Below, in pieces: positions 1 through 64,000 of a stretch of 64,000 nucleotides of DNA (position 1 is the stretch's first letter; each line of letters opens with the position of its first letter). A program made the position numbers and the translations under genes. The DNA is taken from positions 1 to 64,000 of the forward strand of contig NZ_JAIUDA010000006.1 of the NCBI RefSeq assembly GCF_020179835.1. The letters run 5' to 3'. The notes below the pieces were generated by a model, which had not been told where the DNA came from, did no database searches, and saw only the letters and a list, made by a program, of their open reading frames with translations. Origin of the DNA: Pantoea sp. alder81 (GTDB lineage Bacteria > Pseudomonadota > Gammaproteobacteria > Enterobacterales > Enterobacteriaceae).

Positions 1-127
1 GTTTAATTATATCGAGTGTGATTACAATCGGTGGCGCCGCCACAGTGCCTGTGGGGGACTCAGCCCGGAACAATTTGAAAATCTGAATCTCGCTTAGGGC
101 CGTGTCCACATTACGTGGGTAGGATCA
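1..127 (+). mobile_element. 3' end of an IS3-family insertion sequence
   Basis: The frame starting at base 2 is open to a TAG at 95-97 and encodes a 31-residue tail with the motif [18 protein letters not shown], which matches the C-terminus of IS3-group OrfB DDE transposases ([12 protein letters not shown]). Bases 98-127 end in GGATCA; read on the other strand they begin TGATCCTACCCA and go on to GTGGACACG, which resembles the terminal inverted repeat of IS3. The rest of the element lies left of the window. The IS sits at the end of the transfer operon, so downstream ICE genes may be interrupted or displaced by it. Confidence 0.8.
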
Positions 128-178
128 AACAAGTCGATATAGGTTGCGTCATCAAGTTTAGGGATTAGACTTTAGGAT

Positions 179-526
179 ATGCATTCTGGAATTGAGGCAA
201 TCGTGCGCATTCAAAGTAGGCACTTCAGAGGTAAACTTAAAAATATTAAGAATAAGCTTCCCGCTTCAACAAGCGGTAGAGTTCTGATTGCCTGTATTAC
301 TGCACTAGTTGCCATTTTTCTTTTCAACTATCTTTCAGGGATTATATTCCTTGTTGCAACTATTGTTCTCGGCGCTTTTATTTATAGCAATACTGAAAGT
401 CACGATCACGATACTGATTACAGTAGTACCGTTTTTGACGATGAAGATGAGCCGCGAGGAGATGGTTATCGTGATGGACCAGAGGGGTATGGATATTATT
501 CAGGTGGAGTGAGAGATGATGATTGA
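179..526 (+). CDS. hypothetical small membrane protein with acidic C-terminus
   Basis: A 115-residue protein I do not recognise. The first ~35 residues are basic, residues ~38-66 are hydrophobic and can form one long or two short membrane segments, and the last ~45 are very acidic and rich in Asp, Gly and Tyr. The ATG at 179 has a poorly spaced AGGA; a GTG at 203 in the same frame is preceded by GAGG at good spacing and may be the real start. It lies between the IS3 remnant and the transfer operon and runs against it, so it is probably cargo acquired near the IS. Confidence 0.5.
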   Translation: MHSGIEAIVRIQSRHFRGKLKNIKNKLPASTSGRVLIACITALVAIFLFNYLSGIIFLVATIVLGAFIYSNTESHDHDTDYSSTVFDDEDEPRGDGYRDGPEGYGYYSGGVRDDD

Positions 527-631
527 TCTTCCCCCTTAGACTACTAATTAAAATTATGCTGATACTCAGCATCCTGATGTAATATTACTTAGCTTGAGCG
601 TTAATTATGCGCGTCCAATGCGCCTTTGATT

Positions 632-2140
632 TCATCCTATTCTTCCGCCAATTTTCTCTCCAACTTTACCTGCAGCAGATTGAGTTGATTTCACACCAGA
701 GCTCATTGCATCAGCCAAACCACCAACTCTAATACCAGCCCATGAAAAGGCAGTCACCCATAGCATTGGTAAGAAAATAAACATTGCCCCCATAACAAAG
801 TTCATAATCAAATCGTCAGAGCTATTCTGGAACCCAGCCGCATTCCATCGGCTATGCGTATCAGAACTATAAAGCGCTTCCATTAGCCAACTATCCAGCC
901 AGCGCGCCAGTTCCCACCAGAACGTCAGGAAATTAAGTGCGAACACTACAAAACTCACGGTGATAACGGTTTTAAACTCATAACTACCAAATGCCAATAT
1001 CAACGGCAGCATCACGTATATCGCCATCAACAATAATGCCTGCACCATCGGTAATGCCTGACGCATCGCATCAAATGCTGGAAACGCAGCCAAACTACCC
1101 AAAGACATTCCCGCGATACCGCCAATGCGGCTTGCAGAATTATCCAGCGTGAAATCGGCATTGCCGCCATAACCGGCATAAGTGCGGCCATTTTGTGAAA
1201 CAGTCAAACTTTCGGGGCTCACCAGGCGGCGAACAATGCTCTCTTTATATTCGGTGTTGTCCTTGCCCATCATTTTCAACGCAGCAGACATGCGCAGCCA
1301 CATACCGGGTGATGCCTGATCAACTACTCGCGCCTCCAGCCCGGTATCGGCACTGGACCACCATTCTCGGCAGGTTGGATAACCACCACGACCGGTGTCA
1401 GGTCTGCCGCTGTCGCGGCTTTCATTCCATGGGAATGATGCGCGTGGCGTCTTGGATTGGAGCTGATCGTAATAACCGCTGCCGTTCAAAAAGGTGCTGC
1501 TGCCAAGCCATTCAACATCGCGCAGCGCATCTTCCTCTTTGGTTTGTCCCTGATCCTGCTGCTTCCACAAGTAAAGTGCCAACGCATAGCAGTCGTTGGT
1601 GAAATCCTGGAGCTCGGCAGCGAGTGCCGGATTGCTAATGCGGGTGTGCTGCACTTCAAAGCGCAGCTGACGTAAATCAGGGCGGCAGGGAATAGTGGCC
1701 ACAGCTGCCTGAGTGATGCCTTTGGATAGTTTGTGCATCAGCACCCACCAAATTGGCGCTGCTGCAGTTTGCCCATCCATGCTGCTAATAATCGTCGAAT
1801 AGCCGCTTTCATCCGGCGCTTTTGGCGTCCAGGTGCCGCAGCTTTTGGAGCGGGATTCATCGTATTGAATGCTGTCGAGGCTGACGTTAATGATCGGCAG
1901 GCAGCAAACCAGCATGACGAAAAACGCGCTATAGAGCGCGTTCTCGATGCGCGGCAGTGACAGCTTACCTTTGTTCCCCTCGTCGTCGCCTTCCTCGCGC
2001 ACCTTGAGCCAGATCCCAACCACTTTGAAAATCAGCGGCACGGCAAACAGGCCCGTGGATATCAGCAGACTCCAGATGCCATTATTGATGATCCAACCCA
2101 GTAGGGTAAGAAAGAACTCCAGATAGCTGTTTGTGCTCAT
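632..2140 (-). CDS. TraG N-terminal-domain type conjugation protein
   Basis: A 502-residue inner-membrane protein of the ICE type IV secretion system, matching the TraG-N family that ends the transfer operon of SPI-7/PFGI-1 class elements. Hydrophobic segments near residues 10-45, a large periplasmic part with several Cys, and a cluster of membrane segments near residues 350-480 fit this family, which acts in mating-pair formation and stabilisation. The start is the ATG at 2140, preceded by AGGAGG. It overlaps the stop of the upstream gene as TGATG, implying translational coupling. A longer frame upstream overlaps that gene and is not used. Confidence 0.82.
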   Translation of the reverse strand: MSTNSYLEFFLTLLGWIINNGIWSLLISTGLFAVPLIFKVVGIWLKVREEGDDEGNKGKLSLPRIENALYSAFFVMLVCCLPIINVSLDSIQYDESRSKSCGTWTPKAPDESGYSTIISSMDGQTAAAPIWWVLMHKLSKGITQAAVATIPCRPDLRQLRFEVQHTRISNPALAAELQDFTNDCYALALYLWKQQDQGQTKEEDALRDVEWLGSSTFLNGSGYYDQLQSKTPRASFPWNESRDSGRPDTGRGGYPTCREWWSSADTGLEARVVDQASPGMWLRMSAALKMMGKDNTEYKESIVRRLVSPESLTVSQNGRTYAGYGGNADFTLDNSASRIGGIAGMSLGSLAAFPAFDAMRQALPMVQALLLMAIYVMLPLILAFGSYEFKTVITVSFVVFALNFLTFWWELARWLDSWLMEALYSSDTHSRWNAAGFQNSSDDLIMNFVMGAMFIFLPMLWVTAFSWAGIRVGGLADAMSSGVKSTQSAAGKVGEKIGGRIG

Positions 2141-2460
2141 CAGTGGCCTCCTGTTGTGGAGTACAGCGCCCATTCCATGACGACGATATAGAGCGTGCCA
2201 ATGCTGCAGATGCGCAGAATCATGCGACGCCAGGCGGGATCTGATTTCTTCAATTGCCAGCATTGATAGGCGAAATAAGCAGTTACCGCATAAATCACCA
2301 GCCGCCATATCAGCCATACAACCCATGTTCTATCGAACCAGCGCATGAGATGCGTCAGTGCTTCAGGTGATTTATTCGCAGACCAGAACAAAGCGAGGGC
2401 GATGCAGACTATTGCGGTGAACGTTAACAGCCATGCGAAAACCTTCAGAAATTTACGCAT
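2140..2460 (-). CDS. small ICE membrane protein of the transfer operon
   Basis: A 106-residue protein with hydrophobic segments at residues ~5-25, ~45-65 and ~80-100, so probably three membrane passes. I infer a conjugation accessory role from its fixed place between the TraH-like and TraG-like genes; I do not recognise a named domain. The ATG at 2460 follows the TraH-like stop by one base, with GGGAGGAGTGAG as ribosome binding site inside the end of that gene. Its own stop overlaps the next start (TGATG). Confidence 0.7.
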   Translation of the reverse strand: MRKFLKVFAWLLTFTAIVCIALALFWSANKSPEALTHLMRWFDRTWVVWLIWRLVIYAVTAYFAYQCWQLKKSDPAWRRMILRICSIGTLYIVVMEWALYSTTGGH

Positions 2461-2461
2461 C

Positions 2462-3877
2462 TCACTCCTCCCCGGATGGGGCGGAAAGCTGATTGAAACG
2501 CGAATCAGTATTTTCATGCGGCTGGCGCTGCGGGTTAGAGGTGGCGCGATTGTTTTCACGATCGATGATGGTCAGCACAGAGTTACGCGCCAGCTCGCGC
2601 TTGAGTTCCATTTCATTCTTGAGCGCGGTGATTTCCCGATCGAGCGATTCAACGCGACGATCGCCTTCCTGCAGTGCTTCAGGCATTGCAGCCGCGTTTG
2701 GCTCTGACTGGCCGGTGACAATCATTCGACGCATCAGCAGCGCGGTTTCAACTGTATCGGCCATTGCCAGTTCGCCCGCCAGACGGCCAACAAGTGCAGC
2801 GTTGTCCGGGTCGCGCTGTAGCGCTTTGATTACGCCGCTGGTGATCGCCAGGCTGCCTGTGCGCAGCTTTGCCAGGTTCTCGGCATTGGGTTTTTCCGCA
2901 CCATTAACCAGTTTCACCAATTGCTCGCCATTGATGCGCGTAGCTTCTTCCAGCATGGGCGAAAATCCGGTTCCCGCGACGCTGGCGCCCGGTTGCTGAT
3001 CAACATCACCATCAGTGCATTGCGCGGCATCTTTGCAGGTGCGAATCGAGCGGTCACCCAGTACTTTCACCACGGCTGCGGCGGCTTCTTCAGAATTGGC
3101 AAATTTGCCACAGCTGCCCCCCGTGCAACTGTCACCCGTCACGCTGCCGGTGCTGGTAACAGCCAGGTTGTTCATCATGTTGTAGCCTGCAGCGGTGAGA
3201 TCATGTGTGGGTCGGATCGCACGCTGGCCACGTCCGCCGCGCTTTTCACCACCGACCCAATTGCTGCCTGACTCGCCAGTCACTTTCTCACCGGCATCGT
3301 TTACGCGTATGGCGTCTGCGTCGCCGCTGTTCACCAGCTTCTTGTACTCATCCATCGCTGCCTGCTGTGTCCATTTACTGGAGTCCGAGAAATCCACCAT
3401 GCGTTTGGCCATGTTCTGGCAGTTCAGCTGTGCCTTGTCGAAGGCCACGTTGGCCTGCAGCACGCCGTTCGTCAGCATTTCATACAGGCCGGGATTGGCA
3501 CGCTGAATCACCATTGCTGGTAAGCTGGCCACCGCGCCGGTTGCGCCCTGAACCACATCGCCCATCAGATTTTTGAAACCGTTGGTCATACCGTTGAGCT
3601 GGTTACCAACGGTAGTCTTGAGGTCGAAGTTGCCGCATTGCAGGTCTGAGCTCCAGCCCACATCGAGCCCCAGTTTCTGCATGCTACTGCGCGTGGCTGG
3701 TTGCGAAATCACCGAACCGCCGCCTAGGGTATAAAACAGCTTGTCGGACACCGCGCCGCTAGCGCTTTTGCCATAGCCCATGCTGCTGTCCTGCACCTGC
3801 GGCAATGAAACGTCAAAAGCCTGAACGCTGGTAGCAATCAGCAATGCAGACGCGGCAAATGAAAAACGAGAGATCAC
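2462..3877 (-). CDS. TraH-like ICE protein (PFL_4711/TIGR03755 type)
   Basis: A 471-residue exported protein. The N-terminus is a signal peptide (about residues 1-20, ending VQA). The SMGYGKSASG and LGGGSVISQP segments and the conserved Cys at LQCGNF and LNCQNM are typical of the PFL_4711 family, which corresponds to F-plasmid TraH in pilus assembly and mating-pair stabilisation. Another Cys cluster lies mid-protein (GDSCTGGSCGKF), and the C-terminal ~90 residues are charged and probably helical. The start overlaps the TraU-like stop by 4 bases (ATGA). Confidence 0.85.
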   Translation of the reverse strand: MISRFSFAASALLIATSVQAFDVSLPQVQDSSMGYGKSASGAVSDKLFYTLGGGSVISQPATRSSMQKLGLDVGWSSDLQCGNFDLKTTVGNQLNGMTNGFKNLMGDVVQGATGAVASLPAMVIQRANPGLYEMLTNGVLQANVAFDKAQLNCQNMAKRMVDFSDSSKWTQQAAMDEYKKLVNSGDADAIRVNDAGEKVTGESGSNWVGGEKRGGRGQRAIRPTHDLTAAGYNMMNNLAVTSTGSVTGDSCTGGSCGKFANSEEAAAAVVKVLGDRSIRTCKDAAQCTDGDVDQQPGASVAGTGFSPMLEEATRINGEQLVKLVNGAEKPNAENLAKLRTGSLAITSGVIKALQRDPDNAALVGRLAGELAMADTVETALLMRRMIVTGQSEPNAAAMPEALQEGDRRVESLDREITALKNEMELKRELARNSVLTIIDRENNRATSNPQRQPHENTDSRFNQLSAPSGEE

Positions 3878-4836
3878 GATTCACCTCCAAAGTCGGTGCT
3901 GTAGAGGAAGGTCTGGCCGCGCCGCTGGCAACAGCTGTAAGGTTGCCAGAGTGCAAAGGCTTCATTGCCATCAACCGCTGGCGTGAAATTGCCATCCGGG
4001 AACACCGCGCAGGTTTCACTGAGCTGAGGTGACAGACGCTGCCATTTGTGATTTTTGAATCCGGTATTTTCCTCGACCGGACCGGGCGGCCAGTAACCTG
4101 GTGATGGATTGCCTTTGAGGGTTTGATAAACGTGCGGCTGGCCAGTGCGGGTGATGATGTCGGCAACACGCTGCGCGACCACGGCAGCGACTTTGTCATC
4201 ATCTGTCTGTGTGACGAAGCCAGATCGCGGATAGACGTTGCTCCACATATTGGCCGCTGCCTGACTGCCGATCTCGCGCATGCCTGGCACCAGTGCTTCC
4301 GGGTAGAGCGATTCAGGTATGCCGCTACGCCATGCCAGCGTATCAAACGTGCTCAGAAAATAGGGATTGAATGGCTTTGCCGCGCTTTTGCAGGAATAGC
4401 CAGAGATGCTGCCGCCAATCAGCGAAGTCGCTGGATGGCCAATCGCATCGGCATATTTGAAGTGCAGATTGGTTATGCGTTTACCCGGTGCTTTTAGCTC
4501 CTCATTGCCGCCACCGGCTGGCACGCCGTACATGCCATTTTCCAGCCCGCCTGCGGTCTGGCTGACGAATGCCATTTCGCTCCACGGATTCGCGCCAAGT
4601 TGCGCATACGCCGACACTACGGCTTCAGGTATGAAGTGTGTCACTTTCACCGACGTACGCACTTTGCACCCAAACGGCGTGCAAAACAGCCAGTAGCAAA
4701 TCCCACTTACGCGCCAGCTGATGCAGGAAGGAGAAACCGCACTCGCGATTATCTGGGCGCTGGTGATCGCCGCTTCAGTTGCTGGCTGCATCGCAGCGAA
4801 AAGCAATGCAGCGCCAGCTAGTTTCGCGCGCGTCAT
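3874..4836 (-). CDS. TraU-like ICE protein (PFL_4710/TIGR03756 type)
   Basis: A 320-residue secreted, Cys-rich protein. After a signal peptide of ~22 residues comes the TraU hallmark segment CISWRVSGICYWLFC, then VTHFIPEAVVSAY. In F-type and ICE conjugation systems TraU is periplasmic, disulfide-bonded and needed for DNA transfer. Many further Cys are present near the C-terminus (QPYSCCQRRGQ). It overlaps the preceding TIGR03757 gene by 4 bases and the next gene by 4, so the three are translated as a coupled set. Confidence 0.88.
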   Translation of the reverse strand: MTRAKLAGAALLFAAMQPATEAAITSAQIIASAVSPSCISWRVSGICYWLFCTPFGCKVRTSVKVTHFIPEAVVSAYAQLGANPWSEMAFVSQTAGGLENGMYGVPAGGGNEELKAPGKRITNLHFKYADAIGHPATSLIGGSISGYSCKSAAKPFNPYFLSTFDTLAWRSGIPESLYPEALVPGMREIGSQAAANMWSNVYPRSGFVTQTDDDKVAAVVAQRVADIITRTGQPHVYQTLKGNPSPGYWPPGPVEENTGFKNHKWQRLSPQLSETCAVFPDGNFTPAVDGNEAFALWQPYSCCQRRGQTFLYSTDFGGES

Positions 4837-5225
4837 TGGTGGCCACCTTGCGTGCGAATGTTGCTGGCAAGGCCAACATCAGTGGTGCCATACACCACAT
4901 CAACGTCATCAAACACCACTGCGGGATATTTCTCGATGCCCAGCTTCCATGCAGCGATTACGCCTCGCCAGGCTTCAACTATCTGCTGCTGCTGCTCAAC
5001 ACTCATTTGCTGTAGGCCGCTTTTCGCCTCCTGAGCAGCGCGGGCGGGATCACTGTTGAACTGGCCAAGGATTGCTTCCTGCAGTCGATCAGGCGCATCA
5101 AGAAAAATGACACGAGTATTGGCACCAGCATTAATGGCCGGATGATTCGCAGTGGTAAATACGGTAATCGCAGCAAAGGTAGGCGATGCCAGAAGCATCA
5201 GTACAAGCGGAAGCAGCGCTTTCAT
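4833..5225 (-). CDS. TrbC-like ICE protein (PFL_4709/TIGR03757 type)
   Basis: A 130-residue periplasmic protein with a signal peptide (residues ~1-18, TFA-A). The segments VFTTANHPA and KYPAVVFDDVDVVYGTTDV match the TIGR03757 family of integrating conjugative element proteins, which stands where F plasmids have TrbC. It leads the TIGR03757, TraU, TraH, TraG block and is separated from the VirB4-like block by about 0.6 kb carrying two accessory genes. Confidence 0.82.
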   Translation of the reverse strand: MKALLPLVLMLLASPTFAAITVFTTANHPAINAGANTRVIFLDAPDRLQEAILGQFNSDPARAAQEAKSGLQQMSVEQQQQIVEAWRGVIAAWKLGIEKYPAVVFDDVDVVYGTTDVGLASNIRTQGGHQ

Positions 5226-5480
5226 CAGACTTACTCCACAAAGTGAGTGAAGCCATTACGTTGCGCTGTAAAACTGAGCAACACAGTAAACAACTCTGTG
5301 CCGGATTGCGGAATTAAATAAATCCCCAGCCCAAAGGGGTGCAGAACAACTTACCTGAAGGAAGATGTAACCTTTGGACTGGAGACAGGCACACTATGCT
5401 GATTTCAGGACCAGTACACAATTAAGTGAGGTCTGATTTGTGCGTCATTTCGTGTTGATTGATTACCTGGCCATAAGGAT

Positions 5481-5792
5481 TTAAAGAGAGGTAATTGTCT
5501 TAACTTCATGCTGGAAAACGTAGGGATCAGATAACAAGCTGAACTTCTCATCTTCGGGGTAAGTCACAGCGACATGATAATCTTCACCGGCAAAAGCTTT
5601 GATTGATTCGATATCAGTCCAATAGGTAGCCAGGAAAAAATGTTCCCAATTTTGTTGTGTGAGACGTTTTACCTCAGCACCAAGATTGCCTTCAATTCCC
5701 TGAGAATGTTTTACGCCAGTCAGTTGAAGGTGAGTTGCAAAACCTTCCGCATGCTCAAGCGGTACACAACCATGCCATGTTCTAACAATCAT
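5481..5792 (-). CDS. ABM-like (antibiotic biosynthesis monooxygenase fold) protein
   Basis: A 103-residue cytoplasmic protein. The pattern VRTWHGCVP at the start, FFLATYWTDIESIKAFAG in the middle and a GEDYxVAVTYPEDE stretch fit the dimeric alpha/beta ABM family (quinol or heme monooxygenase-like and many uncharacterised members). No substrate can be inferred. An excellent AAGGAGG lies 6 bases before the ATG. It is an accessory gene inserted in the transfer operon, in the same direction; the ~255 bases downstream hold no gene. Confidence 0.65.
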   Translation of the reverse strand: MIVRTWHGCVPLEHAEGFATHLQLTGVKHSQGIEGNLGAEVKRLTQQNWEHFFLATYWTDIESIKAFAGEDYHVAVTYPEDEKFSLLSDPYVFQHEVKTITSL

Positions 5793-5862
5793 GTTCTTCC
5801 TCCTTAAGTAATGAGAGAGTTACATTAACTCAATGAATCCGATGGAGAAAGAAGCCATGAAA

Positions 5863-6258
5863 CTACTTTTTTGTAAGTTGGTGGGCTAGATATAACTGCA
5901 AATAAAGCAGGTCCGCCGCATCCACCACCGTCATATACCAGCGCGGATGGTGGTAGTCATCTTGCGTTGGCCAGCTCAGGTGGCCATTCACTGTAATCAG
6001 TAAATCAATAGAGCTACACAGCTTGCCTTTGAAGTTCAGCGCAAGGCATGAATGAGTGCCTACACGTTGTGGATGGCTGGTGATCTGCACGGGCGGATTA
6101 ACGCGCGTACGGATTTCATCGCAAAGCCGGTCCAGTAAAGCCAGATCGCTGATTAATATTTCTGGCTCACCCTGAGGCATCAGGGTAAACAGCGTGCGTG
6201 CTGCATGCCGGGAAATTGCTGTGGTAATACGGGGTACGGGATATTTTAGTTTTAACAT
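5863..6258 (-). CDS. hypothetical ICE-borne protein
   Basis: A 131-residue soluble protein without signal peptide or membrane segment, and not a family I can name. It ends in a Leu-rich helix (DAADLLYLQLYLAHQLTKK). It starts 12 bases after the VirB4-like stop with AGGGAACC as ribosome binding site, so it is cotranscribed with the transfer genes. Similar small genes follow the VirB4-like ATPase in related ICEs, but the function is unknown. Confidence 0.6.
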   Translation of the reverse strand: MLKLKYPVPRITTAISRHAARTLFTLMPQGEPEILISDLALLDRLCDEIRTRVNPPVQITSHPQRVGTHSCLALNFKGKLCSSIDLLITVNGHLSWPTQDDYHHPRWYMTVVDAADLLYLQLYLAHQLTKK

Positions 6259-6270
6259 ACGGTTCCCTGG

Positions 6271-9075
6271 TTATGCAGTGGCAGACTTGAGGCCACGCGC
6301 CGCATCAAGCTGGCGCGCAACGATCACTGCAGCTTCCAGCTCACTACAGTTATGCAACTTCATCAGCTTGCGGCGCTCAGCTTTTTCCTCTTTTTCGGTC
6401 ATACCGAGAGCAAGGTAAAGGCTGGGCGGCACGGCCCTGAATAGCGCTTCGGTTTTCTTCGACAGCACCACGCCTTCGGTGTAGCAGCGCGGCAGTTTGC
6501 TGGCTGAGAGCAACACCGATTTCTGTTCATCGCTCAGCTTCTTAAAGCGTGCGATCTGCTCCACTTCATCTGGCGGCATGGTAAGGCACAGCCACCATTC
6601 GGCCATGTTCAGCATCTTCTCGGCGATGTCCGGGTAATCCGCTAAGTTTTGCGTCGCCATCCACAGCCAGGCACCGAGCTTACGCCACATCTTGACCACT
6701 TTGGTCATGTATGGAGACAGCAGCGGATTGGTGGTGGTGATGTGCGCTTCATCGATGGCAAAGACGATTTCACGGTCGAGATACTGATCGCGCTCGGCGA
6801 TGTTGTTGATGCTATTCACTAGGGAAACCATCGCCAGCGCCATCTGCGCACCATAGTTCTCACGCGCCAGCGTACCTAAATCGATAAGCGTGACATCGGC
6901 TTCTGGCCACGGCGTGCCGGGGCGGTTGAACAGCTCACCTTCAAAACCGCTGGTAAACATCGACATTGCTCCGGCCATTTCATCGGCACGTGCGCGACGG
7001 CGCTCGGTCAGCAAAGGCTGGCCGCTGCTATCAACACTGTTATCGCGCGCAATAGCAAACAGGGCAGTCTGCAGATCCTCAGCAATCATCTGGCGCGACG
7101 CGTCGTAGCTGGTTTGCGCCGCCATCATAATGGCCTCACGGATCAGACCACGGTCAGAGCGTGTTAACCGTTCCTCTTCGCGCTTTTCGCCGCCGGTAAT
7201 CATCATGCGCGCGGCGATCTCCATCTCACCGAGGATGTCGCGCTGTTCATCACCTTCATCTTCATCGGCGTCCGGGATATCGGCTTCGTTAAGCTGCAGT
7301 TGTTCAGGCTTGAGGTCGAGCAGCTGATGCGCATCCGCGAAAAGCGCCAGACTGACACCGCAGCCGGGGCGGATGCTGATTTTATTCACCGTCAGCCCAA
7401 GACTTTCGCAATAGTCAGCGTACAGGCCAAATGAGTTACCGGCTTCGGCAATAAACAGTCGCGGACGATGAATGGCCATTAACTGGGAAAGCGTCGCACA
7501 CAACGTTGCCGATTTACCTGCGCCGGTTGGCCCGAACAGCAGCATATGCGCGTTCTGCGTGCGGTCCTGCTTATTCATCGGGTCGAAGGTCAGCGGTTCG
7601 CCGCCGCGATTAAAGAAGCTGAAGCCAGGATGGCCGCTGCCGGTCGCTCGCCCCGTTACGGGCAATAAACCGGCCAGATGCTGCACCCATGTCAAGCGCG
7701 TATACCAGTGGCGACGGTCTTTCTGCGGGTTAAAACACATAGGTAGCGCGCGCAGCCAGGTATTCAGTGGGGAAACGTTGTATTCAGGTCGCACCGGCTG
7801 CAGGCCAGAGGTCAGCAGCACCGCTGACATGTTTTGCTGGCGTCGGTTGAGGTCGGCCAGATCGTTGCCGCGCAGCATGAAAGTCAGCGCGCCGCGATAC
7901 AGCTTGTGGCGGCGGCCAAGATACTCTTTCACTTCACGCACATCCTCGCGCACGCGCCCGGATTCGGTGTTTTCACCTACGGCGTTTTTGGCCAACTTAA
8001 TGAAGTCGTTTTCCAGCACGTCCTGCGGCTGGGAAACGATGGTCAGTGAAACCACAGTGCCTTCGGGCAGCAGATCCATTAGCGCATTGATATGCTCGCC
8101 GCGCGCCATTTCGCCGGTCAACATGCCAGGTTCAGGCGGGCGGCGCAGACGCTCGATGGCGATGGCGCGATGGGGCTTATCGTCGAACCACCACACGCCG
8201 TTCTCCACATCCGAACGCGGTGGCGTGTACCACAGCGTTTCGGCAAAATCGTTGGTCATCGGCAGCTCGCCAGCTTGCGCATCATGATGCTTCGCGGCGG
8301 CATAAAACGCTTCTTTGCTCAGGCCGTGCTGCGGATCGGGATTGAACAGGCGCAGCAGCCACTCATGAATCTGTGCGCCGGTCTGGCGCTGACAGGCAAC
8401 GCCCGATGCGCCGAGTGAGGCCGCCAATCGGTCGCAAACCTGATTCAGCATTGTGACGGGCGGCAGCGCATGAACGTCTTTCACACCCTTGGCGGCACTT
8501 GGTACCCAGCGATAAATCACCATGCGTGTGCGGCGCTGCTGACCGCGCCACGGCTGACCAGTAACCAGCGTGTCGCGGAACAAGCCCGTTGGAATGGCGA
8601 TGTCCCGTAAATGGCGCTCGGTTTCACCCAGCCAGGCATCTGTAAATTCCGTGCCGCGCGCCCAGGGTTTTACATATTCTTTGACCGTGCGCAGATAGGC
8701 GGCAGGATCGTCTTCATCCTGGCAGAAGAACTGCACCACCCACGGCGAGATATCGTCTTCTTCCAGGCTGTCCTGCAGCGCATCTTCAACCTGGTCGCGA
8801 ATTTCCTCCAGGCGCGCGGCGGTGCGGCCTTCGGACGAAATCGGCGTGATGGTATAAACCGCACCAACAGAAACGCCGTCATCAAGCAGCAGGCATTTGT
8901 CTTCCGGCAGATATTCGGCCCACGGCAGGTAATCAATGATGGAAGGCTTGGCGTGATAGAGCGCCGCTTCATCCTGCACCGTCATTTTGCCGGGGCGCTG
9001 CAGTGGCTGCGGCTGGCTACTTGCAGGAATCGGGTCGGCTGCTAAGGCAGGCTTTTTAAACAGGGAAAACATCAT
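6271..9075 (-). CDS. VirB4/TraC-like conjugative transfer ATPase (TIGR03744 type)
   Basis: A 934-residue cytoplasmic ATPase that powers pilus and substrate export in the ICE type IV secretion system. The C-terminal half carries Walker A (FGPTGAGKSATL, about residue 510) and Walker B (IVFAIDEAH, about residue 780), followed by the ATQN-type motif (WMATQNLADYPDIAEKML). The N-terminal ~450 residues are the VirB4 docking region. Length and context match the PFL_4706/TIGR03744 family. Two adjacent ATGs are possible; the first, at 9075, has GGAGGG at good spacing and overlaps the lipoprotein stop (TAATG). Confidence 0.92.
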   Translation of the reverse strand: MMFSLFKKPALAADPIPASSQPQPLQRPGKMTVQDEAALYHAKPSIIDYLPWAEYLPEDKCLLLDDGVSVGAVYTITPISSEGRTAARLEEIRDQVEDALQDSLEEDDISPWVVQFFCQDEDDPAAYLRTVKEYVKPWARGTEFTDAWLGETERHLRDIAIPTGLFRDTLVTGQPWRGQQRRTRMVIYRWVPSAAKGVKDVHALPPVTMLNQVCDRLAASLGASGVACQRQTGAQIHEWLLRLFNPDPQHGLSKEAFYAAAKHHDAQAGELPMTNDFAETLWYTPPRSDVENGVWWFDDKPHRAIAIERLRRPPEPGMLTGEMARGEHINALMDLLPEGTVVSLTIVSQPQDVLENDFIKLAKNAVGENTESGRVREDVREVKEYLGRRHKLYRGALTFMLRGNDLADLNRRQQNMSAVLLTSGLQPVRPEYNVSPLNTWLRALPMCFNPQKDRRHWYTRLTWVQHLAGLLPVTGRATGSGHPGFSFFNRGGEPLTFDPMNKQDRTQNAHMLLFGPTGAGKSATLCATLSQLMAIHRPRLFIAEAGNSFGLYADYCESLGLTVNKISIRPGCGVSLALFADAHQLLDLKPEQLQLNEADIPDADEDEGDEQRDILGEMEIAARMMITGGEKREEERLTRSDRGLIREAIMMAAQTSYDASRQMIAEDLQTALFAIARDNSVDSSGQPLLTERRRARADEMAGAMSMFTSGFEGELFNRPGTPWPEADVTLIDLGTLARENYGAQMALAMVSLVNSINNIAERDQYLDREIVFAIDEAHITTTNPLLSPYMTKVVKMWRKLGAWLWMATQNLADYPDIAEKMLNMAEWWLCLTMPPDEVEQIARFKKLSDEQKSVLLSASKLPRCYTEGVVLSKKTEALFRAVPPSLYLALGMTEKEEKAERRKLMKLHNCSELEAAVIVARQLDAARGLKSATA

Positions 9076-9488
9076 TACAGACCCTCCGTGCGCTCACCTG
9101 GCAAGGCGTACTGCACCTGGCTGTAAAACGGAAATACCGTGCTGTAACCGGGAACCGGAGAGTTGCCACCGGCAAGGTGCGGAAAGACGTACATCACCAT
9201 GTCGGGATTAGGCAGGCGCGGGAACTGCTGTGTGATCTCACTTTCCTGCGTACGGCTGTATGAATGGTCGAGTTTGTCGGCGCGCTGATCTTCTATTTCA
9301 CTCAGCGGACGCCGCAGCGCTTCACGTCCCTGCGTACCGCGCTGAGCTGAACCGTTCGCACCTTTACCTTGCCACAGCTCGAGCATGTTGCTGTCGCCTG
9401 CTGGTAGCATCTCTTCTTTCGAGGTGCTGCAGCCTGAAATGACCGAAACCAGCGCGGCGAGCGCGACCGGCATAAATGCTTTGTTCAT
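9075..9488 (-). CDS. T4SS outer-membrane lipoprotein (TIGR03751 type)
   Basis: A 137-residue lipoprotein. The lipobox ISGC is at residues ~16-19 after a hydrophobic signal peptide, so it is lipidated. The C-terminal half (PRLPNPDMVMYVFPHLAGG..VPGYSTVFPFY) is the conserved part of the TIGR03751 conjugative-transfer lipoprotein, the likely VirB7/TraV counterpart of the core complex. I chose the ATG at 9488, with AGGAG 7 bases upstream, over a TTG two codons earlier. Confidence 0.85.
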   Translation of the reverse strand: MNKAFMPVALAALVSVISGCSTSKEEMLPAGDSNMLELWQGKGANGSAQRGTQGREALRRPLSEIEDQRADKLDHSYSRTQESEITQQFPRLPNPDMVMYVFPHLAGGNSPVPGYSTVFPFYSQVQYALPGERTEGL

Positions 9489-9499
9489 TCGCAATCTCC

Positions 9500-10990
9500 T
9501 TAGTCCAGCCCGATGCGCGCGGCATTACCCGGTACGCTGAAGTCGTAACGCACCTTGCGGCCTTTATCTTCGTAATCGATCGCCAGCTGCTGAGTGATGT
9601 GAACGGCCAGATTCGCGCCGGGTGGCACATACACCGCATCGAAGGTTTGCCCGTAACGCTGCTTCACCCATTCGGAGACATCACCGACGCCACCGGCAAT
9701 CGCTTTGCCCATCGCCGCTTGACCGGCATCGCCGGTAAGCGTGGAAGTCACGCCGCCATAAGCATTGGTTTGCCCGGTACGCTGATTTTCGTTGAGCGCT
9801 TCACCGGCAGCGGCTGCGCCGGAAAGCGCGAAGAGGGTCGGCAGGTAAGTTGATGCGTTGGATTTGCGCGTGCCGCTGATGCAGGGAATACCGGCTTCAT
9901 CCGAGATCCAGCCAATGCCGCCGTCCTGCTTTTTGCCGCCATCCTGGCCGTTGCTCTTGCCGTTGTTATCAGGGCGCGGCAGCGTGCGCACCCGGCCATC
10001 GCTAAAGACGAAGGTGATGGAGTTCACCTGGCCGCGCACGCAGGAGAGCGTCCAGTCGCCGGATGCGGTGCCGGAAACAATCGCGCCTTCAACATCGGGT
10101 AAATCGATGCCGTTGGCTGTCAGGTTGTCGCGGCCAATCAGTACTTTGAATGGATAAGGATCGGTGACGGTGCCATTAATTGGAACGCGTCCCAGCAGCG
10201 CGGTCATGCCTTTGCTGCCAATTAGCGTGGAGTTTTCCGGCAGCGTATACACCGGTTCGGTGCTTTCCTCCTCTTTCTGGCTGTTTGAGTAGCCTTTCAC
10301 CTTCTGCTCGTAATTGCTTTTACTCTTACTCAGCGCGTTATCGCCGAGGAACGAAGTCGGGAATCCGCCGATTGCTGATTTGCCATTGCTGGATGTTGTG
10401 CCCGCGTCCGTGCTGCTGCTGCGCTGATCGCTGGGTGAAACCCACATCACGCCATCGTTGCTGTTGCCACTGGCAACATCATCCAGACCAAGTCCCAGCG
10501 GAATATCGCTGTTATTCTGATCCTGCTTATCGGAAGCCATGCGTTTGGCCAGTTGGTTGCTCAGCTCCTGCACTTTGCTGGACAGCGATTGCTGCTCCTG
10601 CTGTAACTGCTGGCGGCGGTCTTCGGCAATTTTTTGATAGTTCGATACCGCTTCGTTTACCTGTCCGGCAACGTTCTGATTACGCGTACGCAGTCGCTCG
10701 TTCTCTTTCACCAGGTCGAGATTCTGGCGGTCGAGCGTTTCCTGTTTGCCGCGAATGGTTTTCAGCGTGCCGACCAGCGTACGCAGCGTATCTTCTGGCG
10801 TATCACCTTCAACGCCCAGCGCCTTGAGTTCGGCAGGCGTCAGATCGGCCAGCGCTTTAGGCTTTTCTGGCGTGGCACTGGTTTTCTCCGTCTCACTTTT
10901 GATGCTGCAACTTTTCATGCCCACCGCAACGCCCGCGAGTAGAAAGACCGGCACCAGCACTTTGACCAGCGTGTTCGATTTAATCTGCAT
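9500..10990 (-). CDS. TraB/VirB10-like core complex protein (TIGR03752 type)
   Basis: A 496-residue inner-membrane-anchored protein of the type IV secretion core. One N-terminal membrane segment (residues ~9-27) is followed by a long coiled coil (residues ~75-150, rich in Gln, Glu, Arg), a low-complexity linker, and a C-terminal TrbI/TraB-like domain (IGSKGMTALLGRVPING.. and KVLIGRDNLTANGIDLP). The family is PFL_4705. The palindrome at 10462-10478 lies in its linker and is read as VASGNS. It overlaps the upstream gene by 11 bases. Confidence 0.88.
   Translation of the reverse strand: MQIKSNTLVKVLVPVFLLAGVAVGMKSCSIKSETEKTSATPEKPKALADLTPAELKALGVEGDTPEDTLRTLVGTLKTIRGKQETLDRQNLDLVKENERLRTRNQNVAGQVNEAVSNYQKIAEDRRQQLQQEQQSLSSKVQELSNQLAKRMASDKQDQNNSDIPLGLGLDDVASGNSNDGVMWVSPSDQRSSSTDAGTTSSNGKSAIGGFPTSFLGDNALSKSKSNYEQKVKGYSNSQKEEESTEPVYTLPENSTLIGSKGMTALLGRVPINGTVTDPYPFKVLIGRDNLTANGIDLPDVEGAIVSGTASGDWTLSCVRGQVNSITFVFSDGRVRTLPRPDNNGKSNGQDGGKKQDGGIGWISDEAGIPCISGTRKSNASTYLPTLFALSGAAAAGEALNENQRTGQTNAYGGVTSTLTGDAGQAAMGKAIAGGVGDVSEWVKQRYGQTFDAVYVPPGANLAVHITQQLAIDYEDKGRKVRYDFSVPGNAARIGLD
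10462..10478. repeat. 17-bp palindrome TGTTGCCACTGGCAACA, copy 1
   Basis: A perfect inverted repeat TGTTGCCA-C-TGGCAACA inside the TraB-like gene, identical to copies at 11778, 22807, 33232 and 33340, and differing only at the central base from those at 33268 and 33304. It encodes part of VASGNS here. Confidence 0.85.
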
Positions 10991-11843
10991 GCTGTTTACC
11001 TCGCGCTTTGCGGCTTACCTTCGCTTCAGGAATCAATGCGTTTTCGGGGCGCGAATCCATTACCAGATACAGCATGGTGGTGTCTTCGGGCGTGCCGACT
11101 AAACCGAGAAAACGGTGCTGGAAAGTAGCGGAGACAAACTTGCCCTGCAGCGAGCGGGGATCGAGAACGATTTTGCGGCTGGTCATATTGCGCACGCGAA
11201 ACGCCACGACGTTTTGACTTTGTACTGCCCACGCCGCGATGGGCTGGATCTCTAACGGTTCGGCGGGATAGAGCGTGGTAATGCGGCTTGGCAGATGCAG
11301 CGGTAGTGAACGCACGCCGGGAACCGGCTCAACCGTGCGCAGCGGCGCATACAATCGCTGCGATGCGTAACGCGTGAGCAACACCGGTAATGGCGCGGAG
11401 TAGCTGACTTTCTTCTCTTCTTTGGCAGCTTCAGCTTGCCCAGGGTTTGTATCGCCTTCGCTGTCGCCATCTTCATAAACCAGCTTCACCGGCTCGGCTG
11501 AACCCTTCGCACCTGCGGTGACATCGAGCATGATGATCTCGCCGTTCTCGACATCCTGCAGCTGGATGCGGGTCTGGGAAAACGCTTCGTTCGCTTTCAG
11601 GTAAACCGCGCCGCCGGTGCTTTGCACACGCAGCTTGCTCTTAAGTGCAGGTGCGATGCCGACGCGCACGTTTTTATCGACGAACACCACGCGCTCCTGA
11701 CCAACCTTTAACGTGACCTGCAGCGGGATGCGCTCCCACTTCATTAATTCAACCGCCTGAACCGGATTCGGCACAAGTGTTGCCACTGGCAACACCGCCA
11801 ACATCAGCCTGCAGGCAACATGCAATCTGGTGAGCGTCATCAT
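10980..11843 (-). CDS. TraK-like secreted core protein (PFL_4704/TIGR03749 type)
   Basis: A 287-residue periplasmic protein with a long signal peptide (to about residue 29, PVQA). The first domain (ERIPLQVTLKVGQERVVFVDKNVRVGI) matches TIGR03749, the ICE counterpart of TraK/VirB9 that forms the outer-membrane core with the TraB-like and lipoprotein partners. The palindrome at 11778-11794 lies in its signal peptide, read as LPVAT. It overlaps the VirB8-like gene by 4 bases. Confidence 0.86.
   Translation of the reverse strand: MMTLTRLHVACRLMLAVLPVATLVPNPVQAVELMKWERIPLQVTLKVGQERVVFVDKNVRVGIAPALKSKLRVQSTGGAVYLKANEAFSQTRIQLQDVENGEIIMLDVTAGAKGSAEPVKLVYEDGDSEGDTNPGQAEAAKEEKKVSYSAPLPVLLTRYASQRLYAPLRTVEPVPGVRSLPLHLPSRITTLYPAEPLEIQPIAAWAVQSQNVVAFRVRNMTSRKIVLDPRSLQGKFVSATFQHRFLGLVGTPEDTTMLYLVMDSRPENALIPEAKVSRKARGKQHAD
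11778..11794. repeat. 17-bp palindrome TGTTGCCACTGGCAACA, copy 2
   Basis: Same 17-mer as at 10462, here in the signal-peptide region of the TraK-like gene and read in a different frame (VLPVAT). The arms extend by one more pair (G-C) on each side. Confidence 0.85.
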
Positions 11844-12499
11844 TCAAACATCCCCTTATGCTCAGGCTTCGGCTGCGGTGGTGCGGCTTCGAGTCGTTGT
11901 GGCACGCCGTCGTAGCAATCCAGCGCCAGACCAAACTGATTGGTTTCGGGATCGCCATTCCAGCGCGTGACTTTCATTGGATAACGCACCATTGCGCGCT
12001 TAACCGGCTCGGTATGAAAATACTCATCGGCTACCAGATCCAGCCGTGCCACCCAGTTATCACGATCACGCACCGAGACGCTTTTGCTGCTGTAACCGCG
12101 CTCGGGGATTTCATACACCACACGCACGCGGTCAATCAGCTCGTTGCGGTTAGTGCGCTCGGTGGCATCTCTTTCCAGGAAGTCTTTGCAGGCCGGAGTC
12201 AGGTAAGCAGATAACGCGCGAATCTTGGCGGGATAGTCAGTTTCACCATTTTTCGGCCAAGCATTGAGCTGCTGGAAGATATAGAAGGCAAAGGCGTATA
12301 CCGATGACGGCGGCACTTCCCACCACGGGCGCGTGCTGCCGGTGCGTAGATCCGGCGGGTTATGAATGGTCATGCTGCGAGGGGCGAGCATCCAGCCAGT
12401 TGAGGTGATCAGCACTAACAGAACAAGGAAAGCACACGAGATACGCAGCGATTTGATGTGCTGATCGCTGCGTTGAATAGCATTGCGAAACTGGCTCAT
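11840..12499 (-). CDS. TraE/VirB8-like inner-membrane protein (PFL_4703/TIGR03746 type)
   Basis: A 219-residue protein with one N-terminal membrane segment (residues ~18-38) and a periplasmic VirB8-like domain; segments such as STRPWWEVPPSSVYAFAFYIFQQLNAWP and KVTRWNGDPETNQFGLALDCY are typical of TIGR03746. It bridges the inner membrane to the TraB/TraK core. The start overlaps the TIGR03750 stop by 4 bases (ATGA). Confidence 0.88.
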   Translation of the reverse strand: MSQFRNAIQRSDQHIKSLRISCAFLVLLVLITSTGWMLAPRSMTIHNPPDLRTGSTRPWWEVPPSSVYAFAFYIFQQLNAWPKNGETDYPAKIRALSAYLTPACKDFLERDATERTNRNELIDRVRVVYEIPERGYSSKSVSVRDRDNWVARLDLVADEYFHTEPVKRAMVRYPMKVTRWNGDPETNQFGLALDCYDGVPQRLEAAPPQPKPEHKGMFE

Positions 12500-12858
12500 T
12501 TTCCAGCTCCCTTAGGTGTACGGCGCAGAGACCAGCTGTGTGAGCTGATGATGAGAGAGCGATCGCCATAGCCCATCCGGCGTTTCTTCTCCTCCAGCCG
12601 CTGCCAGATATAGTTTTCTGGCTTGCCGCGTTTAAGGCGGGCCATCCAGCGCCCGCCAAACGCAATGAGTAGCAGCGGCATGAGCAGCATCCCGGTCGGG
12701 ATGATGACCCAGCCAACCAGTGGAAAAAACGGCAGACACACCACACCTCCAACCGCTAATCCAATCAATGCCGCCAACCCCAATTCCGGCGTGGTGAAAC
12801 CGCGAAATACGACAGGCTCAGCATTCAGTCGATCGGGTAAGAAACGGATGGTCTGCAT
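12496..12858 (-). CDS. TraL/VirB3-like membrane protein (TIGR03750 type)
   Basis: A 120-residue protein beginning with FLPDRLNAEPVVFRGFTTPEL, the conserved head of the TIGR03750 conjugative-transfer family, followed by two membrane segments (residues ~30-50 and ~53-72) and a basic tail. Its position between the pilin-like and VirB8-like genes supports a VirB3/TraL role in pilus biogenesis. It starts 10 bases after the pilin-like stop. Confidence 0.86.
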   Translation of the reverse strand: MQTIRFLPDRLNAEPVVFRGFTTPELGLAALIGLAVGGVVCLPFFPLVGWVIIPTGMLLMPLLLIAFGGRWMARLKRGKPENYIWQRLEEKKRRMGYGDRSLIISSHSWSLRRTPKGAGK

Positions 12859-12868
12859 GCTAATCCCC

Positions 12869-13246
12869 TTACAGAATGATTTCGGCAGACTGACCGAGCA
12901 GCCAGATTGTCGCGACCAGTAACACGACGCCGGTCGCTACGATGGAGCCAAACTTGGTCCAGGTGGCGCGCTCGTTACGCACTTCTACAAATGTATGCAC
13001 CGCGCTGGTTGCGACGTTGATAAATGCCACGGCGCAAACCAGCAGACCCGCGAACACAATGAAGTCCTGCGCGTAACCTTTGATCTGGCCCATCAACCCG
13101 GTGCCGCCGCTGGATTCAGGTGCTTCAACGGTAGGGAGATCGGCTAGCGCCGGTTTGCACGACAACCAAGCCAGAATCAGCCCGGAACCCAGACGCATGA
13201 CCTGACGGTCTTTAAAGCGAGACAAGCGAACTAACTTTGATTTCAT
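12869..13246 (-). CDS. pilin-like ICE protein (PFL_4702/TIGR03745 type)
   Basis: A 125-residue protein with a signal peptide (to ~residue 36, PALA) and two membrane segments (residues ~58-78 and ~98-118) separated by a short charged loop, the layout of VirB2/TraA pilins. The segment DLPTVEAP..GGTGLMGQIKGY is typical of TIGR03745. The ATG at 13246 has GAGGAA at good spacing; ten further upstream codons are open but unneeded. Confidence 0.85.
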   Translation of the reverse strand: MKSKLVRLSRFKDRQVMRLGSGLILAWLSCKPALADLPTVEAPESSGGTGLMGQIKGYAQDFIVFAGLLVCAVAFINVATSAVHTFVEVRNERATWTKFGSIVATGVVLLVATIWLLGQSAEIIL

Positions 13247-13292
13247 GGAACATTCCTCTTTGACGGGTAAAGGCACTTCGAAAATGTCTGCA

Positions 13293-13535
13293 TTAACTGG
13301 CGAACATCCAGATGCAGACGATCAGTAAAGCCACAGAACGGATAACAAATCGGGCAAGCGCGGCATCCCTGACTTTGGTATTTGCCCAGCCATGCCAGAC
13401 ATCTACCGCCGCCCATGCTGCCCAGAGAAACAGCACGCACAGTAGTAGCCCAACGGATACCAGATACAGAACGCTAATATCGATGTTGCCGGATGCCGTT
13501 TTAAACGCGTTGACCTGCGCGGCGGTCATCGCCAT
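13293..13535 (-). CDS. small two-pass ICE protein (TIGR03758 type)
   Basis: An 80-residue protein starting MAMTAAQVNAFKTASG with two membrane segments (residues ~20-43 and ~60-78), matching the TIGR03758 family found just before the pilin-like gene in this ICE class. It overlaps the RAQPRD gene by 10 bases. Function unknown beyond conjugation. Confidence 0.84.
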   Translation of the reverse strand: MAMTAAQVNAFKTASGNIDISVLYLVSVGLLLCVLFLWAAWAAVDVWHGWANTKVRDAALARFVIRSVALLIVCIWMFAS

Positions 13536-13864
13536 AGCGGACGGCCTCGCGTGTAGTCGCCGCTGACCTTGCCGTAATCCAGCGGCTGCGCACGCGAAGG
13601 CTGCGTATAGCGGTCAATGCCAGCACGCATGGTGTTGAGGTCTTCGTTGGCTTTTTTGTAGTCGAACAGGTAACGGCGGCGGTTATTGGGATCGGATTGC
13701 GCGGCGACAGTGCGGGCACGGTCGAGGGAGAGCTGGACTTGATCGAGCAGGCGTTGAGTGGTGGCTAGTTCGTCGAGTTCTGAGCAATATGCATTTCCAG
13801 TGAAAATTAGAAGAGAGATTGCCCCGATGTTCGCAGCCAGACTTGGTTTTCTCATTGCATTCAT
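13526..13864 (-). CDS. RAQPRD-family ICE protein (TIGR01690 type)
   Basis: A 112-residue exported protein with a signal peptide (~residues 1-28) and the hallmark helix LDRARTVAAQSDPNNRRRYL. The RAQPRD family is conserved in PFL_4669/PFGI-1 class ICEs next to the pilin cluster; its biochemical role is unknown. No good ribosome binding site precedes the ATG. The gene normally sits next to TIGR03747, which here is 5.6 kb away, so its native upstream sequence was probably replaced by the cargo block. Confidence 0.85.
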   Translation of the reverse strand: MNAMRKPSLAANIGAISLLIFTGNAYCSELDELATTQRLLDQVQLSLDRARTVAAQSDPNNRRRYLFDYKKANEDLNTMRAGIDRYTQPSRAQPLDYGKVSGDYTRGRPLWR

Positions 13865-13967
13865 TAGAAGATCTCATGATATGATGTGGTCAACATGAGA
13901 TTGTGATATTTCCAATAAAAAGTCCGTGAATAATTAAATGTTAAAATATAAAATTTGATAGGTGATT

Positions 13968-14528
13968 ATGAATACAAAAAAACTATTAAAGGCTCTAGTT
14001 TCATACAAAACAATATCTTTGTTCATTCCCACTATTTTAGCATTGTATTTTGGATTTCATCCTTTTTCACCTAGCAATGAAAAAACAGGTTTTCTAATTG
14101 GGCAGTGGCAATATGATTATAACTACATCAATGAAGGAATGACGGTGAAGGTAACTGGGAATACAACGTATTTCAAAAACGGAAAATATAATTCAATTGC
14201 CAACATGACTCTTCAGAGTGAAAAATCTTTCGATATTACTTGCCACTTAAATGTGGCTGGATTTTGGGACGAATTTGATGAAGACATCACTACAACTACT
14301 CAGGATCTGGTCTTATCAACTAATTCTTTAAAGCTGAACGGTTCAGAAGTCGGTGGTTATGATATTTGCAATGGTGGTAATAAAGCCACTACAGGTAAAA
14401 GCACCCTTGTGGCTGTAGGTCAAAGTCAATCTTACAGAAAAATTTCAGCAAGTAAGGATGAAGTAATCTTGCTAGCACATAGCTCTGTTGGAGATGACTA
14501 CAAGATATACATGAAAAAAATAAAATAA
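13968..14528 (+). CDS. hypothetical exported protein in cargo block
   Basis: A 186-residue protein I do not recognise. An N-terminal hydrophobic segment (residues ~15-30) is a signal anchor; the rest looks beta-rich (GFLIGQWQYDYNY..GMTVKVTGNTTYF) and has two Cys, as in small lipocalin-like periplasmic proteins, which is only a guess. AGG lies 5 bases before the ATG. It is AT-rich compared with the ICE backbone and divergent from RAQPRD, consistent with recent acquisition. Confidence 0.6.
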   Translation: MNTKKLLKALVSYKTISLFIPTILALYFGFHPFSPSNEKTGFLIGQWQYDYNYINEGMTVKVTGNTTYFKNGKYNSIANMTLQSEKSFDITCHLNVAGFWDEFDEDITTTTQDLVLSTNSLKLNGSEVGGYDICNGGNKATTGKSTLVAVGQSQSYRKISASKDEVILLAHSSVGDDYKIYMKKIK

Positions 14529-14532
14529 AAAC

Positions 14533-15183
14533 TTATCTGTTTTCTAAGAACCTTTTTGCAGGAGCAATGAGGGTTATCGAGTTAGCTTTCTTACCATAAT
14601 GAAACATTCCTGCGGCACAAATTATTGGTGCAGTAATGTTCACAATTAAAGAAATTAGAACAGATATACCACTATCTATTGTAGCAGTTCTTATTAGGCT
14701 CTCAGCGTCATTATTTAAAAAGAAAGTAGATGATAATCCAAAGAAGATAACAGCGAGAAAATATAGGAAGATCATCAAAAACAAGTAAAAATTCCTCTTC
14801 AAGCTTATGTCCTTGCCATTCTCCCAACCAGAGTTAGCAATGACTTCAATCCCATCACTTCCTGAAATAAGAGTGAAAGCATCAACGTTTCGCCTAACCA
14901 TCAGCAGGTTATTGACAGCTTTTAGAGGGGTTGGATGGCTCATCAGAATAACTATTTCAGTGAATAGGATATTATCGGTTTTATAAATCTTAGAAAATAA
15001 GTATTCGACGGAATATTTATTTGGCGAATCTTTCTCTAACTCTTTCATCATTTCCAGCATTAAACCGCTTTCATCTTTTCTTATGCTGTTTCTGTATACT
15101 AAATAGCTAACCGCTGCTGCGGCGAAAGGTATGATGATAGCACTGATAGTATTCATACAAGATATCCATAATAGTAAAAACAT
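14533..15183 (-). CDS. hypothetical four-pass membrane protein in cargo block
   Basis: A 216-residue protein with hydrophobic segments near residues 5-28, 130-150 and 170-195, and a soluble middle containing a coiled region (LMLEMMKELEKDSPNKYSVEYLFSKIY). I cannot assign a family. An in-frame ATG at codon 10 is an alternative start. It is convergent with the 186-aa gene and only four bases separate the two stops. AT-rich, so probably accessory. Confidence 0.6.
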   Translation of the reverse strand: MFLLLWISCMNTISAIIIPFAAAAVSYLVYRNSIRKDESGLMLEMMKELEKDSPNKYSVEYLFSKIYKTDNILFTEIVILMSHPTPLKAVNNLLMVRRNVDAFTLISGSDGIEVIANSGWENGKDISLKRNFYLFLMIFLYFLAVIFFGLSSTFFLNNDAESLIRTATIDSGISVLISLIVNITAPIICAAGMFHYGKKANSITLIAPAKRFLENR

Positions 15184-15216
15184 TAACGTATCTTTTTTTC
15201 TGCCTCTCTGCCATAC

Positions 15217-15275
15217 CGGCTTGTCTGCTGACGACAGCGCACATGGTCAAGCTTTGCACGCTGTCGTCCAGCTTA
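15217..15275. repeat. 59-bp hairpin repeat, copy 1
   Basis: This segment and 19429-19487 are the same element in the same orientation, differing at about seven positions. It contains a stem: left arm ACGACAGCG (15231-15239) pairs with CGCTGTCGT (15259-15267), extended outward by GCTG and CAGC with one bulged C. In copy 2 the stem reads ACTACAGCG/CGCTGTAGT, a paired (compensatory) change. The two copies bracket four unknown genes. Confidence 0.8.
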
Positions 15276-15334
15276 AAGATAGTAGTATGAGCAGAGCTGG
15301 TATTTAGATTTTTGAGGGTAAGAACGCGATTATC

Positions 15335-15362
15335 CGGCCTTCACTACATGTAGTGAAGGCCG
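15335..15362. terminator. 28-bp perfect palindrome downstream of the 110-aa gene
   Basis: The arm CGGCCTTCACTACA is followed directly by its complement TGTAGTGAAGGCCG. It lies 18 bases after the stop of the minus-strand 110-aa gene. A T-run is absent, so it may be a cruciform or protein-binding site rather than a classical intrinsic terminator. Confidence 0.55.
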
Positions 15363-15379
15363 TAAGGGATTAACACAGA

Positions 15380-15712
15380 TTAAAACCATTCATCGTCTTC
15401 ATAGTCGGATGAAGAAGGATGAGCAGTAAGACAATCAGTATCGACCGCGATGCGGTATGCACCATTATCATTGCGGATGCTGAGATCAAATTCTGTAATC
15501 CGATGATTCATTTCCTCAAGTTCAACTAGCACATCGAAGCCATACTCCTGGTTAAAGTAGATGTATAACCCACGATACCCCTTTTCTCCGTCGTAATTTC
15601 TCACGCCGGTTTCTTCAAGTCCAAACTCACGAGCCTCAACATCGTACGATTCAATCAGTTCATCAGTGCTGGAGTGACTGACATGGACTGTCATGCTACC
15701 AGTTAATTTCAT
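15380..15712 (-). CDS. hypothetical acidic protein of a two-gene cargo unit
   Basis: A 110-residue, strongly acidic, soluble protein (ends SSSDYEDDEWF) that I do not recognise. I chose the ATG at 15712 over a TTG five codons earlier because GAGG precedes it at usable spacing; that GAGG overlaps the stop of the 463-aa gene, so the two are an operon. Small acidic partners of this kind are common as immunity or inhibitor subunits, but nothing in the sequence proves that. Confidence 0.6.
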   Translation of the reverse strand: MKLTGSMTVHVSHSSTDELIESYDVEAREFGLEETGVRNYDGEKGYRGLYIYFNQEYGFDVLVELEEMNHRITEFDLSIRNDNGAYRIAVDTDCLTAHPSSSDYEDDEWF

Positions 15713-15723
15713 TATTTTTTTCC

Positions 15724-17115
15724 TCAACGCATCAATTTAAGGTCTAGCGCGGACTCTAGGCGGGCACATTCGTCATACATTACAGGAACAATGTCTTGAT
15801 GAAATTGCTGCAGCTGGACGTAATCAAGTCTCAACAGCTTCCGAATAAAGAAGGTGCGATAAGTCCATGAGAGCTTTCTGCTGAGACAATACCCCGACAT
15901 TTGAGCACTAATATCAGACTCAAATCCCTCCCAGCAACTCATCACGCTAAAAATATTGCCGACATATTTGCGCAGCTCCCCATGCAGTTTTCTCTCATCA
16001 AGCACTGCAATCGCTCTTGAAGCCAGTTCATTAAAATCCTTCCGATAGATAAGGTTGCCCATATCCATCAACGCGCTGTAAATGGCCAGCCCCTTAGTCG
16101 TCCCTCCCCGGCGAAGTAGCTGAAGGCTTAGAGGTGAGTTATCTTCATTTTTCGCATAGCGTACATAACGTACAAAATCGGCGACACGCCCAAGGTATTT
16201 GGGATCCATGTTCTTTTCTAATTGAGCACGCCAGTTGCCCCCCGCGCTTCTTTCAAGCGCGTGAATGACAGCAATACATGTCGCGATCATCATTTCTTCA
16301 CTACCTGCCTTTGGCGATGAGAAAGATTCCTGGTCTTTACGCCAATGCAAATATGCTGAGACGCTACTTTCGAACTCTTCACTCTCTTTGATGAAATACA
16401 TACCTTCATTGATTAGGACGTGTAGCCCTGCGTTCTTGCACACGTGCTTATAGAAAGCCAGCGTGTTTTCTTCATCCGCAGCGGAGTGAGTATTCACCGT
16501 GTATTTTTCCAGTACTGTATCAATAATCCTATCAAGAAACTGGAAGGTGTCCGACTGACCGGTCAGATAAGTTGCATCCGGAGCATCATAATCATTATCA
16601 ACACGAGGCTTCATACGCAGTATTTCGACGACCATGCTTTCCATAGCACCCGCCGTTTCTTGTGCAAGACGCATAAAATTGCCGTGATTCGCAATATAGG
16701 TCTCAAACATCTCAGAGGCGATCGCGCTGTAATGCTGCCTGTCGTCATGGAAATCGTAATAGCTCAATGAGTAGTAAGCAGGATCATCTTTCAAAACGTA
16801 TGACTTACGCCATTTTTTGGCCAACACGTTGAGAGGTGCCATCAGGAGAACAAGACGCCTGTCGCTCTGCGTATTTTTATGGTTTGAATATTGTACCCTT
16901 GCGATCTCTGGGCCGAGCAGAGAACGTACAGAGTTACGATGATTTTTAAGGTCATCCACCTCCTTATAAGATTGTCCGGTTTTAAAATGTGGCGCCAGGA
17001 TTGCCATAGCACAATTTATCTCATCACGAAGAGCATCTTCTGTGGCAAGCTCAGGCTCCTGCCCGAAAAGGGCCAGGTGGTCATATATAACGCTTTTAGA
17101 AACGTGATCAGTCAT
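15724..17115 (-). CDS. large hypothetical protein of a two-gene cargo unit
   Basis: A 463-residue, mostly helical soluble protein with no family I can name. It has no signal peptide, Walker motif or evident nuclease motif; paired charged residues and Trp/Tyr occur throughout. The ATG at 17115 is preceded by AAGGAG at good spacing, and an upstream TTG/GTG extension is not needed. It is followed after 11 bases by the acidic 110-aa gene. The pair sits in an AT-richer cargo segment bracketed by hairpin repeats, a setting typical of phage-defence or other accessory systems. Confidence 0.65.
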   Translation of the reverse strand: MTDHVSKSVIYDHLALFGQEPELATEDALRDEINCAMAILAPHFKTGQSYKEVDDLKNHRNSVRSLLGPEIARVQYSNHKNTQSDRRLVLLMAPLNVLAKKWRKSYVLKDDPAYYSLSYYDFHDDRQHYSAIASEMFETYIANHGNFMRLAQETAGAMESMVVEILRMKPRVDNDYDAPDATYLTGQSDTFQFLDRIIDTVLEKYTVNTHSAADEENTLAFYKHVCKNAGLHVLINEGMYFIKESEEFESSVSAYLHWRKDQESFSSPKAGSEEMMIATCIAVIHALERSAGGNWRAQLEKNMDPKYLGRVADFVRYVRYAKNEDNSPLSLQLLRRGGTTKGLAIYSALMDMGNLIYRKDFNELASRAIAVLDERKLHGELRKYVGNIFSVMSCWEGFESDISAQMSGYCLSRKLSWTYRTFFIRKLLRLDYVQLQQFHQDIVPVMYDECARLESALDLKLMR

Positions 17116-17148
17116 ACTATATCTCCTTATTGATGTCGTTGATCTCAT

Positions 17149-17828
17149 GATACTGAAACGGCCTGCTGAGTCAGGGATGCAAACTTATATTCCTTAGAAT
17201 GTGCCCCAAAATGACTTACAACATGCAAATGCTGGGCATTGTGTAGTGGACTGAGTATGGGATCATGTGCCCATGACAAATCGTCAGTCCCGCCTCTTAA
17301 GATACCGGAGGTAACGCTTAGCAGATTGCGACCGATGACCAAGCCCACTGCATATATAGAAGGACATTCATTACAAATGTGTAGTGCATGCTAAAAATAC
17401 AGAATATCGCCTATCATAGGCTGGATGTTTAAATAGAGAAAATGTCAGTATTGGATAATTAAGGGAATATTCAGCCGCTTTAGCGCGAGATTAAATGACC
17501 TGCTCCCCATTAACTCACACAAAAATTGAATTGGAATGTCCGTTGTACGCTCATAACTTCACTACGGCAGTTGAGTGTCAAGAGCGGAAGTTACTAATTT
17601 CGGCATATACTTATCCATGAGAGACAAGTTATATAAAATGTCAGATATGAAAATTTAAGCAATGCCTCCAGTAAAATTATAAATATACACTTTTCATTTA
17701 AGAAAAATCATCATGCAAAACACCAATAAACATTAATCAATCAAAAATGATAGGTATTTTATTTTTATGAAAAATTTCACAATGGCCATTCTCTACTCCA
17801 TTAATGATTATTTTAATTCTGCTAACTT
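17149..17828. other. long AT-rich intergenic region
   Basis: About 680 bases with no convincing gene. A 67-codon open frame at 17145-17348 (minus) lacks a ribosome binding site and looks like chance. The right half (17640-17828) is very AT-rich and may contain promoters, but I see no clear -35/-10 pair or RNA structure. Confidence 0.5.
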
Positions 17829-18179
17829 TCAATTGCCGTATTGTTCTTTGGAGGCTAAATATGCTGTATTTCCTGCTTTTTCAGTAGTAATACTATAGCC
17901 GCCATCGACTACACCATTTATAGGTACTGGTTTTACGATGGTATTTTGTAGTTCCAGTGGTCCGTTTTGCAAATTTTCTACAACTTTATTATTTAGTCCG
18001 GTAAAAAGAGGCCCAACTGGTTTATACAAAGCGTCTATATCTGTTTTCATTGCAACAATGCGAGAGGGGGCTTTGATAAGAACTTGAGCCAAATCAAAGG
18101 CCTTCTTAGCATTATTAATGGTGGATAGAGAAGACATCGCAAAGGTATTTGGTGTCGAAAGAAATACTAAAATCAGCAC
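17829..18179 (-). CDS. hypothetical small secreted protein
   Basis: A 116-residue protein, probably started by GTG at 18179 (AGGA nine bases upstream), giving a short signal peptide LILVFLSTPNTFA. The first in-frame ATG falls just after that peptide. The mature part (NNAKKAFDLAQVLIKAPSRIVAMKTDIDALY) is helical, and the C-terminal half is rich in Gly and Asn. No family recognised. An ATG about 30 bases upstream is out of frame, so either GTG is real or the signal sequence carries a frameshift. Confidence 0.5.
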   Translation of the reverse strand: MLILVFLSTPNTFAMSSLSTINNAKKAFDLAQVLIKAPSRIVAMKTDIDALYKPVGPLFTGLNNKVVENLQNGPLELQNTIVKPVPINGVVDGGYSITTEKAGNTAYLASKEQYGN

Positions 18180-18315
18180 GCAGGGAAATCCTAATTTCGT
18201 TCTTTATAATCATATCCTTATATGCTATAAAAATATCTCACGGCGTCCTGTTGGGCGTTTATTATGTCCTTTAGGGAAGAGCTTAATGCTGGCAGCAGGT
18301 TAGGAATCAGGCTAA

Positions 18316-19236
18316 TTAATGGGTGAAAGTTTTCATGAGCAGATGAATTAAACTAAACATGCGATGATATAGGTACTCAATATGATCGCTCTCTTGAATT
18401 TTTACCTGATTCATTTCAGCGTGACGTATGAAATATTGATTACCAACGTCGGTCAAGTACTTAGCTTCATCTTCCAAAAGATTCCGAAATTCAGGTCTAT
18501 CGGTTGCTTCATCAAGTAACTGTGTAACTGATCTTTTTTTATTTGACGGGTTGTGAATACTCTTCAGTCGCTCCCAAAAGTCCCAGAGATCTTTCAAAGC
18601 GTCATAGCGAACCTGAACATCAAAATTAACGATTTTAGAATTCGCGCGAGCAAGTATTATCTTTAACTCAACTTCCGCAGGTACATTCACTGTGGACATT
18701 ATTTTAACTAATTCAGGGCTAAGAAGTCGAATAATTTCTCCTGTTTTCTGAAGCTCGTAGGCCATACCATTACGTGCAAAAATGACATTAACTCTTTCAT
18801 TAAATTCATTTCTGCCAGCATCAACATCGAAGTCGTCAATATGAGTGTGACCGTAATAAGGGTGGTAATCATTTCCTTCAATAGGAAGAGCAACATGCTT
18901 ATAGCAAAATTGAAGTAAATCCATAACGTCCAGATAGTCTGGAATAAACGTAATTTGTGTTCTTGATCTGTAGCCATATCGGCCTATATCTTCAGGATCA
19001 ACACCCAATGGCCATCCTAAATTTGGTATTTCCGACTGTAGCGCAGCTTTGAAAGTGTCTTCATTTGTACCAATACACCCTCGTCCGTCAGGGCATTCTT
19101 CTGGAAAGTTTTTCCCAAAGTAACCTTTATTTACTAGAACATTTATGTACGAGACAAGCCCATTCCATACGGTCATAGAGACATCATTGTTAGTTCTCGA
19201 TACAGAACCTTTCTCTTTATCGCTAAAATATTCCAC
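18316..19236 (-). CDS. hypothetical protein, possible defence-related C-terminal helical domain
   Basis: A 306-residue soluble protein. The C-terminal segment (YFIRHAEMNQVKIQ.. IEYLYHRMFSLIHLLMK) resembles the end of uncharacterised proteins often found in defence islands that carry HEPN-like helical bundles, but I cannot confirm a catalytic R-x4-6-H motif. A Cys/Gly segment (CPDGRGCIG) near residue 48 might bind metal. It is in the same direction as the 463-aa gene and within the same repeat-bracketed segment. Treat any function as open. Confidence 0.6.
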   Translation of the reverse strand: MEYFSDKEKGSVSRTNNDVSMTVWNGLVSYINVLVNKGYFGKNFPEECPDGRGCIGTNEDTFKAALQSEIPNLGWPLGVDPEDIGRYGYRSRTQITFIPDYLDVMDLLQFCYKHVALPIEGNDYHPYYGHTHIDDFDVDAGRNEFNERVNVIFARNGMAYELQKTGEIIRLLSPELVKIMSTVNVPAEVELKIILARANSKIVNFDVQVRYDALKDLWDFWERLKSIHNPSNKKRSVTQLLDEATDRPEFRNLLEDEAKYLTDVGNQYFIRHAEMNQVKIQESDHIEYLYHRMFSLIHLLMKTFTH

Positions 19237-19428
19237 ACTCGCCCCTGGAAGTTTATGACTTTCCCAAAATCTATGACTGATTCAATTATTGAGCAAGCAT
19301 AATTGAGTGAATGTGGTGAAATCAATGGTTAAAACTACCTAAACGCGCATTTCCGCTTCTCGCTCATAACAGTCATTTAAATCGACAACATTTTCATAAT
19401 TGGATATGAATCTGCCGCGCCGCGACAG

Positions 19429-19487
19429 CGGCTTGCCTGCTGACTACAGCGCACAAAGTCGAGCTTTGCACGCTGTAGTCCAGCTCA
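19429..19487. repeat. 59-bp hairpin repeat, copy 2
   Basis: Second copy of the element at 15217-15275, same orientation. The stem is ACTACAGCG (19443-19451) with CGCTGTAGT (19471-19479); here an additional inner stem CAAAG/CTTTG closes the loop. Its right edge touches the stop codon of the TIGR03747 gene, marking the junction between conserved ICE backbone and cargo. Confidence 0.8.
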
Positions 19488-20249
19488 TATATATTTCTTG
19501 AACGAAGCCGTCAGCACCGCCAGCGCCATTCCCAGCATCAGCGCCGCAGGCAGCAACAGCAGATTAGGGTACACAGCCGATGGCCACGACAGATACACCA
19601 TGCAGGGAACATAAAACGCGGGTTTAACGAAGCGTTTGGCATGGTGATAGACAAAGCTGGATTCATACGCCGCACCATAGCGCCGTAGATCTCGCCGCCC
19701 TAAACCATCAACCACTGCAACCAGCACCACCATCAGAAACAGCGGTATTGAAAGCACCAAAATAGTTACGCGAATCAGCGTCACCACAGCGACATACACC
19801 GTCGCCAGCAGATATTCCTGTAGCGCCGATGCCAGCCAGCGGCTACCGGCACTTAATCCGGCAGCAACTGCATTACCACCGCTTTCCATTGCCTGATTTT
19901 GCTGCGCGATCCAACCCTGCAGGCCGCTATCGACAACCAGCCACTGATAAACCTGAGTTACCCAGGCAGTGACCGTCACCGTTGGCTGTGACAACAGCAA
20001 GCTGCGCGTGAACTCCGTGGAGAGATAGCCGCTCTCAATCTGCATCACCTGCTGGCTATGCGCCGCACCTTGATCTGGCCAGAAGAATGCAATACCGATG
20101 TACTCCATTACTAGGCTAAAAAACAGCGAAGCCAGCAGCATGCCAATCAGCTTCCACGGCCATCCCCATAACAGATTAAACAGAAAGCCATGCTCTTTAG
20201 GTTGCTGAACGCGAGCTGGCGGCGCTGAAGTATTTGGTGGTGGCATCAT
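19485..20249 (-). CDS. ICE membrane protein (TIGR03747/DUF4400 type)
   Basis: A 254-residue integral membrane protein. After a Pro-rich N-terminus comes LLWGWPWKLIGMLLASLFFSLVMEYIGI and then three further hydrophobic segments near residues 145-175, 200-215 and 225-250. This matches the PFL_4697/TIGR03747 family, always next to TraD. Its start overlaps the traD stop by 4 bases. The gene ends within the hairpin repeat. Confidence 0.86.
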   Translation of the reverse strand: MMPPPNTSAPPARVQQPKEHGFLFNLLWGWPWKLIGMLLASLFFSLVMEYIGIAFFWPDQGAAHSQQVMQIESGYLSTEFTRSLLLSQPTVTVTAWVTQVYQWLVVDSGLQGWIAQQNQAMESGGNAVAAGLSAGSRWLASALQEYLLATVYVAVVTLIRVTILVLSIPLFLMVVLVAVVDGLGRRDLRRYGAAYESSFVYHHAKRFVKPAFYVPCMVYLSWPSAVYPNLLLLPAALMLGMALAVLTASFKKYI

Positions 20250-22330
20250 TCACCTCCCGGCGGTTCTGCGCCAGCAGCACCAGACCACCATGCTTCACTG
20301 GTGCGGTAATTGCGGCGCATCTCAGCAGCGATCTTCTGCAGGCTTTCTGGCATCAAATCGGTTTTATCAGCAGCAGGCAGCGGCATGCGAATCTTCCACA
20401 GCTGGCCGCCTTCCAGCAGCGCGAACGCCTGGCCTTTGGGCAGGTTGATGATGTCAGCCGGAGTTAGCATCGGCGTTTTCACCATACTCACACGGTCCTG
20501 AGTGTTGGAGGTGAAATCGGTGCCTTGCTCCTGGTTGGTGATATCGGTGTAACCCGAAACCAGCGTTTTGGAATACACATCCACTTCAGGCAGCTGACTG
20601 GTTAGCAGCTCGGCGGTGCGGTTCTCACGTACCCGCAGCATGATCAGCGTGTTGAAGTTACCCGTGACCTGCGCGGCTTTAGCGCTGCTGCCAATGCGCG
20701 CCTCAATATCAGAAATCGTTTGGGTGTAAGCCGTCACCTCAATGCCCGCGCCTCCGCCTTTGTTAATCAGCGGAATGAACTCATCGCCCATCAGCTCATT
20801 GAACTCGTCGCAGTGCAGGCTGATCGGAAGTTTGCCGTCGCCATTCTCCGGCAGGCCGTCATTGATGCCGTGCTTATAGATATGGCCCGCGATACTCACC
20901 AAATCGGCGAACATACTGTTGCCAACGGCGGCACCGACTTCACTGTCTGATAGCGCATCCAGCCCGACATAAACGATGCCGCGCTGGCGAATCACCTGTT
21001 GCCAGTCAAATATCGGGCGCGGATCGTAGAGGTCTTCATAGTCAGGCGAGAGCAGCGCAGCCGTTTTTCCGGTGGTGAGTTTTTCCAGTAGCGGTAGCAG
21101 TGAGGCGACGATTTTATCGAAATAGGTTCGGTCATAACGCACTGCAGAACGCAGCCCTTCCAGAATAGGATCGTAGAGCTTTTTACCGGCTTCAGAACTC
21201 AGCGCCAGCTCCATTGCCCAGATGCGCGTGGCGTTCGATTGCCCCTGCATATTGCGCGGCAGATCCTTCTCCTTCAGCACATTGCTGCCATTCTCAATTT
21301 TACTGCGCAGCTCCGGCAGATGCTTATCAACCAGATGTTCCACGTAGCGCTGATAGAGTTCGCCGATGTTGGTGACGTAGCGAAGGATTAGCGAGTAGTC
21401 GGGGCGCTGGCCAAGCGCAACCAGCGCGCGCGTCACGATGTTGACGAATCGCCAGGCGAACTCGCGAAACGCGGCGCTGTTACCCTCAGCGCCCAATTGA
21501 CCTGCAATGCGCGAAGCCACTTCAGACACACGCCCGAAGCGGCCAACGGCGTTGTAACGAGCCGAGATCTCTGGCCAGCCAAGATGGAAAACGTGGAAGT
21601 CATCCTGACGACCGGCGCGGTGCGCTTCAGCCCACATGCGTTTTAGCAAATCGGCATCGCCTTTGGGGTCGAAGACAATGGTGATATTGCCGCGTCGAAT
21701 ATCCTGCGTAACCAGCAATTCTTCCAGCCGTGTTTTGCCCACGCGCGTGGTGCCAACGACTAGCGTATGCCCGACGCGTTCGCGGAGATCCATCGATACA
21801 TCGCGCTCATTCGGTTCAATGCCGTGCAGCGCCGGATTACCGCCAACCGGCGGCAGCGGGCGAACCGGATTCAGCGGTGTATCGGCTGAAATCATCGATG
21901 ACAGCCAGGGCAGAGAATGCTCGGTCGCGCGTTCAAGCCTGCGCGCGTACTGATAGAGCTTCGCTGGCTGCACATACTTTTCGACTTCTGGCCGACGCGT
22001 ATCGAGCAGGCGCTGAGTGTGTTTTTGCTGCCACAGAAAACCTTTCCCCAGGAACAGCCGATGATTGCTCACTGGCACCTGGCGGCTGGTCATCACATAG
22101 CGCGGCAAGCGGCGCAAGTTTCTGCGATACCTGATCACCTGGCATCCCTGACGGGCGCGCACGGCGGCCAGCACCGCAAAGCCGGTTGCGGTGACATAGC
22201 TGACCGATGGCGACAGTGCGACAGCCCAGGGCGCTGCAACGCAAACATAGCTGGCGGTAGCGGCTACCAGCGTGGTGTTGAACTCAACTGCGGGACGCAG
22301 CAGTGCTTCAATAACATAGCGATCGCTCAT
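20246..22330 (-). CDS. traD: type IV coupling protein TraD (TIGR03743 type)
   Basis: A 694-residue inner-membrane ATPase that links the relaxosome to the secretion channel. Two N-terminal hydrophobic segments (residues ~20-60) precede the nucleotide-binding domain with Walker A (VGTTRVGKTRLEELLV, about residue 190) and Walker B (LHCDEFNELMG, about residue 510), followed by AYTQTISDIEARIGS. Length and motifs match the ICE-type TraD family. The Shine-Dalgarno before ATG 22330 is weak. Confidence 0.92.
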   Translation of the reverse strand: MSDRYVIEALLRPAVEFNTTLVAATASYVCVAAPWAVALSPSVSYVTATGFAVLAAVRARQGCQVIRYRRNLRRLPRYVMTSRQVPVSNHRLFLGKGFLWQQKHTQRLLDTRRPEVEKYVQPAKLYQYARRLERATEHSLPWLSSMISADTPLNPVRPLPPVGGNPALHGIEPNERDVSMDLRERVGHTLVVGTTRVGKTRLEELLVTQDIRRGNITIVFDPKGDADLLKRMWAEAHRAGRQDDFHVFHLGWPEISARYNAVGRFGRVSEVASRIAGQLGAEGNSAAFREFAWRFVNIVTRALVALGQRPDYSLILRYVTNIGELYQRYVEHLVDKHLPELRSKIENGSNVLKEKDLPRNMQGQSNATRIWAMELALSSEAGKKLYDPILEGLRSAVRYDRTYFDKIVASLLPLLEKLTTGKTAALLSPDYEDLYDPRPIFDWQQVIRQRGIVYVGLDALSDSEVGAAVGNSMFADLVSIAGHIYKHGINDGLPENGDGKLPISLHCDEFNELMGDEFIPLINKGGGAGIEVTAYTQTISDIEARIGSSAKAAQVTGNFNTLIMLRVRENRTAELLTSQLPEVDVYSKTLVSGYTDITNQEQGTDFTSNTQDRVSMVKTPMLTPADIINLPKGQAFALLEGGQLWKIRMPLPAADKTDLMPESLQKIAAEMRRNYRTSEAWWSGAAGAEPPGGE

Positions 22331-22339
22331 AGCAGTGAC

Positions 22340-22492
22340 TCACTTTTGGCAGGATTCAGACGTGCTGCGTGCCGAGTGATGCAGATTGTGCCAACACCAG
22401 TAAGCGCGCAGCAGAGCCAGAAAAAGGATGAAGAAAAGAGGAAGGAGCATCAGCGCTGCATGGGGCATTCCATGCAATCCGGCAAATCCCAT
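22340..22492 (-). CDS. 50-aa small membrane protein between TIGR03765 and traD
   Basis: A short gene of 50 codons, starting ATG at 22492, that overlaps the previous stop as TGATG and ends 9 bases before traD. The product begins MGFAGLHGMPHAALMLLPLF and is one hydrophobic helix (residues ~12-32) followed by a His/Ser-rich cytoplasmic tail. Coupling and position argue that it is real and cotranscribed with the transfer genes; function unknown. Confidence 0.68.
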   Translation of the reverse strand: MGFAGLHGMPHAALMLLPLFFILFLALLRAYWCWHNLHHSARSTSESCQK

Positions 22493-22998
22493 CACTGGGC
22501 TGATACCTGCTGGCTCAGTGAATGTTCAGTGATCAGCACCGGGTAATGTTCCAATTTGAGGCGGCGTGCCAGATCGCTACCAGATACCGGTGCGAGCTGC
22601 AGATTGGTCGCAATCTGGCGCAGCTGCTGCAAGGATGCCGAGCTGCTTACGTTTACCACCATCCCAACCGCACCACGACGGCTGAGCAGTTCAGCGTTAC
22701 GTGATAGCCATTCTTGCGATTGGCCATCTTCCCCAATCACAAACAGCGCCCCAATACCCGGTAGCTTCAGCGCGCGTGGTTCAACCATGCCTGGAGTAAG
22801 TTCAGGTGTTGCCACTGGCAACACTGAACCTTCACTGTAATCAGGTTGGATTGATTGCTGTTGCGACTGAGGCTCAGCGTTGATTCCCTCATAGAACGGC
22901 GCAGCCGATTTGCCGCCGAGGTCAGCGATAACGTTGAGTTCTGCATGTGAGAGAAATGGCCACGCGGCGATCGCGCCAGCCAGCATCAATTTGTTCAT
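22492..22998 (-). CDS. ICE protein TIGR03765 (PFL_4695 type)
   Basis: A 168-residue exported protein with signal peptide MNKLMLAGAIAAWPFLSHA. The C-terminal part (ALKLPGIGALFVIGEDGQS..WLSRNAELLSRRGAVGMVVNV.. PVSGSDLARRLKLEHYPVLIT) is the conserved domain of the TIGR03765 family and appears alpha/beta. The palindrome at 22807-22823 lies in the variable linker, read as LPVATP. It overlaps the transglycosylase stop by 4 bases. Confidence 0.86.
   Translation of the reverse strand: MNKLMLAGAIAAWPFLSHAELNVIADLGGKSAAPFYEGINAEPQSQQQSIQPDYSEGSVLPVATPELTPGMVEPRALKLPGIGALFVIGEDGQSQEWLSRNAELLSRRGAVGMVVNVSSSASLQQLRQIATNLQLAPVSGSDLARRLKLEHYPVLITEHSLSQQVSAQ
22807..22823. repeat. 17-bp palindrome TGTTGCCACTGGCAACA, copy 3
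   Basis: Same 17-mer as at 10462 and 11778, in the linker of the TIGR03765 gene, in the VLPVAT reading frame. Confidence 0.85.
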
Positions 22999-23630
22999 TG
23001 CTGCCTCCGGGGTTCTGTCCAGATGATTTCGGTTGAGGGTGTTTGGTTACTCGCGAGGTTGGCGGGTGCCTGTGTTGTGATTGGGCGAGATTGGCTAGGT
23101 GTAAGTGAAGCCAGCTTTTGGCTGACAATCTGCCGATAGCGCGCTGCAGGTTTGCCGCCAGCCGGGTGGTGATAGCAGCCAGCCGCTTTCAACCAACTGC
23201 CGGGGCTGAGTTCCCAGCACTCGCGAAGAATGCGCGCGGCTGCATTCAGATTGATATATGGATCGAACGCATCCCATGTTGAGCTGAAGCGATGCCCATT
23301 CCAGCCGAGATTGACCTGCGCGATGCCGACATCGATCCGCTTCAGTGGATAGCTTTTCATAAACTGCTGCAGCGCTTGCCAGGCAGCTTGCCTGCTTTCA
23401 TAGCGGTAGCCTTTACCCGCGACATTGATTGTCCACGGCCACGGGCGCGTGCCGTGTGGCAGTTTGCGCGATGATTCAGCCAGCGCCAGCGAATAAAGTG
23501 ATTCAGCTGGAACGCCATGCTGCAGCGCGACTTTCTGATAGCCCGATGGCACGCTTTGCATGTTTGTTGATGCCACAGAGCTGGCGGCACTCAACAATAA
23601 AGCGATGGTTAGAACGCTGCGATATGCCAT
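22995..23630 (-). CDS. lytic transglycosylase of the conjugation system
   Basis: A 211-residue periplasmic enzyme that opens peptidoglycan for the transfer apparatus. After a signal peptide (~residues 1-21) an SLT domain begins: the catalytic Glu is in SLYSLALAESSRKLP, followed by PWPWTINVAGKGYRYESRQ and the GIAQVNLGWN motif. A Pro/Thr-rich tail follows. The start overlaps the TIGR03759 gene by 22 bases. Confidence 0.87.
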   Translation of the reverse strand: MAYRSVLTIALLLSAASSVASTNMQSVPSGYQKVALQHGVPAESLYSLALAESSRKLPHGTRPWPWTINVAGKGYRYESRQAAWQALQQFMKSYPLKRIDVGIAQVNLGWNGHRFSSTWDAFDPYINLNAAARILRECWELSPGSWLKAAGCYHHPAGGKPAARYRQIVSQKLASLTPSQSRPITTQAPANLASNQTPSTEIIWTEPRRQQ

Positions 23631-24307
23631 CCGCTTTCCCCCTGCTGGAGAAGGACCGGCATGATGCCGTTGCCGTAGCGCAACCAGCGGCCTGCATCGT
23701 GATTGAGGGTGATGCGTCGCTCGCGAACTTGTTCGGCGGGAATACGGTGTTGTTGCGCCCAGTTACGGAGTTTCTGATCGCTGCCTTCACTATCGACAAG
23801 ATAGATATCAACGGGACGTTTATCGGCAAGAACGGCGGAAAGTCGGGCATCGCAGAGGTGGCAATCTGCTTCGCGTACAAACAGCGCCAAACGGCCACCG
23901 GAGTCATGTGCTATACCTGCGGCGTTGCCCATATTAACCGGTAGCATGTTGGGCATCAGGCGCTTCCAGGCAGCATCAACTTCGCGCTGGAATTTGAGCT
24001 CTTTTTCGGTGCGCTCATATTCCTGTTTTACCCAGAGTTCGGCGTAGTGGCGACGTTCGGCTTCATTGCGGGCTTCAATGCCTAGAGTGGTAATCGGGTC
24101 GAGCTTAGGTGAAATGTAACCTCTAAAATTATTCATTAACTCTACATATCTTAATTTTTCTTCTTCAGAAATTTGATCTTTCTCTGAGCCTTCATAATTA
24201 GATGCCTTAGAATCCGTAAAGGTAATTGAGTCCACTTCATTAGAAAAAACTGAGCAGCTGAATGACATTAGAATAAATGACATGATTTTTAATTTTGAAG
24301 GAAACAT
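23609..24307 (-). CDS. ICE protein TIGR03759 with thioredoxin-like C-terminus
   Basis: A 232-residue exported protein. Signal peptide ~residues 1-22; the conserved part (YVELMNNFRGYISPKLDPITTLGIEARNE) identifies TIGR03759. The C-terminal half has a CHLCDARL redox-type CxxC in a thioredoxin-like context. The first ~60 codons are AT-rich while the rest has the GC-rich usage of the ICE backbone, so the 5' end may have been exchanged together with the neighbouring Gabija block. Confidence 0.84.
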   Translation of the reverse strand: MFPSKLKIMSFILMSFSCSVFSNEVDSITFTDSKASNYEGSEKDQISEEEKLRYVELMNNFRGYISPKLDPITTLGIEARNEAERRHYAELWVKQEYERTEKELKFQREVDAAWKRLMPNMLPVNMGNAAGIAHDSGGRLALFVREADCHLCDARLSAVLADKRPVDIYLVDSEGSDQKLRNWAQQHRIPAEQVRERRITLNHDAGRWLRYGNGIMPVLLQQGESGWHIAAF

Positions 24308-24566
24308 GTAATTCCTTATTATTTAGAAGGAGCACTGAAAATCAAAAGTAAAAAACATTGTTGTTTGTATAAACATTTTACTGGTAATCCCTTAATGAAA
24401 TTAACCATGCGTGCAGACTTAAATCAAATCACAGTTCCGACGGCTTAAAAAAAGATCATTCTTATCAATTACTTGGAGGCTCATTGCTTGATATTCCTTG
24501 TTCTTATCATAAAAAAAAGGTAAAAAAAATTATTCAATTTTTTGCGTGCTATAAGGAAATTACTGT

Positions 24567-26702
24567 ATGTATCTAAAAAGTTTAGTTATTCATAACTTTA
24601 GGAAATTTAGCAATTCTAATAATAAAGTCTGTTTCGTTAAAGCTGGGAAGACTTCACCTGAACAATCACCAGTTGCTGCGTCAACAACAGTAGTCATTGG
24701 AAAAAACAACTCTGGTAAAACAACGATAACAAATTCCTTAGCATTATTATGTTCAGATACAGAAAAATTAAACGGAAATGACTTTAACCATAATTATTTG
24801 AGGCGGATTCTTTCTGCATTTCTTGCATCAGATTTTACAACATACCCTGAAATAAAATTCGAAATGGAGTTCATACTCGATGATATAAATAATGATAGCA
24901 CTAGTAATTTCTCACCATTCATAGATGTATCATCTTTGAGTAGTATCCCAAGAGATGATACCAAAGATACAACAGCATATATAATGATAATCTTTAAAAT
25001 TTATGATGAAGAAATCTTTCGGGATGCAGTGGATGATTTAATTAAAGAAAAAAAAGACAGTGGTTACAATGATAATGAGCTTTTTAGACGTTTTTTAGAT
25101 TTGATATCAGAGACGGAATTTAAAAGAGTCATTAAGAATATAGATAATAAAGTAATTGATAAGGTCAAGGTGAAAAACCTGATAGACCTTCGGATCATTA
25201 AAGTTGCCAATAATATACATGACCAAAGGTTACTAGCAAAATCCTTCAATAGAATTATAAAATTCATGTATGAAAAAAACAAAGATGAACTGAAGAGTAT
25301 TTTGCATCTGGTAGATGGGAACAACCACAGCCTTACAGAAAAAATAAAAGTAAGTCATCAGGATAATGTCGAGTCAGTTTTAAACACAATTATTCTTGAT
25401 GAAAGCCTAGGTATTGAATTAAGAGCTAACTTAACTTTCGATAGATTAATGGGAGATCTCATAACATATGAGCATCGTGATGGCGAAAATCTAATTCCTG
25501 AAGGACAATTCGGATTAGGATATGCGAATCTTATAAATATAATTAGTGAAATAATTGATTATTCCAATAGAAGCTTGCATGAAGAAAAACAGCTTAAAAT
25601 CCAGCTTTTATGCATTGAGGAACCTGAGGTTTTTATGCATCCTCAAATGCAAGTTAATTTCATTCGTCATATTGAAGAGGCTTTGATAAAGATATTAGGA
25701 CTAAACTCTAAAGACATTAGTTCAATTAAAAGTCAAATTGTAGTTACTACTCACTCCTCACATATATTAAATAGTATTATTCATGGGAGCGGGACATTTA
25801 ATGAAATTAATTACATTAATAGCTCAAAAGGAAATAGTGAGAGTGTAATTTTGAACGATAATGATCTTTGTGAGGGGGGTAAGGAATTTGATTACTTTAA
25901 ATTTATTAAAAAACATGTAAAACACCAAGTCCCTGAACTTTTCTTTTCTGATGCAATAATTTTAGTTGAAGGCATAACTGAAGAACGTGTCATAAATTAC
26001 TATATTGATAGAGATACGACCCTAAGTAAAGGAAATATTTCAGTTTTCAGAATTGATGGTGCGCACGGAAAAGTGTATTCAAACCTTCTTAAAAGAATAA
26101 ACATCCCAACATTGATAATCACTGACATAGATTTTAAACGGGATAAATCCCTTTTCAAACAAGTTAAAATACAAGATGATGGTTCGGAGATTACCACTGA
26201 ATATTTCCCGCAGATGGAATTACTGGATGATTCAATCGAAACAACAAACTCTACCTTAACTCATTTCTTAGGAAGCAAAAAAGTTATAAATTTTCCCGAG
26301 TATCACATATCTGATAATATATACCTTGCTTACCAGTTGGAAGAAATATCTCTTGATATACCTGGCGGAAATAAGGCGAGTTATTATGCTACTTCATTCG
26401 AAGAAGCGTTGATTCTTAAGAATTATAGAAATGATTTATTAAGAGGTATTTTATTAAAAGTTGTTGGGAAGGACTATTTAGATATCATTTCAGATGAAAA
26501 GGAAAATCATCACATTCTTGCGATGAATTCATTCAAGATACAGAAAAAGCTAGCAGACAGCAAAAGTGCATTTGCTAACGCTATCATTTATGAATTAATA
26601 ACTAGCGAAGATGTTAAACCAGAATTGCCTTCATACATAATAAATGGATTATCGTGGCTTGGAAGTCAAAAGCGTAAAGTTAGAGGAGGTGACTATGTAT
26701 GA
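24567..26702 (+). CDS. gajA: Gabija GajA-like OLD-family ATPase/TOPRIM nuclease
   Basis: A 711-residue anti-phage endonuclease. The N-terminal ABC-type ATPase begins YLKSLVIHNFRKF and has Walker A GKNNSGKTTI (about residue 45), Walker B LLCIEEPEVFMHPQ (about residue 350) and the switch His in VVTTHSSHI. The C-terminal TOPRIM domain shows the catalytic Glu in AIILVEGITEERV and the Asp pair in LIITDIDF. In Gabija, GajA nicks DNA and assembles with GajB. It is longer than the ~580-residue type member. AAGGA lies 9 bases before the ATG. Strong AT bias and opposite orientation mark it as ICE cargo. Confidence 0.87.
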   Translation: MYLKSLVIHNFRKFSNSNNKVCFVKAGKTSPEQSPVAASTTVVIGKNNSGKTTITNSLALLCSDTEKLNGNDFNHNYLRRILSAFLASDFTTYPEIKFEMEFILDDINNDSTSNFSPFIDVSSLSSIPRDDTKDTTAYIMIIFKIYDEEIFRDAVDDLIKEKKDSGYNDNELFRRFLDLISETEFKRVIKNIDNKVIDKVKVKNLIDLRIIKVANNIHDQRLLAKSFNRIIKFMYEKNKDELKSILHLVDGNNHSLTEKIKVSHQDNVESVLNTIILDESLGIELRANLTFDRLMGDLITYEHRDGENLIPEGQFGLGYANLINIISEIIDYSNRSLHEEKQLKIQLLCIEEPEVFMHPQMQVNFIRHIEEALIKILGLNSKDISSIKSQIVVTTHSSHILNSIIHGSGTFNEINYINSSKGNSESVILNDNDLCEGGKEFDYFKFIKKHVKHQVPELFFSDAIILVEGITEERVINYYIDRDTTLSKGNISVFRIDGAHGKVYSNLLKRINIPTLIITDIDFKRDKSLFKQVKIQDDGSEITTEYFPQMELLDDSIETTNSTLTHFLGSKKVINFPEYHISDNIYLAYQLEEISLDIPGGNKASYYATSFEEALILKNYRNDLLRGILLKVVGKDYLDIISDEKENHHILAMNSFKIQKKLADSKSAFANAIIYELITSEDVKPELPSYIINGLSWLGSQKRKVRGGDYV

Positions 26703-28725
26703 ATTAGACGCAGAAAAAGAAAAGACAGAGCATGAAATAATTGAAAGTATTTACCATTCAATTGATGAGGAAAAGTCATTTTATTTCCAGTCTGGTGCAG
26801 GTGCTGGGAAAACATATGCGTTAGTTAAAGCCATTAAATACGCAGGGCAATTAAGCGCTATTAAGAACAATAATTCATCTAGGAAAATCCTATGTATAAC
26901 ATATACTAACAACGCCACAAATGAAATTGCCGAGCGGTTGCCTTCCTCAGATCATTATTATGTTTCAACTATTCATTATTTTATTTGGGATTTATTGAAG
27001 AACTATAACAAAGAGTTGATTGAAACCCATATTTCATTCCTTGGGGATGAAATAAAAAGATTAGAGTATATGGTTTTTCACGATCCTGATTCACATAAAT
27101 CATATAAAAAATTCAGAAGCCTTTCAGTTAGAGAATTGGATTTCTTAATTGAAAAAATACGCGAAGATAAAATAAATTACTATGAAGTCGCTTTTGGTCC
27201 CGCCGTGCCGTATTGGAGTTATTTAGAATCTGTGATTGGTACGGACTTGTTGAGATCAATCAAGTCCAACAAACAAGATGTTTACGATGCAATAAAAACA
27301 TTACTGACCATTAGGAATTATAAAAAATGTCTGGATTCAATAAAGACTGGTGATCCTAACTATAAGGATATAATTTACAAGGCCAATCAAAATATTGAAA
27401 TACTACATCTAAATATCATTGGGCATGATACATTACTTAAATATGCAAAAATATTATTATTGAAAAACATAGGCTTATCTAGAGTAGTAATTGACGCTTA
27501 TCCTTATGTTTTCATCGATGAGTGCCAAGATACAAACCCAGATATCATTGATTTTTTCTCTGAGATTTATACGTATTCAAAAGGTTCAAGTGACTGCTTT
27601 GTTTTAGGTTTCTTTGGCGATCCGATGCAAACCATTTTCTCGAAAGATATAGTCAAAAACCCATTTTATGAAAGTTTAAATTTAATAAATAAAGATTTTA
27701 ATAGACGGTCATTTGATGAGGTTATAAATTGCATCAATATAATAAGAGGTAGTCATCAACCTATTATCCAAACTTCTATTTATAAAAATAAACAAGGTGG
27801 CAAGGTAAAATTCCAGCAGCTGGGTGAAGACTGTAATGAACAATCAATAATAAGAGATATAATTAATGGACATAAGCGTGAATGGCATTTATCTCCTGAG
27901 AGTTCTTTCGCGTGCCTAGTTCTAAAAAACAAAATGCTTGCCACTTTATGTGATTTTGACAATATATATAGATTGGTTTCTAAAATTTATACAGCCGAGA
28001 ATCCCTCTTATCATAATAAGGTTAATGAGGAGTTTGTAGTTAGGGAGCTTAAGAAGGCGGGTAGACTGGCAATGACCCTTCATAATATTGTGCTCCCTCT
28101 ATTTCTTATTGTTAGGAATAAAAGTTTATCTCTGAGTGAGCTATTTCCGATTGTAAGTAAAAGTCAATTCAGTCTGATAGAGGTTCGTGAAGCCATATCA
28201 TTTCTCCAAGGTTTTTCAAATTGCTCCTTACTTGAATACGTTGAGGGTGTCAGGAGGGATTTAAATGGGTGTGTTTCACCTAAAACTAAAGAAATAATAG
28301 AATCAATATTTCCGAAAAAAATGATTAATCTTAACTCTAACATTAATTCGACCATTTTGGAATTATCTGGTTTTAAACGAGTGGCTGATTGCTCAGTTTT
28401 TTTATCTGAACTTCTTGATATTAATGTTGATGAGTTTTTCAACTGGATGGATTATCTGCATGGTGAGTCAAAACTATCCGGCATTGATTATATGACATGC
28501 CACTCATCGAAAGGTCTTGAGTTCGATAACGTTCTGATTTTCTTGGAGGACTCAATGTTACATGATAAAAACATTTTCTCTGAGCTTTTAACATCTGATC
28601 TTAATGTGACGTTGAATGAAAAGTTAGAAAGGGCAAGGCGTATTTTATATGTGTCAGTTTCGCGCGCTATTAAAAATGCTAGCATAGTATTGTTCTCTAA
28701 AAACAATGTGGACTTCAATACATAA
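26695..28725 (+). CDS. gajB: Gabija GajB-like UvrD-family helicase
   Basis: A 676-residue superfamily 1 helicase/NTPase. Motif I is GAGAGKTYALVKA, motif Ia region CITYTNNATNEIAERLP, motif II VFIDECQDTNPD, motif III FGDPMQTIF, motif V MTCHSSKGLEFDNVLIF and motif VI RARRILYVSVSRA, all in UvrD order. In Gabija GajB hydrolyses nucleotides or senses DNA ends and activates GajA. The start is the ATG at 26695, with GAGGAGGT inside the gajA end, and the genes overlap by 8 bases. It is larger than the ~494-residue reference GajB, with a long insert after motif Ia. Confidence 0.87.
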   Translation: MYELDAEKEKTEHEIIESIYHSIDEEKSFYFQSGAGAGKTYALVKAIKYAGQLSAIKNNNSSRKILCITYTNNATNEIAERLPSSDHYYVSTIHYFIWDLLKNYNKELIETHISFLGDEIKRLEYMVFHDPDSHKSYKKFRSLSVRELDFLIEKIREDKINYYEVAFGPAVPYWSYLESVIGTDLLRSIKSNKQDVYDAIKTLLTIRNYKKCLDSIKTGDPNYKDIIYKANQNIEILHLNIIGHDTLLKYAKILLLKNIGLSRVVIDAYPYVFIDECQDTNPDIIDFFSEIYTYSKGSSDCFVLGFFGDPMQTIFSKDIVKNPFYESLNLINKDFNRRSFDEVINCINIIRGSHQPIIQTSIYKNKQGGKVKFQQLGEDCNEQSIIRDIINGHKREWHLSPESSFACLVLKNKMLATLCDFDNIYRLVSKIYTAENPSYHNKVNEEFVVRELKKAGRLAMTLHNIVLPLFLIVRNKSLSLSELFPIVSKSQFSLIEVREAISFLQGFSNCSLLEYVEGVRRDLNGCVSPKTKEIIESIFPKKMINLNSNINSTILELSGFKRVADCSVFLSELLDINVDEFFNWMDYLHGESKLSGIDYMTCHSSKGLEFDNVLIFLEDSMLHDKNIFSELLTSDLNVTLNEKLERARRILYVSVSRAIKNASIVLFSKNNVDFNT

Positions 28726-28740
28726 AATAAAATATGGTGA

Positions 28741-28772
28741 TAGTTACGCCCCAGAATATTGGGGCGTAACTA
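28741..28772. terminator. perfect 13-bp hairpin between convergent genes
   Basis: Arms TAGTTACGCCCCA (28741-28753) and TGGGGCGTAACTA (28760-28772) with a 6-base loop lie exactly between the gajB stop and the convergent DUF3577 stop. It most likely ends transcription from both sides, although the U-tract is poor on either strand. Confidence 0.75.
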
Positions 28773-29264
28773 TTAGAATGAGTCGGCAGAGTATGTTTTC
28801 TCCGTTTTTCTCTCATTAGGTAAGGAAGGTTCTGACTTTTCTGTTTTATAAACCATCGCCTGACCAATCTTGATCCAATCAACCTTAATCAGTCTGGCTT
28901 TCAGGCTAACGCGCTGTTCGCCTGCATGATCACCTTTGTTCAGGGTGAAAATGTCAGACGTCAGATTGCTGAGAGTAAATCCAAGCAGCACTTTCTGGTC
29001 CTCGTCTACGGCTTTCTGGCAGCGGCTTATAAGATCCGTTGCTTCCTTACCGGCGACAGTGGCATCAAAGCGCACATAGGTTGGGCTGTCAGTAGGACCG
29101 CTCAGCGCGTTAATCACCACGCTAAGAAAGCCGCCAGTGAGAGTTTCAATTCTGCGAATGTTGCTCAGATAACCCAGGCCCTTGATGTTGAGATTGAAGT
29201 ATTCAGCTTTGGTTGAAGTGGTGTTGGTGTTGTTTGCAGTGTTGTTGGTAGTGGTAGCAGTCAT
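28773..29264 (-). CDS. STY4534/DUF3577-family ICE protein
   Basis: A 163-residue protein. After a Thr/Asn-rich head, AEYFNLNIKGLGYLSNIRRI..GGFLSVVINALSGPTD is the conserved domain of the DUF3577 (STY4534) family found in the replication block of SPI-7-like ICEs; a single-strand-DNA-binding-like role has been suggested for the family but I cannot show it. The ATG at 29264 has GGAG eight bases upstream; 15 further upstream codons are open but lack support. Confidence 0.83.
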   Translation of the reverse strand: MTATTTNNTANNTNTTSTKAEYFNLNIKGLGYLSNIRRIETLTGGFLSVVINALSGPTDSPTYVRFDATVAGKEATDLISRCQKAVDEDQKVLLGFTLSNLTSDIFTLNKGDHAGEQRVSLKARLIKVDWIKIGQAMVYKTEKSEPSLPNERKTEKTYSADSF

Positions 29265-29309
29265 GATGTTTACTCCAGGAGTGGGAAATAGTGACGGAGA
29301 AACATTCAT

Positions 29310-29600
29310 CCCTGACGGATAAATGCTTTCCGTCAGGAAGCGCGGATAGCTATGCCGCGCTGGCTGGTCAGTACAAAGAACCTCATCACACAGGTGATAT
29401 CCGCATTAAGAGGTTGAGCGGATCGACCACTGCAAAAGCAGCACTTCTCTCAGGTCATGAAGTTTTAGATGGCAACCGCGTAAGCGTCTCTCTCAGGCTG
29501 CTGAAACATTGGCTGGTTGTTGAGACAACAACAATAATGCCGTTCCAGTGTCCTGCCGCTAAAAGCGGATGTCAGCGATAAAGTAGTTTTGCGGGGATGA
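29310..29600. promoter_or_regulatory. leader region upstream of the DUF3577 gene
   Basis: About 290 bases between the terminator at 29601-29631 and the DUF3577 gene. No credible gene: the plus-strand frame at 29291-29581 has no matching family. Because a terminator precedes it, the DUF3577 gene must have its own promoter here, but I cannot place the boxes confidently. Confidence 0.4.
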
Positions 29601-29631
29601 AAATAAAAAAGCGCCAGCAATTGCCAGCGCT
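29601..29631 (-). terminator. intrinsic terminator on the minus strand
   Basis: Read on the minus strand, AGCGCTGGCAA pairs with TTGCTGGCGCT (with G-U pairs) and is followed by six T. It ends transcripts coming from the replication block. Confidence 0.7.
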
Positions 29632-29878
29632 CAGGGCCTGCACGCAGACCAGTGGTGTATTCGTTACTCCGGGAGTTGAAGCTCCGGCGCGGTTTTCACG
29701 GAGGGCGTGCGCCTTACAGACCAAATCGGATGTGCGGTGATTTGCCTGCCGGACTGATGATTTTCTGTCCCCGTAAAAGACATCCAACCATCCCGCAGTC
29801 ACGGGGTGCTACATCGAAGCCTGTTAACCTTATCAGCATCGCTGAGGACATAAAAGGCTTTGCTGAAGCGCCAGAAAG
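29632..29878 (-). ncRNA. candidate structured RNA or 3' UTR after the PFL_4669 gene
   Basis: A 247-base non-coding stretch between the PFL_4669-type stop and the intrinsic terminator. On the minus strand it contains several short stems, for example CCCCGTGACTGCGGG and CGGAGCTTCAACTCCCGG. GC content is like the ICE backbone and no coding frame fits. A trans-acting or regulatory RNA ending at the terminator is possible; a long 3' UTR is the simpler alternative. Confidence 0.3.
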
Positions 29879-30601
29879 TTATTCAGAAGCTTCACTATTT
29901 TCTGCAAGCTTTTTCAGGTTGGGTGAAAAGGTGGAGAGCATTTTTCCCGTCATCACCTCCAAATCTACATCGCCCAGTAGCTTAACGGCTTCGCTGGCAA
30001 TCACCGTCTTCTGTTCCAGATCGGCGCGCGTTACGGCGAACGAACGATAGTGCTGCGCCACGCCATACACTTTACGCACCAGATGGCCGCCATTGCTGAG
30101 TATTTCATCGCGCTCTTTGCCGCTGATCAGGCCGTAATGAGATGCTTGAAACACCTTCATCGCCAGCTGATCGTAACCAACCAGCAGCCAGACGCAGCGA
30201 TAACCCAGCGGCGTGCGACTGAAGACGCCAATATTGAGCGGCGACACCGACGATACATCCGTCAGTGAGATCCGCGCGGGGATAGCTTTGAGCGTCGCCT
30301 CCAGCTCATCCACTAACGTCTGGATCTCTGTAGTCGCCAAATCCAGCGCGTTCTCCAGCTTCAACAGCGCCATATCTGCATAAGGATTGTCGCCCTCAGC
30401 GTCACGGCTCATCAAACCGGCGCGCTGAATCACACGCGGCATGCTCAGGATTTGCGGCCTGCCACGTTCGCGCAGGTCATCAGGTTGGCGTTTGCGACCT
30501 TCCCATAATCGAATCGCATAATGCGAGTGCAGTTCAATGGTCAAAGAGGAGCGTAACGCGCCCGCTTTGGCCGTATCGGTTTCGTTCTTTTCTTCAGCCA
30601 T
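29879..30601 (-). CDS. ICE protein TIGR03761 (PFL_4669 type)
   Basis: A 240-residue cytoplasmic protein. LRSSLTIELHSHYAIRLWEGRKR at the start and a Tyr/Trp-rich middle (RTPLGYRCVWLLVGYDQLAMKVFQA) match the PFL_4669 family that names this ICE class. Its role is thought to lie in ICE maintenance or replication. I prefer the ATG at 30601 because GGAG precedes it by six bases; an ATG four codons earlier and a TTG further up are alternatives. Confidence 0.82.
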   Translation of the reverse strand: MAEEKNETDTAKAGALRSSLTIELHSHYAIRLWEGRKRQPDDLRERGRPQILSMPRVIQRAGLMSRDAEGDNPYADMALLKLENALDLATTEIQTLVDELEATLKAIPARISLTDVSSVSPLNIGVFSRTPLGYRCVWLLVGYDQLAMKVFQASHYGLISGKERDEILSNGGHLVRKVYGVAQHYRSFAVTRADLEQKTVIASEAVKLLGDVDLEVMTGKMLSTFSPNLKKLAENSEASE

Positions 30602-30701
30602 TTCCCACTCCATATAGTTGATGATGCTGCGCCAGTTTTCAGGAGCGTTAAGGCAACATCTATCGTAAAACCATTCACACAACTGCCAGTTATCTGGCTC
30701 G

Positions 30702-31886
30702 CTAGCTGTTCAGCCTTTGTCGTATCGATTGCACGATCCCGGCGATGTCAGCGGCGGAGCGGGATGCTCTCGTCGCTGGTTCAGGTTGTGACTGTTTGGT
30801 CGGTGCGGTAATAGGCGGCGAATCAGCAACGTGAGTGAACTGGCCGGTTCTCGCTTTTTTGATGATCGCCAGCAGCCAGCCGGTTGGATTCTGGATTGAA
30901 CCGGCATCCAGATTCTGGCCAAGTTGGTGAAGCAGCTGCTGCGACTGCTCTGCGGGCAACGCTGCCAGCCGGTGTTCAAGCATGGCGAGATCTTCCTGGC
31001 TGAAACGCTGCCGGTAGCGTTCGGGGATGATTTCCGATGGCGGCGTAGCCGGTATATACGTGTTTTTTTTCACACCTTGTGTAAAACAACGTACGTTACC
31101 GTTCGGATTCCGAACTCCGGGCCGAAGCCTTGGTATCAGCGAGGGTTCGGAAACCGAACTCAGTGAATTTGAATGCGTCGGTATGCTGGGTTCGGCTTCC
31201 GAACTCGGCGTTTTTATACCCGGTTCGGAAACCGAATTCGGGTGAGTGAGCTTCCTGACTGCAGCCATTTCCTGCGGCGTTTGAGGTTTGCACAGGCGAT
31301 TCTCGATCTGGCTAATATGGCTTTTGCAGTGGCGCATCTGCGGGTCATTTTTGATTTCATCCAGCACTTGCAACGCGGTTTGTTGGATGGTTTTATTGCC
31401 GCTGCGGCACGCTTCAGCGACGGTATCGAGCCACGCCGGGTCCATGATTTCAGCGTCACAGCAGGTTAGCGGCTCGTCGTGTTGCGCATAGATATTGCCG
31501 CGCACGCGGCCTTGATCGTCACGAACCCGCTTACACAGGCTGAGCCAGCCGGTAAGTCGCAGCATCAGCAATACGCGACTGACCGTTTCGCGCGATGCCT
31601 TGCCTTTATGCGGGGAAGCGAGCTGCAGTTGCAGCTCGTCATAGCTGGGGAATACAGCGCCGTGGTTCTGCTGCGCGTAAAGCCGGATCATCATCCACGC
31701 CATTTTATCGAGCGGTGAGAGCCGCGTATCAAGCAGCAGCTGGCGCGGGTAAGCATCCTGCACATTGCCGAGATACAGCAAACCGCTGCGCAGCTGCGAG
31801 ACGCCATCGTCACTGGATTTTTCCGCCAGGCGTGCCTGCATTTTTTCCATCGTGAAAGCGATTAAGCTGTCAGAGGGGAGATTCAT
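30702..31886 (-). CDS. STY4528-like ICE replication protein
   Basis: A 394-residue protein. The N-terminal half (LLLDTRLSPLDKMAWMMIRLYAQ..SRETVSRVLLMLRLTGWLSLCKRVRD) is a winged-helix-like DNA-binding region typical of the STY4528 family of pathogenicity-island replication proteins. The middle (residues ~215-265) is a low-complexity linker built around SVSEP, which at DNA level is a set of palindromes. The C-terminal part is a helical domain with a Gln/Pro linker. AGGA precedes the ATG. Confidence 0.8.
   Translation of the reverse strand: MNLPSDSLIAFTMEKMQARLAEKSSDDGVSQLRSGLLYLGNVQDAYPRQLLLDTRLSPLDKMAWMMIRLYAQQNHGAVFPSYDELQLQLASPHKGKASRETVSRVLLMLRLTGWLSLCKRVRDDQGRVRGNIYAQHDEPLTCCDAEIMDPAWLDTVAEACRSGNKTIQQTALQVLDEIKNDPQMRHCKSHISQIENRLCKPQTPQEMAAVRKLTHPNSVSEPGIKTPSSEAEPSIPTHSNSLSSVSEPSLIPRLRPGVRNPNGNVRCFTQGVKKNTYIPATPPSEIIPERYRQRFSQEDLAMLEHRLAALPAEQSQQLLHQLGQNLDAGSIQNPTGWLLAIIKKARTGQFTHVADSPPITAPTKQSQPEPATRASRSAADIAGIVQSIRQRLNS
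31101..31237. repeat. four GTTCGG-N3-CCGAAC palindromes in the STY4528-like gene
   Basis: Palindromes at 31101-31115 (spacer ATT), 31145-31159 (AAA), 31190-31204 (CTT) and 31223-31237 (AAA, last arm CCGAAT). Spacing is 44, 45 and 33 bases. They encode the SVSEP/EAEP linker. Related half-sites CCGAA and TTCGG occur upstream of parA (36650-36664). This looks like an iteron-style protein-binding array inside a replication gene. Confidence 0.7.
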
Positions 31887-31944
31887 GTCATTTCCTTTTG
31901 CCGCCGATCGCTACGTGCCATCGGGTGAATGCTGTTATTGCTGC

Positions 31945-31958
31945 ACCCCGCGCGGGGT
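31945..31958. promoter_or_regulatory. 14-bp GC-rich palindrome upstream of the STY4528-like gene
   Basis: ACCCCGCGCGGGGT is a perfect palindrome in the 90-base gap between the 84-aa gene and the STY4528-like gene. It could be an operator or a short transcript hairpin; no T-run follows on the minus strand. Confidence 0.45.
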
Positions 31959-31976
31959 ACAGAGTGACAACACTCG

Positions 31977-32231
31977 CTATTTCCAGATCGCCTTGCTGTA
32001 TCTCTCATGCGTCATCAGTTCCCAGTCTTTGCCGCTGTTTTTGCTCAGCAGCCGCCAGAACAGGCCAATGTCGATTTTGAGATAGTCCGCTCCGTTCGCT
32101 TTGATGCGCGTGAAGTTGTTCTTGCCGCACCGGAACAGCGTCAGTTGCCTCACCGCTTTGCGGCGGCAGGGCTCTGGCACGTTGACCGGCGCGACAAGTC
32201 CTTCTGTCAGCGTCTGGTTGCGTTGGCTCAT
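31977..32231 (-). CDS. small ICE replication-block protein
   Basis: An 84-residue basic protein that I cannot assign to a family (segments RQLTLFRCGKNNFTRIKANG and DYLKIDIGLFWRLLSKN). It overlaps the DUF2857 stop by 4 bases, so it is translated with it. Small basic genes occupy this position in related elements. Confidence 0.65.
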   Translation of the reverse strand: MSQRNQTLTEGLVAPVNVPEPCRRKAVRQLTLFRCGKNNFTRIKANGADYLKIDIGLFWRLLSKNSGKDWELMTHERYSKAIWK

Positions 32232-32815
32232 GCCATCTTCCGCATTGCTGCGGGTTCTGGCTTTTTATTGCTGTGCCAGCCATGCACGGCGTGCCAGATA
32301 GCGGTTAACGACAGATCCATCTGTTCAGCGCACAACATCATGACGTCGAGGCCATCTGCGCTGTCGAGATCGTCAATGCTGGCTTTCTGCCACTTGCGCC
32401 AGATCTCGGCGTTGTCTTCATCGTTGAGCACCACGCCACGTCCTTTGCGCACTTCAATACCGGCCATGCGGCGGCGCGCGGCGACTTCTACCGTTGAAAG
32501 GCCGAAATAGTGCTGCATCAACTCGATTGAGCCGTTTAGCGCCAGCGCGCGATCGATGCGCTGCAGGCGTCTTTGCTCACGCCGTGCCTGCTGCAACATC
32601 AGCGACAGGTTTTCGTGGTGGATGCGGAAGGTCAGCACCGATACCGGGCTGTTCATCAGGTAGTGCAGGTCCTCAATGGTTAGCCCGTGAAGCATCTGCA
32701 TTTCTTCTGGCATCAAACCCAGCGCTTCGCAGCGGCGGATGTAGCCTGATTTGAGTTCCATCACTAACTGGGTAAGCAGGCCATTTGTGGCCTGAGACAA
32801 GCTGTTACTCATCAT
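32228..32815 (-). CDS. DUF2857-family ICE protein
   Basis: A 195-residue soluble protein; GYIRRCEALGLMPEEMQMLHGLTIEDLHYLM and FGLSTVEVAARRRMAGI are typical of DUF2857 proteins that follow parB in PFGI-1 class ICEs. The second segment reads as a helix-turn-helix, which suggests DNA binding (inference). GGAG precedes the first of two adjacent ATGs. Confidence 0.8.
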   Translation of the reverse strand: MMSNSLSQATNGLLTQLVMELKSGYIRRCEALGLMPEEMQMLHGLTIEDLHYLMNSPVSVLTFRIHHENLSLMLQQARREQRRLQRIDRALALNGSIELMQHYFGLSTVEVAARRRMAGIEVRKGRGVVLNDEDNAEIWRKWQKASIDDLDSADGLDVMMLCAEQMDLSLTAIWHAVHGWHSNKKPEPAAMRKMA

Positions 32816-32860
32816 CGTGATCTCCGGTTTTCAGTAATCTCAATCGACTAAACATGCCGC

Positions 32861-34387
32861 TCAGCTCTGGCGCTGCAGCTCGCGCAGCCGCCGCAACGTG
32901 CGGATTAACTTCATGAAAGTTTGGGTAAGGGCATCATCAAAACGCGGTTCGGCATCGCTGCTGCCGATCAGCAGCTCGCGCATCAGGTCAGGTAAGTCTT
33001 CATCGCATGCGCCGCCAGCCAGCGAGGTAAGCAGGCATGAAATCGGCGAGGCGCTGAGCTCTTCGTCAATGCGATAGCCCGCCGAATTAGCGCCGTTATC
33101 CGGAATGACGGCTTCGCCATCGCTATCCGAATCGGCCAGCTCAAAGGCAAGGCGAAAGGCGATATTGCGCAGGTGATCGGCGTCATCCTGCAGAGTGGGG
33201 ATGGACCAGAAATCCGGTGCGGCTGATTGAGTGTTGCCACTGGCAACAGCAGAAACCGTCCCGGAAGTGTTGCCAGTGGCAACAGTAGAACTCGGCTCGG
33301 AGGTGTTGCCAGTGGCAACAGTGGAATTCGGTTCGGAAGTGTTGCCACTGGCAACACTTGGTGTAGTGGGTGGTGGCGTTGGCCTGCGAACCGGCGAAGG
33401 CGCGCGCGGTGCTGCTTCCGGTTCAGGCTGCTGGTTTTGCTGCTGCAGCTGCGGTGCAACCGGTTCAGGTTCGCCAAACAGCTGACGGCGGTTTTGTTCA
33501 CTGGGATCAAGCTCTATCAGCCAGCGGTCGTAGTTCAGTGATGGATGGGGCAACGCGCTAACCAGTTCGCCGATAAACTCGTCGCGGAACATTTCCAGCG
33601 ACCAGCTCTCCGGCGAATTAAAATGCGGGCACACTTTGGTCATCACGTTTTCAAACGTCGCATTTGGTTTCGCTTCAGCTGCATAGTGATTCCACAATTT
33701 CTCCGCATCGCTGCGCAGTACCAGAAGCGCGTTGATTTGCGGGCGGCCTAAACCCGATTCCAGCAGAGCCGGTAAATGTGGATAAAGATGACGGACGCAG
33801 CTGTCCATGCGGCTCAGGCTGGAGTAGCTAACCGGATAGCCTTGCTCAGTTAGCGCCGTTGCCAGCTCGCGCAGAGAAACCGCTTTGCCTGATTCATCTT
33901 CGATGATCTGACGCGCGTTGCGGATGCCGATCGCTTTCTCGATAAAACTCAGCTCGCCGCGCAGCTCGTTTTCTGCCAGATGACCAATCACGCATTTAAT
34001 GCGACCAGGCCACGGTTTGAACAGGCAATGCACGCGGTAGAAATGTTCGCTATGCGTCTCTGCCCACAGCTCACTCAGTGCCTGGTAACGCGTGTTGCCG
34101 CCGTCACTGAAGATGTAAGAGCCGGGATTGTCGGGATCGAGCGTGACTTTCGGCACGGTATCGAGGCCGCGCGCGCGAATCGATGCCTTGATGTCATCAA
34201 AGCGGGGATTGCGGCTGGTTCGTGGGTTATCTGGATTGGGGCGCAGCTGATCCAGTGTCAGCACCATCGGCATTTCGCTACCAGGCGCATCTGGCGTTGC
34301 CACGGTTAGTGTTGCTTCGGCCTGACGTCCGCGTTTCAAAAGCGCATCAGTCAGATCGGTAGTGCGCTGTTTTGCCATCGCTGTCAT
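32861..34387 (-). CDS. parB: ParB-family partition protein (ICE ParB, TIGR03764 type)
   Basis: A 508-residue protein. The N-terminal ParB/Spo0J domain (residues ~40-130: LDQLRPNPDNPRTSRNPRFDDIKASIRARGL.. SDGGNTRYQALSELW) is followed by an HTH region (SLRELATALTEQGYPVSYSSLSRM) and a Pro/Gln linker. Residues ~345-390 are a 12-residue repeat VASGNTSEPNST encoded by the 36-bp palindrome array. It is longer than chromosomal ParB (~300). With ParA it should stabilise the excised ICE. It overlaps the dnaB stop by 4 bases. Confidence 0.88.
   Translation of the reverse strand: MTAMAKQRTTDLTDALLKRGRQAEATLTVATPDAPGSEMPMVLTLDQLRPNPDNPRTSRNPRFDDIKASIRARGLDTVPKVTLDPDNPGSYIFSDGGNTRYQALSELWAETHSEHFYRVHCLFKPWPGRIKCVIGHLAENELRGELSFIEKAIGIRNARQIIEDESGKAVSLRELATALTEQGYPVSYSSLSRMDSCVRHLYPHLPALLESGLGRPQINALLVLRSDAEKLWNHYAAEAKPNATFENVMTKVCPHFNSPESWSLEMFRDEFIGELVSALPHPSLNYDRWLIELDPSEQNRRQLFGEPEPVAPQLQQQNQQPEPEAAPRAPSPVRRPTPPPTTPSVASGNTSEPNSTVATGNTSEPSSTVATGNTSGTVSAVASGNTQSAAPDFWSIPTLQDDADHLRNIAFRLAFELADSDSDGEAVIPDNGANSAGYRIDEELSASPISCLLTSLAGGACDEDLPDLMRELLIGSSDAEPRFDDALTQTFMKLIRTLRRLRELQRQS
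33232..33356. repeat. array of four 17-bp palindromes at 36-bp spacing inside parB
   Basis: TGTTGCCASTGGCAACA occurs at 33232-33248, 33268-33284, 33304-33320 and 33340-33356, the centres exactly 36 bases apart. Outer copies have a central C and inner copies a G. The sequence between copies is less conserved than the palindromes. Three further copies lie in transfer genes (10462, 11778, 22807). A candidate centromere-like (parS) or other protein-binding array. Confidence 0.8.
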
Positions 34388-35763
34388 GCCTGAGCCCTCC
34401 CATAACCGAAGTGATAGGAGTTGTTTTCGGCATTAGAAAACCGCGTATAACGGCCATCATAGGCGGTTTTGACGGTGCCGATAGGGCCCTGCCGTTGCTT
34501 GCCGATGATGATTTCGGCGATGCCTTTTTCGGTGGAGTTCTCGTTATAAACTTCATCGCGATAGATGAAGAGAATCAGGTCGGCGTCCTGCTCCAGCGCG
34601 CCGGAATCGCGCAGGTCGCCGTTGTTTGGCCGCTTATTGGGGCGCGATTCAACCTGGCGATTAAGCTGGGATAACGCGACCAGCGGACATTTCAGCTCTT
34701 TAGCCAGTGCCTTCAGGCAACGCGAGATCTCTGATATCTCCTGCGTGCGATTCTCTTGCTCAGGTGCGCGCATCAACTGCAGGTAATCGACCAGAATCAG
34801 GCTCGGTTGCCCGTATTTTCGGATGTAACGCCGCGCGCGGGCACGCAACAATGCTGGAGTCTGGTCGCTGTTTTCATCGATGATTAGCCGATCTTTCCAG
34901 GCGGTGACGCGCTCCATCGCCATGCTGATTCTGGCCCAGCATTCATCATCGAGCTGGCCGCTGCGCAGCAAATTCAATTCAACCTGACCCAGCATTGCAA
35001 CCAGTCGCATCATCAGCTGCTCAGCTGGCATCTCCAGACTGAAGCAGAAGACTAAATTGCTCTCCAGCGCATCCAGCGCCGATTCACACATCGCTAATGC
35101 CAATGCCGTTTTGCCCATAGAAGGACGCGCGGCCAGCAGAATTAAATCACCCGCCTGTAAACCGCAGGTCATTTGGTCGAGCTCTCGAAAACCCGATGGC
35201 GTACCGGTGATGCCATTGCCACCGGTCGTCTCTTCTAGTCGGGTAAGCAGCTGTGACATGCCATCGAGAACCGTGATTTCCTGGTGCTGGCGCGCATGGC
35301 CTTTTTCGGCAAGGTTGAACAGCTGGCTTTCGGCGAGCTCGGTGATGTTGCTGGCGGCAGCGCTGGGAAGTTGCACATCCCGCGTGATTTGGTTGCCGAG
35401 CATGTACAGCTGACGCAGCTGGCTTTTCTCGGCAATTATCCTCGCATAGGCGAGGATGTTGGCAGCACTCGGCGTGTTCTTGCTTAACTCGGCAAGGTAA
35501 GCAAACCCGCCGCACTGGTCGATGATGTTGTGGCGTTCCAGTAGTTCGCTAAGTGTGATCAGATCGAAAGGGCTATTGCCTTTGGCCAGCTCGTCGATGC
35601 CTTTGAAAATCGAGCGGTGGGGGCTGGAGAAAAAGTCTTCTCGTTGAATCAGCGTAACGACATCATCCCAGCAATCGTTATCCAGCATCAGCGCGCCCAG
35701 CACTGCCTGCTCAGCATCGATGGAGTGCGGCATATCGATTGGGTAATTACTGGATTTAGACAT
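34384..35763 (-). CDS. dnaB: DnaB-type replicative helicase
   Basis: A 459-residue hexameric helicase. The N-terminal primase-interaction domain (SIDAEQAVLGALMLDNDCWDDV) and the RecA-like C-terminal domain with Walker A ARPSMGKTALA (about residue 210) and Walker B SLILVDYLQLM are complete. Nearly the length of chromosomal DnaB (471). In this ICE class a dnaB copy lies between parA and parB and supports replication of the excised circle. It overlaps parA by 8 bases. Confidence 0.94.
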   Translation of the reverse strand: MSKSSNYPIDMPHSIDAEQAVLGALMLDNDCWDDVVTLIQREDFFSSPHRSIFKGIDELAKGNSPFDLITLSELLERHNIIDQCGGFAYLAELSKNTPSAANILAYARIIAEKSQLRQLYMLGNQITRDVQLPSAAASNITELAESQLFNLAEKGHARQHQEITVLDGMSQLLTRLEETTGGNGITGTPSGFRELDQMTCGLQAGDLILLAARPSMGKTALALAMCESALDALESNLVFCFSLEMPAEQLMMRLVAMLGQVELNLLRSGQLDDECWARISMAMERVTAWKDRLIIDENSDQTPALLRARARRYIRKYGQPSLILVDYLQLMRAPEQENRTQEISEISRCLKALAKELKCPLVALSQLNRQVESRPNKRPNNGDLRDSGALEQDADLILFIYRDEVYNENSTEKGIAEIIIGKQRQGPIGTVKTAYDGRYTRFSNAENNSYHFGYGRAQA

Positions 35764-36649
35764 GATTCACCTCCTTCACCGAGCGTGAAAGAAGCGCATC
35801 AAAATGGCTTTGCCATTCCGGGAACAATTCACATGCCAGGTTATGCATTGTTTGCAGCGCCGAATCACTCTTTCGACGCGTCTGCGTTTCAAGCCGATGC
35901 GCAGGTTCGCCAGCAAAATGCCCAGCTTTATAAATGTCGAGATCGTAGATTTGGGTGTTCAGCATCGACACGGAGATCTCGTCGGCGTAGGGACTATATT
36001 TCCCCTCGCTGACAATCGTCTCCAGTTGGCCCAACGTGGTTTTGGCCAACGACGTGTAATCCATGCAATTCACCAGAATGCGTACTGCAGGAAGCGCTAT
36101 GCCGTAGGAGGAGAGTGAGCGCAACTGTTCGAACATCGCTATAGCACCGCGCAGAAATTCGCGGATGTCGGGCAGCACCGGCTTCACTATACCGATGGTT
36201 GTGTCAGTGGCAGCTAGTGCAATGAGTTCCAACATCACCGAACGCGCGCCCTGTGAATCAATAATGATCACGTCGTACTCATTGAACAGCGGGTGCTGCA
36301 GCACATTGCGCATGCGCAACCGCCCGTCCGGCGCGTGCAGCATGGCAGTCAGCAAGTGTGCTTGCGGGTCGTTGGAAATGATGACGTCGAGATTAGGGAT
36401 AAAGCTGTTGGAGATTATGTTGCTGGCATTGCCGAGATCCACCGACTGCATCAGCAGTTCGTAGATGCCGCACGGCGCTTCATAGGTGAGTTGATAGATG
36501 CTGCTGGCAGTGGGCTGGCCGAAGTCGCCATCGATTAACAGCGTCTTCAGTCCTGCATCAGCGAGGAAGCCACAGAGGTTTGCGGCTTGCGTAGATTTGC
36601 CTTCTCCACCTTTGGTGGAAATTACGGGAAGTATTTTCATCATGCACAT
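35756..36649 (-). CDS. parA: ParA/Soj-family partition ATPase
   Basis: A 297-residue ATPase with deviant Walker A STKGGEGKST at residue ~12, A' motif LIDGDFGQPTASS and B motif DVIIIDSQGA. In PAPI-1-type elements soj lies next to the attachment site and is needed to keep the excised element. Three ATGs (36649, 36643, 36640) are close together and none has a clear Shine-Dalgarno. The palindromic region just upstream is probably its promoter and autoregulatory site. Confidence 0.9.
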   Translation of the reverse strand: MCMMKILPVISTKGGEGKSTQAANLCGFLADAGLKTLLIDGDFGQPTASSIYQLTYEAPCGIYELLMQSVDLGNASNIISNSFIPNLDVIISNDPQAHLLTAMLHAPDGRLRMRNVLQHPLFNEYDVIIIDSQGARSVMLELIALAATDTTIGIVKPVLPDIREFLRGAIAMFEQLRSLSSYGIALPAVRILVNCMDYTSLAKTTLGQLETIVSEGKYSPYADEISVSMLNTQIYDLDIYKAGHFAGEPAHRLETQTRRKSDSALQTMHNLACELFPEWQSHFDALLSRSVKEVNHV

Positions 36650-36673
36650 CCGAAGTTAGTTCGGGTGTACACC
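36650..36673 (-). promoter_or_regulatory. palindromic region upstream of parA
   Basis: CCGAA-GTTAG-TTCGG (36650-36664) is an inverted repeat directly abutting the parA start, followed by the 10-bp palindrome GGTGTACACC (36664-36673). This is where a repressor such as ParA or an ICE regulator could bind and would block initiation. The TTCGG half-site is shared with the array in the STY4528-like gene. Confidence 0.5.
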
Positions 36674-36741
36674 TGCTTATTCCGTCAATGCCCGTTTACT
36701 GCATGAAATCCGGTGAAAAAATCAAACCTAAAGTCTGTGCA

Positions 36742-36792
36742 AGGGGATTGAAAATCCCCGTGTCCGTGGTTCGATTCCGCGTCCGGGCACCA
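36742..36792 (+). other. ICE attachment site: 51-bp 3' end of tRNA-Phe
   Basis: The sequence from AGGGGATTGAAAATCCCC to the final GGGCACCA reproduces the anticodon arm (GAA anticodon), variable loop, T arm, acceptor 3' strand and CCA of bacterial tRNA-Phe. The 5' half of the tRNA is absent (upstream sequence does not match it), so this is the direct repeat left at the far end of an element integrated in a phe tRNA gene, not a complete tRNA. It separates ICE from chromosome. Confidence 0.9.
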
Positions 36793-36800
36793 ACATTCTG

Positions 36801-36828
36801 AAAACCCAGCCTTTATGGCTGGGTTTTT
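36801..36828 (+). terminator. terminator of the original tRNA-Phe gene
   Basis: AAAACCCAGCC pairs with GGCTGGGTTTT around a 5-base loop and ends in a T-run. It lies 8 bases after the tRNA CCA, as expected for the downstream flank of a phe tRNA gene. Confidence 0.85.
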
Positions 36829-37301
36829 GCTTTTCTGGGGTAGTGAAATCGTTAGCGCCTTCTTACAGCATGCCCACGCTACAAAAATTGATAATCACAT
36901 CATCTGCATTGTTCACGGAAAGACTTCCCTTCATCACCGTTCTTTTTCTCTTTCCATATAAAATTGATTAAAGCCTTATGGACGTTATAACGCTATAACC
37001 GAGTCGTTGTTATTTTGGGTTAATCAGATAGCTGGTGTATCACAAGGTGTAATTTGAAAACGGGTATGACGTTTTCATATTGTCAGGTTTTTACTACAAA
37101 CTTTTCAGCCAACCTGTTCATTGATAAGTAATTCAGGTTATTGTTTTTGATAGTGGGTTTAATCGATAATTTCTGGCTTAAGAACCTTGCGTTCTTATCT
37201 TCGTACTCTAATGATTATTAAGGATTAAATTAAATCCTGTTAATGTTCGTGAGATGTGATTTTGTCAGTTAAAAAACCTCTTAACAAATGGACGCGTTAT
37301 T
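36829..37301. other. intergenic region between att site and yhfL
   Basis: About 470 AT-rich bases with no coding frame. It should contain the yhfL promoter; I see no repeats or strong hairpins. Confidence 0.5.
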
Positions 37302-37469
37302 ATGAATAAGCTTATTAAATTATCGATTGCCGCGGCGGCAGTGGCTCTACTGTCTGGATGTACGGGCAGCGTGTACAACAAAGAAAAGAACTGTGATTAC
37401 GATTACTTACTTCATCCTGCTGTGTCTATATCAAAAATCATTGGTGGTTGCGGGCCGGTAGATAAATAA
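37302..37469 (+). CDS. yhfL: YhfL-like small lipoprotein
   Basis: A 55-residue lipoprotein. The signal peptide ends in a lipobox LLSGC with the lipidated Cys at residue 20, followed by TGSVYNKEKNCDYDYLL and HPAVSISKIIGGCGP, nearly identical in pattern to E. coli YhfL (DUF4223), also 55 residues. Function unknown; it is a conserved enterobacterial envelope lipoprotein, so this marks the chromosomal flank. Confidence 0.88.
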   Translation: MNKLIKLSIAAAAVALLSGCTGSVYNKEKNCDYDYLLHPAVSISKIIGGCGPVDK

Positions 37470-37485
37470 TCTGCATTCATTCATG

Positions 37486-37513
37486 GCGGCCAGAAACCTG
37501 GGTGACTGGCCGC
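37486..37513 (+). terminator. hairpin downstream of yhfL
   Basis: GCGGCCAG and CTGGCCGC form an 8-bp GC-rich stem with a 12-base loop 16 bases after the yhfL stop. No T-run follows, so termination is probable but not certain. Confidence 0.5.
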
Positions 37514-37745
37514 TATCTCACCCAACATCCCTGTCAATCAGCAAATAAATAGAGTGATATTGCTGACGAATGCTCTGAATCAGGCGTCTGCATATTCATC
37601 CCTGATGATCGCTAACTGTATTATTTCTTTAACTGTGCCAAATCGTTAGCGCTACAAAAATAAATCTGAAAAACACTCATTGATATTAAGAACCAGTATA
37701 TTTGTTGAAAACTTATGGGCTTAAATGTTAGACAAAATGACATCG

Positions 37746-37973
37746 CTATAGCAGGCGATTAGAAGCATCCCAGATTTCATTGCTGGAAAGAGTACGGTCA
37801 GATGCGACATGCACCACTTTTGCATCGCCGGTAAGAGACGGAAAACCTGCAGACATAATCTGCAACTTAATCTCTTTTCCATTGGGATATTTACGACCGA
37901 CGGTGGTCACGCCATCCATCATGTTTACGACTTCTGCTGGACCTAGATTAAAGAAAATAATGACGCGTTTCAT
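37746..37973 (-). CDS. hypothetical small protein
   Basis: A 75-residue protein starting MKRVIIFFNLGPAEVVNMMDGV; no recognised domain, signal peptide or membrane helix. A near-perfect AGGAGG sits 4 bases before the ATG and the gene stands alone, so it is likely translated. It could belong to small two-layer alpha/beta proteins, but I cannot name a family. Confidence 0.6.
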   Translation of the reverse strand: MKRVIIFFNLGPAEVVNMMDGVTTVGRKYPNGKEIKLQIMSAGFPSLTGDAKVVHVASDRTLSSNEIWDASNRLL

Positions 37974-38400
37974 GTGTCCTCCTGAAAGCCATTAAAAAGC
38001 GAGCCTAACACAAGTACATATCGTTAACCTGAAATTAAATTATCCCCTTAGTGAGCAGGGGAAACATAAGCATTGCTGGCTCAAAACGAAAGTTTTGTAC
38101 AGATTTGAATTATTTTTGTTTTACCTAACACATTGTTATTTATGTATTAATTAGTTATTTTTATTGGTCTCTAACCAGAGGTGATTATTTATTTTTCTTT
38201 TGTCTTGCAATGTTGCATTAGACATGCGTAAATGACCTCCAGTCTGATTTGCAGACAGTTTCAAAGTTAGTTCACAGTTTATCTCTCATCTAAGTCAGTG
38301 CCGAAAATAAGCCTTTCTCTTTGAGTTTTATCTCAGTCCTGATTTTTCTCTGCGATTCAGTTTACTCAGCCTCACGGCAAAAAAAGAAAAGGTATTAATT
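37974..38400 (+). promoter_or_regulatory. upstream region and probable long leader of the cold-shock gene
   Basis: A 427-base gap between a divergent gene and the csp gene. CspA-family genes in enterobacteria carry 5' leaders of ~150 bases that refold with temperature and keep the mRNA translatable in the cold; the AT-rich segment from about 38230 to 38400 is the likely equivalent. I do not find an exact copy of the E. coli cold box. Confidence 0.45.
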
Positions 38401-38613
38401 ATGTCTAATAAAATTCTCGGTACAGTAAAGTGGTTTAATTCTGAAAAAGGTTTCGGTTTTATTACCCCTGAAAATGGTAGCAAAGATGTCTTCGTACATT
38501 TCTCTGCTATCACTGGTAGTGATTACTGCTCCCTTGAAGAGGGTCAGCATGTTGAATTCTCAGTACAAGATGGACCGAAAGGCCCTTCAGCAACCAATGT
38601 TACAGGTCTCTAA
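38401..38613 (+). CDS. CspA-family cold-shock protein
   Basis: A 70-residue single-domain RNA/DNA chaperone with the RNP1 motif KGFGFI and RNP2 motif VFVHFSAI, after the canonical GTVKWFN start. It is the usual length for CspA-type proteins. Which paralogue it is cannot be decided. It overlaps the next small gene by 17 bases, an arrangement seen for cspB/cspG-linked small proteins in E. coli. Confidence 0.93.
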
Positions 38614-38767
38614 TATTAATTTGTTCACTACTTTTATGAAATGCCCTCAGTGTCAGGGTTCTCAATATCGCAAGTCGGTATTTGATGTCAGCCAAAAAAA
38701 TCCGCATGGTGCGACCTGCATTTTCTGCAAGTCCATGATGATTGAGAATAAAAATATCGCTGCATAA
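38597..38767 (+). CDS. YmcF/YnfQ-like cold-shock-associated zinc-ribbon small protein
   Basis: A 56-residue protein if begun at the ATG at 38597 inside the csp gene, or 43 residues from the ATG at 38636. It has two CxxC pairs, [14 protein letters not shown] and [11 protein letters not shown], forming a zinc ribbon. Small proteins of this pattern (YmcF, YnfQ) are encoded just downstream of cold-shock genes in E. coli and are induced by cold. Overlap suggests coupled translation with csp. Function unknown. Confidence 0.75.
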
Positions 38768-38829
38768 ACGCAGGTTTGCACTACTTTTCGTGTAACGTCC
38801 TCACGCTGTATCTGAACGACATTCCCGCG

Positions 38830-40872
38830 TTATAACTCGAGCTGAATCGGCTCGATATCGCCATTCTGCTGTGCCGGCTGCGCGCAGCAGATTAATATTT
38901 CCCCCTCTGCCACACTGGCACTCGGCGCAGTCGGGTAGGTTACCGCTCCCTTTAGAATCCGCGTTTTGCACGATCCGCAATGTCCTTCACGACAGCTGTA
39001 CTCCGGGCTAAGACCGCGTGCTTCGGCCAGTTCCAGCAGCGATCCGCTATGCGGTGTCCAGCGCGCCTCTTTGGCTGAATTCATGAACATCACCGGTATG
39101 GATTGAGTCGAAATCGGAAGTAAGGTTTTTTCTGTTTGCTGCAGATCCATGCGGCGCTGCAACGAGGATGGGCCAAAGGCCTCGGCGTGAATACGGCTAT
39201 CCGCGATGTTGTAGCTGCGCAGCCCGTCATATAACGCCTGAGTAAATAGCGGCGGGCCACACAGGTAAAAGTCGTAGTCGTTAAAGGGCAGCACCTGTGA
39301 AAGCAGCGCCATATCGATGCGTCCGGCGACATCGTAATCGAATCCCTGTTCGGCACCGTCCGGTTGGCTCAACACGCGCACCATTTTGGATGCGCCCTGT
39401 GAGGCCGCCAGCAATGCATCCAGTTCACGTACAAACGGGCGTTCCGCTTTGTTGCGCGCGGACTGAATAAAGTAAGTGGGGCGCATGCGCTGTTTGCGGC
39501 GTCCTTCATAAACCAGATGGCGCAGCATCGCCAGCATCGGGGTGATGCCGACGCCCGCCGCAATTAAAACCGCTGGGCGTGACTCTTGCACATCGATAGT
39601 GAAATCACCGGCTGGCGCTCGCGTTTCAAGACTGTCGCCAACCTGTAGATGATCGTGCAGATAGCACGAGACCACACCATCGCGCTTGACGCTGATGCGG
39701 TAAAAGCCGTCCGACGGCGCAACCGACAGGGTGTAGTGACGAATCAGCGGTTTGTCTGTACCGGGCAACTGCACGCGAATCGGTAAGTGCTGTCCTGCCT
39801 GATGTGGCAGCAAACCGGCGCCATCATCCGGCATCAGATGAAACGAGCGAATCGACGCGCTCTCATCGACAATCTTCGTCACCTTAAATGGCCGCCAGCG
39901 TCGCGCCAGTTCATTAGCACGCAGACGTTCGGCAGCCGATTGCCAGTCTCCGGTCATTTCTGATGCCGGAGAGATACCTTCCGGTTCCGTTTCCCAGCGC
40001 AAGGCGAGGGCGGCATGACGACGCACGATGCGGCGCGGGCGGAAGGTCCACAGCCGTTCGGCGCCCTGGAATGCAGCGATCTCCGGTGAGTCGAGGATCA
40101 CGCTGGCATCGCCGGTCATCTGCAGCGTATCGCCGCTGCGGTAATCCATAAACAGCAGTCCTGCTTTGCCGTTTTGCTGGATGTTGCCGAGGGTGGAGAA
40201 AAACAGGTTGCCGTTGAAATCGGGAATGGTCAGCAGGCCATCGTCATCGACTCTGACAAAGCCCGGCTTGCCGCCGCGATGCGAGGCATCAACCTGATGC
40301 CCGGCATAGGTCGCGACGTAAAACGTATCGGCGGTGGCGATCGTGGTGCGGGCTGCCTCATCGAGCCTGCTCAACGCCTCAACCTCACCTGTAAAAGGTT
40401 CATCGGGCATGCGAGCAAAGCGGAAGTCGCGCAGCTGGATATAGCGTGGGCAGTTGCCGAAACTCTGCTCGACCTGCACCCGAAAGCCGCCACCAATCGC
40501 ACTCAGCACGCCGTTCATGCGGTTGCGGCGACGGGTGTGCAACTCAATGCCGAGCAGGCCAACCGGTGCGCCGTCAATGAAGCCAGACGCGGCGGGATCG
40601 CTGGCATCCGGGCGTGCGGCAATATCCAGCGTGGTGGCGTTGGGCGAGAAGATAAAACCGGGCTGGCCTTCCAGCAGCGTGGCCCAGGCATCGCCTTGCG
40701 CATCCACGCTGCCCACTACGATAAACGGTAGCTTTGCGTAAAAGTCACGATGCTGATCGGGCATGTAGTCGCGAATCACGCGCTGACCGACTTCCGCCAT
40801 GCGTTCGGCCACGCCCGCTTGCTGCTGCAGGGCTATTTCACCTGCATGCCATACCGGAAGTTTCTCGCCCAT
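38830..40872 (-). CDS. three-domain oxidoreductase: PNPOx-like, ferredoxin reductase and 2Fe-2S ferredoxin
   Basis: A 680-residue protein. Residues ~1-300 are a pyridoxamine-phosphate-oxidase-like split-barrel (LPFIVVGSVDAQGDAWATLLEG; NLFFSTLGNIQQNGKAGLLFMD). Residues ~330-570 are an FNR-type FAD/NAD(P) domain (HYTLSVAPSDG, GVGITPMLAMLRHL, FYLCGPPLFTQAL). Residues ~600-680 are a plant-type 2Fe-2S ferredoxin with YSCREGHCGSCKTRIL and a distal Cys in ILICCAQ. Such proteins carry electrons from NAD(P)H through flavin to Fe-S; the substrate is unknown. The ATG at 40872 starts 10 bases after the GST stop; an upstream extension is not used. Confidence 0.87.
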   Translation of the reverse strand: MGEKLPVWHAGEIALQQQAGVAERMAEVGQRVIRDYMPDQHRDFYAKLPFIVVGSVDAQGDAWATLLEGQPGFIFSPNATTLDIAARPDASDPAASGFIDGAPVGLLGIELHTRRRNRMNGVLSAIGGGFRVQVEQSFGNCPRYIQLRDFRFARMPDEPFTGEVEALSRLDEAARTTIATADTFYVATYAGHQVDASHRGGKPGFVRVDDDGLLTIPDFNGNLFFSTLGNIQQNGKAGLLFMDYRSGDTLQMTGDASVILDSPEIAAFQGAERLWTFRPRRIVRRHAALALRWETEPEGISPASEMTGDWQSAAERLRANELARRWRPFKVTKIVDESASIRSFHLMPDDGAGLLPHQAGQHLPIRVQLPGTDKPLIRHYTLSVAPSDGFYRISVKRDGVVSCYLHDHLQVGDSLETRAPAGDFTIDVQESRPAVLIAAGVGITPMLAMLRHLVYEGRRKQRMRPTYFIQSARNKAERPFVRELDALLAASQGASKMVRVLSQPDGAEQGFDYDVAGRIDMALLSQVLPFNDYDFYLCGPPLFTQALYDGLRSYNIADSRIHAEAFGPSSLQRRMDLQQTEKTLLPISTQSIPVMFMNSAKEARWTPHSGSLLELAEARGLSPEYSCREGHCGSCKTRILKGAVTYPTAPSASVAEGEILICCAQPAQQNGDIEPIQLEL

Positions 40873-40882
40873 GATGGTTATC

Positions 40883-41503
40883 TCACGCGATGCTGCGCAG
40901 ACCGGCAGCGGTTTCAGGGAAGGGAACAAAACCCGGTAGTGCTTCGATACGGCGCAACAGCGCATTAACCGCCGGATAGCCAGAGAGATCCACGTTGCCT
41001 TCCGGCGCGCCGATCAGGTAGCTGTACTGAGCGACATCCGCAATGGTGGGGCGATCGCCGACCAGCCAGTCACGCCCGGTCAGATGTTGATCCATCAGCG
41101 CCAAAATCGTATGCGCACGGGCGATCACTTCATCTGGATTGAACGGGCGGCCAAATACGGTAATCAAGCGTGCCGCGCAGGGGCCGTAAGCCAGTTCGCC
41201 CGCCGCTACTGATAACCAGCGCTGCACCTGCGCCGCACCCAGCGCATCTTCTGGCAGCCACTCACTGCGGCCTGATTTTTTCGCCAGATAAACCAGAATG
41301 GCGTTGGAGTCGGAGATATACACGCCGTCATCTTCCAGCACCGGTACCTGACCGAACGGGTTGATGGCGAGAAATGCCGGGGATTTGTGCTCACCGTTGG
41401 CGAGGTCAACATCAATCACCTCGTGCGGCAGATCGAGCAGAGACAGGAACAGACGTGCACGGTGCGCATGGCCAGAAAGCGGGAAGTGGTAGAGTTTCAT
41501 CAT
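40883..41503 (-). CDS. glutathione S-transferase family protein
   Basis: A 206-residue cytosolic GST. The thioredoxin-like N-terminal domain ([49 protein letters not shown]) contains the glutathione-binding VPVLED and SDSNAI segments; the helical C-terminal domain has [14 protein letters not shown]. It is the first gene of a two-gene operon with the flavin/Fe-S oxidoreductase, suggesting joint detoxification of an electrophile or quinone (inference). Confidence 0.9.
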
Positions 41504-41634
41504 CAGTGTCCTTTAGTGGTGGCCGGGATGATCCCGAACCCTGTCTAAAGGTTGGCACAGCCTGTGGCGCGGCAGAATAGCCGGGTTTGCGAAGTCATTA
41601 TTGCGGAAAATGGAAGAATGGTGGGCGGTGTTGA

Positions 41635-41686
41635 TGCACAACGGCCCTGCAAAAGCGTTGAAACTCTTTTGCAGGGCCGTTGTGCA
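41635..41686. terminator. perfect 21-bp inverted repeat between PTS and GST operons
   Basis: The left arm begins TGCACAACGGCCC and ends CTGCAAAAG (41635-41655); the right arm (41666-41686) is its exact complement, with a 10-base loop. It lies 31 bases downstream of the PTS IIC stop. A terminator for the PTS operon is the simplest reading; the CTTTT within the arm could give a weak U-tract. Confidence 0.65.
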
Positions 41687-41717
41687 TAACGATTGCCGCG
41701 CAGGGGCTTGCCGGTAA

Positions 41718-43070
41718 CTATGAAACCACGGCACTTCCTGTCACAGCCTGAGCCTGCTGTTCGCTTTGCTGCTCTTCACGATGTTTCAAACGATCCCAGA
41801 TGCGGAAGAACGGATAGTAGATCACCATCGAGATCGCCAGATTGATCACCTGTAACACGGTGCCTGAAATGTGCCCGCCCGTTGCCAGATAACCACTGAC
41901 AAATATCGGCGTGGTAAACGGCAGGGCGATGCCAGCTGGCGGGGCAACCAGTCCGGTGGTCATGGCGGCCCATGAGACAATCACCAGCACCACCGGGGTG
42001 AGAATAAATGGCAGGAACAGGTACGGGTTCATCACCAGCGGAATGCCAAACACCAACGGCTCACTGATGTTAAACAGGGCAGCGGGTCCGGCAATCCTAC
42101 CCAGCTGTTTCATCTGGCGGCTGCGAGAACGGATCAGCATAAAGATCACCAGACCCAGCAACGCGCCGGTGCCGCCGGGCGCAATCCACAAATCATAAAA
42201 CTGCTGCGTGAAGATGTGCGGGATCGGCTGGTTATGCTGGAAAGCTTCGAGATTTTCACTCATGTTGGAGAGCCAGACCGGCTGGATGAACACCAGCACA
42301 ATCGCATCGCCGTGCAATCCCAGCGTCCAGAGAATGCCGATCAGCAGCACCGAGAAAATCATACCCGGCAGCGTGCCGCCAACATGATGCATCGGCAGTC
42401 CAATCACGGTGGCGATCAGATTATTGATGTCACCAAACGGTGAGGCTTCGACCGCCAGACGGATGATCAGCACCACCGCCAGCACGCAGAATCCCGGCAC
42501 CAGCGCGAGGAAGGATTTTGCTACCGCAGGCGGCACGCCTTCCGGCATCTTGATCACCAGATTGCGGCTATGGACGAGGCGATAAATCTCCGTCGACATC
42601 AGCGCAATCACAATGGCCACGAACAAGCCCTGGCTGCCAATCATCGAGATCGGCAGTACGCCAGTCACCAGTTGTGCGGGCGCATTTTCAACCGGGGCAA
42701 ACAGTGTCTGTTGCGGAATGGTCATCACAAAGGCCACTAACGCCATAGCGCCGCTGGTGAGTGGATCCAGCGTGCGGTACTTCTCCGCCAGACGATAGGC
42801 GATACCGAAGCTGGAGATCAGCGCCATGATGTCGTAGGTGGCGCGCACCGGATAGAGCAGTTTGTTGCGCCAGGTATCGCCAAACAGATCCGCCATCAAA
42901 TGGCCCCACGCCGGAATTGGCAGGTAGGCAAAGATCAGGAAGAAACTGCCAATCAGCATAAACGGCATGTTGAGAATGATGCCGTCACGCACCGAGAGCA
43001 CATGCTTTTGTCCGGCGACTTTAAGCGCTGCGGGCAACACATAACGTTCAATAAGAGTACGGTTGGACAC
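41718..43070 (-). CDS. PTS IIC permease, lactose/cellobiose (chitobiose) family
   Basis: A 450-residue sugar permease with about ten membrane segments. The order SVRDGIILNMPFMLIGSFFLI, GTGALLGLVIFMLIRSRSRQMKQLG and NISEPLVFGIPLVMNP is typical of CelB/ChbC-type IIC, which transports beta-glucosides with phosphorylation. It begins with GTG behind AGGAGG. It is last in the IIB, IIA, GH4, IIC operon, after a 127-base gap. Confidence 0.92.
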   Translation of the reverse strand: MSNRTLIERYVLPAALKVAGQKHVLSVRDGIILNMPFMLIGSFFLIFAYLPIPAWGHLMADLFGDTWRNKLLYPVRATYDIMALISSFGIAYRLAEKYRTLDPLTSGAMALVAFVMTIPQQTLFAPVENAPAQLVTGVLPISMIGSQGLFVAIVIALMSTEIYRLVHSRNLVIKMPEGVPPAVAKSFLALVPGFCVLAVVLIIRLAVEASPFGDINNLIATVIGLPMHHVGGTLPGMIFSVLLIGILWTLGLHGDAIVLVFIQPVWLSNMSENLEAFQHNQPIPHIFTQQFYDLWIAPGGTGALLGLVIFMLIRSRSRQMKQLGRIAGPAALFNISEPLVFGIPLVMNPYLFLPFILTPVVLVIVSWAAMTTGLVAPPAGIALPFTTPIFVSGYLATGGHISGTVLQVINLAISMVIYYPFFRIWDRLKHREEQQSEQQAQAVTGSAVVS

Positions 43071-43197
43071 AGGGCCTCCTCAGGCTCAATGGCGCAACAA
43101 AATGATTATCAGCGGATGTTTGCACACTGGGCAGCGGTGCGATCTATCGCGCAATAAACTGCACCGCAACGTGGCTGCGCAGGATGTTAAACCAGCA

Positions 43198-44505
43198 TTA
43201 ATTGAACTGCGGCAACCACGGCTTGTTCAGCGTTAACACTTCTTCCAGCAGGGCTTCCGCTGTCGCGACATCGCCGACCAGCGGGTTGCCCAACAGCGCC
43301 AGCAACGCCTGATTGCGATCGCCATGAACCGCCGCTTCGATGGTTAAGCGCTCAAAAGCTTTAATCTGCTGTGTCAGACCGTTCATCAACGGCGGCAACT
43401 CACCGAACACCAACGGGTGCGCGCCCTGGGCATCCACCAGGCAGTTCACTTCAACCACCGCGTCATTGGGCAGGCCGTGAATTGCGCCGTTATTGCGGCA
43501 GTTCACCACCAGATTCTTGCCGCTGTTGTTGTGAATCGCGCTGATCAGCTCAACCGCCACTTCAGAGTAATAAGCGCCGCCGCGGAAACTCAGTTGCTCC
43601 GGTTTGTGCGCCAGATGCGGATCGGCATACAGCGCGAACAGCTCGGCTTCAACCTTCATCACTTGCTCAGCGCGGGTGCCTTCATGCCCGTTTTTCGCTT
43701 TCTCCTGCTCTTCGGCCAGCATCTGCGGCGTCTGCCAGTAGTAGCGATGATACGGGCAGGGAATGGCGTTGAGCGCACGCAGGAACTGCGGTGACCACGG
43801 CATATCTTTGATGTTGTTCATGGTCAGCGACTGGCCGTCGCACAATTGTTCAATCACCTGCTTAGTCACATCTTCGCCACGGCAGGTCACCTGATGCACC
43901 CACACCAGATGATTGAGCCCGGCAAAGCGCAGTTGCACATCATCCCATGGCGCGTTGAGCATGCCAGCAATCATATGATGCATATTCACCGGCACGTTAC
44001 ACAGCCCGATGATTTTGGCATTGGTGTAGCGTGAAACGGCTTCGGTCACGATGCCCGCGGGATTGGTGAAGTTGATGATGAAGGCATCAGGCGCCAGTTC
44101 TTCCACTTTACGCGCCACGTTCAGCATCACCGGAATGGTGCGCAGGGCTTTGGCAAAACCGCCGACGCCGGTGGTCTCCTGGCCTAGGCGGCCGTATTTC
44201 AAGCCAAGACGTTCATCAGCCGCACGCGCCGCCAGCTGGCCGACTCGCAGCTGGGTTAGCACGAAGCTGGCACCGCGAATCGCATCGTCCAACTCAAAGT
44301 GCACGCTGACTTTGACCTGTTCTAAGCCATTCTGCTGCAGCATACGGCGCGTGAGGTCGGAAATGACATTCACTTTCTCACGACCCGATTCCACATCCAC
44401 CAGGGCCAGTTCAGTCACCGGCAACTGCGCATAGCGGTTAATAATCCCTTCGACCAGTTCCGGTGAGTAGCTGCTGCCACCACCAATAATTGCCATCTTA
44501 AGCAT
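43198..44505 (-). CDS. GH4 6-phospho-beta-glucosidase
   Basis: A 435-residue NAD- and metal-dependent glycosidase that cleaves phosphorylated beta-glucosides delivered by the PTS. The Rossmann start LKMAIIGGGSSYSPELVEGI, the FIINFTNPAGIVTEAV segment and the Cys/Asn metal motif GLCNVPVNMHHM are diagnostic for family GH4 (CelF/LicH type). The ATG at 44505 has AGGAGG and overlaps the IIA stop by 8 bases, so an upstream extension is ignored. Confidence 0.93.
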   Translation of the reverse strand: MLKMAIIGGGSSYSPELVEGIINRYAQLPVTELALVDVESGREKVNVISDLTRRMLQQNGLEQVKVSVHFELDDAIRGASFVLTQLRVGQLAARAADERLGLKYGRLGQETTGVGGFAKALRTIPVMLNVARKVEELAPDAFIINFTNPAGIVTEAVSRYTNAKIIGLCNVPVNMHHMIAGMLNAPWDDVQLRFAGLNHLVWVHQVTCRGEDVTKQVIEQLCDGQSLTMNNIKDMPWSPQFLRALNAIPCPYHRYYWQTPQMLAEEQEKAKNGHEGTRAEQVMKVEAELFALYADPHLAHKPEQLSFRGGAYYSEVAVELISAIHNNSGKNLVVNCRNNGAIHGLPNDAVVEVNCLVDAQGAHPLVFGELPPLMNGLTQQIKAFERLTIEAAVHGDRNQALLALLGNPLVGDVATAEALLEEVLTLNKPWLPQFN

Positions 44506-44839
44506 CGGTTCCTCCTGCCGCAGTGCGGCGGTAGAGTTCAATGATTTCGCCCGCCAGATCCTGCACCAGCATGGCGTTCATCAGGTGATCCTGGGCATGT
44601 ACCAAAATCAGGGTGACGGGCAGTTTGCCGCTGCCTTCATCGAGACTGATCAACGCCGTTTGCTGTTGGTGTGCACCCTTGACGCTCTCTTTGGCAGCCA
44701 TGAGCTGTTGCTCGGCAGCAGCAAACTGACCTTCACGCGCCAATCGCAGGGCGCTGAGTGCTGCACTGCGAGCGGCACCGGCCTGCACCAGCAGCAACAT
44801 GATCTGTTCTTCAAACTCGATAACCACTTCTTCGGACAT
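44498..44839 (-). CDS. PTS IIA component, lactose/cellobiose family
   Basis: A 113-residue phosphocarrier. The helical bundle and the active-site His in LILVHAQDHLMNAML fit PTS IIA of the Lac family (ChbA/CelC), which accepts phosphate from HPr. The true start is the ATG at 44839; preceding codons in the same frame are intergenic. Confidence 0.92.
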   Translation of the reverse strand: MSEEVVIEFEEQIMLLLVQAGAARSAALSALRLAREGQFAAAEQQLMAAKESVKGAHQQQTALISLDEGSGKLPVTLILVHAQDHLMNAMLVQDLAGEIIELYRRTAAGGTDA

Positions 44840-44900
44840 GCAGAATCCCCCACAGCACAAGGCCGTGTTTATTTCGGTCAGTTTGGGTAAAACGGAGGTA

Positions 44901-45206
44901 TTACGAGGTGTGCAACGCCAGGGCGGTATCCAGCACCTGTTCGCCACGCATCATGCCGTAATCCATCATGTCGATGACGGCGACCGCTTTGCCCTGTGGC
45001 TCGGCGATGGCCGTCAGGCGGGCGGCTTCAAACTTCACTTGCGGGCCGAGCAGCACCACGTCGGCATCCGGCAGGATGCGTTCGAATTCCGCCACCGGCA
45101 CCGCTTTGATATCAATGGTCAGCCCGCGCCCCTGAGCGGCGCTCTGCATTTTGTTGACCAGCATGCTGGTGGACATCCCTGCAGCACAGCAAAGTACGAT
45201 ACGCAT
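44901..45206 (-). CDS. PTS IIB component, lactose/cellobiose family
   Basis: A 101-residue protein, MRIVLCCAAGMSTSMLVNKM, with the phosphorylated Cys in the P-loop-like CCAAGMSTS, and PDADVVLLGPQVKFE as in ChbB. It passes phosphate from IIA to the sugar. First gene of the operon, with AGGAGG before the ATG at 45206. Transcription probably starts in the palindrome-containing region shared with rpiR. Confidence 0.92.
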   Translation of the reverse strand: MRIVLCCAAGMSTSMLVNKMQSAAQGRGLTIDIKAVPVAEFERILPDADVVLLGPQVKFEAARLTAIAEPQGKAVAVIDMMDYGMMRGEQVLDTALALHTS

Positions 45207-45340
45207 ATGATTTCCTCCTGTGATTTGTCGGGGCCATTTAAGACCTGTGTTTGAGGCGGTGTAAATACCCTCCGGACAGATGATTTTCTGATGAATGAAT
45301 AAATAATGATTTAAAATTAATGGGTTATAACGTGATTGTT

Positions 45341-45359
45341 TGTGAAAATATTTTTCACA
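45341..45359. promoter_or_regulatory. palindromic operator TGTGAAAA-TAT-TTTTCACA
   Basis: A perfect 19-bp palindrome, 135 bases upstream of the IIB start and 140 bases before the RpiR start. The core TGAAAA..TTTTCA recurs at 45444. RpiR-family regulators often bind such AT-rich palindromes, so it is the likely operator for the adjacent regulator. Confidence 0.7.
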
Positions 45360-45443
45360 GGTGTGATCGGTGCTGTAATTTTTCGTTAACATGACGGGGT
45401 TTAAGCCACTATCAGGCTGGAATCGCTGAAAAAAAACTCACAC

Positions 45444-45458
45444 TGAAAAATATTTTCA
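45444..45458. promoter_or_regulatory. palindromic operator TGAAAA-ATA-TTTTCA
   Basis: Second site, same core as 45341-45359, centres about 101 bases apart, located close to the rpiR start. Two sites at this spacing could allow looping and autoregulation. Confidence 0.7.
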
Positions 45459-45498
45459 TGCATGATGGATGTTCGCAACGAGAGGATGTGGTGAGCGG

Positions 45499-46452
45499 AT
45501 GGATATTGTCTGGCAGCTGCGGCAGCAATCGGCACGCGCGGATGCGCCGGAGTCAAAACTGGCGCGTTTTATACTGGAAAACCTGCATGTCAGCACGCAG
45601 GCCACCATGGAGGGTCTGGCTAAGCAAGCGGGTGTCAACATGGATGTGCTGCACCGTTTTGCCGCTTCAGCGGGCTGTCGCGATCTGGATGATTTCCTGC
45701 ATCAGGTGCGCAAAGCAGGCCAGCAGGAAGGGGCGTTTATCGATGTGATACGTCAACGTCAACCTTCGCTGAGCCAGCAGGAAAATCGTGTTGCAGTGGC
45801 GATTCTCAACGATATCGCGTTTGCCGCATCAGCTACGATCGAGCAATTAGCCGGGCGCGCCGAAGTCAGTGCTGCCACCATTACCCGTTTTGCCCGTTCT
45901 GTGGGTTGTGAAGATATTCGCGAATTGCGTATGCGGCTGGCGCGTGCCAGTTCTGTGCCATCGCCTCGCGCCAAACAGGGTATTCCGCAGCTGGAGGCGA
46001 TTCATCAGGCGTTAGCCCAGCAGTGGACACTGGCGGAAACCGCGACCTGGGAGCGGGCGGCGCGAATGTTACGTAAAGCCCGAAGCGTGCTGTTGATTGG
46101 TGCGGCAGGGCAAACAACACCGCTGGTGGCTGAAGTGCATCAACGCTTAAACGCAACAGGTCTGGCACTGGCGTGGATTCAGGACGATAACCTGCTGCGT
46201 ATGACGCTGAGCCGATTACAACCGGATGATTTGCTGCTGATTCTTGCGCCGGATGCGGTGAACAGCAGCGTGTTGAGCGCGGTGCATCATGCTCATATCC
46301 AGAAAACCGCGGTGATCGCGATCTGCCCAACTGCACTGGATTTAGCCAGTCAGGCGGATATTTGGTTACCGTTGCCGGATGAACAGCAGGCGCGCAGCTA
46401 TGGCATTCTCAGCGCGCTGGATCGGCTGGAAACGGCGCTTAGGTCATTTTAG
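45499..46452 (+). CDS. MurR/RpiR-family regulator with two N-terminal HTH repeats and SIS domain
   Basis: A 317-residue regulator divergent from the PTS operon. The C-terminal SIS domain (residues ~175-300: ARSVLLIGAAGQTTPLVAEVHQRL) would bind a phosphosugar. The N-terminal part shows two related HTH units: residues ~17-75 (LARFILENLHVSTQATMEGL) and ~90-150 (VAVAILNDIAFAASATIEQL); family members normally have one. The ATG at 45499 was chosen because the similarity begins at MDIVWQLRQQ. Likely controls the beta-glucoside PTS. Confidence 0.88.
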   Translation: MDIVWQLRQQSARADAPESKLARFILENLHVSTQATMEGLAKQAGVNMDVLHRFAASAGCRDLDDFLHQVRKAGQQEGAFIDVIRQRQPSLSQQENRVAVAILNDIAFAASATIEQLAGRAEVSAATITRFARSVGCEDIRELRMRLARASSVPSPRAKQGIPQLEAIHQALAQQWTLAETATWERAARMLRKARSVLLIGAAGQTTPLVAEVHQRLNATGLALAWIQDDNLLRMTLSRLQPDDLLLILAPDAVNSSVLSAVHHAHIQKTAVIAICPTALDLASQADIWLPLPDEQQARSYGILSALDRLETALRSF

Positions 46453-46767
46453 CGCGTAGATTTCTGACATTAGGGTGCTGCCATCTTGCAGCACCACTTC
46501 AACCGGTATGCGCTGATAGCCTTCGCCTTCAAACTCATCAAGCATCGACCAGTGCGCGGAAAGGTTATCCGAACTGAAGACAAAGCCGTTAACCTGCGCG
46601 CCATCTGCAGTGAGTTCAATGCCGGGAAAACCCATCGCAGCGCCCCAGCCCGCTTCACGCAAGTTGCCCAGCACATAACCTTGCTGCCAGCTTCCGCCAA
46701 TATTTTCCATGATATACGCATTAGGACGGCCTGGACCGAGCGTGCCGTAAACGAAGAGACTGTGCAT
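46444..46767 (-). CDS. gamma-glutamylcyclotransferase-like protein
   Basis: A 107-residue protein, SLFVYGTLGPGRPNAYIMEN, with the YGTLxxG substrate loop of the GGCT/AIG2-like (YtfP) fold and a Glu in LDEFEGEGYQRI at the catalytic position. Cleaves gamma-glutamyl amines or similar; the true substrate is unknown. It is convergent with rpiR, the ends overlapping by 9 bases. GAGG lies before the ATG. Confidence 0.82.
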   Translation of the reverse strand: MHSLFVYGTLGPGRPNAYIMENIGGSWQQGYVLGNLREAGWGAAMGFPGIELTADGAQVNGFVFSSDNLSAHWSMLDEFEGEGYQRIPVEVVLQDGSTLMSEIYALK

Positions 46768-46884
46768 TAACTACCTCAGCAATAAGGGAAAGGCTTTGAA
46801 TCTAGCGCGGGAAGTGAGGTAAGCCAATGGAGTGCGGCGTCTGTGAATTTTATGCTAAGTAAAGCAGACGTTACACTCCATATT

Positions 46885-47424
46885 TTATAAGTAGTTTAAT
46901 ACGAATGTTGCCGTAGCCGTGAATTGTCCATGCCCAATTCGTTTGTTAATAATGGCATTAGGTTCCCCTTGCACATAGGCCTGGAATGCCAGCACCATAT
47001 TGCCAGCCTGCAATTTTATGGCCGGTGCTGGTTTATTAATGCTTAAAGCAGATCCGTCTGTATTTTCAATGCCGATTGCGATTCCGCTGGCTGCACTGCC
47101 TGGATCAAGACGCAATAATCCCGGCAAGGAGGTGTTTTCCGTACCTTGAAAGCTAACCTTAACTTCTTTGAAGACACTTATGTCGCAATCTTCTAAATGA
47201 ATCTTTAAGGACCTGCTGGGCGTGCGCTTATAGCGATAAAGGTATTTATCGATGACTTCTTCGAAATCAAGCTTAATTAATTCATCACCCGGCCGTATAA
47301 AACAGGGGTTATCGACAAGCGTCCCGCGCATAATAAGGTTTTCCGCTGCGTAGGCCGACGAAGGAAGTATCATCCCGTAGCCTGGTGCACATAGGATAAT
47401 TAAAAATGTGATGATTCGCTTCAT
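46885..47424 (-). CDS. minor fimbrial subunit (last gene of fimbrial operon)
   Basis: A 179-residue pilin. Signal peptide to ~residue 26 (AYA), then the first strand NLIMRGTLVDNPCFI with Cys and the partner Cys in IHLEDCDIS, ending in the beta-zipper TATATFVLNYL. This is the chaperone-usher pilin fold. Its size shows a single pilin domain without an N-terminal lectin domain, so it is not a two-domain tip adhesin. Confidence 0.88.
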   Translation of the reverse strand: MKRIITFLIILCAPGYGMILPSSAYAAENLIMRGTLVDNPCFIRPGDELIKLDFEEVIDKYLYRYKRTPSRSLKIHLEDCDISVFKEVKVSFQGTENTSLPGLLRLDPGSAASGIAIGIENTDGSALSINKPAPAIKLQAGNMVLAFQAYVQGEPNAIINKRIGHGQFTATATFVLNYL

Positions 47425-47432
47425 AGCTGACC

Positions 47433-47918
47433 CTATTGATAATCTGCGATGATGGTCGCTCGGGACGTAAAAGGACCTGCTGTAGGTAAGGATGCAGGGT
47501 TGGCAACGGGGACGACAGTCAGCGTAGGTGGTCTTAAGAGATTGATTGAAATAAATTGATTAATACGTAATGGCGAACCATTTTGTTCAACTCTAATGCC
47601 TAAACCGCTCTTGTTCGTGACCACCGCAGTATTGTCAAAGCTTGCTGATGTTCCCTGGACGCTTAAACGAACACTTCCGGTTCCCGAACAAGTCACTGTG
47701 TAGGGCACGGGCTGACGATACTTGTTACCATCTATACCACGAATGATGACGGTGTCGAAGTCAACCTCAATGAGTCCGCCTCTGTTAATCTCACAGGGAA
47801 TAGATTCCACTAGGGTCCCCCTAAAGTTGACATTTGTTGCTTGCGCCATTGGAAAAGTCATGAATAAACAGAAAAATAACATCATCTGTTTTTTGTTAGG
47901 CCGTTTAATATTATTCAT
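47433..47918 (-). CDS. minor fimbrial subunit
   Basis: A 161-residue pilin with a long signal peptide (to about residue 27, AQA), NVNFRGTLVESIPCEINRG and the second Cys in VTCSGTGSVRL. Belongs to the MrpF/G or PapE/F position of the operon. It starts 9 bases after the next pilin stop. Confidence 0.87.
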   Translation of the reverse strand: MNNIKRPNKKQMMLFFCLFMTFPMAQATNVNFRGTLVESIPCEINRGGLIEVDFDTVIIRGIDGNKYRQPVPYTVTCSGTGSVRLSVQGTSASFDNTAVVTNKSGLGIRVEQNGSPLRINQFISINLLRPPTLTVVPVANPASLPTAGPFTSRATIIADYQ

Positions 47919-47927
47919 CTCTTCTTC

Positions 47928-48446
47928 CTATTGATAATCAACCAGCAACGTTGATGTTGCTGTGAAGTATCCACCTGTGACGGAACCACTTCTATTTTTA
48001 ATCACAACCGCACTTAATGAGGGTCGTGCAGGATCGGTAAAGTTATGCCAGCTGTTTATTGCCATCTTTGAACCGTTACTTTTTAATTCAATAGCAAGAT
48101 TGGCTTTGCTTGTACCCAGTACTGTCGTGTCAAAAGAAGCGCCACCTCCACGAATTTGCATTTTCAGTGCCTTCGACGTGCCCGCTGAACAGTCGAGCAC
48201 ATAGGGTATCGAACGCTCATAAATACGACTGTCAATGCGCGAGACAATAATATCGTTACCAAAATCAATCGGAATATCTCGATTTCCATTAACGATGCAG
48301 GGCGGTGCCAGTACTTTGACTTTTACTGTCGCGGTCGTTGAAAATGCCTGCACAGATCGACTTATAGAAATAACTGCGAATATTGCAGTCATCGCAAAGC
48401 CGAATAAGAGGAGTCCTGTCTTTTTTCTCGGATTTAAATTAATCAT
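47928..48446 (-). CDS. minor fimbrial subunit
   Basis: A 172-residue pilin. Signal/anchor to ~residue 34, TATVKVKVLAPPCIVNGNRDIPIDFGN, second Cys in YVLDCSAGTSKAL, C-terminal TATSTLLVDYQ. Likely PapK/MrpF-type adaptor. It overlaps the upstream pilin gene by 8 bases. Confidence 0.87.
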   Translation of the reverse strand: MINLNPRKKTGLLLFGFAMTAIFAVISISRSVQAFSTTATVKVKVLAPPCIVNGNRDIPIDFGNDIIVSRIDSRIYERSIPYVLDCSAGTSKALKMQIRGGGASFDTTVLGTSKANLAIELKSNGSKMAINSWHNFTDPARPSLSAVVIKNRSGSVTGGYFTATSTLLVDYQ

Positions 48447-49059
48447 AGTTCAACCTAAAGTTCACATTGGCTGAATAGCTTCCGGCGCGAAGATTGTCCC
48501 TGGTACGTTCAGGTGCAATGTAATAGATGGCTACATTACTGGCAGGAGTGACTAACAATGGCTTGCCGCGTTGCCCCAGCGTGACATTTTTACGGAAGGC
48601 ATCTTTTAATCGCAGCCCCATGCCTTCAACACCCTGTGCTTTAACCAGTTGAGGATTAACCGGGTCTTCTATCCCAGTGAAGGTGAATGAGACCGCTGGC
48701 TGGCTGGCACTCCAGACGAGATTGCCTTTTACATCCCGGTTCGCAGATGACGTGCGTAGGCAGTCATGCAAATAAAGCGCAATGGGTACTAAATTACCGA
48801 TATCACCAGGCTGTTTCAGCACGCCGGTAGCAATGTTCCCCAGATCAACTGATTGGTCGGCTGAACGCATCTCCAGTCGGCAAGCGCTCTCGGTCAAAGT
48901 ACCATGGGCCCGAATGACGCCGTAATTACCATCGACCAGCCCATCATTAAATCCCGCCTGCGCCATTGAAGAAAATAACAATACGCTCGCTGGAAGCGCT
49001 GAGAATTGCACGCACTTAAGTACTCTTTTCATGTGCGTCGTGATAACCGTTTTTTGCAT
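48439..49059 (-). CDS. minor fimbrial subunit
   Basis: A 206-residue pilin following the chaperone gene, in the MrpE position of Mrp-like operons. Signal peptide ends at about residue 35 (MAQA), then VIRAHGTLTESACRLEM, Cys in LYLHDCLRT, and the end SANVNFRLNYD. The first ATG (49059) has AGGA; a second at 49032 lacks one. Confidence 0.85.
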   Translation of the reverse strand: MQKTVITTHMKRVLKCVQFSALPASVLLFSSMAQAGFNDGLVDGNYGVIRAHGTLTESACRLEMRSADQSVDLGNIATGVLKQPGDIGNLVPIALYLHDCLRTSSANRDVKGNLVWSASQPAVSFTFTGIEDPVNPQLVKAQGVEGMGLRLKDAFRKNVTLGQRGKPLLVTPASNVAIYYIAPERTRDNLRAGSYSANVNFRLNYD

Positions 49060-49074
49060 GAGTTCATTTCCTGA

Positions 49075-49851
49075 TTATTTTGGTGTTGCGCGCTTACTGG
49101 TATCAACACTGCAAACATTGCCGCTGCATTTAAAGGTTAAGGCTGTTTGGCCGCCGTAATCATTGACGTATACCAATACTGGCGAAGCACCTAATGCCGC
49201 TGCGCTGCCGCCCAAAACTGTCTGGTTATTGGGTGAGATCATTAGGGCATCAAACCCTTTAATCACTTCTCCGTCTTTTTTAGCGCTGGCGCCAATTAGC
49301 GTGATGTAATAGGGCGTTGGATTAATAACGGTGTACTTATCGCCACTTTTGCTTAAGGTTATTTTTTCCTGGAAAGGCAACGCATGTTGTGCCGCCGCCG
49401 CTTCTGCTAAAGAGGCCGGACGGAAAAACAGTTTGATGCGCGTTTGCAGGGCAATCTGCAACACATTAGGTTTATCGCTTTTAGGCGGAATCTCTCTCAG
49501 GTTGAAATAAAAAAGCGATTCACGATCCTGAGGCAGTGTACTAAAGGATTCAGCTGTGGTCAGGGCCTGCACTTTTATCTGGCTTTCAGCTTTGGGTTCA
49601 ATTCGCTGTACTGGCGGCACAACTGTAAGTGGGCTACCCGCAGTGAGTTTTTCACCTTGTTCGTCTTCCAGCCAACCCTGCGCTAAATAAGGCAGTTCCG
49701 TGTTTTGGTTGCTTACTGTTAAACTGACGGACTTCTCTGAACCAGGAAATATGATACGCGTTCGATCGAGTGATATTGCAGCAGTAACTGAATGTGAAAT
49801 AAGGCTAAAGGTGGTTACTGTAATTATGCTAAATAAATGTTTTCTGTTCAT
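49075..49851 (-). CDS. periplasmic fimbrial chaperone (PapD type)
   Basis: A 258-residue chaperone with signal peptide (~residues 1-24) and two Ig-like domains. AAISLDRTRIIFPGSEKSVSL, LFYFNLREIPP and LQIALQTRIKLFFRP are hallmark strands of PapD-type pilus chaperones, which donate a strand to folding pilins. The C-terminal ~15 residues have a Cys pair. AGGAAG precedes the ATG. Confidence 0.93.
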   Translation of the reverse strand: MNRKHLFSIITVTTFSLISHSVTAAISLDRTRIIFPGSEKSVSLTVSNQNTELPYLAQGWLEDEQGEKLTAGSPLTVVPPVQRIEPKAESQIKVQALTTAESFSTLPQDRESLFYFNLREIPPKSDKPNVLQIALQTRIKLFFRPASLAEAAAAQHALPFQEKITLSKSGDKYTVINPTPYYITLIGASAKKDGEVIKGFDALMISPNNQTVLGGSAAALGASPVLVYVNDYGGQTALTFKCSGNVCSVDTSKRATPK

Positions 49852-49888
49852 TTTCTTCCTACAGTGTTAGTTGATTGAAAAGTGTTTT

Positions 49889-52411
49889 TTAAGATCGCGT
49901 TATCTCTTCGCAAGGAAGTAAAATATTGTTCATCATGTTTGATGGCAGCATCTTGGGTAATGAAATCTTGCACTGTTCTTCATTATTCCAGCGCACTACC
50001 ATTGTCTCACCGGAATTAATACCACTGAGATAAACATTGCCATCATCATTAACGATACCGGCTTCTTGATTCTTCATATTTAAAACGGTGGCACCAAATG
50101 GAGGAGCTGAACCATCGGCCAACCGTATGACCGCCATCGCTTTCTCACCCGAAATTACGTTGAATGCGCGATAGCCGATTGCCCCTTCCGTCAACGTTCC
50201 CTGCGCAACGGATTGCGGGGCTTCTACGTTATCTGCCAACTTATCAACGTTGATGCGCACACTGTTACGGTAGTAACTGCTGATATCACTCACCACGGCT
50301 TTACCAAAGTGGTTGGTGTAAACGGGATTGCCATAAGCACCCACCGGCACGCCGGCCACGCCATCGGTATCAACCAGCATGCGGGTACCGCCTAAAATAT
50401 TGGTGCGATGCAATGCGCCGCCTTGCGCAGTCAGTGTTGCACCGCCTTGTATTGAAGCCCCCAGTGCGCTGTACTGACCTTCGCGATAGCTCGCTGAGCT
50501 GTTGATCTGGGCGAGAGTGCCGTTATGGGTGTAGTAGCCGCTGAGATCGGCACCCTGGCGTGCAACACCGGTGCTGACCTGGTAAGAGTCTGCATCACCC
50601 ACACGGCTGTAATAGCTGGCACTCTGGCGGTTATCGCCTTTGGAATAAGATCCGTTGTAACTCACCGTGCCAGACTCACCCCACGGCAGTGACAGCGACA
50701 TATACATACCGTCGTCATTGGTGTTATTAAATTTGTTACGGTACGCCGTCAGTGAAAGGCTGAGATTTCGAAATCGGCCCAGATCGAAATAGCGTGAGAG
50801 TGATAAGTCATAACGATCGTTAGCGGCCTGATTCCAGTAGGTCTGATGGTTGTAATTCAAATACGCTGTCAGATTCAGCGATTCAAATTGCTGGTTGAGC
50901 GAGATGGTGTACATCTCTTTGCTGCGTCCTGCACTGATGTCCCCGTCCAGAGAATCCAGATATTCGGCCATTGAGCGATAGCCGCTATCAGAGAAACGGT
51001 AGCCAGCAAAGGTGACCTGGCTGCCCGTCTCCTCGAAGCGCTTGGCATAACTCAGGCGATAAGAACCGCCACGCTGGGCATCCTGATTAGGCACTTTGGC
51101 CTGCGACATCGTGACATCCGTTGATAGCGCGCCCAGTGACAAAAGGTCACGACCTAATCCCATTGATAGCGCGTTATATTTCTCCCCCCCAATGCCTCCG
51201 CCATAAAGCGACCAACCGTTACTGATACCCCAGGAGAACTCTCCGGCAGCGAACAGAGGGCCCTCTACGCGGTGCTTCCAGTCGCTGGGTTTTCCGATAG
51301 TTGTTTTGTAGCGTATCTGGCCCGGGCGGGTCAGATAAGGGATGGTTGCGGTACTCACCTGATATTGCGTGACGCTGCCATCCTGCTCTTCCACACGAAC
51401 ATCAAGATTGCCAGAAACGGCGCTATCAAGATCCTGAATACGATAGGGACCGGCCGCGACTTGCACTTCTTTAATGATGCGGCCTAATTGGCTGATGATG
51501 ATCTTCGCATTGCTCTTCGCCACACCGCTGACTTCCGGAGCATAGCCGCGCAGATTAGGAGGCAACATATTGTCATCGGTGACCAGACTTAGACCTGTGT
51601 AACGGAAGCTATCGAAAATTGAAGAGCTGAGATAATCCTCACCCAAACTCAGCTTCGCGCCGATTTTACTCAGGGCGCGATAGGCATAAAAACGGCTCCA
51701 GTCCCAGCTATGAGTGTTGGATTCGTGATTATTGCCGCTGCGACGGTCGTAACGCGCTTGCCAATCTGCGCGCAAACGCCATGCGTCGAAATTCGCGCCA
51801 CTGGTGCCGTTACCCGACAAATTAGTGCCACTTCCTCCGCCCGCGCCGTTTTGTTGCAGGGTTTGCAGGTTGAGGTTGTAGTCAAACAGCGCTCCAGTAA
51901 TGCCCTCTTCCCAGCGAGCGGGAGGATCCCAATAAGGACTGCTGTACTCTAAGTAGGCCTGTGGAATACTTACGAAGAGCGTTGACTTGCCTAAATCACC
52001 ACGAGCCTCCATACCCGGGATACTCTCCAGCGCAAGACACTGCTCATCCCGCCACCATGTCAGTTTGGCTAAAGAAGATTCTTTGAGTCCGAATTGCGAC
52101 AACATCTCTGGTGTTACACAAGCCACGGTTTCATTGGCATCCTGCTCTGCGGGATAGAAATGAATTTGTCTCTCAGACAGAGGGATGGCATTCAGGTTGA
52201 CAGACAGAGAATAAATCCCCGGCAGAATAAAACCTTTACGCGAAAACTGACTGAGATCGATATTGCTACGATCTTTAAGATCGAGAACATCCGTATTGAA
52301 CTGCACTTCGCTGGCAGCAATTGATGATGTCAGATTGCCGATGAATAAGAATGTCCCAATGGCGGTCATACAAAAGAGTGAAGCCGCTTGACGCGGAAGG
52401 CATAACAGCAT
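49889..52411 (-). CDS. outer-membrane fimbrial usher (PapC/FimD type)
   Basis: An 840-residue outer-membrane pore that assembles and secretes the fimbria. After a ~33-residue signal peptide come the N-terminal domain (VQFNTDVLDLKD..), the beta-barrel and plug (YRIQDLDSAVSGNLDVRVEEQDG), and C-terminal domains with GAIGYRAFNVISGEKAMAVIR and the final Cys pair. Length is normal (~830). It is the third gene of the operon. Confidence 0.95.
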   Translation of the reverse strand: MLLCLPRQAASLFCMTAIGTFLFIGNLTSSIAASEVQFNTDVLDLKDRSNIDLSQFSRKGFILPGIYSLSVNLNAIPLSERQIHFYPAEQDANETVACVTPEMLSQFGLKESSLAKLTWWRDEQCLALESIPGMEARGDLGKSTLFVSIPQAYLEYSSPYWDPPARWEEGITGALFDYNLNLQTLQQNGAGGGSGTNLSGNGTSGANFDAWRLRADWQARYDRRSGNNHESNTHSWDWSRFYAYRALSKIGAKLSLGEDYLSSSIFDSFRYTGLSLVTDDNMLPPNLRGYAPEVSGVAKSNAKIIISQLGRIIKEVQVAAGPYRIQDLDSAVSGNLDVRVEEQDGSVTQYQVSTATIPYLTRPGQIRYKTTIGKPSDWKHRVEGPLFAAGEFSWGISNGWSLYGGGIGGEKYNALSMGLGRDLLSLGALSTDVTMSQAKVPNQDAQRGGSYRLSYAKRFEETGSQVTFAGYRFSDSGYRSMAEYLDSLDGDISAGRSKEMYTISLNQQFESLNLTAYLNYNHQTYWNQAANDRYDLSLSRYFDLGRFRNLSLSLTAYRNKFNNTNDDGMYMSLSLPWGESGTVSYNGSYSKGDNRQSASYYSRVGDADSYQVSTGVARQGADLSGYYTHNGTLAQINSSASYREGQYSALGASIQGGATLTAQGGALHRTNILGGTRMLVDTDGVAGVPVGAYGNPVYTNHFGKAVVSDISSYYRNSVRINVDKLADNVEAPQSVAQGTLTEGAIGYRAFNVISGEKAMAVIRLADGSAPPFGATVLNMKNQEAGIVNDDGNVYLSGINSGETMVVRWNNEEQCKISLPKMLPSNMMNNILLPCEEITRS

Positions 52412-52425
52412 GATTGCGTGCCTCT

Positions 52426-52977
52426 TTAGTTATAATCTATTCTGAATCGGATAGTTAATTGATGGTCGCCAGCTTGTAATATTTCCTGGTTGCCAACTAA
52501 GTTCAGTGTGTATTTAAGGTGCATGTTATCTGCCATGAGATCCCTTTCTGGCAGATGTTTTCCGGGTGAAGCCACATTGCCCACATGGTCACTGATTTTT
52601 ACAGATATACCGCTGGCCATACCCGAGGTTTTAAAATGTCCTTTATCATCCTCACCATCAAACATGACTTTGAAATTTTTCCAGTCGGGTTTGGTGGGAT
52701 CTAATCGGGTGACGGTGCACCCAAATAAGCGAATAGAGAATTCTTTCTTTGGTCCCTGACCCTCTCGGATAATTTTGCTGACAGGATGGTTTCCCATAAA
52801 AAGGGTTTGCTCTCGATCGCCGACTTCAATTGCGCAAGGTGTCTCAACTATTGAACCAGTCATATTCACGCGACCAAATCCTTCAGTGTTTGCAAATGAT
52901 GTTTTTGTTATTAGCGAAACACCTAAAAGTAAAAAACAGACGGCCGAATATCGTGAAAATAATGACTTAAATAACAT
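52426..52977 (-). CDS. PapH/MrpB-like anchoring pilin
   Basis: A 183-residue pilin between the major subunit and the usher, where PapH/MrpB terminators lie. Signal peptide to ~residue 29 (SFA), GRVNMTGSIVETPCAIEVGDREQTL and second Cys in IRLFGCTVTR. Such subunits end growth and anchor the pilus. The ATG at 52977 has GGAG; a longer frame is ignored. Confidence 0.88.
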   Translation of the reverse strand: MLFKSLFSRYSAVCFLLLGVSLITKTSFANTEGFGRVNMTGSIVETPCAIEVGDREQTLFMGNHPVSKIIREGQGPKKEFSIRLFGCTVTRLDPTKPDWKNFKVMFDGEDDKGHFKTSGMASGISVKISDHVGNVASPGKHLPERDLMADNMHLKYTLNLVGNQEILQAGDHQLTIRFRIDYN

Positions 52978-53049
52978 TTTCGCACTCCAGAATAGAGGAG
53001 AGAAAAAACCTGCGGCAGGCACGCCGCAGGTTAGTAGAAGCGTTATTGA

Positions 53050-53589
53050 TTAGTTGTAGCTAAGTACGAAGTTCGCCGGCACCTGGAAAGTACCCGGTAC
53101 GATAGTGGCTGCTGCACCACCACCTTGAACGCGCGCAGCGAAGGTCAGGGTGTTATTGCCATTGATAACTGTCTGGCCAGTGGACGCGGTGTTCAGTTTA
53201 ACTTTAGTGCCATCACCATCAGTCAGGACGATGGATGCACCACTGGCATCACCACCGACCAGTGCCAGGCTATCTGAGTCATGTGGAGAGGCTGCTCCGG
53301 TAAAGGTGACGCTGACTTTATCTTTCGTTCCTGGTGTAGTGATGACGCAATCTTCCAGTTCAATGTGGAAAGGTTTAGGGCTGGAAGAGCCGGTATTGCC
53401 GTTGGCTGCCAGTGCCACATTAGAGATGGCGCCCAGTGGAACTGTTTGATCCAATGAACCCGGTGCAATAGAGCAAGGCGCATCAATGATCGAACCGGTA
53501 AAAGTGACTTTACCTGTGCCACCTGCAGCGTAGACAGAGGAAGCGGTAAACAGGCTTAATACAGACAGGGCGATAATACACTTTTTCAT
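53050..53589 (-). CDS. major fimbrial subunit
   Basis: A 179-residue pilin, first in the operon. Signal peptide to residue ~21 (VYA), GTGKVTFTGSIIDAPCSIAPG, second Cys in IELEDCVIT, and Gly/Ala/Thr-rich core ending FQVPANFVLSYN. Similar to MrpA/PapA/FimA. It is rich in small residues as expected for the shaft protein. Confidence 0.92.
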   Translation of the reverse strand: MKKCIIALSVLSLFTASSVYAAGGTGKVTFTGSIIDAPCSIAPGSLDQTVPLGAISNVALAANGNTGSSSPKPFHIELEDCVITTPGTKDKVSVTFTGAASPHDSDSLALVGGDASGASIVLTDGDGTKVKLNTASTGQTVINGNNTLTFAARVQGGGAAATIVPGTFQVPANFVLSYN

Positions 53590-54126
53590 TTAATATCTTC
53601 CATTTGGTTTAGTACCCATATTTTCTTATTTTTAAGAAATATGTTTTCACTGAGATTTCATCAGACGTTTTAGCGATGAGTTACGCCTCTAATATGAAGA
53701 AATGTCAGTATTTACACACTGCTATCAGGTGCTCCTTGAATATGCAGATTAAAACTGCATGATTCATTTTTCCCTTCGCCTTTAGATTTTTTCGGCGTCG
53801 TTGGGAAACATTATGAGCAGCAAGTGGTTTTATGAAAATAAGATTTATTTTCTGTCGATGTAGTGGGTGAATGGGGTATTTGTAAGGGATATATTACAAA
53901 GGAAGTGATAGGAAGATAGAGGGATCAAGATGTCGATATTTTAATCTGAATGACCTATCGGTCCAATTGCCAAAAACTATAACACCGCAATATGGCGGTT
54001 AATGTGAGCCGCATCGTAAATATTACGAGAACAGTTAATGATTATTATTAATAAACCATGATGCTCCTGATGAGCTAGCCATGAATAAAAACGCCCACGC
54101 CACTATCCGCGCGGGCAGTATTGTTT
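53590..54126. promoter_or_regulatory. upstream region of the fimbrial operon
   Basis: About 490 AT-rich bases without a gene plus the end of the MFS gene flank. It should contain the fimA-type promoter. Short stems exist (ACCGC..GCGGT near 53985-54000), but I do not find fimS-like invertible repeats or a recombinase gene nearby. Confidence 0.4.
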
Positions 54127-55521
54127 TTATCGACTCAGCACCTGTGCTCCGGCATTTTTCTCCAGTCGCCAGACATCAAACAGTGACATCAGCACCAGCA
54201 AAGCCACACCCGCGAATGCGATGTGAATGTCATTCTGCTCAATGGTTGCATGTTCATGCCACAGCATCGCTCCGCGCAGGAACAGGGCGGCCAGTGCAAT
54301 ACCGGCGCTCATGCTGAACTGGAAGAAGATACTGAACACCACGGAGGCATCACTCATTTTGGCCTGGGGCACATCAGCAAAACCTAAACTGTTGTAGCAG
54401 CTGAACTGGAGCGAGCGCGACAATCCGCCAATAAACAGAATGGCAGCAATCGCGAAATAGCCGAGTGCAGGGCTGAGCAGCAAGCAGCACAGCATCGCTG
54501 CCAGGCTGATGACGCCGTTAACCATCAATACCCGCCGGAAGCCAAAGCGTTTCATCAACCATGTGGTGGCCGGTTTCATTGCCAGATTACCGGCAAATAC
54601 CCACAGCACCATGGCGCCTGCTTGCGCTGCGCTCCAGCCAAAACCAAGCTGAAATAGCAACGGCAAAAGGAACGGCACGGCGTTAATGGATGCGCGGAAC
54701 AGTGATCCCCCGACAACCGCATTTCGGAAGGTATTAATGGTCATGGCACTGAACGGCAACAGAGGTTGTGGGTGGCTGAAGCTATGGCGATAGGCCAGTA
54801 CGCTGCACAGCACCCCAATCAATAACAAAGGAATACCGAGGTAAAGGTGCATCTGACCGAGCGCTTCCAAAGAGATAATTAGCGCAGTGCATGCTGTAGC
54901 GGTCAGCAAAAAACCTCGCACATCAAATACTCTTGGTTGCTCTGCTTTGAACTGAGGCACCAGGTAGGTGGTGGCGATGAGAGCGATAATCCCAAGCGGT
55001 ATATTAAGCCAGAAAATCCACGGCCAGTGGCCATAAGTGACAATCAAGCCACCCAGTGGCGGGCCGAGGACGGGTGCAATCAAACCCGGCCAGGTGATAA
55101 AGGCGATGGTTTTCACCATGTCCTTTTTTTCGGTCACACGCAGCACCACCATGCGTCCCACCGGCACCATCATGGCACCGCCAATCCCCTGCAAAACGCG
55201 ACTCAATGCGAACATCAGAAGGGTGTCGCTGAGTCCGCACAGTATCGACGCCAGAGTAAAAATCAGAATGGCACAGGCAAACACGTTGCGCGCACCGTAG
55301 CGCTCCGCCAGCCAGCCGCTCATGGGAATACCCACCGCTACTGCTAATAAATAAGCGCTGACACCCACGTTAAGCGCTACCGGGCTGGCGGCGAAATCGC
55401 GTGCCATTTGGGGAATCGCGGTGGTGATGACGGTGGCGTCGAGGTTTTCCATAAAGAAGGTGACTGCAACCAGCAGCGCGAGCAGCAAGGTTCTGTTAGC
55501 TGGGATGCCATTCTGCGTCAT
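54127..55521 (-). CDS. DHA2-family MFS drug transporter
   Basis: A 464-residue inner-membrane transporter with about 14 hydrophobic helices. Motif A-like WLAERYGARNVF, motif C-like LIAPVLGPPLGGLI and the early MENLDATVITTAIPQMA (motif D1) are typical of the EmrB/QacA DHA2 group. Substrate unknown. It lies between the adhesin-like gene and the fimbrial operon in the same direction. Confidence 0.9.
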   Translation of the reverse strand: MTQNGIPANRTLLLALLVAVTFFMENLDATVITTAIPQMARDFAASPVALNVGVSAYLLAVAVGIPMSGWLAERYGARNVFACAILIFTLASILCGLSDTLLMFALSRVLQGIGGAMMVPVGRMVVLRVTEKKDMVKTIAFITWPGLIAPVLGPPLGGLIVTYGHWPWIFWLNIPLGIIALIATTYLVPQFKAEQPRVFDVRGFLLTATACTALIISLEALGQMHLYLGIPLLLIGVLCSVLAYRHSFSHPQPLLPFSAMTINTFRNAVVGGSLFRASINAVPFLLPLLFQLGFGWSAAQAGAMVLWVFAGNLAMKPATTWLMKRFGFRRVLMVNGVISLAAMLCCLLLSPALGYFAIAAILFIGGLSRSLQFSCYNSLGFADVPQAKMSDASVVFSIFFQFSMSAGIALAALFLRGAMLWHEHATIEQNDIHIAFAGVALLVLMSLFDVWRLEKNAGAQVLSR

Positions 55522-55675
55522 AACGCCATTCCTTTCTCTTCCGCACGTATCAGGATTAGGGAGAGAATAGTTTCGGGCGCAATCGTTTTCTACGCAAGTA
55601 TATCGATAAAAAACCCGGCTATTGCCGGGCGGTGAAACTTGCTGTTGGAAATACGTCGCTATTACAGGAAGTGAT

Positions 55676-56464
55676 TTATGGGAGATTGATCACGATGGCG
55701 CCGCTGCCGCTCTTATCTCCGGGCGTAGGGTTGGCTGCACTCAGAGTAGAGGTTACCGTATGGGTTGATATGCCGTTGGGTAGATAAATGGAGCCTAAGC
55801 CACGGCCATCAAAGGTCAATGTGGAACTTACTCCGCCGCCCATATTGATGGCGCCACCCAGGCTGGCGATATTGGCCGAGGTTGCGCGGTTGCAGTTCAC
55901 GTTGATTGAGACACTGTCTTGTTTACCATTGACCTTGTCAGCCTGGAGAGTGCCGTGATCGATGTTGGGTGAGCCTGAGAAAGAACAATTAGTTGGGACG
56001 GGTGGGGCTGAAGCATTTCTGCATATTGTACCGGGCTGATTTACGTAATCAGAGCCGGGGATGTTCACTACAGGGGTCGCTGCAGCCGCAATGCATACAG
56101 TATAGGGCGGAACACGATGAGAAATAGTCGTTGAAGTGCCACTGGCAGGATAAGCCCTTAGAAATGCATTGTTGGCATCTGCCCACGTTGACCTTAAAGG
56201 AACGAATACGTATTGAATGGCTGTACCTGTTTTGCTGCCACCACCAGCATTATCAATAATCCAAATGCCAAAATAACATCCACGGCCAGAACTCCCGTTG
56301 GTACATATCGGAGAAGCCGAAGAGTTGCCTCCAGATGTACTGCTGTAACTATAGGTTACAGTGCGCTCATCCTTATACTCAGCGTGAGTGATCGTTATTA
56401 TTGCATACGTTTTAAATGAGAAAGTTAAATAGATTAAGGCGAGTAAATGTAATGGCTTTTTCAT
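55676..56464 (-). CDS. fimbrial tip adhesin-like protein (MrpH/PapG-like two-domain)
   Basis: A 262-residue secreted protein: signal peptide to ~residue 21, a Cys- and Ser/Gly-rich N-terminal domain (residues ~22-150) with ICTNGSSGRGC and PPYTVCIAA, then a pilin-like C-terminal domain (TNCSFSGSPNIDHGTLQ.. NVNCNRA.. GAIVINLP). This is the layout of chaperone-usher tip adhesins. Its start context (AGGAAGAAAATGAA) is nearly the same as that of the chaperone gene. It is separated from the fimbrial operon by the MFS gene. Confidence 0.7.
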   Translation of the reverse strand: MKKPLHLLALIYLTFSFKTYAIITITHAEYKDERTVTYSYSSTSGGNSSASPICTNGSSGRGCYFGIWIIDNAGGGSKTGTAIQYVFVPLRSTWADANNAFLRAYPASGTSTTISHRVPPYTVCIAAAATPVVNIPGSDYVNQPGTICRNASAPPVPTNCSFSGSPNIDHGTLQADKVNGKQDSVSINVNCNRATSANIASLGGAINMGGGVSSTLTFDGRGLGSIYLPNGISTHTVTSTLSAANPTPGDKSGSGAIVINLP

Positions 56465-56969
56465 TTTCTTCCTGAACGTTTTTTCTGAGAATGAGCAAGG
56501 AAAGAATGGTTTTAAATTATAGATTTTAAACGTTGTTCATTTTGAACTTTTTTAAATCAATGAATCTATCAGCCTAAGATTTTGATGAGGTAATAACTTT
56601 CTTTGAGTTATGTAATCGTTACCCTACAACTGATCAGGGCTTAGGCTAATTCAATTAGTAAGAAGACAATATGTGCGTTGGAAATTTCCGAGCCAATAAA
56701 GGACTTGCCGCTGAGTATTGCCTGTAAAAAGGGCAATGAAATGATGACCTGCGCGAGATGCTGCACCTATTGAGTGTCAACAATCGCGAGCTGACGGAAA
56801 AAACTGTGTTCCCCAATCGCGGAGTGGCCTTTTAGGGGCACTACACCCAATTCAGCACTATTTGATATTACTGCCTCAGCAGTAGCGAATTAAACAGACT
56901 CTCTCTATGATGGATTTTTTCCCGCGCGATTGTCGGGAACGATCAATGACTTAGGGAAGTAACCACGCG
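56465..56969. other. intergenic region between adhesin-like gene and lysR gene
   Basis: About 500 bases. Left part is AT-rich and should hold the adhesin promoter. A short reading frame around 56745-56836 (MLHLLSVNNRELTEKTV) looks coding-like but has no start signal and may be a gene relic. The right end holds the lysR promoter region. Confidence 0.4.
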
Positions 56970-57932
56970 ATGACTCTGTTAAATGATCTCGATCTGCGTC
57001 AGCTGGAAGCCTTCTCGGCGGTAATTTCAGCGGGCAGCGTGACGGCGGCCGCCAAGGCACTGAACCGCTCGCAGCCCGCCGTCTCCCGCCTGATTCAGGA
57101 GCTGGAGCAGTCGCTGGGTTATCCGCTGTTTATCCGCAATGGCCCGCGCATTCATCCATCTGAAGAAGCGCTGCAGCTGCATCAGTACGTGCAGAAAGCG
57201 CTGCTGTCACTGCAACAGATTCGACTTCGCGCCCAAGAGATCGCGCATCAGCAGCATCGCCCACTCAGCATTGCCGCGACGCCAGCACTGGCCGCCGGGT
57301 TGCTGCCGCAAGCATTGGCCGCGCTAAACCTGCAAAATAAAGTGCAAATCATCAGTGAGTCCGCCGTACAGACGGCACATGCTGTGATCACCGCAGAAGC
57401 GGACATCGGCTTATGTAGTTTGCCGCTGGAGCATCATGCGGTGGAGTTGCACTGGATCGGGCAGTCTCAATGCGTGATTGCCCTGCCGGAAGAGGATGAG
57501 CTGGCAGTACACAGTGAGCTATCCCTCAGCCAGCTGGCGGGCCGCCGTTTAATCGCGCCATGGAGTCCGCAACGTCTGCGCGGCCGCTATGAAAAAGCAT
57601 TGAGGAAGGTTAAAGCGCCGCTGCTGGAAACCATCGAAACCAACTCGTCGGCGAATATTCTGGGCTGTGTGCGCGCCGGATTGGGCGTGGCGATCCTCGA
57701 ACCGGTCACCGGCTGGGGCATGCCGCTGGCCGGAGTGGCGATTCGCCCGATTCAGGAAGACATTCCTTACTTCTTTGGCGTGATCACGCCGCAAGGCCGC
57801 CAGATTTCCAGCGCGGCGCAGGCACTGGTGGAAGCGCTGGCAGACGCCGCTGCTCAGCTGCTACCGGGATTTGAACGCCTGCCCGCCAGCGAACATCCGC
57901 GCATTATGCGAGTGATTAACCAGGAATCGTAG
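56970..57932 (+). CDS. LysR-family transcriptional regulator
   Basis: A 320-residue regulator. The N-terminal winged HTH (LRQLEAFSAVISAGSVTAAAKALNRSQPAVSRLIQELEQSLG) is followed by a helical linker and a periplasmic-binding-like effector domain (SIAATPALAAGLLPQAL; RAGLGVAILEPVTGWG). It is upstream of and codirectional with the monooxygenase/ABC cluster, so probably its regulator; the inducer is likely related to the transported compound (inference). Confidence 0.92.
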   Translation: MTLLNDLDLRQLEAFSAVISAGSVTAAAKALNRSQPAVSRLIQELEQSLGYPLFIRNGPRIHPSEEALQLHQYVQKALLSLQQIRLRAQEIAHQQHRPLSIAATPALAAGLLPQALAALNLQNKVQIISESAVQTAHAVITAEADIGLCSLPLEHHAVELHWIGQSQCVIALPEEDELAVHSELSLSQLAGRRLIAPWSPQRLRGRYEKALRKVKAPLLETIETNSSANILGCVRAGLGVAILEPVTGWGMPLAGVAIRPIQEDIPYFFGVITPQGRQISSAAQALVEALADAAAQLLPGFERLPASEHPRIMRVINQES

Positions 57933-58345
57933 CGAGGCGATTGGTCGTGCCTCTAACAGCAGCATGACCACGCCAGTCAGCGCACCGCTCACCGCTACAC
58001 TCAGAACCGAATCGCAAAAATCCTATCTCGCTCCAGCGACAAAATTTATCGTGCATATCACAGCAGCTTCCTGACGCAATCTGCGCGATGAATCCCTTCA
58101 TTTTCAACGCTTATAACTTTTTCGGCATAAGATATAAGAAATCCATTGGTCAAATCCTGAGCGAGAATCTTGACTCACATTTAGGGCAAGAGGATTATGC
58201 GAAAACTTAGTTTTATTATGCGTATTGATGATTGTTGGCTGCCTATTATGCATTTTATAGATAATTAAAAAGGCAGGGTCATCGGCGCGTTTTAATCGTT
58301 TTCGCTCGCTCTCAACGCGATCGCTGACACCAGGGAAATCTCTCT
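57933..58345. promoter_or_regulatory. leader region before the monooxygenase gene
   Basis: A 413-base gap with no credible gene. It must contain the promoter of the cluster and the binding sites for the LysR regulator, which I cannot resolve. Confidence 0.4.
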
Positions 58346-59800
58346 ATGACGTATGCCGCCAAAGGTCTTGCCGCATTAGAAGCTCAGCTTCAGCAGGATC
58401 TGGAATTTCTGGAACTGCCAGCCAAATCCTGGGTACCGGAGCGCACCTTTCAGAGTGCACCGGTACGCGATGTGGTGGTGATTGGTGCGGGCATGTGCGG
58501 TCTGGCGGCTCTCGCCAAATTACAGTTCACCGGCATCAGCAATGTGGTGGCTTATGACGCCGCCCACGCTGGACTGGAAGGTCCGTGGATCACCTTTGCG
58601 CGCATGGAAACTCTGCGCTCACCGAAAACGCTGCATGGCCCGGCACTGGGCCTCGCGCAGCTGACTTTCCGCGCCTGGTTCACGGCGCAGTGGGGCAAAG
58701 AGGCGTGGCAGGAGCTGGACAAAATCCCTAAAGCGCAGTGGATGGATTACCTGATTTGGTATCGCAAGGTGCTGAATCTGCCGGTGCACAACAACGTGCG
58801 CGTCACCAGCATTGCACAGGCCGGGGATTTGATTGCGCTGGATCTGGACGGTGCCGAAACCGATCGTGTTTATACGCGCCGATTGGTGCTCGCCACCGGA
58901 CGTTCTGGTCTTGGCGGTTTTGCCGTGCCGGACTTCCTGCAAGGCATTGACCGCCAGTTCTGGGCACACTCCGCTGATGATATTGATTTCACAGCCTTAA
59001 AAGGCAAGCGCATCGCGGTGATTGGTGCAGGCGCCTCGTCGATGGATAACGCCGCCACCGCGCTGGAGCAGGGCGCTGCAGCGGTGGATCTGCTGATTCG
59101 CCGCAAAGAAATGCCACGCATCAACAAGATGACCGGCATTGGCAGCCAGGGCGTGGTGCACGGCATGCATCAGCTACCGGACGCGTGGAAGTGGAAGTTC
59201 GTCGATTACACCGCCGCGACCCAAACCCCGCCGCCGCGCTCTTCCACTCTGCGCGTATCACGCCATGAGAATGCGCGCTTCTTCCTCGATTGCGGCATCA
59301 ACGCCGTCAAACAAGAAGAAGACGGCTTGCTGATTGAAACCACCCAGGGCGCACTGCGCTACGACTTCCTGATCGCCGCCACCGGCTTTACCAACGATTT
59401 CCACGGCCGCCCGGAGTTTGCCGCCATCGCGCCGCATATTCGCAGCTGGTCCGATGGTCGCTATCAACCTGATATGGGCACACCGCGTCACAGCTTGCTG
59501 GAAGCGCCGGATCTTGGCCCTTCATTCGAGTTCCGCGAATTGACGCCCGATGCCTGCCCGATGCTGGCGCACATCCATTGCTTTAACGATGCTGCCATGC
59601 TGACGCACGGCAAAGTCTCCGGCGATATTCCTGCGGTGAGCGCCGGAGCCGATCGTCTGGTGCGCGGCATTACCGCCTCGCTGTTTGCCGAGGACGTCGA
59701 GCAGCACTACGCCAACTTACAAGCTTTTGACACCCCTGAACTACAGGGCGATGAATGGGTGGATTCAACCCCGTTACTAAAACAGGAGAACGCGTTGTGA
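58346..59800 (+). CDS. FAD/NAD(P)-dependent flavin monooxygenase-like oxidoreductase
   Basis: A 484-residue flavoprotein. First dinucleotide motif VVVIGAGMCGLAAL (FAD, about residue 43), second IAVIGAGASSMDNA (NAD(P)H, about residue 228) and the ATGF motif (LIAATGFTNDFHG) near residue 350 are the three signatures of flavin-containing monooxygenases. It likely oxidises a small N- or S-containing compound imported by the downstream ABC system (inference). AGGGAAA precedes the ATG; it overlaps the next gene. Confidence 0.87.
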   Translation: MTYAAKGLAALEAQLQQDLEFLELPAKSWVPERTFQSAPVRDVVVIGAGMCGLAALAKLQFTGISNVVAYDAAHAGLEGPWITFARMETLRSPKTLHGPALGLAQLTFRAWFTAQWGKEAWQELDKIPKAQWMDYLIWYRKVLNLPVHNNVRVTSIAQAGDLIALDLDGAETDRVYTRRLVLATGRSGLGGFAVPDFLQGIDRQFWAHSADDIDFTALKGKRIAVIGAGASSMDNAATALEQGAAAVDLLIRRKEMPRINKMTGIGSQGVVHGMHQLPDAWKWKFVDYTAATQTPPPRSSTLRVSRHENARFFLDCGINAVKQEEDGLLIETTQGALRYDFLIAATGFTNDFHGRPEFAAIAPHIRSWSDGRYQPDMGTPRHSLLEAPDLGPSFEFRELTPDACPMLAHIHCFNDAAMLTHGKVSGDIPAVSAGADRLVRGITASLFAEDVEQHYANLQAFDTPELQGDEWVDSTPLLKQENAL

Positions 59801-60279
59801 GCGACGCTATTGATCAAGCAGCCGGATTAACACCAGAAGATGCGCTGTATCAGACGCGCCGTCTGCGTCCCGAATTTGTTGAGGGCGCGGAAGCGTGCCG
59901 TGTGTCAGTACTCACGCCGGAAGACGATCAGGGTTTACCTGCAGATCTGCGTCTGGCACTGGCGCAGCGTATGGCGGTGCTGAATTACGATGCGCCGCTG
60001 CAACGTGATTACCAGGCGCAACTGGCGGCGTTAAACCCGTCTGAAGCGCTGCTGGCGCTGGCATCAGGTTGTACTGTTTCGGAAGAGCCGCTGGCGACGA
60101 TCGCGCGTCATGCTGACATGGTCACGCAACAGCCGATTCAGGCCACCGAGCAGCACATTCGCTTGCTGGAGCAGGCTGGTTTGAGCAATCCGCAAATCGT
60201 CGCGCTCTCTGAACTGATCGCCTTTGTTAACTTCCAGACGCGCGTGGCGGCTGGTTTACGTCTGATGAGGTCCGCATGA
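59797..60279 (+). CDS. CMD-domain protein (Avi_7170/TIGR04029 type)
   Basis: A 160-residue protein of the carboxymuconolactone decarboxylase/AhpD superfamily fold without the CxxC pair (LASGCTVSEEPLATIARHADMVT). It begins with GTG at 59797, overlapping the TGA of the monooxygenase by 3 bases, and AGGAG is 5-6 bases upstream. It pairs with the next AhpD-like gene, probably as a heteromeric partner, as in TIGR04029/TIGR04030 pairs next to ABC transporters; related to YciW. Confidence 0.78.
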   Translation: MSDAIDQAAGLTPEDALYQTRRLRPEFVEGAEACRVSVLTPEDDQGLPADLRLALAQRMAVLNYDAPLQRDYQAQLAALNPSEALLALASGCTVSEEPLATIARHADMVTQQPIQATEQHIRLLEQAGLSNPQIVALSELIAFVNFQTRVAAGLRLMRSA

Positions 60280-60842
60280 TTCCGTCGGTTAATCTCAAGC
60301 CGCTGCACTGGCATCCGTATATCACGCCAGTGGATGTTGAACAGGCGACACCGGCGCAGCTCGATGCGATGAAAGTGACGCCGTCCAACAAGAAGATCTC
60401 CGAATACGTGCGCACATTGGTACACGATCCTGAGAGCTACACCGCACGTACCGGGCTGTTCAACGCCATCATGTATGTCGAAGGTGGCCTCGATCGTGCG
60501 GATCGTGAGCTGGGCGCATTAGGTGCTTCGATCGTCAACGGTTGCCGCTACTGTGCGGTGGTGCACGCGCGCCGTCATGCGCAGCTGGCAGAAAGTGACG
60601 CCGTGGTCAGTGCCATCTATTTTGATAGAGCGGATGTGTTAGGTGAACGCGATGCGGCGATCTACCGCTTTGCTCGTCGTTTATCGGTCACGCCGTCTGA
60701 AGCTACGCCGGAAGATGTCGCGGCACTGCGCGCCGTCGGCATGAACGATCAGGAGATTATCGATCTGATCCACGCCATCGCCATCTTTGGCTGGGCCAAC
60801 CGTCTGATGCATGTGCTCGGCCATGCTGACCTGAACAAATAA
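60276..60842 (+). CDS. AhpD-like alkylhydroperoxidase (Avi_7169/TIGR04030 type)
   Basis: A 188-residue CMD-fold enzyme with the redox motif NGCRYCAVVHARRHAQL: CxxC and His as in AhpD. Likely a thiol-dependent peroxidase or reductase acting on products of the monooxygenase. It overlaps the preceding gene by 4 bases (ATGA). N-terminal residues PLHWHPYITPVDVEQATPAQ are typical of the family. Confidence 0.84.
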   Translation: MIPSVNLKPLHWHPYITPVDVEQATPAQLDAMKVTPSNKKISEYVRTLVHDPESYTARTGLFNAIMYVEGGLDRADRELGALGASIVNGCRYCAVVHARRHAQLAESDAVVSAIYFDRADVLGERDAAIYRFARRLSVTPSEATPEDVAALRAVGMNDQEIIDLIHAIAIFGWANRLMHVLGHADLNK

Positions 60843-60854
60843 GGGCTGCACCGG

Positions 60855-61592
60855 ATGTTAGAACTCAACAATATTACGCTCGCTTACGGCAGTAATCCGA
60901 TCCTGAAAGGCGTCGATTTGTCGGTAAAACGCGGCGATGTGGTGTCGATCATCGGGCCAAGCGGCACCGGGAAAACCACACTGCTGCGCTGCATCAACTA
61001 TCTGGCGAAGCCGTCAGCCGGGACCATTCAGCTTGATCAGATCCGCATGGATTACCAGTCACCGGATAAAGCAGCGATCCAGGCGATCCGTCTGCGCACC
61101 GCCATGGTGTTCCAGCAGTTTAACGTGTTCAAAAACATGACGGTGCTGGAAAACGTGATGGATCCGCTGATCGTGATCCAGCGTAAAACCAAACAGCAAG
61201 CGCGCGACATCGCCGTGCAGGAGCTGGAACGCGTGGGTCTGGGCGCCAAGCTTGATCACTATCCGTCGCAGCTGTCTGGTGGCCAGTTACAGCGTACCGG
61301 TATCGCCCGTGCTTTGGCGGTGCGTCCGGATGTGATGCTGTTTGATGAACCGACCTCATCGCTCGATCCCGAGCTGGTGGGTGAAGTGTTGAAAGTGATT
61401 AAAGATGTGGCGTCATCCGGCATTACCTCGCTGCTGGTGACGCACGAGATGCAGTTTGCGAAAAGCATCTCGAATCGCATCGTGTTTATGGATCAGGGTG
61501 TGGTAGCTGCGCAGGGGACTCCAGCAGAGATGTTTGATAACCCATCCCTGCCGCGCCTTGCCCAGTTCCTCAACTCAGAAAAAGTATTCTAA
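60855..61592 (+). CDS. polar amino-acid-type ABC transporter ATPase
   Basis: A 245-residue ATPase: Walker A IGPSGTGKTTLLRC, Q-loop VFQQFNVF, signature LSGGQLQRTGIARAL, Walker B VMLFDEPTSSLD and switch His LLVTHEMQFA. Length and sequence match GlnQ/HisP-type subunits (cytoplasmic, energises uptake). It starts 12 bases after the AhpD-like gene. Confidence 0.94.
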   Translation: MLELNNITLAYGSNPILKGVDLSVKRGDVVSIIGPSGTGKTTLLRCINYLAKPSAGTIQLDQIRMDYQSPDKAAIQAIRLRTAMVFQQFNVFKNMTVLENVMDPLIVIQRKTKQQARDIAVQELERVGLGAKLDHYPSQLSGGQLQRTGIARALAVRPDVMLFDEPTSSLDPELVGEVLKVIKDVASSGITSLLVTHEMQFAKSISNRIVFMDQGVVAAQGTPAEMFDNPSLPRLAQFLNSEKVF

Positions 61593-61612
61593 TAATTAAA
61601 GGAATCAGAGAC

Positions 61613-62428
61613 ATGCCTGCAATCAAAACTACATTACGTCGCCTTGCCGCGCCTGGCATCATCGCCCTGGCCCTGATCAGCGGTAACAGCTTTGCTGACG
61701 CGGTACGCACCATCAAAATTGCTACTGCTGCAGAATCCAAACCGCTGTCGTGGGGCGCGATCGGTCACGAACCAGAGGGCTACGAGCCGGACGTGCTGAA
61801 AGCCATCAACGCGAAACTGCCACAGTACAAATTCGTTATGGAAGGCGCCGCGGACATCGCGCAGGAAACTGGCCTGGTGACCGGCAAATACGACATGGCG
61901 ACCGGCGGTTACTACAAAGCGCCAGCGCGCAGCAAACAGTTCCTGATCCCGGATGCACCGATCGGTGCCAGCCTGATGAAGATCTACAGCCGCAGCGATA
62001 GCAATATCAACGGTATGAAAGATCTGGTCGGCAAGAACATCGTGCCTGTCACCGCAGGCGGTGGCGTGTATAAGTTCGTCACCCAGTGGCAGCAGGATAA
62101 CCCGAACGACAAAATCACCATCAAAGCGTCCAGCGCCGGTGTGCCTTACCCGGATCGTCTGAAAGAAGTGCAGAACGGTAAATATGACGCGCTGATCCTG
62201 CCTTCAAACCTCGGTGAGCAGACGGTGATCGACAACCAGAAGCTGGCGATCAAAGCCAGTGAGCCGGTAGTGATCAACAATACCTATGTACTGATCCACC
62301 GCTCTGCTGAAAACCAGGCGCTGAACGATGACATCACCAAAACCCTGCAGGAGCTGAAGGCGGACGGCACGCTGGATAAGCTGGCGCAGAAATGGTTTGG
62401 CGAAGAAGTCACTAAGTACATGAAGTAA
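61613..62428 (+). CDS. ABC transporter substrate-binding protein (SBP_bac_3 type)
   Basis: A 271-residue periplasmic protein with signal peptide to residue ~28 (SFA). Domain pattern IKIATAAESKPLSWGAIG.. YEPDVLKAINAKLPQYKF.. GMKDLVGKNIVPVTAGGGVYKFV is that of amino-acid-binding proteins. Ligand unknown; the monooxygenase and CMD neighbours suggest an unusual amino acid or thiol compound. AAAGGAA lies upstream of the ATG. Confidence 0.92.
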   Translation: MPAIKTTLRRLAAPGIIALALISGNSFADAVRTIKIATAAESKPLSWGAIGHEPEGYEPDVLKAINAKLPQYKFVMEGAADIAQETGLVTGKYDMATGGYYKAPARSKQFLIPDAPIGASLMKIYSRSDSNINGMKDLVGKNIVPVTAGGGVYKFVTQWQQDNPNDKITIKASSAGVPYPDRLKEVQNGKYDALILPSNLGEQTVIDNQKLAIKASEPVVINNTYVLIHRSAENQALNDDITKTLQELKADGTLDKLAQKWFGEEVTKYMK

Positions 62429-62492
62429 CAGATTCACTGCGCCCGGTGTTGAGCCGGGCGCATGCTGTCCTTTTTAGCAGGAGTGTTTCACC

Positions 62493-63197
62493 GTGAATCT
62501 ATCCTCCATGATTCCAGAACTGCTGTCGGCGCTGCCTTTGACGCTCGGCATCATGTTTGTGGCGATGATTGTCGGGTTCTTTCTGGCGCTGATCGCGACG
62601 TTTTTCCGCGTGCGCCGTATTCCCGTGATCAGCCAGCTGGCCGATCTCTATGTTTCTTATGCGCGCAGCGTGCCGGTGGTGCTGCAACTGTTTGTGGCTT
62701 TCTACGGCATGCCACTGATCACCGATAACTTTGGTTTTGGCGATTTCTTCACCGCCAACGTGGCGGCGATGATCGGCCTGAGCCTGTATCACGGCGGTTA
62801 CTTATCGGAAGTGATGCGCCCGGCGTACCTTGCGGTTGAGCGTGGTCAGCACGATGCCACCGACAGTCTTGGCTACAGCTTCCGTCAGAAAATGCTGCGA
62901 GTGATTGGCCCGCAGGCGGTGCACTTTGCGCTGCCGGGTTACGGTAATGCGATTATCTATCTGATTCACAACGTGGCGCTGGTGATGTACATCGGTGCGG
63001 CAGATGTGATGGCGACCGCGCACCTGATTATGGAACGCGATTACAACCAGTATCAGTTCGGCACCTATCTGGTGTTGGCCGTGCTCTATTCACTGCTGTG
63101 CGGTGTGGCGTGGCTGGTTATCCGCTTCTTTGAACAACGTCATGCGAAGTACAGCTCGAAGTCTGCGCCGCGCGTGAAGTTCACCACCAGCGTCTGA
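62493..63197 (+). CDS. ABC transporter permease 1 (amino-acid type)
   Basis: A 234-residue permease with five hydrophobic helices and the HisMQ-family EAA-like region YHGGYLSEVMRPAYLAVERGQHDATDSLGY. It begins with GTG at 62493 and AGGAG is 9 bases upstream. Pairs with the following permease. Confidence 0.92.
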   Translation: MNLSSMIPELLSALPLTLGIMFVAMIVGFFLALIATFFRVRRIPVISQLADLYVSYARSVPVVLQLFVAFYGMPLITDNFGFGDFFTANVAAMIGLSLYHGGYLSEVMRPAYLAVERGQHDATDSLGYSFRQKMLRVIGPQAVHFALPGYGNAIIYLIHNVALVMYIGAADVMATAHLIMERDYNQYQFGTYLVLAVLYSLLCGVAWLVIRFFEQRHAKYSSKSAPRVKFTTSV

Positions 63198-63213
63198 GTG
63201 AGGGAGAAAAACC

Positions 63214-63906
63214 ATGTTTGATGCTGAGGTTTTGCTGCCGGACTTCTGGAGCATTCTTGATGCGGTGCCAGTGACGTTGCTGATGGCCGTTACGGTATTT
63301 ATCTGTTCAACGCTGTTAGGCGGGTTGTTTGCCTTTATTGAACATCGCCGCATTCCGGTGCTGCGCCAGCTGGTGATTACCTACAAAATTGCCTTCAAAG
63401 GCGTGCCGATGGTGGTGGTGATATTCCTCGCCTATTACGGTTTGCCACCGGCGCTGCACTTTGTTGCCACGCTGTTTGGCGTAGAGGTCAATGCCCACTC
63501 ACTGCCGAACTGGGTGATCATCATTGTGGCGCTGAGTGCCTGCGTAGCGGCGTTCCAGGCTGAAGTGTGGAAAGGCGCGCTGAACTCGTTCGACACCGGA
63601 CAATCCGATGCCGCTTTGTCACTCGGCTACAGCGGTGGACAGCTGTTCCGTCGGGTGATGTTCCCGCAGATTATCGTGGCGGCGATCCCCGATCTGGCGA
63701 ATGCGTTTATGGTGATAATGAAAGCCCTGTCGCTGGCGTTTGCGATTGAAGTGGTGGATATCTTTGCTCAGGCGCAGCTGACGGCGGCACTGAACTTCTA
63801 CTATCTCGAAGCCTTCCTGATTGCAGTGGTGTTCTACATGGTGATTGCGTATGTGGTCACTAAGATCGCCGACAAGATCGAGGCGGCGCTGCGCGTGCGC
63901 ACCTGA
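63214..63906 (+). CDS. ABC transporter permease 2 (amino-acid type)
   Basis: A 230-residue permease of the same family; VAAFQAEVWKGALNSFDTGQSDAALSLGYSGGQ is the ATPase-contact loop. Starts 17 bases after permease 1 with GAGGGAG as ribosome binding site. Completes a heterodimeric channel; last gene of the cluster. Confidence 0.92.
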   Translation: MFDAEVLLPDFWSILDAVPVTLLMAVTVFICSTLLGGLFAFIEHRRIPVLRQLVITYKIAFKGVPMVVVIFLAYYGLPPALHFVATLFGVEVNAHSLPNWVIIIVALSACVAAFQAEVWKGALNSFDTGQSDAALSLGYSGGQLFRRVMFPQIIVAAIPDLANAFMVIMKALSLAFAIEVVDIFAQAQLTAALNFYYLEAFLIAVVFYMVIAYVVTKIADKIEAALRVRT

Positions 63907-63925
63907 TGATTGATAAGTTGTGATG

Positions 63926-63958
63926 AAACGGCAGCCCATGTGGCTGCCGTTTTTTTTT
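63926..63958 (+). terminator. intrinsic terminator of the ABC cluster
   Basis: AAACGGCAGCC pairs with GGCTGCCGTTT around a 5-base loop and is followed by a run of T. It lies 20 bases after the last permease stop. Confidence 0.92.
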
Positions 63959-64000
63959 GCATAAATACGTCAGGAATCCAGTGCGGCCTATTGCCAGGAG

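What the first reader, a model, noticed from the sequence alone, without database searches (positions are those of the whole stretch)
15217..19487. Cassette of four unknown genes bracketed by a 59-bp hairpin repeat with compensatory changes
Two direct copies of a hairpin element flank the 110-aa, 463-aa, 116-aa and 306-aa genes. The stem differs between copies by a paired change (ACGACAGCG/CGCTGTCGT versus ACTACAGCG/CGCTGTAGT), so the structure is maintained. The segment splits the ICE backbone exactly at the TIGR03747 stop. The element could be a recombination site that builds cargo arrays, or a conserved RNA.
Basis: seen in the sequence. Interest (0 to 1): 0.7.

Follow-up and report, generated by a model that had tools for sequence, protein, structure and literature searches.

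The report
Replication-priming hairpins flanking mobile-element cargo
A small hairpin repeated on either side of four cargo genes in a transferable bacterial element closely resembles the site where plasmid ColE1 is thought to start copying single-stranded DNA, and it sits beside a spot where new cargo genes are repeatedly slotted in.

Summary
The two hairpins are real (83 nt, 82% identical) and form one strongly covarying 20-bp stem. They are not mainly cassette borders. The hairpin is a usually single-copy backbone feature of enterobacterial TIGR03747/RAQPRD-type ICEs and conjugative plasmids, most often 0-29 nt after the TIGR03747 stop (32 of 53) and on the tra strand in 53 of 53. A covariance model made only from ICE-side copies finds, as its best hit in ColE1, the hairpin directly 3' of rop, which I recall as the PriA-dependent primosome assembly site. 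I infer a strand-specific single-strand initiation site; PriA action is untested. The copies bracket cargo because cargo is loaded beside this site: closely related ICEs are mostly either collinear or diverge at the hairpin's 3' edge, and IS1111-type elements with different passenger genes sit at one position in TIGR03747's last codons in three of three close copies. Window copy 1 keeps a TIGR03747 3'-end remnant and a degenerate form of that right-end scar. The cargo slot itself is published as GI-Hotspot 8; one cargo gene is a candidate defence gene.

The parts
15209..15273 (-). Element copy 1: primosome-assembly-site-like hairpin plus 3' tail
   Evidence: R1 79.4 bits, 3.0e-14; fold z -4.63
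19421..19485 (-). Element copy 2, starting at the TIGR03747 stop
   Evidence: R1 78.8 bits, 4.1e-14; fold z -4.64
15274..15294 (-). Probable insertion scar: CTGCTCATACTAC then a TIGR03747 3'-end remnant TATCTTTA, directly upstream of copy 1 (minus strand)
   Evidence: sequence, compared with the right-end scars of L010, L035, L095, L103; degenerate, inferred
19485..20249 (-). TIGR03747 family ICE membrane protein (DUF4400), left border of the slot in transcription order
   Evidence: NCBIfam 1.1e-92, Pfam PF14348 1.9e-70
13526..13864 (-). RAQPRD family ICE protein, other border of the slot
   Evidence: NCBIfam 1.2e-25
18316..19236 (-). Cargo, 306 aa: AbiJ_NTD4-domain protein, candidate defence protein PDC-S32
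   Evidence: Pfam PF18863 3.5e-9, PADLOC 3.9e-49
17829..18179 (-). Cargo ORF, 116 aa, no family found
15724..17148 (-). Cargo ORF, 474 aa (463 aa from the later start), no family found
15380..15727 (-). Cargo ORF, 115 aa (110 aa from ATG), no significant family
14533..15183 (-). Cargo ORF, 216 aa, between copy 1 and RAQPRD; distant homologue at the same place in L049
13962..14528 (+). Cargo ORF, 188 aa, between copy 1 and RAQPRD; distant homologue beside RAQPRD in L129

Best explanation
The hairpin is a ColE1-type primosome assembly site (a single-strand initiation site) that many enterobacterial ICEs and conjugative plasmids of the TIGR03747/RAQPRD class carry just after TIGR03747. When the strand bearing the tra-sense sequence is single-stranded (after conjugative transfer or during rolling-circle replication), it folds into a bulged 20-bp hairpin with a conserved unpaired tail (AGRCAAGCC, in many copies followed by a GGCGCGTCAG-like motif). 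I infer that PriA recognises it and loads the primosome to copy the complementary strand. Its immediate neighbourhood is a cargo slot: IS1111-type elements with passenger genes insert into the last TIGR03747 codons just upstream of it, and exchange between ICEs replaces cargo just downstream of it. In the window, an older TIGR03747 3'-end/hairpin (copy 1) was displaced by inserted cargo, while a hairpin (copy 2) follows the current TIGR03747; hence four genes between two hairpins. Shown: structure, conservation, strand, position, homology to the rop-adjacent ColE1 hairpin, breakpoints, shared insertion site. Inferred: PriA/priming function, that the tra-sense strand is the transferred one, and the history of this particular cassette.
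For: Covariation: 10 of 20 pairs with changes on both sides, 96% of cells paired, 0 of 500 shuffles as high on four of the five measures and 38 of 500 on the fifth; slid controls 28.5-51.3% paired (20 rows of one length class chosen out of the 41 non-redundant rows). ICE-side-only model R2 hits the hairpins 3' of rop: ColE1 3.7e-7 as best of 22 listed hits in that record and 7.5e-6 in the joint search, a pBR322-like locus (L023) 3.6e-6, ColE1-like plasmid stretches 3.8e-11 to 4.6e-11. ColE1 is said to contain a primosome assembly site thought to prime the transferred strand (PMC4595007 section 21), and PAS-BH/PAS-BL are named as pBR322 primosomal assembly sites (PMC8392549 figure legend). Position and strand: 53 of 53 elements in loci with ICE genes lie on the tra strand; 32 start 0-29 nt after the TIGR03747 stop and 18 more lie before RAQPRD. 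16 of 18 TIGR03747 loci from genome contigs have it. Breakpoints: of 86 locus pairs at least 88% identical upstream, 38 stay collinear to the end of the 4.5-kb stretch compared, 46 break at +56 to +93 (the element's 3' edge), 1 at +136, 1 at +728 (pairs are not independent). Insertion site: IS1111-type elements at the same codons in L095, L103 and L148 with different passengers.
Against: No experiment shows PriA action on any ICE copy. That the rop-adjacent hairpin is the mapped PAS rests on my recall of pBR322 coordinates; the primary paper was not held. R1 does not find phiX174 (best E 1) or F (best E 0.94); R2 lists nothing in phiX174 at E up to 5 and in F only E 0.21 or worse, so it is at most the ColE1 subtype. 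R1 was built with ColE1-type rows, so R1 hits to them are not independent; R2 is. The element was not detected in 5 of 6 further TIGR03747 plasmids tested, where by eye some have a terminator-like hairpin after the gene, so it is not essential to the class and the place may call for an operon end. The stem uses many G-U pairs, which also suits an RNA role. Window copy 1's scar is degenerate, and no IS end or transposase is left in the window cassette.
Confidence: 0.65

Rival explanations
1. The hairpin is an RNA element of the tra transcript: it ends or protects the 3' end of the TIGR03747 message (a terminator without U-run, Rho-linked, or a stabilising hairpin).
For: Same strand as tra in 53 of 53 and most often directly after the stop codon; rop has it directly 3' too; G-U pairs are frequent in the stem; ICEs without it can have terminator-like hairpins at that place (by eye).
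Against: No U-run: neither copy is listed by the terminator scan of 13800-20300. The unpaired 3' tail is conserved as sequence beyond the stem. No Rfam family matches. It persists just before RAQPRD and behind cargo, kilobases from TIGR03747.
Confidence: 0.2
2. The hairpin is itself a recombination site that builds cargo arrays, attC-like, with cargo exchanged by a recombinase acting on it.
For: Homology breaks sharply at its edges: 46 of 86 close pairs at the 3' edge, and 44 listed pairs share a downstream module with unrelated upstream sequence. Tandem copies with different cargo in the window, L035, L095 and L097. An element-plus-bor unit at 5 places.
Against: Usually single copy, also where the TIGR03747-RAQPRD gap is only 236-315 bp (L045, L037, L104). 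Mapped insertion junctions lie 18 nt or more upstream of it, in TIGR03747 codons. L148 has such an insertion with no hairpin detected. No recombinase in the window cassette. Backbone conservation plus homologous exchange gives the same breakpoints.
Confidence: 0.12
3. Ordinary backbone hairpin duplicated once by homologous exchange between two ICEs; neither the IS1111-type elements nor priming has to do with the window arrangement.
For: The window cassette has no IS end or transposase; scar upstream of copy 1 is degenerate; cargo genes have unrelated distributions.
Against: Copy 1 keeps a TIGR03747 3'-end remnant preceded by GCTCATA at the place where five elements in four other loci have the full right-end scar; conservation of the structure still asks for a function.
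Confidence: 0.3

Closest known systems
ColE1/pBR322 primosome assembly site 3' of rop (PAS-BH, factor Y/n' site; place and coordinates recalled, the name PAS-BH seen in PMC8392549)
   Same: Same bulged hairpin, apical CTTGT-like loop and 3' tail AGRCAAGCC...GGCGCGTCAG; same placement just after a stop codon
   Different: On ICEs/large conjugative plasmids beside a tra gene, not beside a replication origin; sometimes two copies around cargo; function untested
sso1 of ICEBs1 (PMC4595007, passages and section 21 seen)
   Same: A single-strand origin carried by an ICE
   Different: In a Bacillus subtilis element and found by similarity to a rolling-circle plasmid sso; no sequence comparison was made here
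Frpo/ssi of F and ColIb-P9 (PMC7690428, PMC7736820, passages seen)
   Same: Folded transferred ssDNA at which complementary-strand synthesis is thought to start
   Different: RNA-polymerase promoter in the leading region (328 bp in F); models R1 and R2 do not find F
GI-Hotspot 8 between traD and RAQPRD in PAGI-2/PAGI-3/LESGI-3 (PMC12629846, passages seen)
   Same: Same slot, defence-rich cargo; also reported there in Serratia, Salmonella and Klebsiella
   Different: The passages seen mention no hairpin and no insertion mechanism; the two Pseudomonas plasmids tested here lack the hairpin
IS1111-type elements guided by a seekRNA (PMC11187229, passages seen)
   Same: DEDD transposase, subterminal inverted repeats (13 nt here), noncoding region downstream of tnp with stretches matching the target
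   Different: Here natural passenger genes lie between tnp and the right end, and the target is the 3' end of a conjugation gene

Membership tests
ColE1-type primosome assembly site (PriA-dependent ssi) | Strand-specific folded hairpin conserved by structure | tested here: met
ColE1-type primosome assembly site (PriA-dependent ssi) | Sequence/structure homology to the rop-adjacent ColE1/pBR322 site | tested here: met
   ICE-side-only model R2: ColE1 3.7e-7, pBR322-like L023 3.6e-6, ColE1-like stretches about 4e-11
ColE1-type primosome assembly site (PriA-dependent ssi) | Supports PriA-dependent priming on ssDNA | not testable with these tools
   needs a bench assay
ColE1-type primosome assembly site (PriA-dependent ssi) | Lies on the strand that becomes single-stranded (T-strand) | not tested
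   oriT and relaxase not located; only the constant strand relative to tra is shown
phiX174-type PAS by sequence | Detectable similarity to the phiX174 genome | tested here: not met
   best E 1 with R1 unfiltered; nothing listed with R2 at E up to 5
Intrinsic terminator | Stem followed by a T-run | tested here: not met
   not listed; sequence
Recombination site / attC-like cassette border | One copy per cassette, absent without cargo | tested here: not met
   single copy with varied cargo in most loci, also with gaps of 236-315 bp (L045, L037, L104)
Recombination site / attC-like cassette border | Cognate recombinase | tested here: inconclusive
   none in the window cassette; other loci not scanned systematically
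IS1111-type guided element (the L095/L103/L148 insertions) | DEDD_Tnp_IS110 + Transposase_20, subterminal inverted repeats | tested here: met
   (Pfam run on L095 and L103; L148 annotated IS110 family)
IS1111-type guided element (the L095/L103/L148 insertions) | Noncoding guide matching its target | tested here: inconclusive
   matches at comparable offsets, and L148 differing in step with its target, but short: 15 to 258 of 500 shuffles as good in 13 of 15 settings, no 7-nt match in the other 2 (both L095); in the cross-test the own target is not always the best

The most novel reading that the evidence does not exclude
A subfamily of IS1111-type elements is naturally programmed, by a guide RNA, for the conserved last codons of the conjugation gene TIGR03747. 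It carries passenger genes and acts as a guided cargo loader beside a fixed ssDNA-priming hairpin. Repeated loading, loss of the transposase and exchange between ICEs leave arrays of the form TIGR03747-hairpin-cargo-scar-hairpin, of which the window is one.
Probability: 0.38. Interest if true: 0.78.

Novelty: new variant of a known kind. Interest (0 to 1): 0.6.

Why it matters
Conjugative elements arrive as single strands, and how ICEs of the TIGR03747/RAQPRD class start the second strand is, as far as I know, open. A fixed, covarying ColE1-like priming hairpin at one place in their backbone makes this directly testable. The same junction shows physically where a known defence-gene hotspot takes up cargo, and it offers naturally cargo-bearing IS1111-type elements aimed at a conjugation gene. 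The searches made of the open-access library listed no title reporting such a site in these ICEs; I saw capped listings and passages, and most subscription papers are not held.

Tried and rejected
Rejected or weakened: intrinsic terminator (not listed); known Rfam RNA; phiX174-type site by sequence; copies on plasmid F; four genes travelling as one cassette (the two genes searched did not); hairpin as the insertion target itself (L148 has the same insertion without a detected hairpin). The 83-nt copy 2 had no match in the E. coli collection (20,395 records, E 0.01). In the class sample only the window's own genome matched (1 of 331), so it seems centred on Enterobacterales; searches over 40 genomes score few candidates per genome, so misses are likely.

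Limits of the counts. The 58 loci are the window, 13 of the 18 loci (5 dropped as the same contigs as other rows), 38 of the 40 loci (2 dropped for the same reason) and 6 plasmid loci. Several hits were never fetched with wide flanks. Related ICEs count separately (L016, L042, L048, L107-L111 and L113 are about 95-100% identical), so independent cases are fewer. In one search most near-matches to the end motifs lie away from the element and look like chance. The printed list was cut; its tally of downstream-sharing pairs is 43, the fuller listing with a slightly different filter has 44. One search used only rows of one length class. The 5-nt offsets tried were my choice because the exact IS ends are ambiguous.
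Full report
Observation. The window holds two direct copies of an 83-nt sequence, 15199-15281 and 19411-19493, 82% identical. On the minus strand both fold into a long hairpin far better than shuffles (RNA z -4.63 and -4.64; DNA z -4.25 and -4.71). The 3' tail GTCAGCAGRCAAGCC occurs without mismatch only at these two places in the window. Copy 2 starts at the stop codon of TIGR03747. The four ORFs lie between the copies, and two further cargo ORFs lie between copy 1 and RAQPRD.

Distribution. Similar hairpins were first found on four conjugative plasmids and then in genomes with covariance model R1 (12 rows: two window copies, six from large plasmids, four from ColE1-type sequences): 16 of 61 genomes of the genus and 35 of 392 of the family at E 0.001, 8 of 394 of the order at E 0.01, 1 of 331 of the class, the window's own. 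The window genome has the two copies, one weaker copy on contig C2 just before the RAQPRD gene of a second tra region of this type, and a 25-bit match on C30 that may be chance.

Place and strand. Of 18 TIGR03747 loci in genome contigs, 16 have the hairpin soon after TIGR03747; L039 has none and L046 ends inside the gene. In a table of 58 loci with 60 elements, 53 elements lie in loci with recognisable ICE genes. All 53 are on the tra strand: 32 start 0-29 nt after the TIGR03747 stop, 13 lie further on but before RAQPRD, 5 have RAQPRD downstream with no complete TIGR03747 3' end matched upstream, and 3 are other cases. Seven loci show no ICE genes in the stretch fetched. Six further TIGR03747 plasmids were tested: only Salmonella pSGI4 has it; in ICEhin1056, pUM505, pWW0, V. 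tubiashii p123 and pPag2 it was not detected (best of these 12.6 bits, E 0.28, in pUM505), and by eye some of them have a terminator-like hairpin after the gene.

Structure. Over 20 rows of one length class, 10 of 20 pairs change on both sides and 96% of cells pair. No shuffle of 500 reaches the observed value on four of five measures (38 of 500 reach it on the count of further pair types), and slid partners pair in 28.5-51.3% of cells. The one-base bulge and the unpaired tail are conserved, and in many copies a GGCGCGTCAG-like motif follows.

What it is. Window copy 1 weakly matched hairpins in small E. coli plasmids (E 0.05-0.6), where in the three looked at it sits directly 3' of rop. ColE1 has it in the same place with the same two tail motifs. 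To avoid circularity I built model R2 from ICE-side copies only. It finds the rop-adjacent hairpin as the best hit of ColE1 (3.7e-7), ColE1-like stretches at about 4e-11 and a pBR322-like locus at 3.6e-6, but not phiX174 or F. From recall, this stretch is the pBR322 H-strand primosome assembly site. [quoted passage not shown] I therefore infer a ColE1-type single-strand initiation site. PriA action and T-strand identity are untested.

Why two copies. Among locus pairs at least 88% identical upstream of the element, 38 of 86 stay collinear to the end of the 4.5-kb stretch compared, 46 lose identity at +56 to +93, the element's 3' edge, 1 at +136 and 1 at +728. Another 44 listed pairs share a downstream module but not the upstream side. 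Tandem copies with cargo between them occur in the window (4.2 kb), L035 (1.7 kb), L095 (2.2 kb) and L097 (3.1 kb). L049 shows a single-copy arrangement resembling the copy-1 side of the window: TIGR03747, hairpin, a 34% homologue of the 216-aa protein, RAQPRD.

A loading mechanism. In L095 and L103 the TIGR03747 stop region runs into ATGAGCGCCTCCC, and the element is preceded by RGGAGGCGCTCATTTCAT plus a remnant of the TIGR03747 3' end. These are 13-nt inverted ends around an IS110-family transposase (PF01548 and PF02371) and passenger genes: PALP in L095, HxlR and a flavodoxin-like gene in L103. A third copy, on a Pantoea plasmid, has the same ends at the same codons with a GNAT and an M15 peptidase gene. 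Counting the query itself, these are the only copies at least 90% identical in 392 family genomes and 72,556 plasmid records. The elements measure 2445-2710 nt, against 1422 and 1427 nt for two compact relatives without passengers. In their noncoding regions, stretches at comparable offsets match the right and left target flanks, and in L148 they differ in step with its target. One by one the matches are short and weak (15 to 258 of 500 shuffles as good in 13 of 15 settings, no 7-nt match in two settings for L095), and in the cross-test the own target is not always the best, so guidance is suggestive only, in line with the seekRNA model (PMC11187229 passages). The same right-end scar precedes the element in L010 and in L035 copy 2. 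Window copy 1 is preceded by TGCTCATACTAC and TATCTTTA, a degenerate form. Its origin by such an insertion is plausible, not shown.

Cargo. The 306-aa protein has an AbiJ_NTD4 domain (3.5e-9) and matches PADLOC's PDC-S32 (3.9e-49); the other three reach no family's cut-off. The slot corresponds to the published GI-Hotspot 8, flanked by traD and RAQPRD (PMC12629846 passages).

Verdict. The hairpin is best read as a new location of a known kind of site, a ColE1-type primosome assembly site, fixed in an ICE backbone at the border of a known cargo hotspot; the bracketing is a by-product of cargo loading next to it. The cargo-bearing IS1111-type elements aimed at TIGR03747 are the most novel thread.

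Noticed in passing
L118, L119, L125, L127, L130 around the element: A unit of about 0.88 kb (element plus an opposite-strand Lambda_Bor lipoprotein gene), 88.6-97.4% identical between pairs, sits at 5 different places; a GTCCGCT...AGCGGAC-like hairpin is at the left end in all 5 and at the right end in 4 (Bor domain run on L118 only).
   Followed up: partly
L149 (G000 contig C31:5575-6339): The window's own genome has a partial 76% relative of the IS1111-type transposase whose noncoding region also resembles a TIGR03747 3'-end guide, but no TIGR03747 was found in the 14 kb fetched.
   Followed up: partly
window 29376-29533, minus strand: STAXI RNA (RF01728, 75.9 bits) in the same ICE; possibly another ssDNA/RNA element.
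   Followed up: no
window 24567-28725, plus strand: Gabija defence pair (GajA 1e-207, GajB 7.3e-279) in the same ICE.
   Followed up: no
L035 about 12524-12600; L129 8719-8783: Run of GTGCT repeats directly after the second hairpin copy near the contig end; apparently the same genome (G401) has a third hairpin on contig C22 beside RAQPRD.
   Followed up: no
L095 12202-12525: CdiI_2 immunity-like gene (5.6e-14) directly after the second hairpin, also after the hairpin in L096.
   Followed up: no
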